Virus record (IMG/VR): IMGVR_UViG_3300029787_000301
Span: 1-25,144 of that record
DNA: 25,144 nucleotides
From: a virus
Strand: one strand, 5' to 3'
Both the position numbers and the translations under genes were made by a program. Below the pieces are notes generated by a model. It was given only the letters and a program-made list of their open reading frames with translations. It had not been told where the DNA came from and did no database searches. Shown piece by piece: positions 1-25,144 of this stretch. Numbering within the stretch: the first letter of the stretch is position 1; each line of letters starts with the position of its first letter.

Positions 1-2
1 AC

Positions 3-185
3 CACGAATACAGAAACCTTTACGATTATGTCGAATACGATAGACATTATAAAAATATATCACCCTCCATTAGATCGATGTTAAGAGTTATCTATCCAAA
101 GCTTACAATTAAAAAAGAAATCCTTAAAGGCTCTGATCGTGATCTTGTTATGTGGAATAGAGAATGGAAGGAGGAGGCAGCATGA
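3..185 (+). CDS. C-terminal fragment of an unrecognised protein
   Basis: An open frame enters the window from the left and runs 60 codons to a TGA at 183-185. The visible part is rich in Tyr, Arg, Lys and Asp near its start and ends with the charged stretch MWNREWKEEAA. I recognise no family or motif. Its stop overlaps the next start codon (ATGA at 182-185), the arrangement seen between genuine genes throughout the window, which is the main reason to accept it as coding. The strong ribosome binding site of the next gene lies inside its last codons. The start is outside the window, so length and function cannot be judged. Confidence 0.6.
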   Translation, partial: HEYRNLYDYVEYDRHYKNISPSIRSMLRVIYPKLTIKKEILKGSDRDLVMWNREWKEEAA

Positions 186-385
186 GTAAGACAGGATCGT
201 GGGCCTTGGACCATGAAGAAAAAAGGCTACCAACTTTTACAGTAGTTCAAGCAAGCAGTATCTTATCAACATGGATTATTCAATGTCAGGACGAAGAGAC
301 AGCATTAAAGATTGCTGAAACTTCAGAACCTGATAATGAAGAAGTAACATGCGAATACGATTTAGAGGTCACTGATGCTAACTAA
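182..385 (+). CDS. small acidic hypothetical protein
   Basis: This gene encodes 67 residues. I place the start at ATG 182 rather than an in-frame ATG at 164, because the purine-rich ribosome binding site AAGGAGGAGG (about 168-177) sits just before 182 and would lie inside the coding region of the longer form. The start overlaps the upstream stop as ATGA. The protein is acidic, with many Glu and Asp residues in its second half, two Cys residues and no membrane segment. I recognise no family. The segment coding for ALDH (about 199-215) contains a GC-rich GGCCTTGG word that recurs elsewhere in the window. Function unknown. Confidence 0.7.
   Translation: MSKTGSWALDHEEKRLPTFTVVQASSILSTWIIQCQDEETALKIAETSEPDNEEVTCEYDLEVTDAN
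199..215 (+). repeat. GGCCTTGG-type copy of the dispersed GC-rich motif
   Basis: The sequence gtgggccttggaccatg matches the copy at 11910-11925 over 12 of 14 positions from GGCC onward. It lies inside a coding region. Together with the copies at 633-646 and 11912-11925 it gives three occurrences of the octamer GGCCTTGG, all on the plus strand, where well under one would be expected in DNA this AT-rich. Confidence 0.45.
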
Positions 386-476
386 CATTTTACTAGGGCT
401 AATACTCTTAGCCCTGGTTTTTATAGGATTCATGGTATTTGTATTAGGCAGAATGATTGATGAAAGACTCAAGTAA
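375..476 (+). CDS. 33-residue single-span membrane peptide
   Basis: This small frame starts at ATG 375, overlapping the end of the upstream gene by 11 bases, and stops at 474-476. The peptide is a short polar N-terminus, one hydrophobic stretch from about residue 5 to 25 (Leu, Ile, Val, Phe, Gly, Ala) and a charged tail (GRMIDERLK). That is a plausible single transmembrane helix with a short cytoplasmic tail. Its end overlaps the start of the next gene by 17 bases, so the three genes look translationally coupled. Small membrane peptides are common in phage accessory regions, and a holin-like or host-interaction role is possible but not shown. No strong ribosome binding site is visible before it. 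Confidence 0.55.
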   Translation: MLTNILLGLILLALVFIGFMVFVLGRMIDERLK

Positions 477-1005
477 ATTTAGAACAATCCCTTTATCACT
501 TAAAGCTGCGAACGACTTCGTTACATCACATCATAGACACAATAAGAAAACGGCCGGGCACAAGTTCAGCTTAGGAGTTCTCAAGGAAAATGAATTGGTA
601 GGTGTAGCGATTTGTGGCAGACCAGTGGCAAGGGCCTTGGATAATGGAGCAACACTAGAAATCCTACGGGTATGTATTAAAGATCCAGCCCCACGCAATG
701 CGTGTTCGTATCTCTATGCAAGATGTGAAAAAGTATGGAGAGCCATGGGTGGTGAAAAGATAATCACCTATACCTTGGAGACGGAACCAGGTAGCAGCTT
801 GAAAGCAGTCAATTGGAAGGTGATGGGGCAAACAACAAAGCGATCACCAAAGAATAGATGGAATACCAGGAGAGCAGATCACAGTGGATACAAAGAAAAA
901 AGAGAAGAACAAGTCGCTGATTCTTTTATCAAGAATCGTTGGGAGAAACTTCTAATCGAAGAACCACTTCGGATCTTCAACAATGGGTCTGAGAATCTTG
1001 CGTAA
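460..1005 (+). CDS. XF1762-family GNAT-like protein (Mom-related)
   Basis: This 181-residue protein has the pattern I associate with the XF1762 family: ANDFVTSHHRHNKK near the N-terminus, then GHKFSLGV, LVGVAICGRPVAR, an LEILRVC segment, an RNACSYLYA segment and ITYTLETEPGSSLKAVNW. The fold is expected to be a GNAT-type N-acyltransferase, and the family is related to the phage Mu Mom group that modifies adenine in DNA. The basic C-terminal part (about 128-160: KRSPKNRWNTRRADHSGY) would suit nucleic acid binding. I place the start at ATG 460; a TTG at 457 is in frame. It overlaps the upstream membrane peptide by 17 bases. Its 3' end overlaps the converging minus-strand gene by 54 bases. Family assignment is fairly firm; a DNA-modifying activity is inferred. 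Confidence 0.75.
   Translation: MKDSSKFRTIPLSLKAANDFVTSHHRHNKKTAGHKFSLGVLKENELVGVAICGRPVARALDNGATLEILRVCIKDPAPRNACSYLYARCEKVWRAMGGEKIITYTLETEPGSSLKAVNWKVMGQTTKRSPKNRWNTRRADHSGYKEKREEQVADSFIKNRWEKLLIEEPLRIFNNGSENLA
633..647 (+). repeat. GGCCTTGG-type copy of the dispersed GC-rich motif
   Basis: The sequence ggccttggataatgg lies in the XF1762-family gene and encodes ALDN. It shares the octamer GGCCTTGG with 202-209 and 11912-11919. About ten bases upstream lies CAGTGGC, which also precedes the related copies at 7571 and 11908. Confidence 0.4.
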
Positions 1006-1155
1006 AGATTCTTTACCATCCTCACAAATAGTCAACCATTCCTCAACAGTATAAGTTCGGTTATACTTCGGATTCCAAAATTCAATAGATAAATTGTTAC
1101 ATTTAAAGCAACGTCTGATAGATTTTACAGGACTATCAGGTAAACGTAATGGCAT
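952..1155 (-). CDS. small CxxC protein, unrecognised
   Basis: This gene encodes 67 residues. It contains a CFKCNN pair at about residues 16-21 that could bind zinc or iron, then a charged stretch, and ends in an aromatic tail (EDPKWFFD). There is only one CxxC pair, so a metal site would need a partner or a dimer. The start at 1155 is preceded on the minus strand by AAAGG seven bases upstream. It is the last member of the leftward small-gene chain and overlaps the end of the convergent XF1762-family gene by 54 bases. The family is unknown. The ribosome binding site lies partly in a GC-rich hairpin (1160-1175). Confidence 0.6.
   Translation of the reverse strand: MPLRLPDSPVKSIRRCFKCNNLSIEFWNPKYNRTYTVEEWLTICEDGKESLRKILRPIVEDPKWFFD
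992..1016. repeat. inverted repeats at the convergent gene ends
   Basis: AGAATCTT (992-999) and AAGATTCT (1005-1012) form an 8-bp stem with a 5-base loop. An alternative, overlapping palindrome is GTAAAGATTCTTTAC at 1002-1016. Both span the stop codon of the plus-strand gene and lie in the coding region of the minus-strand gene. There is no following T-run on either strand, so a rho-independent terminator is only a weak possibility. Confidence 0.35.
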
Positions 1156-1159
1156 AATA

Positions 1160-1175
1160 CCGCCTTTGTTGGCGG
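1160..1175 (-). promoter_or_regulatory. GC-rich hairpin over the ribosome binding site of the 952-1155 gene
   Basis: On the minus strand CCGCC, a six-base loop AACAAA and GGCGG form a perfect 5-bp all-GC stem, ending four bases before the ATG at 1155. The AAAGG that would bind 16S rRNA spans the loop and the 3' arm, so folding would partly hide it. No T-run follows, so a terminator is unlikely. Confidence 0.4.
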
Positions 1176-1219
1176 CATTGTATCAAAAAGGTGGCTCGCC
1201 GTCAAATATTACTACGGGA

Positions 1220-1444
1220 TTACTCTTTATAAATTTTGTAGTTTTTGAAACATTCTGGGTCAAGCGGTGGTCCATAGTAGACAACAGGACTGTCGTTGAC
1301 ACCCTCGGTCCATGTTTGGTTGTAGTACTTATTTTCAATGAGGTGCCCTTGTGAGTCACAAACCTTACACTGCTCAATTGATTCCTCTGCTTCGAATGAT
1401 AATCTAAGATACCCATTCCCTTTACAATGACTGCATATAATCAT
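1220..1444 (-). CDS. small DnaJ-type zinc-finger protein
   Basis: This gene encodes 74 residues. The first half has two CxxCxxxG modules: CSHCKGNGY near residues 4-12 and CKVCDSQGH near 26-34. These are the cysteine-rich repeats of the DnaJ central zinc domain, here as a two-motif, single-zinc unit. There is no J domain, and the second half (Tyr-, Pro- and Asp-rich) is unrecognised. Such mini zinc proteins are common in phages and may act as adaptors or fold other proteins, but the role here is not shown. The start at 1444 has GGAGG four bases upstream on the minus strand, inside the end of the preceding 55-residue gene. Another minus-strand frame over the same bases lacks recognisable features. 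Confidence 0.72.
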   Translation of the reverse strand: MIICSHCKGNGYLRLSFEAEESIEQCKVCDSQGHLIENKYYNQTWTEGVNDSPVVYYGPPLDPECFKNYKIYKE

Positions 1445-1589
1445 AGCGCCTCCATAATATTTTTCTTAATCTCTCCCACCTTAAACGAATAAACATTTCT
1501 CGTCCACTGCGTGGTTCTCTTGGCGCTGTCTTTGAAACCTTTACATACTCTCGTAGTAATCGTTCTTTAAGTTTTATTTTCTTCGGCAT
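1422..1589 (-). CDS. 55-residue very basic peptide
   Basis: Translating the minus strand from ATG 1589 gives a 55-residue protein beginning MPKKIKLKERLLREY and ending RRYDYMQSL. About one third of its residues are Lys or Arg and there is no Cys. It looks helical and could bind nucleic acid, but I recognise no family. The AGAGGAA element just before the ATG is an acceptable ribosome binding site. It overlaps the upstream gene by 23 bases and the downstream zinc-finger gene by 23 bases, fitting the packing of the chain. Without this frame there would be an unexplained gap of about 120 bases between two well-supported genes. Confidence 0.55.
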   Translation of the reverse strand: MPKKIKLKERLLREYVKVSKTAPREPRSGREMFIRLRWERLRKILWRRYDYMQSL

Positions 1590-1773
1590 AGTTCCTCTCA
1601 TTGTAGCAGCGAATACAAAAATCTAATCTGTCTGCTTTGTCCTGACAAATTAGATCTTCGATGTATTCTCTGTAACATGCATCGCATGTAATAAAATTTC
1701 CTTTTCGAATAGAGCCGTGGGCCATGTGGTATAAACCTATCTCCCCAGCTCTATTAGTATTCTTCTCAACCAT
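1567..1773 (-). CDS. small zinc-ribbon protein
   Basis: This gene encodes 68 residues. Two CxxC pairs, CDAC (about residues 30-33) and CIRC (about 53-56), are about 20 residues apart, the usual geometry of a four-cysteine zinc ribbon. Pieces such as FITCDACYRE and FCIRCYNER resemble short phage zinc ribbons. No enzymatic residues are apparent. The start at 1773 has a very strong ribosome binding site (AAGGAGGAA, five to six bases upstream on the minus strand), the best in this chain. The plus-strand complement of codons 18-22 contains one of the CCGTGnnCCA motifs (1711-1724). Probable role: a small DNA-, RNA- or protein-binding adaptor. Confidence 0.7.
   Translation of the reverse strand: MVEKNTNRAGEIGLYHMAHGSIRKGNFITCDACYREYIEDLICQDKADRLDFCIRCYNERNYAEENKT
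1711..1724 (+). repeat. CCGTGnnCCA motif copy
   Basis: The plus strand reads agagccgtgggcca, an exact match to CCGTGnnCCA, although the gene here runs on the minus strand. This is one of the copies showing that motif orientation does not simply follow gene orientation. Confidence 0.5.
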
Positions 1774-1913
1774 GATTCCTCCTTCGTGATTTCGTAATAA
1801 TACCAGGTACAGTATTGTTTATCTCCTAAGCAATCTCTCATATAACTTTGATAAGGAGAGAAATAGATCACCATTGCTGTACTAATAACAATGGCAATAG
1901 CAATCCATTTCAT
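1737..1913 (-). CDS. 58-residue exported or membrane-anchored peptide with two Cys
   Basis: The minus-strand frame from ATG 1913 to TAG 1737 encodes 58 residues. It starts MKWIAIAIVISTAMVIYF, a lysine followed by a hydrophobic stretch of about 15 residues like a signal anchor or signal peptide. The remainder has two Cys residues (near 28 and 35) that could form a disulfide outside the cytoplasm, then an aromatic run WYYYE. Its start overlaps the preceding stop as ATGA and its end overlaps the zinc-ribbon gene by 37 bases. No strong ribosome binding site precedes it, so translation probably depends on coupling. Function unknown. Confidence 0.55.
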   Translation of the reverse strand: MKWIAIAIVISTAMVIYFSPYQSYMRDCLGDKQYCTWYYYEITKEESWLRRILIELGR

Positions 1914-2074
1914 TTTTTTATTTTTTGAATAGTAAGATTTTCTTTTTTTAAATCTTTTTGTAATTTATTCATAAGCCAATGTATGGCTCTCTTCTTGGTC
2001 CACTCCATCCCACACATGAAACCAAGAACAAAAATTAAAACAATAGCTAACACGTGCCACACATGAAACATCAT
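1910..2074 (-). CDS. 54-residue single-span membrane peptide with basic tail
   Basis: The minus-strand frame from ATG 2074 encodes 54 residues. Residues about 5-22 (WHVLAIVLIFVLGFMCG) form one hydrophobic helix. The rest is strongly basic and probably helical (KKRAIHWLMNKLQKDLKKEN), giving a predicted N-out, tail-in membrane peptide. The ATG overlaps the stop of the ribbon-helix-helix candidate as ATGA, and its own stop overlaps the next gene as ATGA. This end-to-end coupling supports translation. It could be a holin-like, superinfection-exclusion or host-envelope factor; none of these is shown by sequence alone. Confidence 0.55.
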   Translation of the reverse strand: MMFHVWHVLAIVLIFVLGFMCGMEWTKKRAIHWLMNKLQKDLKKENLTIQKIKK

Positions 2075-2247
2075 GCTGCACTCTTCGTTAATTCTTTTTT
2101 AACTGTTGGTTTTTGTTTTTGCCATTCTTGATCTACTAACATGGAGATCACCGCTCCGATTGAACGATGTGAATGACCAGCAATTATTTTTGCTTTGTTG
2201 TACGTTTCCATTTTCGTGGCAACTGATTTATATTTAGTCGTGTCCAT
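2071..2247 (-). CDS. 58-residue ribbon-helix-helix (Arc/MetJ-like) candidate
   Basis: The minus-strand frame from ATG 2247 to TGA 2071 encodes 58 residues. The sequence starts MDTTKYKSVATKMETYNK and continues AKIIAGHSHRSIGAVISMLV. This fits a ribbon-helix-helix fold: a short basic beta strand (KYKSVAT), a first helix, the turn HRSIG and a second helix. Such proteins usually act as dimeric repressors. The start overlaps the helicase stop as TAATG, with GGAG six bases upstream, so it is coupled to the helicase. It is the obvious local candidate to bind palindromic operators such as those at 21049-21073, but that link is a guess. Confidence 0.62.
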   Translation of the reverse strand: MDTTKYKSVATKMETYNKAKIIAGHSHRSIGAVISMLVDQEWQKQKPTVKKELTKSAA

Positions 2248-3716
2248 TAGGACTCCTTTCTTTTTTTAATGGGTTCGATAACCCAGTTCTTAACGTCTTC
2301 CCCCATCACCTCACTTGCGATGTCAATCTTACTACGAAGACTACGCACAATCTTTTCATCAACTGTACCTTCAGCTATCATATCAACGTAAGTAACTTTA
2401 TTTACTTGGCCAATACGATGCGCTCTATCTTCCGATTGCATCCTCTTCTCTAAATCATATGAGTTAGAATAATATACAACAGTATGAGCTGCGGTTAATG
2501 TTAAACCGTAACCACCTGTTGAAGGATTACCAACAAAATATTTTAGTGAAGAATTCTTATCTTGAAATTTTTCAACAATGTCTTGGCGATCTTTATCTTT
2601 TGTATCACCAAAGTATGTAGCAACAGAATCTGCTCCAAACTTTTCAGATAATGTTTGTTGAATTTTTTTAATATCAAATCTATAGTTCGCCCAAATGATT
2701 ACTTTACCATCCACTTCTTCAAGGATGTTTAACAATTCATTCATGCGATTACTTTTTATTTCTTTTGTATCACCATCATCAAACGTTACATGACCACAAG
2801 TTATTTGATGTAAACGTATAAGTGCTGCCAAGGTACTAAGACTTGTCATTGTCTTACCATCCATCTCTGTAATATTAAAACGTCTCATCTCTTCGTAAGC
2901 TTTCACTTGCTCTGATGTAAGAGATATACTTCTTGTTGTATAAATTTTTTCTGGTAGATCCAAACAGTCCTCCTTTAATACCCGGTAAGAGTATTGATCT
3001 ATGATTGTATTTAATTCTGGTAGACGTTGAAATCCTACGACTAGGTTCGTGGACCGTGTTCCAAAATTCCTGCGTACCATAACAGCGTACCTAGATTTAA
3101 ATGCCCAATAGTTTTGCCTAGTAATATTAGGACTTAAAAATTCTAACTGCGCATACACATCCAATGGATTTTTTGTAACAGGAGAACCTGTCATGATGCG
3201 TCTTATCTTAGCTAACTTACTGATTTTTATAGCGTTTTTAGTGCGTGATGCTGTTGGTGTTTTGATAGTTGTTGATTCATCGATCGCTAATAGTGTGCGA
3301 TTTTTGTGTAAGAACTGTGTCACATATTTTATCCCAACACTTCCACTCAATGCTTCAATGTTCATTAACAAAATTCTTAATTTACCATTAGGATAAATTA
3401 TATCTTTTAATTTTTTCTTATCATCTTTTGTCATTTCACTTGGTGCTCTCCATGCAGCTATAGTGTAAGGTATCTCATTTGGTAAATGTGTAGGTATTTC
3501 TCCTCGTTCCCAATTACGATACACACCTTTAGGTGCAATGATTAATGCCGAATCAATCTTACCTTGTAAAAAATATCCACCGATTTCATCTATTAATACT
3601 TTAGATTTACCTGTGCCCATTTCCATAAAAAAAGCATAGTATTCCTTATTATATGATTGTTTCAATGCCTCTAACTGATGAGCATAAGGCTTCGTCTTAA
3701 AATTATATTCACTCAT
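2247..3716 (-). CDS. SNF2-like superfamily 2 DNA helicase
   Basis: This 489-residue protein covers both RecA-like domains of an SNF2/Rad54-type helicase or translocase. Visible motifs in order: the Q-motif region KPYAHQLEAL (about 9-18), Walker A MGTGKS (33-38), motif Ia LIIAPKGVYRNW, motif II LAIDEST, motif III IMTGSPVTKNPLD, and motif VI QSEDRAHRIGQ near the C-terminus followed by VTYVDMIAEGTVDEKI. The length is that of the compact phage type without accessory domains. It likely remodels or unwinds DNA during phage replication or recombination. A sigma70-like promoter lies directly upstream (3753-3725), leaving almost no 5' leader, and no ribosome binding site is visible before the ATG. It heads the leftward operon; the ribbon-helix-helix candidate overlaps its stop. 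Confidence 0.93.
   Translation of the reverse strand: MSEYNFKTKPYAHQLEALKQSYNKEYYAFFMEMGTGKSKVLIDEIGGYFLQGKIDSALIIAPKGVYRNWERGEIPTHLPNEIPYTIAAWRAPSEMTKDDKKKLKDIIYPNGKLRILLMNIEALSGSVGIKYVTQFLHKNRTLLAIDESTTIKTPTASRTKNAIKISKLAKIRRIMTGSPVTKNPLDVYAQLEFLSPNITRQNYWAFKSRYAVMVRRNFGTRSTNLVVGFQRLPELNTIIDQYSYRVLKEDCLDLPEKIYTTRSISLTSEQVKAYEEMRRFNITEMDGKTMTSLSTLAALIRLHQITCGHVTFDDGDTKEIKSNRMNELLNILEEVDGKVIIWANYRFDIKKIQQTLSEKFGADSVATYFGDTKDKDRQDIVEKFQDKNSSLKYFVGNPSTGGYGLTLTAAHTVVYYSNSYDLEKRMQSEDRAHRIGQVNKVTYVDMIAEGTVDEKIVRSLRSKIDIASEVMGEDVKNWVIEPIKKRKES
3049..3063 (+). repeat. CCGTGnnCCA motif copy
   Basis: The plus strand reads gtggaccgtgttcca within the helicase gene, which is coded on the minus strand. 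It is an exact match to CCGTGnnCCA and is very close to the copy at 21464-21478 (gtggtccgtgagcca). Confidence 0.5.
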
Positions 3717-3724
3717 TTTTTTAT

Positions 3725-3753
3725 TTTATAGTTGACTATGAGATAAATTGCAA
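3725..3753 (-). promoter_or_regulatory. sigma70-like promoter of the leftward helicase operon
   Basis: On the minus strand TTGCAA (3753-3748) is followed by a 17-base spacer and TATAAA (3730-3725). Transcription should begin near 3718, within a few bases of the ATG at 3716, so the helicase mRNA would be leaderless or nearly so. The element overlaps a plus-strand TTGACT (3732-3737) that could serve the rightward genes, so the two directions may compete. Confidence 0.6.
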
Positions 3754-3782
3754 GTAGTAAATAGAAAAATATGGGAGAGCAT

Positions 3783-4343
3783 ATGAATAACATAACAAAA
3801 CTATTTGAAGATGTATCAACTGAATCATTTAATAAAATAGATGATGAAGCTCTTGGTCAATTAGGATCAGAGATTGAACGCATACGTTCAGTTCAAGAAC
3901 AAATTGAATTGACAGAAGTAAAAATAAAAAAATTAAAAGAAGAAGAGCAAGTATTAGCTGACAGCATTACCGATCTTCTTCAATCAAAAGGTGTGTCTGA
4001 ATTAAAATTAACAGACGGATCTAAAGTAACAACTAAAGAACAACTATATTGCAGCATCAAAGAAGAAAATAAAGAGGGCGCATTTAATTGGGTGCGATCT
4101 CAAGGTGATGGTGATATAATAAAAAACATAGTTAGTGTGGATTTCAAAAAAGGTGAAGACAAAGTAGCCCAAGAATTCAAACAACTAGCAGAGGATTCGG
4201 GACTCGTTCCGAATGAAAACTCATCAATACATCCGAGTACATTACGTTCGTACTTGAATGCAAAATCCAGAGATGGAGTAGACTTTGATGAGAAATTGTT
4301 TGGTGCCTTTAGGCTTAATAAAGTCAGTATCAAGCAATCGTAA
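3783..4343 (+). CDS. conserved phage replication-block protein with coiled coil
   Basis: This gene encodes 186 residues. I choose ATG 3783 over ATG 3771 because GGGAGAG at about 3773-3779 gives a proper ribosome binding site. Residues about 25-65 form a charged heptad-like helix rich in Glu, Lys, Ile and Leu, followed by a compact beta segment (ELKLTDGSKVTT, about 71-82) and an HPSTLRSYL segment. Proteins with this layout (N-terminal coiled coil, then gl.e..L.dG) recur before SSB-like genes in small tailed phages and seem to have no firm function. Position as first gene of the replication block suggests a DNA-protection or replication-accessory role. It is about 23 bases upstream of the SSB-like gene, likely in one transcript. 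Confidence 0.8.
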   Translation: MNNITKLFEDVSTESFNKIDDEALGQLGSEIERIRSVQEQIELTEVKIKKLKEEEQVLADSITDLLQSKGVSELKLTDGSKVTTKEQLYCSIKEENKEGAFNWVRSQGDGDIIKNIVSVDFKKGEDKVAQEFKQLAEDSGLVPNENSSIHPSTLRSYLNAKSRDGVDFDEKLFGAFRLNKVSIKQS

Positions 4344-4366
4344 CTTTAAATTATGAGGTATGAATT

Positions 4367-5137
4367 ATGAATAAACAAGTTCAGAAAAAAGAAAGCAACA
4401 ATGCTGTTGCTATTATGTCTCAATTCGAAGGGGTTGAGACAGGATTTGAAGAGATGAGTGCAGATGATCTGCAGCTCCCTCGATTAAAACTTCTACAAGC
4501 TATGTCTCCAGAGTTAGAAAATGATGATGCACTACGTGCAGGTCATGCTTTTAATTCTGTTACTGGAGATTGGTGGCCTAGTGATCAAGGGGTTAAAGTT
4601 ATCCCTTGTGTTTATCACAAAACCTACGTTGAGTGGGCTCCTGTTGGTAGTGGTGCTAAAGGTCCTGTGGCCGTGCACCAAACAAAAGAAGTCATGAATG
4701 ACACGATACGTGGCGATGATGGAAAGTTTTATAAGAATGATAACTCAGGTAATTACATCGAAGAGACAGCTAATTACTTTGTGTTAATTGTGGGGGGAAA
4801 GGGTGAAACAAGTCAAGCAGTGATATCAATGAAGTCATCGCAGCTTACGCCAAGTAGAAATTGGAATAGTAAAATGAAAAATTTGAAGATCCAAAATTCA
4901 AAAGGGGCTTACTTTACTCCACCAATGTGGTCACATTCTTATCTTCTCAAATCTGAGAAAGCAAAGAATGGAGATAAAACCTGGTATAAGTGGAAGATTG
5001 AGTTGGACTCTATGTTAACAGACGAGGCACATGTCACTGAGGCATCTGCTTTTTCTAAAGATATGAGTGCAGCGAAGGAGAAACTTCAACCAGAAATGGA
5101 GGAGGATAAAACTTCACAAGATAAAATACCCTTTTAA
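4367..5137 (+). CDS. probable single-stranded DNA-binding protein
   Basis: This gene encodes 256 residues. The middle (about 60-215) is rich in Trp, Tyr, Phe, Lys and Gly, compatible with an OB-type nucleic acid binding domain, and the protein ends in a Glu/Asp-rich tail whose last residues are DKIPF. That tip matches the DDDIPF-type end of bacterial SSBs, which recruits partner enzymes. The place between the coiled-coil protein and the primase fits. Overall similarity to canonical SSB is not evident, so the call rests on tail, composition and context. GAGG at 4355-4358 is the likely ribosome binding site. A copy of the CCGTGnnCCA motif lies within it (4667-4680), encoding AVHQ. Confidence 0.65.
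   Translation: MNKQVQKKESNNAVAIMSQFEGVETGFEEMSADDLQLPRLKLLQAMSPELENDDALRAGHAFNSVTGDWWPSDQGVKVIPCVYHKTYVEWAPVGSGAKGPVAVHQTKEVMNDTIRGDDGKFYKNDNSGNYIEETANYFVLIVGGKGETSQAVISMKSSQLTPSRNWNSKMKNLKIQNSKGAYFTPPMWSHSYLLKSEKAKNGDKTWYKWKIELDSMLTDEAHVTEASAFSKDMSAAKEKLQPEMEEDKTSQDKIPF
4667..4680 (+). repeat. CCGTGnnCCA motif copy
   Basis: The sequence gtggccgtgcacca shares the 11-mer gccgtgcacca with 8934-8944. It encodes Ala-Val-His through GCC GTG CAC, codons richer in G+C than those around it. Confidence 0.5.
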
Positions 5138-5141
5138 CAGT

Positions 5142-5237
5142 TAGATTGTAGGACGAAAATGCGGAGTACAGGTTCCTTCGTTAGATCATGCATGTATCTA
5201 CAATCTATAGCTTTCCTAATGCATGATCATGAACCTG
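5142..5237 (+). promoter_or_regulatory. two crossing inverted repeats in the primase leader
   Basis: Pair A: TAGATTGTAG (5142-5151) with CTACAATCTA (5198-5207), enclosing a smaller ACGAA (5153-5157) and TTCGT (5177-5181) pair. Pair B: CAGGTTC (5169-5175) with GAACCTG (5231-5237), enclosing ATCATGCAT (5185-5193) with ATGCATGAT (5219-5227). A and B cross, so they form either a pseudoknot or two mutually exclusive folds. The whole structure sits between the SSB-like stop (5137) and the primase start (5256). It might be an RNA switch, a transcript-processing element or an origin-type DNA structure. The pairing is directly visible; the role is inferred. Confidence 0.55.
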
Positions 5238-5255
5238 CATTTTTACACAGGAATT

Positions 5256-6776
5256 ATGAGCACAGAAAAATTTAAAAAAATATTTGAAGGTCTAGATAGG
5301 GCATATGGTCAGTACACACCGGGCGATATTAAAAACGGAAAGGTAGGAGGCAATGCAGTTACTAAAAGAGGTTTTGTATCAGATGCATTATGGGAAGATC
5401 ATCTTGCGGGTAAAGCGCCTAGTTTGGGAAGTATCCCCATTAGAGATGATAGCACTTGTTCTTGGGGTTGTATTGATGTTGATACTTATCCTTTAGATTA
5501 CAAAAAAGTAATTTCGAATATACGAAAAAATAATTTACCTCTCGTACCATGTCGTTCAAAGAGTGGTGGTGCACATTTATTTCTTTTTACAGAAGAACCA
5601 ATTGCAGCAGAGGATATGCGAAACAAATTAATGGAATTAGCTGGAGGGTTAGGTTATGGCGATTGTGAAATATTTCCAAAGCAAGTGGAACTTAATACGA
5701 CTAGGGGAGATACCGGGTCTTTTCTTAATTTACCTTATTTCAATAGTAGTAGTACCATGCGTTACGCTTTTCTCGATGATGGTAACGCTGCTTCGTTGGA
5801 TCAGTTCTTTGATATTTATGATCAGTATAAAATTAAAAAAGAAGATTTTGAAAAAATAAAAATAAAAGCAAAAAAGAAATCAGCTAACTTTGATGGACCA
5901 CCTTGTTTAGAAACGTTGATGAGAGATGGTATTGATGAGGGTGGACGTGATAATGTTTTGTATCACTACTCAGTGTATGCAAAAAAGAAATGGCCAGATG
6001 AATGGGAAGATAAGATTGGTGAGTTCAATAATAAATACATGAATAAACCTTTGTCTTATAAACAAGTAGATAAAACAATTAAACAACATCAGAAAACAGA
6101 TTACCAATACAAATGTAAAGACCAACCTATGTGCAGCTTTTGCAACGCACCAGAATGTCGTAAGAGAGAGTTTGGTATTGGTGGAGATTACGAACATAAA
6201 TTTAGTGATCTAAAAAAATATCAATCAGAAAATTCTATTTGGTATTTAACAATCGATGCAAAGACTGTGCGTGTAAATACAAAGCAATTGTATAATCAAA
6301 ATTTATTTATTGAGGCATGTCTAGACCAGGTAAACATTGTTTTAAATGAATTACCAAGACAAGAATGGAAAAGAAAAATTCAAGAGTTAGCTAATAATGT
6401 TGAAGTAATAGAGATGGGCGAGGACGTTACACTTGAAGGTAGATTTGATCAGCACTTACATGCATTTGTTAATGACCAAGGCAAAGCAATGACTCTTGAT
6501 GAATGTAACTATGGTAAAGCTTTTGAAGAGAATGATAGAATTTATTTTAAAATGGAATTCTTATTAGGTTATTTAGAAAAGCAAAGGTTCAGAGGTTTTG
6601 ATGCAACGAGAGTAGCTGCACGATTAAAAGAAAGAGATGCAAAATCAGTTGTTAAGAGAGTAGAAAAAAAGAATACGAGGTTATGGGAAATTGATAGTTT
6701 AACTTTTAAAAGAATAGATGCGTTGCCATTACCAAAAGAAGATAGTTCGGATGATGATGAAACTTTACCCTTCTAA
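5256..6776 (+). CDS. DNA primase, TOTE-type archaeo-eukaryotic primase family
   Basis: With ATG 5256 as start the protein has 506 residues. I choose it because AGGA lies five bases upstream (CAGGAATT), whereas in-frame ATGs at 5223 and 5229 have no ribosome binding site and fall inside the inverted repeats. The N-terminal domain has FKKIFEGLDRAYGQY, the metal-binding CIDVDTY (Asp74, Asp76), and CRSKSGGAHLFLF (Arg100 to His107), as in primases of TOTE conflict systems and many marine phages. A four-cysteine cluster follows (Cys287, 293, 296, 301), probably a zinc site. The C-terminal third is unassigned. The end is acidic (DSSDDDETLPF), like an SSB tail. It would lay down primers for the family A polymerase encoded downstream. 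Confidence 0.85.
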   Translation: MSTEKFKKIFEGLDRAYGQYTPGDIKNGKVGGNAVTKRGFVSDALWEDHLAGKAPSLGSIPIRDDSTCSWGCIDVDTYPLDYKKVISNIRKNNLPLVPCRSKSGGAHLFLFTEEPIAAEDMRNKLMELAGGLGYGDCEIFPKQVELNTTRGDTGSFLNLPYFNSSSTMRYAFLDDGNAASLDQFFDIYDQYKIKKEDFEKIKIKAKKKSANFDGPPCLETLMRDGIDEGGRDNVLYHYSVYAKKKWPDEWEDKIGEFNNKYMNKPLSYKQVDKTIKQHQKTDYQYKCKDQPMCSFCNAPECRKREFGIGGDYEHKFSDLKKYQSENSIWYLTIDAKTVRVNTKQLYNQNLFIEACLDQVNIVLNELPRQEWKRKIQELANNVEVIEMGEDVTLEGRFDQHLHAFVNDQGKAMTLDECNYGKAFEENDRIYFKMEFLLGYLEKQRFRGFDATRVAARLKERDAKSVVKRVEKKNTRLWEIDSLTFKRIDALPLPKEDSSDDDETLPF

Positions 6777-6784
6777 AAAACTTC

Positions 6785-6813
6785 TTGACTTTAATATCAA
6801 TGCGGGATATAAT
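6785..6813 (+). promoter_or_regulatory. sigma70 promoter inside the replication block
   Basis: TTGACT (6785-6790), a 17-base spacer and TATAAT (6808-6813) form a near-consensus sigma70 promoter in the 66-base gap after the primase. Transcription would start near 6820 and serve the 75-residue gene and the methyltransferase behind it. It is the best match to a housekeeping promoter that I see on the plus strand. Confidence 0.75.
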
Positions 6814-6842
6814 GAGATATCATTTTAAACAAAGGAGTGAAA

Positions 6843-7070
6843 ATGAAACTATCAAAAGAAGTATATAATTACATTTTAGAATGTATTGCTTTAGAAGATA
6901 ACAGTTGGAATGATGAGATCGAATTCTCATTTCCAATGAAAGAAGAAGCTATTAAATGGATTAAAGCTACTTGGGAAAAACAAGAAAAAGCTAAATTAAA
7001 AAAATTAAAAGATCCGAAAAAAAGATTAGAAGAGTGGTATGCTAAAAACAATGTGAAGATAGGCATATGA
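6843..7070 (+). CDS. small charged hypothetical protein
   Basis: This gene encodes 75 residues from ATG 6843; the ribosome binding site AAAGGAG (6831-6837) excludes an in-frame GTG at 6837. The first half is acidic and the second a Lys-rich helix (KQEKAKLKKLKD and onward), so it is probably an all-helical protein. No family is recognised. It lies directly behind a strong promoter and its stop overlaps the methyltransferase start as ATGA, so the two are likely coupled. A role in methylation or in countering a host nuclease is possible from position only. Confidence 0.7.
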   Translation: MKLSKEVYNYILECIALEDNSWNDEIEFSFPMKEEAIKWIKATWEKQEKAKLKKLKDPKKRLEEWYAKNNVKIGI

Positions 7071-7942
7071 AATTACAACACTTAGATTTATTTAGTGGTA
7101 TCGGTGGCTTCAGTTTAGGACTTGAAGCCACTGGAGGTTTTGAAACAAAAGCATTTTGTGACATTGAAAAATATCCAAGACAAGTGCTGCAAAAACATTG
7201 GCCTCATGTTAAACAATATGAAGATATAAAGGAATTGAATTATGAAAGACTCAAAGCAGATGGAATTGATTCCATCGACATCATCACTGGAGGATACCCT
7301 TGCCAACCTTTCTCCATCGCAGGTAGAAAAAAAGGTGAAGAAGATCCGAGACACCTCTGGCCAGAGTATTTTAGACTTGTCAAAGAACTCAGACCAACTT
7401 GGGTTATTGGAGAAAATGTTAGTGGACACATTAAACTCGGTCTCGACACCGTTATCAAGGACTTGGAGAGTGAAGACTACTCCGTTAGGCCGTTTAGTAT
7501 TTCAGCTTCGAGCATCGGTGCCAACCACCAAAGAGAAAGAATCTGGATATTGGCGCACTCCAGACGCTCACAGTGGCCGAGGGCCGAGCAGCGAGGAGAG
7601 AATGAAAATGAAACTAGAAAAGAAAATGCCAATCAGTTTGAACGATCAAGTAGCACATCCGAAGTTGATGTGGCCAACACCAACGACGAGAGATTACAAA
7701 GACAGTGGCAAAGCCGTAATCAATTCACACCGAGATTCAATTCTTCCCGTGAGAGTAGCGAAGAAGGACAAGGAACAGTGGGTCAAGGGTGGTGGGAGTC
7801 TGAACCCAACATGGGTAGAGTGGCTCATGGGATACCCAAAAGGGTGGACCGACTTAAATCATTAGGTAATAGTTTGGTACCACAGATACCTTACTACATA
7901 GGGAAGACAATTTTAGAGGTGATGGCGATTGAGAAAAAATAA
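7067..7942 (+). CDS. C5-cytosine DNA methyltransferase
   Basis: This 291-residue protein has the ordered motifs of m5C methyltransferases: motif I HLDLFSGIGGFSLGLE (about 5-20, AdoMet binding), motif IV GGYPCQPFS with catalytic Cys79, motif VI GENV (Glu116), motif VIII NHQRERIWI (about 154-162) and motif X GNSLVPQI (Gly267 onward). The target-recognition region between VIII and X (about 163-262) is low in hydrophobic residues and rich in Arg, Glu, Ser and Asn, and it is exactly where a second protein is encoded in the +1 frame. It probably methylates cytosine in phage DNA to escape host restriction or regulate replication. The start ATG overlaps the upstream stop as ATGA. All catalytic motifs are intact. 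The target is unknown. Confidence 0.93.
   Translation: MKLQHLDLFSGIGGFSLGLEATGGFETKAFCDIEKYPRQVLQKHWPHVKQYEDIKELNYERLKADGIDSIDIITGGYPCQPFSIAGRKKGEEDPRHLWPEYFRLVKELRPTWVIGENVSGHIKLGLDTVIKDLESEDYSVRPFSISASSIGANHQRERIWILAHSRRSQWPRAEQRGENENETRKENANQFERSSSTSEVDVANTNDERLQRQWQSRNQFTPRFNSSRESSEEGQGTVGQGWWESEPNMGRVAHGIPKRVDRLKSLGNSLVPQIPYYIGKTILEVMAIEKK
7242..7865 (+). CDS. overlapping +1-frame protein inside the methyltransferase gene (LNPxWVEWLMG-type phage protein)
   Basis: A 207-residue frame lies wholly within the methyltransferase gene, shifted +1. It has its own ribosome binding site, AAAGGA at 7228-7233, eight bases before ATG 7242. The translation is not random: LSRTWRVKTTPLGRLVFQL, a YWRTPDAHSG segment, WPTPTTRDYKDSG, and a C-terminus LNPTWVEWLMGYPKGWTDL (from residue 187). 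I recall free-standing phage proteins near cytosine methyltransferases with the same order of elements (TW..k.tp.gr..FqL, WpTPta.D, LNP.WVEWLMG.P.GWT). Both frames therefore match known families over the same bases. The last motif is the +1 reading of the methyltransferase motif X region. Function unknown; an accessory to methylation is the obvious guess. Alternative: a chance open frame, unlikely given the motifs. Confidence 0.75.
   Translation: MKDSKQMELIPSTSSLEDTLANLSPSQVEKKVKKIRDTSGQSILDLSKNSDQLGLLEKMLVDTLNSVSTPLSRTWRVKTTPLGRLVFQLRASVPTTKEKESGYWRTPDAHSGRGPSSEERMKMKLEKKMPISLNDQVAHPKLMWPTPTTRDYKDSGKAVINSHRDSILPVRVAKKDKEQWVKGGGSLNPTWVEWLMGYPKGWTDLNH
7571..7592 (+). repeat. long variant of the dispersed GC-rich motif
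   Basis: CAGTGGCC followed two bases later by GGGCCGAGC resembles 11908-11929 (CAGTGGCC, two bases, GGGCCGTGC) at nearly every position. It lies in the dual-coding part of the methyltransferase gene, where both frames constrain the bases, so it is a weaker case than the others. Confidence 0.3.
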
Positions 7943-7996
7943 AAATGACTGTGTTAAGTGTGTAATGCTTGTCATACAATTAAAAGGAGGTAATGA

Positions 7997-8179
7997 ATGG
8001 AGAAATTAATTAAAGAAACTTTAGCAATAGCTGCAAGACTTGTAACTAAAGCAGATAGTAGAAACATGAAGTTAACAAAAAGAATGTTAGTGGATGATCT
8101 TAAATTAATTAGATTAAATTTATTATTATTGGAGGATGAATACAATGGTTCTACAAGACAGTCAAAGTCAAAAGATTAA
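7997..8179 (+). CDS. small helical hypothetical protein
   Basis: This gene encodes 60 residues. The ribosome binding site AGGAGG (7985-7990), six bases before ATG 7997, is excellent. The sequence is an Ile/Leu/Lys-rich helical protein (LAIAARLVTK, DDLKLIRLNLLLLEDEY) with a polar tail. No family is recognised. Its last 35 bases overlap the start of the helicase gene, and the GGAGG used by the helicase lies in its codons for the LLEDE segment, so the pair is coupled. It may be a helicase partner, judged from position only. Confidence 0.65.
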   Translation: MEKLIKETLAIAARLVTKADSRNMKLTKRMLVDDLKLIRLNLLLLEDEYNGSTRQSKSKD

Positions 8180-9686
8180 AATAGTTTTTGGTCCACCTGG
8201 TACAGGGAAGACAACGCATCTTCTCAGTATCGTTGAATCAGAATTACAAAAAGGAACTCCACCAGATCGAATAGGATATTTTGCTTTTACAAAAAAAGCT
8301 GCAAGAGAGGCAGTGACGAGAGCAATGGAGAAATTTAATTTGGATCGTAAAAGTTTTAAATATTTTCGTACATTACATAGCATGGCATTCTTAATGTTAG
8401 GATTAAAAAATGCTGATGTTATGGATGACGATGATTACAAAGCAGCTTCTGATTACTTACAAGTTAAATTAATTAATCCAAATAAATCAGTAGATGAGTT
8501 AGGTATTTCATTACCACAAGATCCATATTTAAAAATAATTGATCAAGCAAAAATAAAAAATGTATCTTTATCAAATGAGTTTATGCGTAGTGGTGAACAC
8601 ATTCAAGGTGGCTTTGAAAAGCTACAACAAATAGATAAAGGGCTAGAGCAATATAAAAACAAACATAGTTTATTTAATTTTACTGACATGATTGTAGAAT
8701 TTAATAAACAAAAAAGCTGTCCTAAATTTGAAGTTGTTATTATTGATGAGGCGCAGGATCTTAGTTTTATTCAATGGCAAATGACAGAGATACTTATTCG
8801 TAATTCAAAACGAGCTTACATTGCAGGAGATGATGATCAAGCAATATTTGATTGGGCTGGTGCTGATACAAAAAGATTAGGATTAATTGGTGGAGAAAGA
8901 GAAATATTAACACAGTCTTACCGAGTGCCGAGAGCCGTGCACCATGTAGCAGATAACTTGATTAGTAAAGTTAATGATCGTGTACAAAAAGATTGGAATC
9001 CAAAAGAAGAAGAAGGAATAGTGCAGCGTCATCGTATGCGATTCAATAACCAAATAGATTTAACAAATGGATCGTGGTTAATTTTAGCAAGAACTAATTA
9101 TGTATTGGATCAAATAGCAGATGATTTAAAATACCAAGGATTGTTCTATGAATATAAAAATAGATCTTCTATTTCTGATCGTATGATCAGAGCCATACAA
9201 GGATGGAATAATTTAAAAGAAGGAAATGAGATAGATGTATTTGCAGCACAAGATATTTATTATTACATGAGTGGTAATGGTAATATAGAACATGGTCATA
9301 AAGAAGCCATAAAGACAGCGAGTGAAGAAGTTAAATATAATTACGAATCATTGGTCGTGGGGCATGGTTTAAATGCTGATATTAATAGTGAATGGAACAT
9401 TGCATTAGATAGAATACCAGAATCGATGCAACGTTATATCAATGCAGCATTGCGCAGATCATCCTTTAATACATCGAAAAATATAAAATTATCTACGATT
9501 CATGCATCTAAGGGTGGCGAAGCAGACAATGTTATGGTATTAAAAGACTTACCACGGAAGGCAGATTTAAGTCTTTCGCAAAAAAGAGATGATGAGAGGA
9601 GAGTGTTTTACGTTGCTACAACAAGAGCAAAAAAATCTTTACACATTATCGAGAGTCAATCCAACAGAGAGTTTACAGAATTATGA
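8145..9686 (+). CDS. UvrD/Rep-like superfamily 1 DNA helicase
   Basis: This 513-residue protein carries SF1A helicase motifs in order: Walker A GPPGTGKTT (16-24), motif Ia (YFAFTKKAA), motif II VVIIDEAQDLS, motif III AGDDDQAIFDWAGAD, motif IV LTQSYRVP, motif V STIHASKGGEAD and motif VI FYVATTRAKKSL. It would be a 3'-to-5' translocase working in replication or recombination. I start it at ATG 8145: GGAGG (8131-8135) is nine bases upstream, while the in-frame ATG 8136 directly abuts that element. The protein is shorter than bacterial UvrD (about 720), with reduced 1B/2B subdomains, as in other phages. Its stop overlaps the next start as ATGA. Confidence 0.92.
   Translation: MVLQDSQSQKIKIVFGPPGTGKTTHLLSIVESELQKGTPPDRIGYFAFTKKAAREAVTRAMEKFNLDRKSFKYFRTLHSMAFLMLGLKNADVMDDDDYKAASDYLQVKLINPNKSVDELGISLPQDPYLKIIDQAKIKNVSLSNEFMRSGEHIQGGFEKLQQIDKGLEQYKNKHSLFNFTDMIVEFNKQKSCPKFEVVIIDEAQDLSFIQWQMTEILIRNSKRAYIAGDDDQAIFDWAGADTKRLGLIGGEREILTQSYRVPRAVHHVADNLISKVNDRVQKDWNPKEEEGIVQRHRMRFNNQIDLTNGSWLILARTNYVLDQIADDLKYQGLFYEYKNRSSISDRMIRAIQGWNNLKEGNEIDVFAAQDIYYYMSGNGNIEHGHKEAIKTASEEVKYNYESLVVGHGLNADINSEWNIALDRIPESMQRYINAALRRSSFNTSKNIKLSTIHASKGGEADNVMVLKDLPRKADLSLSQKRDDERRVFYVATTRAKKSLHIIESQSNREFTEL
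8930..8944 (+). repeat. CCGTGnnCCA motif copy
   Basis: The sequence gagagccgtgcacca is an exact match to CCGTGnnCCA inside the helicase gene; GCC GTG CAC encodes Ala-Val-His. It shares an identical 11-mer with 4670-4680, and its upstream CCGAGAGCCGTGCA matches 12376-12389. Confidence 0.5.
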
Positions 9687-9949
9687 TCTGTGAAAATATT
9701 TTAGAACAAGCAAAAGAATTAGTTGGAGGTGATCGCCAAGAAGACTACGGCGATAAGCTTACCAATCATGAGAACATTGCTGCATTGTGGTCGATTTTCC
9801 TCCGCAAAAAATTAACACCCCATGATGTAGCAATGTGTATGGCTTTAGTTAAAGTGGCTAGACTAATGCATGCACATAAATCAGACAGCTATGTAGACTT
9901 GGCGGCCTATGCAGCTATTGCAGGGGAAATAGATGAGCGAACGAAGTGA
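9683..9949 (+). CDS. DUF6378-like phage protein
   Basis: This gene encodes 88 residues. The pattern GGDRQEDYGDKLTNHENIA, LWSIFL, a DVAMCMALVKVARL helix and SYVDLAAYAAIAGE is that of a short all-alpha protein very common in tailed phages, which I associate with the DUF6378 name. The arrangement of acidic residues on helices recalls MazG-type nucleotide pyrophosphohydrolases, but the classical ExxE...ExxD set is not clear, so an activity on nucleotides is a suggestion only. Its start overlaps the helicase stop as ATGA and its stop overlaps the polymerase start as GTGA, placing it in the core replication operon. Confidence 0.8.
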   Translation: MICENILEQAKELVGGDRQEDYGDKLTNHENIAALWSIFLRKKLTPHDVAMCMALVKVARLMHAHKSDSYVDLAAYAAIAGEIDERTK

Positions 9950-11826
9950 GACAACCTTCTCTTTTCCAAACTCCAAGTGAGTGGCTACCACCAGAAGGGG
10001 TGCCAAATTTAAGTGAGGCGAAAGAGATAGCCATTGATCTAGAAACAAAAGATGATGGTATAAAAAATGGTGTGGGCCCAGGATGGGCTACTAAACAAGG
10101 AAGAGTTATTGGTGTTGCGTTGGCCGTGGATGGATGGGAAGGATACTATCCTATAGCACATGAAGGTGGTGGTAACTTTGATCAAAATGTTTTTCTTAAC
10201 CAGCTTAAACCTATTTTAGAATTACCTTGTGATAAAATATTTCACAATGCCATGTATGATGTTGGATGGTTAGATGCTTTAGGATTAAAAGTGCACGGCA
10301 AAATAATAGATACGATGATTGCTGCACCTTTAGTAAATGAAAATAGATTTAATTATTCTCTTAAAGATTTATCAAAAGAATATGTTGGTGAAACAAAATC
10401 AGAATCTTTATTGTATGAAGCTGCAAAAGAATGGGGTGTAGATGCAAAGAGTGAGATGTGGAAACTACCACCGATGTATGTTGGTCCTTATGCTGAACAA
10501 GACGCTGCAGTTACTTTAAAGTTATGGAAAGCATTACAACTAAAGATAACTCAAGAAGAGTTATTAAATATTTTTAACACAGAATCAGAATTGTTTCATG
10601 TTCTATTCGCTATGAAAAAGAAAGGAGTGCGCATTGATACAGAAAAAGCAGAACGTATTAAAAAAGATTTTGAAAATTCAGAGAAGAAGATATTATCTAG
10701 CTTATATAAAGCATGTGGTTTTGAGGTGGAGATACTTGCTCCATTATCAATTGCAAAAGCTTTTGATAAACTTAAAATAAGATATAACAGAACACCAACA
10801 GGTTTACCTAGCTTTGATAAAAACTTTTTAGCAACGCATTCTAATCCGTTTGCACAGAATATAGTAAAAGCAAGAGAGTTAAATAAAGCAAGAACAACAT
10901 TTATAGATTCTATTTTAAAACATTCTTATCGTGGTCGCATACATGCAGATGTAAATCAACTACGTTCGGAGACAGGTGGTACAATATCAGGAAGATTAAG
11001 CATGCAAAACCCTAACTTGCAGCAGATACCAGCTCGTAATAAAGATATAGGTCCTAAAATAAGGGAAATATTTGTGCCAGAAAAAGGTGAAGAGTGGGGA
11101 TGTTTTGACTATTCACAACAAGAGCCTCGTCTTCTTATACATTATGGAGCCTTGGTTAGTGAGGTGTCTGATTGGGATGTTGCTTCTGTAAAAAAATTAT
11201 TAAATGATTATAATAATAAACCAGACACTGATTTTCATCAAGTCGTTGCTGATATGGCAGGTATAGATCGTAAACAAGCCAAGACAATTAATCTTGGTAT
11301 GATGTATGGTATGGGTAAAGGTAAACTTGGATCTCAATTAGGATTAGATAGAGAAGATGTTGATGATATTTTTAAACAATATCATTCTACAGTTCCTTTT
11401 GTAAAAGTATTAACAGAAGGCACGATGGGTAGAGCACAGAAAGCAGGATTCATCAGAACAATATTAGGACGTAAATGTCGTTTTGATTTATGGGAACCAT
11501 CTTCTTATGGTATTCATAAACCATTGTCATTTAAAGATGCTGAAGCAGAATACGGTGGTATGAATAGAATACGACGTGCTTGGACATACAAAGCTTTGAA
11601 TAGATTGATTCAAGGATCCGCTGCCGATCAAACAAAGAAAGCAATGATAGATGTTTTTAAAGAAGGTATTACACCTTTAATTCAAGTACATGATGAACTA
11701 GATATTTCTGTATATTCTGAAGAACAAAAGAAAAAAGTTATTGAGATTATGCAAAGCTCTGTGCCATTAAGAGTTCCTTGTAAAGTAGACTGCGAGGTAG
11801 GTCCTTCGTGGGGAGAAATTGAATAG
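9946..11826 (+). CDS. polA: family A DNA polymerase with 3'-5' exonuclease domain
   Basis: This 626-residue protein starts at GTG 9946, which overlaps the upstream stop as GTGA. The N-terminal DnaQ-like exonuclease has Asp31 and Glu33 (DLET), Asp105 (HNAMYDVGW) and Asp186 (YAEQDAAVT), so all expected acidic residues are present and proofreading should be active. The polymerase part has SGRLSMQNPNLQQIP, motif A DYSQQEPRLL (Asp388; the usual Ile-Glu-Leu is Gln-Glu-Pro, as in many phage enzymes), motif B RKQAKTINLGMMYG (Arg442, Lys446, Tyr454) and motif C VHDELD (His582, Asp583, Glu584). There is no 5'-3' nuclease domain. It is the replicative polymerase. Tyr at position 454 rather than Phe is usual for phage family A enzymes. 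Confidence 0.96.
   Translation: MRQPSLFQTPSEWLPPEGVPNLSEAKEIAIDLETKDDGIKNGVGPGWATKQGRVIGVALAVDGWEGYYPIAHEGGGNFDQNVFLNQLKPILELPCDKIFHNAMYDVGWLDALGLKVHGKIIDTMIAAPLVNENRFNYSLKDLSKEYVGETKSESLLYEAAKEWGVDAKSEMWKLPPMYVGPYAEQDAAVTLKLWKALQLKITQEELLNIFNTESELFHVLFAMKKKGVRIDTEKAERIKKDFENSEKKILSSLYKACGFEVEILAPLSIAKAFDKLKIRYNRTPTGLPSFDKNFLATHSNPFAQNIVKARELNKARTTFIDSILKHSYRGRIHADVNQLRSETGGTISGRLSMQNPNLQQIPARNKDIGPKIREIFVPEKGEEWGCFDYSQQEPRLLIHYGALVSEVSDWDVASVKKLLNDYNNKPDTDFHQVVADMAGIDRKQAKTINLGMMYGMGKGKLGSQLGLDREDVDDIFKQYHSTVPFVKVLTEGTMGRAQKAGFIRTILGRKCRFDLWEPSSYGIHKPLSFKDAEAEYGGMNRIRRAWTYKALNRLIQGSAADQTKKAMIDVFKEGITPLIQVHDELDISVYSEEQKKKVIEIMQSSVPLRVPCKVDCEVGPSWGEIE
10119..10133 (+). repeat. GTTGGCCGTG copy of the dispersed motif
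   Basis: The sequence gttggccgtggatgg shares cgttggccgtg with the copy at 22932-22942 but lacks the CCA end. It encodes Leu-Ala-Val with TTG GCC GTG in a gene that mostly uses A/T-ending codons. Confidence 0.4.
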
Positions 11827-12109
11827 AAAGCAAAAGGTTGGTTTTCTAAACCATCTTGTAGCCATGCACTGGCTAACGAAAAGAAATTACTACGTTTTTC
11901 ATAATATCAGTGGCCTTGGGCCGTGCGACTTGATTGCTTTAAATGATAGAGGAAACACGATAAAGATAGATGTAAAGAGCGAAAGCATAAGAAAAACAGG
12001 CACACATGCTGGTCATAAGATAAGAAGAATGACTACAAAACTACAGAAAAAAATGGGTATAAAATTACTTATGGTAACTAAAGAAGGAAAGTGCTACTTC
12101 TATAAGTGA
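11819..12109 (+). CDS. small PD-(D/E)XK-like nuclease
   Basis: This gene encodes 96 residues, read from a TTG at 11819 that overlaps the polymerase stop; GGGGAG lies just upstream. The layout fits a minimal PD-(D/E)XK fold: helix FLNHLVAMHWLTKRNY, strand VFHN, an Asp in GPCDLIAL (about residue 37), then IKIDVKSES with the Asp-x-Lys pair (about 51-53), and a basic region. Enzymes of this type in phages act as Holliday junction resolvases or repair nucleases, and a place right after the polymerase agrees. The assignment rests on the short D...DxK signature. Codons 31-36 include a GGCCTTGGGCCGTG motif copy. An ATG at 11864 is in frame but would remove part of the first helix. Confidence 0.65.
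   Translation: MNRKQKVGFLNHLVAMHWLTKRNYYVFHNISGLGPCDLIALNDRGNTIKIDVKSESIRKTGTHAGHKIRRMTTKLQKKMGIKLLMVTKEGKCYFYK
11908..11929 (+). repeat. long variant of the dispersed GC-rich motif
   Basis: CAGTGGCCTT followed by GGGCCGTGCGAC combines both forms of the motif: the octamer GGCCTTGG and the GCCGTG core. It links the GGCCTTGG copies at 202 and 633 with the CCGTG copies elsewhere. Confidence 0.45.
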
Positions 12110-12327
12110 TGATTAAAATATGGTTACTTATATCAATGATCTCTATGCCCGGAATGCCTTCGGTAAAACATACGGCTGAGTTATACTTTGATCAAGAGAA
12201 GTGTGAAGCAAGACGTATCGTAATGGAAAATAGTATTCATGATATGGCTGCTGAACAAGGAATAAATCCTGTCTATACACAGACGTGGTGTTTAGAATCT
12301 AATATGTTTGTGATGAAAGCTACTTAA
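12109..12327 (+). CDS. small secreted or membrane-anchored hypothetical protein
   Basis: This gene encodes 72 residues from ATG 12109, which overlaps the upstream stop as TGATG. The N-terminus (MIKIWLLISMISMPGMP) is a short positive end followed by a hydrophobic segment, like a signal peptide. The rest has two Cys residues (about 28 and 63) that could pair outside the cytoplasm, with EARRIVME and VYTQTWCLES segments. Small exported proteins of this form occur at the end of phage replication or lysis blocks, but no lysis enzyme is visible in this window, so the role is open. It ends the rightward block and overlaps the convergent gene by 8 bases. Confidence 0.6.
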   Translation: MIKIWLLISMISMPGMPSVKHTAELYFDQEKCEARRIVMENSIHDMAAEQGINPVYTQTWCLESNMFVMKAT

Positions 12328-12520
12328 TAGCTTGATCTATTTTGTCATTAATTGCTACAACATTTGCTTCAATGACCGAGAGCCGTGCATCGATACGCAA
12401 CATATCTAAATCTTTTATCTTATTTTCATTGGCAACGACTCTATTTACTAACATCCCATAACTGTAGATAACAGTTATACCTGCAATAATAACTGCGGTG
12501 ATGTTAACTTTTTTAATCAT
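12320..12520 (-). CDS. membrane-anchored coiled-coil peptide
   Basis: This gene encodes 66 residues. A Lys-Lys-containing N-terminus leads into one membrane helix (about residues 7-23, ITAVIIAGITVIYSYGM), followed by a heptad-like region (ENKIKDLDMLRIDARLSVIEANVVAINDKIDQ), giving a membrane-anchored coiled coil. This resembles holin-accessory or spanin-like small phage proteins, or a virion-membrane component, without a decisive motif. It is the last gene of the leftward virion block; AGGA lies immediately before the start, within the preceding stop region. The plus-strand complement contains a GAGAGCCGTGCA motif copy. Confidence 0.6.
   Translation of the reverse strand: MIKKVNITAVIIAGITVIYSYGMLVNRVVANENKIKDLDMLRIDARLSVIEANVVAINDKIDQAIK
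12375..12391 (+). repeat. GAGAGCCGTGCA copy of the dispersed motif
   Basis: The plus strand reads accgagagccgtgcatc, matching 8927-8942 at nearly every position. The gene here is on the minus strand, so this copy too is oriented independently of its gene. Confidence 0.4.
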
Positions 12521-12522
12521 TC

Positions 12523-13821
12523 CTAATTACTATATCTTTGAGATAAAGGAATATATACTTCATCTGTAAGAGTATCCTCATCTACTATAGTTGGAGTATT
12601 AGCCGCACTAGCATTAGCTGCAACATCCAAACCATCTACATTAGGAAGTTCAAATCCTTGTCCATATGCAGGAGTATCTTCTTCAATTGATTCACGTGCT
12701 CTATCTTCTAAATATTTAGTTACTTGTCTTTGAACTATAGGAGTATCAAAATTCATATTGTAGTATGCTCTGTTGATTCCTATGTTAGCTAAGTCGTCGT
12801 CAGTAAGCTGCACTCCGTAGGTTCTTCTTTCACCTTCTGCCAATGCATCTTCTGCAACTTTATTTAATTCTTCTTTTGCATCATCTGGTAACATGAAAGG
12901 ATTAAAAGTTTTTCTATTTGGCATGTATTTTTCTTTCATCTTTTCTTGTTGTATGTAAGCTTGTTGTAAAGCTGATCCTACATTTGAATCTTGTTCTATA
13001 ATATCTGTAGTTGGATCATCTTCAACAGGAAGAATAAACTCAGGACTAATACCTTGATCTATTAAATCTTCTTCTGTAACAGGAATGATAGGAGCTGGAA
13101 CCAAATCATCATCACCGAATTGTGGTTGTCTGTTTGATAAAGTCATATCTGGCTCATCAAATGCACCTTGTCTATTTGATCTTGTTGTTATTGGCGCATC
13201 CAAAGGATATCTTACACTAGGCATGTCTTCTAAACTGTAAGGTATTTGTTTTTTTTCTTTACCAAGTGCAGCTCGTATTCCTCTAACTGCTAAAGGACCA
13301 CCTTGTAATATATTTGTAATTGGATACATTTTACCATACTGATCTGGATAAAGATTTTGTAGTTTTCTTGTTGGATCTATAAAGTCTTCATCAACAGTTC
13401 GTTGAAACTCATTAAAGCCTCTTGTTGTTAATAAAGGACCACCACTACTTGTTCTAACATTGCCTTGAATAGTTCCACCACCAATTTTTCTAGCTCTTTC
13501 AAGTCCTAACTGCTTTACAAATTTATTTTGTCGTGAACGTAAGTCTTTGGCTAAGTCTGTATTACCATCCGCTAAAGCTTTATCAACTCGTCTATCAAGA
13601 CTACCCACGCTTTGTTGTAAATTTTTTTCTCTATTAGCTGTAGCTATTCCACTTGCTGCAGCACTTCTACCTGTAAGATATTGAGGTTTTGATCTTCTTC
13701 TGTTTTTACTAGCTACGTAAGCACCTCTTCTGTCAGTTTTTTTCTCTTTATTAGCAATTCTTCTTTTACTCGCAGCAATTCTGCTTTTTGAACTTGGTGA
13801 ATTTCTAGGTCTTCTAGCCAT
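12523..13821 (-). CDS. virion-block protein with Arg/Lys-rich N-terminus
   Basis: This gene encodes 432 residues. The first 60 or so residues are extremely basic (SSKSRIAASKRRIANKEKKT and a following Arg-rich run), which would suit binding to packaged DNA or an internal capsid position. The middle has Pro- and Asp-rich disordered stretches, and the rest shows no recognised domain. It ends the run of large leftward virion genes; GAGG before the ATG lies in the end of the upstream gene and only one base separates the two. Most likely a minor structural or ejected protein, by position and composition only. Confidence 0.72.
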   Translation of the reverse strand: MARRPRNSPSSKSRIAASKRRIANKEKKTDRRGAYVASKNRRRSKPQYLTGRSAAASGIATANREKNLQQSVGSLDRRVDKALADGNTDLAKDLRSRQNKFVKQLGLERARKIGGGTIQGNVRTSSGGPLLTTRGFNEFQRTVDEDFIDPTRKLQNLYPDQYGKMYPITNILQGGPLAVRGIRAALGKEKKQIPYSLEDMPSVRYPLDAPITTRSNRQGAFDEPDMTLSNRQPQFGDDDLVPAPIIPVTEEDLIDQGISPEFILPVEDDPTTDIIEQDSNVGSALQQAYIQQEKMKEKYMPNRKTFNPFMLPDDAKEELNKVAEDALAEGERRTYGVQLTDDDLANIGINRAYYNMNFDTPIVQRQVTKYLEDRARESIEEDTPAYGQGFELPNVDGLDVAANASAANTPTIVDEDTLTDEVYIPLSQRYSN

Positions 13822-13822
13822 A

Positions 13823-16800
13823 TTATCCTCTATTTACTAATGCTTCAGTTATATCAATATCTCCGCTTTTGGCAAGTTGAGATCTATCTGTTTGTGAAAT
13901 TGTTCCTGTTCCCATAGAGGAAACATCAAGGTTAAGGGCATCTAATAGTTGATTACCACTACCACTAGGCACTGTAGGTGTTAATGGTACAGAGTTAGGT
14001 CTATCTATAGGATCTTTAGGTATAACAATAGGCGGTTGTCTATCTTCAAATATATCTAAAGGTCTTTCAAATAAACTATCTGGGTTATCGTAGAAAGATT
14101 TACCAAGATACTTTTGAAATATTCCAGTAGTCAAAGGTGTTAAACTAGGCATTGGATTAGGTGTTCCTGCTATCCTAGCATTTTTAACTATCGCTTGTAT
14201 TTGACCTGATGTTAATTTTAAAGGCATAAATCTGTTTTGTAATACCATACCACCTTCTTTTTTTCCAAGTCTTCTAATTATTTGTTTACGTATTACATTT
14301 TCTGGTAGCCCTAAATTTTTAGCGGCTTCAATATCTTTAAACAAAGCTTGGTTCGCCTTAAATTTTACTTCGTTCGCTTTATCAAAAGCTTTTACAATGT
14401 CCTCTACAGTTGCACCACTTTCAAAAACTACACTTAATTCTCTATTTGCATTTCTTATCCCGTCTTGGTTTTCTTTTATTTTAAAGTTTAATCCATTTTC
14501 AATAAAAGGATTTTGAACTCTAAAACCAAATATGCCTGCAGCTTCACTACTAAAATCAAAAGAACGTCCATACTTATCTTCATTTCCAAGACCAGAAGCA
14601 TATATTCTTTTTAACTGAGAGTACCCAAGAGGAGCAGCTCTACCAAATAATTCTGTAATTGATTTTGCAAATTTTTCATAACCAGAATCTGCTGGATTCC
14701 ATATTTTGGCACCGCTTCTCTTTTCACCACCTCTTGCTGTTACATCCAAAAGCCATTCTGTTATAATTGCTTCTGATAAAAAAGGTTGTGCTAGTTCTGC
14801 TATTGCTGCGTATCCTGCATCATCAATAGCTTTTAATCCTTGTTCTTCTGATACTCTACCATATTCTTGAAGAGCTGCTCTCATTGGTCTTGTTAATAAA
14901 TCATACGCATTACTATGAGAAAAATCTATAAAATGTAGTTCTCCATTTTTCTTTCTTATTGGTACAATATTAGAATTCTCTGACCAACTAGGTAAATATT
15001 CTTTTAGTGAATTTATTGTTTTGTTTGAGACACCATAAGCTAATTGTCCTGCAAGAACAGCACCTTCACCCATAGCAAAACCAAAAGTTCCTAGACCAGC
15101 TAACCTTTTAAAACCAATTGATCTGAGATTCTCATCACCTATTTCTTTAAAGCCTTGCTTTGCGGTATTGATTCCTGTCCTAATTATTTCTGCTGGAAAT
15201 GAAACGAAGTTACCAATAGGAGAAAAACGAAGAAATTTAACAAAGTCACCAACGTAATCATAGTTAGGAATATTATTTTTTACTGTGTCTGCTGCTTTGT
15301 TTTTTAAAAATTCATCATAACCTTTTCTTGTAAACAGATCATCTTTTAATTGTCCATATTTTGTAGCTTCGTCACCGTATTTAGCAACAAAAGCATTGAT
15401 GTCTGTTTTATATAAATCATCAAATGCATCGTGAAGTTTATTTTGTTCTGCAAAATAATTTTGTATTTTAAAAAAATCATCTTCCGATTGATACAATCCT
15501 CTTGCTATACTTCTTCCTTTTGAAACAACTCCTTGAGTATCACCAACTAAACCTTTAGCTGCTTTTTTACCTAATCTTCCAAACATAGTATTCATTTGTC
15601 CTTCGTAGGTTAAATTATGAGCGCCTGATGATATGTCATTTAATAAAGCCCTTAAATCTCCTAAGTTAGCGTTAGTATTAATGACACCTTTGCTTTGTAA
15701 TTCACCAACACTTTCAATATATTTTTGTATTTGATTTAAACTTTTTTTATCCTTAAATAATTGTTTTCCTAAATCAGATTCTATTTGGCTTTTTGTTTGA
15801 CCTTTTACTATATCAAGAGCACCTGCAAATTCATCTATTACTCTTATTGGATTATTAAAAAAGTTACCATTTATACCTGTAAAAGAAAGAGCACTAACAA
15901 CGTTTCTTATATGCGTAAAAGGATTAAGAGTTGTTTTTGATTCTTGAATTAATGCTTTAAAAGGTAGAAAAGAAACTTTGTAAACAGATCCAAGAGCTCC
16001 AAGAGCACCTTCAGCACCTTCTTGAGGATTAAATTGTTTTGAAATAGTCTTTGCTAAATTCTCTGTTGTATAAACAGTTTCACCTCCAAGATTTAAAGGT
16101 TTGGTAAATTGAAGTCCACCTTCAGCAAAGGTTGGTTTATTAAAAAAATATTTTCCTTCCCCAGTTTTTTTTAATGCATCTATATATTTAGCCTCACCTA
16201 ATAGTTTAGAAAGCTTTGCTCCTGTTTCTAAAAAAGCTTGTGAAGGATCATTTACCTCACCTAATAGTTCACGTATTGCTGGAGGTATATTTTGTCGTGA
16301 CTTAGTTATGCCTGCATCTATAGAAGTATCTCTAACTATATTACCTTTTGCACCTTGTTCATAACTAACATTACCCCCTAATATTTTGTTAATTTCATCA
16401 TCCATTAGTCTTGCTGCTTGTGGATCTCTTGCTACAAATTTACCATCAATGATGTCTCCCAAATCATTTCCTTCTCTTTTAAAAACTTCATTAATAAAAA
16501 CTTTTGCTCTATCCATAACTTCTCTTCCCGCAGGAGTATTATATAAAGTTTCCATGTACTCATCTTTTCCAGAGCCAAAAGCTTTGTATGTTCTATTTAA
16601 ATAATTTCCAAGATTAGCAGCTACTGTATCAACAAAACCTTTTGATATACCTGGTATACCTTCTATTTTACCTGCACCCATTGAAACAATTTCTTCACCA
16701 AGGTTATCAATTGTTTGTCTCATCTTTTGTATTTCAGGTAAAATTTCTTTTGGTATTCCTAATCTGTTTATTTCGGCTAAAAGTTTTGCATCATCAACAC

Positions 16801-17980
16801 CTCTTAAAACTTTTTTAGTTTCTCCTGTTACCTTGCTCTTCATAGTCTTTGCTAATCTACCACTTGTTAATAAAGAATGAATATTTCTCATTAGTTGTTC
16901 TCTTTCAGGTAGTGGAGTTTTGTCCATTACATTTTTAAATTTACCTGATCTATAAAGTCTAGTAACAGCTTGTTCTAATTGATTTACTTGTATTTTTACT
17001 TGTTGATTTACAGCTCTCATGACATCAACTTTGGTTCTATAGTCAAGGAAACCATCCTTCGTCATGCTACCTCTGGGTCTAAGACCACTTATTATTCTAT
17101 CAAAAGCACGTATAATATTACTTTTATTAAATTGAAAATCATCTGGAAGAGTAACATATTCATCTACTTCTTTTTCTTCTATTCTACCAGTTCTTTTATT
17201 TCTTCTCTTTATTATGTTTCTTTGAACAAAAGTGTTTGGTCCACCTGTTGCACTTCTAAAAATACCTGATGTTATAGGTCCAACACTTTTAAGTGCTTTA
17301 CCTGTTAAAGGAATAATTGCTTTATCAAATAAAGAAAATCCAAGAGCACCTTCTACTCCAAATTTAAATTTATTTTCTAACTGACGATAAGCTTCTGCTC
17401 TACCTTTTTCACCTTGATTTTCTCTAGTCTGCGTAGGACCTGTTCCAAACATATCACCTAAAGTATTTACATCACCTGTTGATGCTGCAGCATCAGCAAG
17501 TCCTGCCGCTGAATATTTTGTTATGTTAGGAACCTTTGCTAGTGCACCTAAATTTTTTGCTTTTAATAAAGCATTAGCACCTTTTAATGCAACACCACCT
17601 GGAACACCAAACTGTGTTAAAATTTCTGTAACTGTTCCTGTCCATCTATCATCAGCTAAATCTTCTAACTGTTTATATAAATCTATACTATCAAAATATT
17701 TTTCTACCTTTGCAGCTTCATTAGTTCCTAATCCTAAATCTAGTAACAATGCGCCTGTAGACACTATACCCTCTGCAGCTTTAAATGCACCAGAACCTAT
17801 ACCTGCAAGACCAGATTGAATTAAACCTGTATCATTATCATTGTTTTGATCTTTAACTGTGCTTGAAGGTATTGTTTCTTTTTCCAAACCAAGACCTTGT
17901 AACAGTTTATTTCCTGTACTATAAATAGGACGATCTTTTTCTTCTTCTAAACCAAGACCTCTTAATAGATCATTTGCCAT
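13823..17980 (-). CDS. very large internal virion or DNA-ejection protein
   Basis: At 1385 residues this is the largest gene in the window. It begins with LLRGLGLEEE and repeats LLQGLGLEKE about 20 residues later; LLDALNLD near the C-terminus is a possible third copy. An alanine/glycine-rich amphipathic segment (about 52-80), long helical regions with KNPFTHIRNV- and GNFVSFPAEI-type stretches and another Ala/Gly-rich section (about 980-1010) could insert in membranes. Size and position match the large internal core or ejection proteins of podovirus-like phages (the T7 gp16 role), but I see no lytic transglycosylase catalytic motif. There is no ribosome binding site before the ATG at 17980, three bases after the upstream stop, so it probably depends on coupling. 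Confidence 0.75.
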   Translation of the reverse strand: MANDLLRGLGLEEEKDRPIYSTGNKLLQGLGLEKETIPSSTVKDQNNDNDTGLIQSGLAGIGSGAFKAAEGIVSTGALLLDLGLGTNEAAKVEKYFDSIDLYKQLEDLADDRWTGTVTEILTQFGVPGGVALKGANALLKAKNLGALAKVPNITKYSAAGLADAAASTGDVNTLGDMFGTGPTQTRENQGEKGRAEAYRQLENKFKFGVEGALGFSLFDKAIIPLTGKALKSVGPITSGIFRSATGGPNTFVQRNIIKRRNKRTGRIEEKEVDEYVTLPDDFQFNKSNIIRAFDRIISGLRPRGSMTKDGFLDYRTKVDVMRAVNQQVKIQVNQLEQAVTRLYRSGKFKNVMDKTPLPEREQLMRNIHSLLTSGRLAKTMKSKVTGETKKVLRGVDDAKLLAEINRLGIPKEILPEIQKMRQTIDNLGEEIVSMGAGKIEGIPGISKGFVDTVAANLGNYLNRTYKAFGSGKDEYMETLYNTPAGREVMDRAKVFINEVFKREGNDLGDIIDGKFVARDPQAARLMDDEINKILGGNVSYEQGAKGNIVRDTSIDAGITKSRQNIPPAIRELLGEVNDPSQAFLETGAKLSKLLGEAKYIDALKKTGEGKYFFNKPTFAEGGLQFTKPLNLGGETVYTTENLAKTISKQFNPQEGAEGALGALGSVYKVSFLPFKALIQESKTTLNPFTHIRNVVSALSFTGINGNFFNNPIRVIDEFAGALDIVKGQTKSQIESDLGKQLFKDKKSLNQIQKYIESVGELQSKGVINTNANLGDLRALLNDISSGAHNLTYEGQMNTMFGRLGKKAAKGLVGDTQGVVSKGRSIARGLYQSEDDFFKIQNYFAEQNKLHDAFDDLYKTDINAFVAKYGDEATKYGQLKDDLFTRKGYDEFLKNKAADTVKNNIPNYDYVGDFVKFLRFSPIGNFVSFPAEIIRTGINTAKQGFKEIGDENLRSIGFKRLAGLGTFGFAMGEGAVLAGQLAYGVSNKTINSLKEYLPSWSENSNIVPIRKKNGELHFIDFSHSNAYDLLTRPMRAALQEYGRVSEEQGLKAIDDAGYAAIAELAQPFLSEAIITEWLLDVTARGGEKRSGAKIWNPADSGYEKFAKSITELFGRAAPLGYSQLKRIYASGLGNEDKYGRSFDFSSEAAGIFGFRVQNPFIENGLNFKIKENQDGIRNANRELSVVFESGATVEDIVKAFDKANEVKFKANQALFKDIEAAKNLGLPENVIRKQIIRRLGKKEGGMVLQNRFMPLKLTSGQIQAIVKNARIAGTPNPMPSLTPLTTGIFQKYLGKSFYDNPDSLFERPLDIFEDRQPPIVIPKDPIDRPNSVPLTPTVPSGSGNQLLDALNLDVSSMGTGTISQTDRSQLAKSGDIDITEALVNRG

Positions 17981-17983
17981 TTT

Positions 17984-19093
17984 TTAAAACCCATAGTCTG
18001 CTGGATTTTCTCCTAATGCAATTAACTGTTTTCTAATCGCATCATTACTTGCACCTTGTTCTTTTGCAGCATCAACTTGTTCTTGCATAGATAAAGAACC
18101 TGCACCACCTGTACCACCTGTACCAGTGCCTATGTTTGCAAGATTAACAACACTGTCTACAATTCCTGGTAGTTGTTCTGAGGTTATAGTTGTTCCAATT
18201 TGAGGTGTTAGGGATAAAATTAATTCTTTTCTAAAGTCATCATCTGACATTGTAGCTTTTGATTTAGATAATCTAATTAGCTCTTCAATTGGTTTATCTC
18301 TTAATCCAGGAATACTCATGAAGTATTCTAGAGTTTGAATATCATCTGGTTTATCTTTTTCAGCTCTATCTTTTGCAGCTTCACTTTGTTGAATACCTGT
18401 TTCGATAGCAGCCATTTTTATTTTATCTGCTCTGTTCTTTGCCGCTTTTCCTATCTCAGCAAAAGTTTTTAAAGGATCTTTTGCGGAACGAGCAACCTTG
18501 TCTAGAAAATTACCACCCCTTGCGGTAGCTAGATTTAAACCAAATTCTGTTAATGCTTGAAAGCCTGCGGCTTTTGTTTTTTCTTTTCCATCACCAAGAT
18601 ATTTTTCAAACAGTCCAATATTTTTGGAAATATAATCATCTAATTCTCCATCATCAATTTTTTTACTTAAATCATTTGGATCATCTTTTGTTTTTTTAGG
18701 AACTCCCACTTGTTCATCTTCAGCGTCTCTCTTTCTTTGTTCATCACTAATACCAGGTAATTGATTTTGATTTGCAGATATTTCTGCTTCATTACCAATA
18801 AAATAAGGAAGAGACATTAATGTAGCTCCTGTTGTTATAGGTCCTAAAGACGACCCTCTAAATATACTTGACCCTGTTTTAGCACCACCACCTACAACTG
18901 CTGGTAAACCTCCACCACCTGTAGCTCCACCACCTAAATAAGGACCAACAGCAGTTCCTGTTTTTTTAATTCCTGTTTTAGCTCCACCACCTATCAGACG
19001 TGGTAAGAACCTTGAACCAAGTCTCATTAAACTAGGAGCAGCAGATCTTAAAGCCAAAGAACCTAAGCCATAAGCGATCATTGGTAAAGCCAT
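17984..19093 (-). CDS. virion-block protein with glycine-rich N-terminus
   Basis: This gene encodes 369 residues. The N-terminal third is rich in Gly, Ala, Thr and Ser with repeated GGG and GGGAKTG units, hinting at a flexible or membrane-active section. The middle is charged and helical (about 160-260; DPLKTFAEIGKAAKNRADK). A second Gly/Thr stretch (GTGTGGTGGAG) precedes the helical C-terminus. The layout is like other ejected internal proteins of this block. GGAGG six bases before the ATG supports the start at 19093, which overlaps the upstream stop by one base. No enzymatic motif is seen. Confidence 0.75.
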   Translation of the reverse strand: MALPMIAYGLGSLALRSAAPSLMRLGSRFLPRLIGGGAKTGIKKTGTAVGPYLGGGATGGGGLPAVVGGGAKTGSSIFRGSSLGPITTGATLMSLPYFIGNEAEISANQNQLPGISDEQRKRDAEDEQVGVPKKTKDDPNDLSKKIDDGELDDYISKNIGLFEKYLGDGKEKTKAAGFQALTEFGLNLATARGGNFLDKVARSAKDPLKTFAEIGKAAKNRADKIKMAAIETGIQQSEAAKDRAEKDKPDDIQTLEYFMSIPGLRDKPIEELIRLSKSKATMSDDDFRKELILSLTPQIGTTITSEQLPGIVDSVVNLANIGTGTGGTGGAGSLSMQEQVDAAKEQGASNDAIRKQLIALGENPADYGF

Positions 19094-20124
19094 TAATTAC
19101 CTCCAAACAAATTACCAAAGCCCTCTGATAAACCACCAAAGCCTTGACCAAATTGACCAAGAGCTCCTAGTCCTGCAATACCAAGACCAAGTGCTTGCGC
19201 ATATGGATTGGTAGGTGGCTGTTGAGTATATTGAATACCACTACTTGGAGTGCCTCGTAATATATCACTAGCAAAACCAAGTCTTCTAAATGGTTCTTGT
19301 TGTGCTTGAATTTGTTGTTGTCTGTTAGCTTCCATTTGTGCTTGACCTAATTGTTGTTGCATACCACCTACACCTAGTAGTGATTGAATATCTGCTTGAC
19401 CAAGTTGTTGACCAAGTGCACCAAGACCAGCTTGAGTTTTACCTAGACTAGCTAAACCTTGTCCTGCTTGACCAAGTAATTGACCAGCTTGTAATTGTCT
19501 TCTTTGTTGTGCTTCTTGTGCACCCATCGCAGCACCTTGTGCTTGTTGATAGTTACGTGATAAGTCTTCAAAAATTCTTCTTGATTTAATGTCGGCTAAA
19601 TTTTTACCAAGCTCTGCTTCTTGAACACCCATACGTGAGCCTCCAAAAGCACCTACCTTTTGTGCTTGAGAAGCTAAACCTTGTTGAGCAATCTGTGCTT
19701 GTTTATCATATTCAGCTAATGCTTGTTGTGTAACTTGTTGTTGGTATGGGTCCATGAACGCTTGCGCTGAACTTGGATCATATGCTTGTGTTGCACCTAA
19801 TGCTTGACCAATACCACCTGTTAAAGCACCACCTGCAAGACCTGTACTTCCAATAGCTTGTTGTAATGATGGTGCATAAGCACCTACTTGCTGTGATGCT
19901 AATCCAAAAGCTTGTTGTTGTTCTGGAGTAAAACCTGCAAACTGATATCCTGGTATTTGTTGAGCAATACCTGCTCTACCTAATTTACGTAATTGAAAAG
20001 CTTCTTCTGTTTCACCTGCTTTTTTTACAGCATCTGGATCACCAAATACGGATGCAAGTAATTGCTCAGATCTTTTTTCAATATAAGGAGCTTGTTGCTG
20101 CCTTTGTATTATTTCATCGACCAT
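19093..20124 (-). CDS. glutamine/alanine/glycine-rich internal virion protein
   Basis: This gene encodes 343 residues. From about residue 60 it is dominated by Gln, Ala, Gly and Leu with repeated LGQ, AGQ and QQ units. The segment YDPSSAQAFMDPYQQQV with VGAFGGSRMGVQEAEL further on is a pattern I have seen in many podovirus-type virion proteins of unknown function. The composition favours long helices, suggesting a tail-tube, core or DNA-delivery component. GGAGG lies ten bases before the ATG at 20124, and the start overlaps the upstream stop (TAATG). The DNA shows matching low-complexity repetition (CTTGACCAAG-like words on the plus strand). Confidence 0.8.
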   Translation of the reverse strand: MVDEIIQRQQQAPYIEKRSEQLLASVFGDPDAVKKAGETEEAFQLRKLGRAGIAQQIPGYQFAGFTPEQQQAFGLASQQVGAYAPSLQQAIGSTGLAGGALTGGIGQALGATQAYDPSSAQAFMDPYQQQVTQQALAEYDKQAQIAQQGLASQAQKVGAFGGSRMGVQEAELGKNLADIKSRRIFEDLSRNYQQAQGAAMGAQEAQQRRQLQAGQLLGQAGQGLASLGKTQAGLGALGQQLGQADIQSLLGVGGMQQQLGQAQMEANRQQQIQAQQEPFRRLGFASDILRGTPSSGIQYTQQPPTNPYAQALGLGIAGLGALGQFGQGFGGLSEGFGNLFGGN

Positions 20125-20975
20125 TATCTTTTGCCTCCATATTTATCTTGTAAACTATAAAGGAATTTTGATCCTCTGTCTCTAGTATCTTGTCTACCTT
20201 TACCACCCATTGCTTTACCAAGTCCTCTTACAGTTCTTGAATTAATAACAAACTCACCATCACTTAACATTGCTGGTATGTCATCACTAGTCTCGGTTCC
20301 TGGTCCTGCGATCTTACCATTCTTACGAGGAAAACCACCTTGTCTTAAACCTAAACTTTTTAAACCATTTATTTGTCCACCCATTGCTTTACCCATTAAA
20401 CCGGGTCCATATTGAGAGAAAGGAACTACTTCAACTCCACCCACAGGTGCATCACCAATGTTAACAAATCCTGGTACCTTACCATATATATCTTCAATGA
20501 CTCTTGGTTTCTTTTCTTCTTCCTTAGAAGCAAGAAGCCCTGTTAATCCTGCAAGAGTACCTGCTGTTGCTAAAGGGTTAGCTTTTGCAAAATTTAATAT
20601 TGATCCAAGGACACTTCCACCACCTGGTTTTTGTACTGCGCCTTTCATTATCGCATCTTTAAGTAAAAGTTTATTACCACCTGAAGCTGCATTAAGAACA
20701 CTTTGTGGTACTGCTGTTGATGTAGCAGCCGTTTTACCAAACAATCCACCTAATCCTTTACCAGCTTGAAGTCCACCAAATTTACCAAGAGCTCCACCTG
20801 CTAATCCAGATAATGCGGCAAATTTAAGAGCATCTCTTGGGCTCTTGCCTGCAATTAAACTACCAAGACCACCACCAATAGCTGAACCCAACATAGGTCC
20901 TCCAGCTAAAAATCCTAGTCCTGCGCCGATAATGGGAGCTGCTTTTTTGGCAGCTTTAAAAATCTTCTTTAGCAT
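20124..20975 (-). CDS. virion protein with Gly-rich N-terminus and DDIPAMLSDGEF motif
   Basis: I start this at ATG 20975 (283 residues) because AAAGGAG is directly upstream on the minus strand. A longer in-frame form from 21143 would read through the promoter/operator region and overlap the divergent gene, and its extra 56 residues look like translated intergenic DNA. The N-terminus (MLKKIFKAAKKAAPIIGAGLG) is an amphipathic basic helix followed by a Gly/Ala run. The C-terminal part carries DDIPAMLSDGEFVINSRTV, a motif found at the ends of many phage tail, tape-measure or internal virion proteins. First gene of the leftward virion operon. Role probably in virion assembly or DNA ejection. Confidence 0.82.
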   Translation of the reverse strand: MLKKIFKAAKKAAPIIGAGLGFLAGGPMLGSAIGGGLGSLIAGKSPRDALKFAALSGLAGGALGKFGGLQAGKGLGGLFGKTAATSTAVPQSVLNAASGGNKLLLKDAIMKGAVQKPGGGSVLGSILNFAKANPLATAGTLAGLTGLLASKEEEKKPRVIEDIYGKVPGFVNIGDAPVGGVEVVPFSQYGPGLMGKAMGGQINGLKSLGLRQGGFPRKNGKIAGPGTETSDDIPAMLSDGEFVINSRTVRGLGKAMGGKGRQDTRDRGSKFLYSLQDKYGGKR

Positions 20976-21048
20976 GTTCTCCTTTTGCAAATCATGATTG
21001 TTGTATAATGCAAGGAGGCTGCCCTTGTAATTAAGCCAAGTATTTAAT

Positions 21049-21073
21049 CCTATATTTATAGGCAAATATTTGC
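21049..21073. promoter_or_regulatory. two adjoining palindromes, likely operator
   Basis: CCTATATTTATAGG (21049-21062) has six-base arms around TT, and GCAAATATTTGC (21062-21073) is a perfect 12-base palindrome; they share one G. The first covers the -10 element and start region of the leftward promoter and the second fills its spacer. A dimeric regulator bound here would block RNA polymerase. The palindromes are visible; operator function is inferred. Confidence 0.5.
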
Positions 21074-21083
21074 TATATGACAA
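21055..21083 (-). promoter_or_regulatory. promoter of the leftward virion operon
   Basis: On the minus strand TTGTCA (21083-21078), a 17-base spacer and TATAAA (21060-21055) form a good sigma70-type promoter. Transcription would start near 21048, leaving a leader of about 70 bases before ATG 20975. Two palindromes overlap it (21049-21073), as expected for a repressor-controlled late promoter. Confidence 0.65.
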
Positions 21084-21113
21084 TAGATATTTAAAAAGAA
21101 TGAAAGGGATATC

Positions 21114-21806
21114 ATGCCTAAAAAGAAACAACCCACTGAACAAGTTTTAAAATTTGATACTATAAGACCTTTTGGTCCTACAATAATGAGAGGCAGAATG
21201 CCTGATTTCATTACTAAAATGCTTGATGATAAAGCAACGGAAATGTTAACGGATAAAAAATTATCTAAAGAGTTTGATCATTCAGGTAACTTAGCAGGTA
21301 ATGTTAAACAAGAAGTTCGTTATCCTCAAGACTGGATGAACACAGAAGAGTTTTTGCCAATGGTACAATTAATTGGTGAGATGGTTAAGAATTATATTTC
21401 TATACCACCAGCAAGTGAAACAATTAAACCAGAGTTTGTAGGTAAGATGGTTATCGAATCTATGTGGTCCGTGAGCCAATATGCAGGAGACTTTAATCCT
21501 TTTCATATACATGAGGGTCAATTGTCAGGTGTGTGTTACTTACGAGTGCCACCAAGTCTACCAGCAGAGTATGCAAAAGAAGATCACTATCCAACAGTAG
21601 GTGATATATGTTGGTTTAATGGTCAAGCTGCTACCTTCAGTGGACATAAGCATCAAGAGTCACCAAAGGTTGGTGATATATTTTTATTTCCAAATTGGTT
21701 AGCACACGGCGTATATCCATTTAGAACACCAAATGAAGAAAGAAGATCGGTATCTTTTAACTTACATTTAATTAAAAAAGACGAGCCACAGCCTTTAGAA
21801 AATTAA
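21114..21806 (+). CDS. 2OG-Fe(II) oxygenase, PF13759-type
   Basis: This gene encodes 230 residues. The family signature is the run FNPFHIHEGQLSGVCYLRVP with His131 and His133, followed by GDIFLFPNWLAHGVYPF (His198) and RRSVSFNL (Arg210/211, the likely 2-oxoglutarate-binding Arg). This is the putative 2OG-Fe(II) oxygenase group common in marine phages. In place of the usual HxD it has HxH, which I recall as normal in this group. It would hydroxylate an unknown substrate using Fe(II), oxygen and 2-oxoglutarate. The AAAGGGA element precedes ATG 21114, and its stop overlaps the next start (TAATG). It heads a rightward operon with two further oxygenases and two glycosyltransferases. Confidence 0.88.
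   Translation: MPKKKQPTEQVLKFDTIRPFGPTIMRGRMPDFITKMLDDKATEMLTDKKLSKEFDHSGNLAGNVKQEVRYPQDWMNTEEFLPMVQLIGEMVKNYISIPPASETIKPEFVGKMVIESMWSVSQYAGDFNPFHIHEGQLSGVCYLRVPPSLPAEYAKEDHYPTVGDICWFNGQAATFSGHKHQESPKVGDIFLFPNWLAHGVYPFRTPNEERRSVSFNLHLIKKDEPQPLEN
21464..21478 (+). repeat. CCGTGnnCCA motif copy
   Basis: The sequence gtggtccgtgagcca in the first oxygenase gene is an exact match to CCGTGnnCCA, encoding Ser-Val-Ser through TCC GTG AGC. It is nearly identical to 3049-3063, more than 18 kb away. Confidence 0.5.
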
Positions 21807-22315
21807 TGCAACATATAGCATCAACTGAATTTGTTATGTATGTCGATAATTTTCTAGATAATGCCACACTTAAATCACTTCAAGATACTTTAGTTAATTT
21901 AAAATACGAAGAAGTAAAAAATCCTGAAGGTCAACTGTATGGTATGAGACACACTTTTGACACAGGTATGCATAAAGATCCTTTACTTAACTTAATTAAA
22001 CAATATTTTTTCCCACATAGAAATTTAGTTCCTTTATCTGTTAGTGCACATATTAGAAATAATAATAAAGAGCCTTTATTTCACATTGATGATGATAAAG
22101 GTAATGTGGCTAATTTTCTTCTTCATGTTAAGGGTGAACCACTTCTTAACAATGGTACTGGTTTTTTAAAAAATAATCAATTAACAACTCACATTGGGTT
22201 TTTAGAAAATAGAGCTTTATTTTTTAATGGAAGTAAAATTTGGCACAGTGATTTACAAGCTTTAGGAGATAGTTCAAAAAGATATACTTTAAATATTTTT
22301 TATAAAGATGAATAA
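21806..22315 (+). CDS. 2OG-Fe(II) oxygenase-like protein, copy 1 of a tandem pair
   Basis: This gene encodes 169 residues. FHIDDD gives the HxD iron ligands (His93, Asp95), IWHSDLQ gives the distal His147, and SSKRYTLNIFY supplies Arg159 for 2-oxoglutarate, so the full HxD...H...R facial triad set is present on a short double-stranded beta-helix. The next gene is a clear paralogue: DNF(L), FFPHRNLVP, NNGTGFL, IGFLENRALFFNG and RYTLNIFY are shared in order. The start overlaps the upstream stop by one base and the end overlaps the paralogue by eight. Substrate unknown. Confidence 0.8.
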   Translation: MQHIASTEFVMYVDNFLDNATLKSLQDTLVNLKYEEVKNPEGQLYGMRHTFDTGMHKDPLLNLIKQYFFPHRNLVPLSVSAHIRNNNKEPLFHIDDDKGNVANFLLHVKGEPLLNNGTGFLKNNQLTTHIGFLENRALFFNGSKIWHSDLQALGDSSKRYTLNIFYKDE

Positions 22316-22835
22316 AGATACAGAATTTGTCATGTACATAGATAATTTTTTATCATCTCAATCTTTATTTTCACTTCAAAATGAAATGATGAAGATAACA
22401 GAGTATAAAAAAACTTCCGATGATGATGGCTATACTTTTGGTTGGAGATATAATTATGATTATGATTTTAATAAAAAACATAATGGCCTTCTTGATGATA
22501 TAAAACATGTTTTTTTTCCACATAGAAATTTAGTTCCCATGCAAGTAAGTGCAAATATAAGATCTCAAAATAATGTAGCTGAAGGAGGATCGCCTTTATT
22601 TCACAAAGATACTTATGGTGATAATGTAGCTAATTTTCTTTTCTACGTAAAAGGTGAACCTTTGTTTAACAATGGCACGGGTTTTTTAAATCAAAATAAA
22701 TTAACTAGTTCTATAGGTTTTTTAGAAAACAGAGCTTTGTTTTTTAATGGCTTACAAGTAGAGCATGGCGATTTACAAGCATTTGGAAATAGTTCTATGA
22801 GATATACTTTAAATATTTTTTATAGGGAGGAGTAA
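22308..22835 (+). CDS. 2OG-Fe(II) oxygenase-like protein, copy 2 of a tandem pair
   Basis: This gene encodes 175 residues, a paralogue of the preceding protein with the same fold markers. The iron ligands are His99 and Asp101 (FHKDTYG), distal His153 (VEHGDLQ) and Arg165 (RYTLNIFY). A five- to six-residue insertion (NNVAEGGSP) before the HxD and an altered region between 35 and 60 (GYTFGWRYNYDYDF) probably change substrate choice. Catalytic residues are kept in both copies, so neither looks decayed. The pair arose by tandem duplication, judging by order, overlap and shared segments. The stop overlaps the next start as TAATG, with a strong AGGGAGGA just before it. Confidence 0.8.
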   Translation: MNKDTEFVMYIDNFLSSQSLFSLQNEMMKITEYKKTSDDDGYTFGWRYNYDYDFNKKHNGLLDDIKHVFFPHRNLVPMQVSANIRSQNNVAEGGSPLFHKDTYGDNVANFLFYVKGEPLFNNGTGFLNQNKLTSSIGFLENRALFFNGLQVEHGDLQAFGNSSMRYTLNIFYREE

Positions 22836-23107
22836 TGGATATTAATAAAGTACCAATGGTTCGTGTGACGTGGCTCGATGCCCGTGATACAGAGACAGGT
22901 TGGCTTGATATAAAAGACGTTATAAGTGCTCCGTTGGCCGTGTGCCAAGAAGTAGGGTGGATGGTTCATAATGGTAAAGAAAAAATAATTATTATGCGCT
23001 CTTACAGTAAAGACAAAGAAGACATCACAGGTGGTGGTGCTATTGCTATACCTAAAGGTTGGTTAAAAAAAATAGAATACTTAGAAGTAAGTTATGTTCA
23101 AACCTAA
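22835..23107 (+). CDS. conserved small phage protein, function unknown
   Basis: This gene encodes 90 residues. VRVTWLDARDTETGWLDIKDV, EVGWMVHNGKEKIIIM and AIPKGWLKKIEYL follow a pattern I recognise from many small phage proteins in structural regions (strand, WxD-type turn, IGW-like strand, IPK before the last helix), but no function is assigned to it. It is probably a small beta-rich domain. Its ribosome binding site (AGGGAGGA) is the best in this operon. It overlaps the glycosyltransferase gene by 14 bases. A CCGTGnnCCA motif encodes Ala-Val-Cys at 22933-22947 with unusually GC-rich codons. Confidence 0.7.
   Translation: MDINKVPMVRVTWLDARDTETGWLDIKDVISAPLAVCQEVGWMVHNGKEKIIIMRSYSKDKEDITGGGAIAIPKGWLKKIEYLEVSYVQT
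22933..22947 (+). repeat. CCGTGnnCCA motif copy
   Basis: The sequence gttggccgtgtgcca is an exact match to CCGTGnnCCA, encoded through Leu-Ala-Val-Cys (TTG GCC GTG TGC). It shares cgttggccgtg with the polymerase-gene copy at 10118-10128. Confidence 0.5.
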
Positions 23108-23936
23108 TATACATCATATTGAAGGAGGTTTTGGTAAACACGTTCAATTTACCTCTTTGTTAAAAAGTATAAGGGAAAAATATAATCAAAAACTTGTAAT
23201 TACTTCTTCTTTCCCTGAAACATTTGAACACTCACCACACGTTGCATACTCTAGTCAATGGAATCATAATGTTTTTTCTTGTGAAACTATTAGTCGTTTT
23301 AATCAATATGAAAATATTTTTTTTAAAGATCCTTATAGAACCAATTGGTTAAAAGGAGATATTCATGTTTTAGAAAAATGGGCAGAATTATACGAAGTTG
23401 AAATTAATGACATGAGGCCAGACTTTAATATTAATTTAGATTTAGAAAAACAACTTATGCCTCATATTCAAGCAATGGGTAAATTTATTCTTTTACAATT
23501 TACAGGAGGTCAAGCAATTCAACAAAACTTGTATGATAAACATAATATTGGTCGCAACTATCTTCATGGTCAAGAATTAATAAAATTACTACAAGAATCT
23601 TTTCCTAACCACATTATTATAACATTTGGTCATTTAAATGAACAATCTGAGTATCAAGGAGAAACAAAATTTAACAATGAAAAAGGAGAACTTTTATTTA
23701 AAACAAGAGAAGACTTTATGGTGCTTTCTAAACACTGTGATTTTTTTATATCTATTGATAGTGCTTTACAGCATATGTGTTCTAATAAAAATTTTAATAA
23801 AAAAGGAATTGTTTTGTGGGGTTTGACTAATCCTAATAGATTTGGATATGAGTCAAATATTAATTTAATTTCTCCCTATCCTAATTGCGTGGAAATAGAA
23901 CCTAAGAAAATAATTGATGAGGTATTAAAATTATGA
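23094..23936 (+). CDS. GT-B glycosyltransferase, heptosyltransferase-like (GT9)
   Basis: This gene encodes 280 residues. It starts with HHIEGGFGKHVQFTSLL, a GGxGxxVxxTxLL-type loop like the N-terminal GGLGD element of ADP-heptose transferases, has a central FILLQFTGGQ segment, and later CDFFISIDSALQHMCS, matching the D...S..H donor-site region of family GT9. A WGLTNPNRFGY segment follows. Length is slightly short for the family. Probably transfers a sugar or heptose onto a phage or host glycan, or onto a hydroxylated product of the oxygenases upstream; the acceptor cannot be read from sequence. It overlaps its neighbours by 14 and 4 bases, so it is in one operon with them. Confidence 0.72.
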   Translation: MFKPNIHHIEGGFGKHVQFTSLLKSIREKYNQKLVITSSFPETFEHSPHVAYSSQWNHNVFSCETISRFNQYENIFFKDPYRTNWLKGDIHVLEKWAELYEVEINDMRPDFNINLDLEKQLMPHIQAMGKFILLQFTGGQAIQQNLYDKHNIGRNYLHGQELIKLLQESFPNHIIITFGHLNEQSEYQGETKFNNEKGELLFKTREDFMVLSKHCDFFISIDSALQHMCSNKNFNKKGIVLWGLTNPNRFGYESNINLISPYPNCVEIEPKKIIDEVLKL

Positions 23937-24718
23937 CCAAAATATTTATAGGCACTCCATGTTATGGTAATATGCTTACAGCAGATTACTTTAAGAGCTG
24001 TTTACAATTAGCAGCTTTAGCCGCACAAAAAAAAGTAGAACTACAATTTGGAACTATTGGTAATGAGTCTTTGGTAACAAGAGCTCGTAATACATTAGTA
24101 CAGTTATTTATGGATGATTCACAATATACTCATCTTTTATTTATTGATGCTGATTTAGCTTTTAATCCTGAGTCTGTGTTCCGTATGTTAGATTTAGATG
24201 AAGATGTGGTAACAGGAGTATATCCTAGAAAAACCATTGATTGGACTAAGACTATAAAAAAAGTAAAAGAAAATCCTAATATAAAAGAAAATGAATTACA
24301 CGCTGCTTCTTTACAATATAATTTAAATGTTAAAGATCCAAAAAATATTGTGGCTAAAAAAGGATTTATAGAAGTGTTAGATGGTGCAACTGGTTTTATG
24401 TTAATAAAAAGAAACGTATTTAAAAAAATGGCATTAGCTTATCCCAATCTTAAATTTAAATCTGATCAACATTTAAATGATCCTCATGACAAAAGATTTG
24501 ATTATCACGACACATCTGATTGGAATTATGCATTTTTTGACACAATGATAGAGCCAGAAACTAAAAGATATTTATCTGAAGATTATGCATTTTGTCGTTT
24601 ATGGCAGAAAATAGGTGGTAAAATATACGCTGATATTATCAGCGGTATGACACATATGGGTAATTACTCATTCAAAGGCAACGTGGCCACTCAATTCTTG
24701 CCACAAAACAATAAATAA
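23933..24718 (+). CDS. GT-A glycosyltransferase-like protein (GT2-type)
   Basis: This gene encodes 261 residues. The N-terminus IFIGTPCYGNM is the usual opening strand of GT-A enzymes, LLFIDADLAF carries a DxD metal-binding motif (Asp72, Asp74), and DEDVVTGVYP and DGATGFMLIKR follow as in a widespread phage family of glycosyltransferases. A later SEDYAFC matches the (E)D acceptor-site region. Likely acts with the GT9-like enzyme before it, on virion protein, DNA or surface glycan. The start overlaps the upstream stop as ATGA; the next gene begins 16 bases on. Confidence 0.78.
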   Translation: MTKIFIGTPCYGNMLTADYFKSCLQLAALAAQKKVELQFGTIGNESLVTRARNTLVQLFMDDSQYTHLLFIDADLAFNPESVFRMLDLDEDVVTGVYPRKTIDWTKTIKKVKENPNIKENELHAASLQYNLNVKDPKNIVAKKGFIEVLDGATGFMLIKRNVFKKMALAYPNLKFKSDQHLNDPHDKRFDYHDTSDWNYAFFDTMIEPETKRYLSEDYAFCRLWQKIGGKIYADIISGMTHMGNYSFKGNVATQFLPQNNK

Positions 24719-24734
24719 TTTAGTATACTCCAAC

Positions 24735-25144
24735 ATGAAATTAGTTGACTTAAAGTTCCAACCAGGCATTGATAAACAAGATACTGCTTACTCAGCAGGG
24801 GATCAACGTAAATATGTTGACTCAAATCTTGTACGCTTTCACTATGGAAAACCTGAAAGATGGAAAGGTTGGACATATCTACCAGATCCAAACAAAACTA
24901 TTGTGGGCGTGGTTCGTGATACACATAGCTGGATTGGTTTGGACGGAACCAGATACCTTGCTTTAGGTACCGATAGAAAATTATATTTATTCTCAGGTAG
25001 TGCTCTTTATGACATTACACCAATTAGAGAAACAGAAGCATTAACAAATCCTTTTACAACAAATGGTACAACAACAGTCACTGTCACAGACGCAAACCAC
25101 GGCGCTATTGAAGGAGACTTTGTTACCTTTGATTCATTCTCTGC
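24735..25144 (+). CDS. tail protein, gp10-like, N-terminal part
   Basis: The frame from ATG 24735 runs out of the window after 136 codons. The opening FQPGIDKQDTAYSAGDQRKY, then the SNLVRFHYGKPERWKGWTYL segment, resembles the start of the P22 gp10-like tail stabilisation proteins, where a (V/L)RFR.G.PE(K/R).GGW run is typical. The remainder is beta-rich (IGLDGTRYLALG, LYLFSGSALYDIT, TVTVTDANHGAIEGDFV). It would seal the portal vertex after packaging or form part of the tail. It starts the next structural section rightward. No strong ribosome binding site is visible. Confidence 0.75.
   Translation, partial: MKLVDLKFQPGIDKQDTAYSAGDQRKYVDSNLVRFHYGKPERWKGWTYLPDPNKTIVGVVRDTHSWIGLDGTRYLALGTDRKLYLFSGSALYDITPIRETEALTNPFTTNGTTTVTVTDANHGAIEGDFVTFDSFS

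Follow-up and report, generated by a model that had tools for sequence, protein, structure and literature searches.

An overlapping reading frame in a phage C5-cytosine methyltransferase gene most likely encodes the target-recognition subunit of a split enzyme

The window analysed here, a stretch of 25,144 nucleotides from a 25-kb uncultivated virus record, harbours a pair of overlapping genes, M and B, at positions 7067–7942 of the plus strand. The outer gene, M (7067–7942), encodes a C5-cytosine methyltransferase (MTase) of 291 aa, which forms the catalytic chain with motifs I–VIII and X, and which matches PF00145 (4.3e-44) and phrog_363 (3.5e-80). Within it, in the +1 frame, lies B (7242–7865 including the stop codon, 7242–7862 without it), a 207-aa protein that begins at an ATG, matches phrog_1008 (2.3e-28) and is proposed below to be a target-recognition subunit. 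The start of B is preceded, at a spacing of 8, by a Shine–Dalgarno-like AAAGGA (7228–7233). A previous sequence-only reading of this DNA had pointed to a 207-codon +1 frame inside an intact methyltransferase gene, to an AAAGGA eight bases before its ATG and to three sequence elements within its translation, and all of these are indeed present.

The neighbours of M are phage replication genes, encoding an AEP-TOTE primase, a UvrD-like helicase and a family A DNA polymerase. Of the genes scanned, none was recognised as a restriction enzyme, which gives M the appearance of an orphan methyltransferase of the phage. Directly upstream, a 77-aa ORF without a confident family (6837–7070) overlaps the start of M by 4 bases (ATGA), an arrangement that may couple the translation of M to that of the ORF. 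Elsewhere in the window, a SNF2-type helicase ORF (2247–3716, minus strand) is found on the strand opposite to the replication genes. Two adjacent ORFs (21806–22315 and 22308–22835) each match the phage endonuclease V family phrog_274 and are adjoined by a 2OG-Fe(II) oxygenase (21114–21806), representing a possible duplication, or a possible cluster for base modification and repair.

As in other C5-MTases (PF00145), motifs I, IV (PCQ), VI (ENV), VIII and X are present in order within M, all on the plus strand. Motif I, DLFSGIGGF (7085–7111), for AdoMet binding, occupies invariant or near-invariant columns of our alignment A4, and motif IV, GGYPCQPFS (7289–7315), with the catalytic cysteine, occupies invariant columns. 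Motif VI, ENV (7412–7420), includes the invariant E116 and N117, motif VIII, HQRERIW (7526–7546), the invariant H154, R156 and R158, and motif X, RVDRLKSLGNSLVPQI (7841–7888), the invariant G267, N268, V271 and P272. Between motif VIII and the approach to motif X, no conserved residues are found in M in alignment A4. This is the position of the target-recognition domain (TRD), and the stretch located there (7571–7795) is predicted to be disordered, with an AlphaFold2 pLDDT below 50 for residues 178–243, where most of the catalytic part exceeds 85. The model of M matches M.HhaI over only about 168 columns (Foldseek, 1.1e-15), and hhalign alignments of M to monomeric MTases stop right after motif VIII. 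The folded TRD and motif IX that monomeric enzymes carry in the same chain are absent from M, and both sequence and model suggest that M is without a TRD of its own.

The layout of B is that of an N-terminal domain of approximately 100 aa, followed by cassettes that start with (W)PTP or a variant thereof, and ending in LNPxWVEWLMGYPxGWTDL. In the window, the N-terminal domain (7242–7550, plus strand, as are all parts of B) lies over motifs IV–VIII of M and includes a predicted hairpin, TWRVKTTPLGRLVFQL, with predicted strands at residues 73–79 and 85–91. Two cassettes follow, WRTPDAHSGRGPSSEERMKMKLEKKMPISLNDQVAHPKLM (7551–7670) and WPTPTTRDYKDSGKAVINSHRDSILPVRVAKKDKEQWVKGG (7671–7793), both of them delineated in alignment A1 and belonging to the exchangeable modules described below. 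They occupy the DNA between motifs VIII and IX, where a C5-MTase has its TRD, and the earlier claim that the overlap covers the target-recognition region is borne out. The C-terminal element, LNPTWVEWLMGYPKGWTDL (7800–7856), has a core that is invariant in B, follows the same pattern as LTPRECARLQGFPDDF of monomeric MTases and, in a number of relatives, is succeeded by motif X in one chain. As had also been noted, it corresponds to the EPNMGRVAHGIPKRVDRL stretch just ahead of motif X, read in the +1 frame. From this short pattern, and from its position next to motif X, the end of B is putatively assigned as motif IX.

That B is a real and conserved protein rather than a chance frame is confirmed from several directions. 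The frame of B remained open in 0 of 20,000 synonymous permutations of the M gene from the window. Amongst homologous genes it is open in 148 of 148, compared with 0.35 expected after synonymous permutation; most of these loci were found via B, meaning that the count is not independent of openness, as the permutation test on the window itself is. The third frame of the same 148 genes is broken, with a longest run of about 12 % of the gene. At loci selected via M alone, a check free of selection by B, the protein was found in the +1 frame in 80 of 80. For loci found via B, +1 nesting was recorded in one set of 94 loci and, with exceptions (e.g. L189), in another of 109. Many loci share sources, and none of these counts is one of independent genomes. 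Shine–Dalgarno-like matches of at least 4 bases are similarly enriched, preceding the start of B at 72 of 81 loci; for positions picked at random within these genes the figure is 411 of 1620.

The search against phages that had been suggested from the sequence returned B matches in 141 phage records (tblastn, E < 1e-3), the best with 37 % identity, and all matches in those annotated records that were read fall in +1 relative to an MTase. Homologues, again in +1, occur in phages of Lactobacillus, Paenibacillus, Escherichia (K1G and N15), Mycobacterium, Rhodobacter and others, with two annotators having listed the protein: as gp56 of Paenibacillus phage Shelly ('g55 internal gene'), and as ORF30 beside ORF31 of Escherichia phage K1G. 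Gene 58 of N15, a classic laboratory phage (NC_001901.1, 44546–45541; L091), contains a nested B in +1 that is unannotated, and the PHROG 1008 label 'DNA methyltransferase' hides the status of B as a second chain. Within sampled bacterial genomes the family is uncommon, being present in 7 of 398 from the phylum of Paenibacillus genome G001 and in 3 of 395 from the phylum of G002.

Constraint on the two frames is divided region by region along the gene. Values of omega were obtained from 53 disjoint pairs, with each substitution classed by its effect in both frames. In the 5′ part belonging to M alone, omega_M is 0.19 and omega_B 1.12, with the 3′ part belonging to M alone, which bears on motif X, giving a comparable 0.11 and 1.07. 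Across the N-domain of B (the first 100 codons of B) both frames are constrained (omega_M 0.28, omega_B 0.58), as they are at the C-terminal end of B (omega_B 0.24, omega_M 0.45). The cassette region in the middle of B displays an omega_B of 0.23 (0.18–0.28) against an omega_M of 1.27 (0.95–1.71), and so the MTase frame is a passenger there. Pairs at 95–99 % identity demonstrate the same division: in the middle region the variable position is the third of B (0.058, vs 0.016 and 0.014 for the others), whereas in the flanks it is the third position of M. The earlier suggestion of a joint evolution of specificity and second protein across the two frames is not upheld, since only B is constrained in the cassettes. 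With both M and B under selection, by omega and by permutation, both are almost certainly produced, in agreement with what had been proposed from the sequence.

It could be argued that the B frame is simply a shadow of codon constraint on M, with no protein made, as the two frames share every nucleotide and conservation of one lends some to the other. This is scarcely credible in light of the permutation results, the omega values by region and the survival of B in 26 non-redundant relatives in which the M frame has been lost. In addition, for divergent pairs (M 43 % identical), +1 identity across the N-domain is 27 %, compared with 18 % after synonymous permutation and 23 % in the +2 frame. 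A chance ORF was likewise considered, and was rejected on the basis of permutation and omega.

The M frame is itself open across the overlap in 148 of 148 genes, compared with 2.2 expected after synonymous permutation of B, indicating that it is kept open over the cassettes; the simplest reason is that it remains so only to reach motif X. It might alternatively be supposed that B contributes motif IX and a docking domain only, with target recognition remaining in M, as is predicted for M.EcoHK31I, for which the predicted TRD is placed on the larger chain (PMC3404938). We consider this improbable, because the corresponding stretch of M is unconstrained and predicted to be disordered, and because it is absent altogether from relatives whose M stops just after motif VIII. 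Specificity therefore very probably resides in B, with the M frame a passenger across the cassette region.

The cassettes themselves are numerous and mobile. Across 330 non-redundant B proteins, 979 'WPTP' cassettes were counted, with 1–7 in each protein and a median length of 41 aa, their boundaries being approximate as they were split by a simple pattern. There are 655 cassette pairs that are at least 70 % identical whilst residing on B proteins with N-domains less than 40 % identical, and like cassettes are found at different ordinal positions of the array in 2223 of 4140 pairs. Furthermore, the set of cassettes differs in 694 of 930 pairs of close B proteins. The cassettes of B thus undergo modular exchange between phages and, as in multispecific C5-MTases, several such exchangeable units are located between motifs VIII and IX.

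A comparison of 205 non-redundant relatives reveals that motifs IX and X are not fixed to one chain. In 162 of these, motif IX is on B and motif X on M, as in the window. In 26, exemplified by L131, L233 and L317, both motifs are on B, and in eight both are on M, some of which retain cassettes on B; L411, L412 and L417, for instance, have IX and X in M with cassettes in +1. The length of M beyond motif VIII varies accordingly, with a median of 7 residues when motif X is on B vs 161 for the arrangement seen in the window, and B reaches further than M in those cases where motif VIII is the last of M. Hence the parts of the enzyme keep the same order on the DNA, and it is the frame carrying them that changes. 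In L131 (2244–3525) and L233 (2212–3496), M terminates just beyond motif VIII and motif X forms an in-frame fusion with B, in a manner resembling M.AquI; a Picosynechococcus pair, L309, was considered as a relative of M.AquI, with nothing useful found. In two further loci, L013 (10–1362) and L043 (24–908), B reads on into the sequence downstream, far beyond where M ends.

Two metagenomic contigs, L316 (1817–2899) and L325 (1604–2863), carry IX and X, together with WPTP cassettes, in the frame of M, with the N-domain still in +1. They were not relied upon as single-chain versions, as one indel could create either of them. The same contigs are what would favour a programmed frameshift that joins motifs I–VIII of M to the cassettes and motif IX in one chimeric chain, if they are not assembly indels. 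Such a mechanism is nevertheless extremely improbable: B has its own start and Shine–Dalgarno-like sequence, and its N-domain, upstream of the cassettes and over motifs IV–VIII, is constrained in the B frame, although a frameshift product would have no need of it.

Searches by family, fold and motif give B no function, and its likeness to motif IX is short. With hhalign, B gave no significant profile match to monomeric MTases at either their TRD or their motif IX, and for so short a match the argument from partition of the motifs between chains matters more. With Pfam, B of the window has no match and 65 family members only scattered weak ones, with no HNH domain in any of them. The AlphaFold2 model of B is poor (mean pLDDT 60), and Foldseek against the PDB returned no significant match. 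A sequence search of the PDB with fused IX–X ends similarly gave weak matches only; DNA methyltransferase 4onj does align at the IX-like and X stretches, but with an E-value of 0.49. These results leave some room for B as a real overlapping protein with an unrelated job, such as an anti-restriction protein or a methyltransferase regulator. We regard this as unlikely, given that the cassettes sit at the TRD position whilst M has no TRD, that 26 non-redundant relatives carry motif X behind the IX-like end in one chain, and that motif IX is sometimes on M. An unrelated protein would not be expected to trade MTase motifs with M in this way.

The relatives also bear upon the origin of B. It had been proposed that B belongs to a free-standing family next to methyltransferases, and that the whole protein was born by overprinting. 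Neither is supported: relatives are nearly always nested, with one clear free-standing copy (L189), and the phage records that list B separately, those of Shelly gp56 and K1G ORF30, place it inside the MTase gene. At L189 (1579–3208, a Flavobacteriales contig), a cassette-less M with a truncated nested B stands immediately before a complete, free-standing B that has cassettes of its own. As M there keeps the truncated nested B, the free-standing protein looks like a second copy. Free-standing B was also considered as the main form of the family, and was rejected after a scan with B of L189 gave 77 of 78 frames nested in +1, the exception, L233, being B fused to motif X. As the cassettes and IX-like end are normal components of an MTase that have shifted into the other frame, the earlier proposal is effectively turned round, and at most the N-domain over motifs IV–VIII was created by overprinting.

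Taken together, M lacks a TRD and motif IX, B has cassettes and an IX-like end, and IX and X trade between the chains, which argues for one split enzyme. We put at roughly 0.85 the probability that M and B, read from the same nucleotides in different frames, are two subunits of a single C5-cytosine DNA methyltransferase, which is probably multispecific. The partition expected of a split MTase, with motif IX on the smaller chain and I–VIII and X on the larger, is seen here by sequence pattern and position rather than by profile significance, and on such sequence grounds B is most likely the target-recognition subunit. M would supply the catalytic domain, with motifs I–VIII and X, and its middle would be an unstructured passenger, translated only so that the ribosome reaches motif X. 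Translation of B would start at its own ribosome binding site inside M, and its N-domain would dock on M. Each of its one to seven cassettes (two in the window) would recognise a DNA target, and its motif IX would complete the fold. More than one cassette would mean more than one target sequence, a situation known from multispecific MTases of Bacillus phages. The assembled enzyme would then methylate the phage genome at cassette-specified sites, most likely as a defence against host restriction, a role to which the orphan setting and the cassette turnover point. The nesting of B in M would, additionally, tie specificity and catalysis into one exchangeable gene.

A broader proposal, which we favour with rather less assurance, is that a whole class of phage 5-methylcytosine enzymes keeps specificity in an overprinted subunit. 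Dual-frame cassettes would pass between phages of different hosts to generate combinatorial multispecific methylation, and the apparent TRD of many annotated phage Dcm proteins would be functionless filler. If so, the annotation of many phage methyltransferases omits one subunit and mistakes another region for the specificity domain, and an annotated gene product expressed alone could look inactive. The 979 cassettes would then offer a natural parts list for decoding 5mC specificities. The locus also provides a clean case of two genes on one sequence with constraint divided region by region, together with a natural experiment in which the outer frame collapses once motif X has moved to the hidden chain.

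With regard to known systems, MTases of this two-polypeptide kind have been described before, whilst the spread over phages, the cassette array, recognition in the nested frame and a passenger outer frame appear undescribed in the open literature, in which no phage description of this overlap was found. Relatives of B are already in a public family under a borrowed name, since B matches PHROG family 1008 ('DNA methyltransferase'), the entry for which gives no separate function and makes no mention of overlap. The multispecific C5-MTases of Bacillus phages SPR, SP-beta and phi3T are orphan enzymes in which a series of short TRD cassettes separates motif VIII from motif IX. They share with the present family this serial arrangement in a phage orphan MTase, but are single chains with their TRDs in the MTase frame. 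The smaller chain of the two-polypeptide enzyme M.EcoHK31I is read in another frame within the gene of the larger chain.

In phage ShiLan, an HNH endonuclease is hidden in another frame of a phage methylase (PMC11855218). As with B, a gene thus lies in another frame of a phage DNA methylase whose own frame is left open; the ShiLan protein, however, is a mobile homing endonuclease in the third frame, and supplies no enzyme parts. M.AquI (alpha/beta, CYCGRG) has motifs I–VIII on its larger chain and IX–X on the smaller, with a distal variable region (PMC3404938). This is the partition seen in the 26 non-redundant relatives with IX and X on B (L131, L233 and L317 amongst them). The window differs in keeping motif X on M, and B differs in possessing an extra N-domain over motifs IV–VIII and a cassette array. 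Also among the nearest characterised enzymes, by description as opposed to by sequence, is M.EcoHK31I, a two-polypeptide C5-MTase recognising YGGCCR (Lee, Kam and Shaw 1995, cited in PMC3404938), whose larger chain has motifs I–VIII, X and the predicted TRD and whose smaller chain has motif IX alone (PMC3404938). The division of motifs is the same as in the window, although M.EcoHK31I is a bacterial restriction–modification enzyme with its TRD predicted in the larger chain, whereas in the present family, which is spread over phages, the pattern of selection assigns recognition to the nested chain, in the form of an array of exchangeable cassettes.
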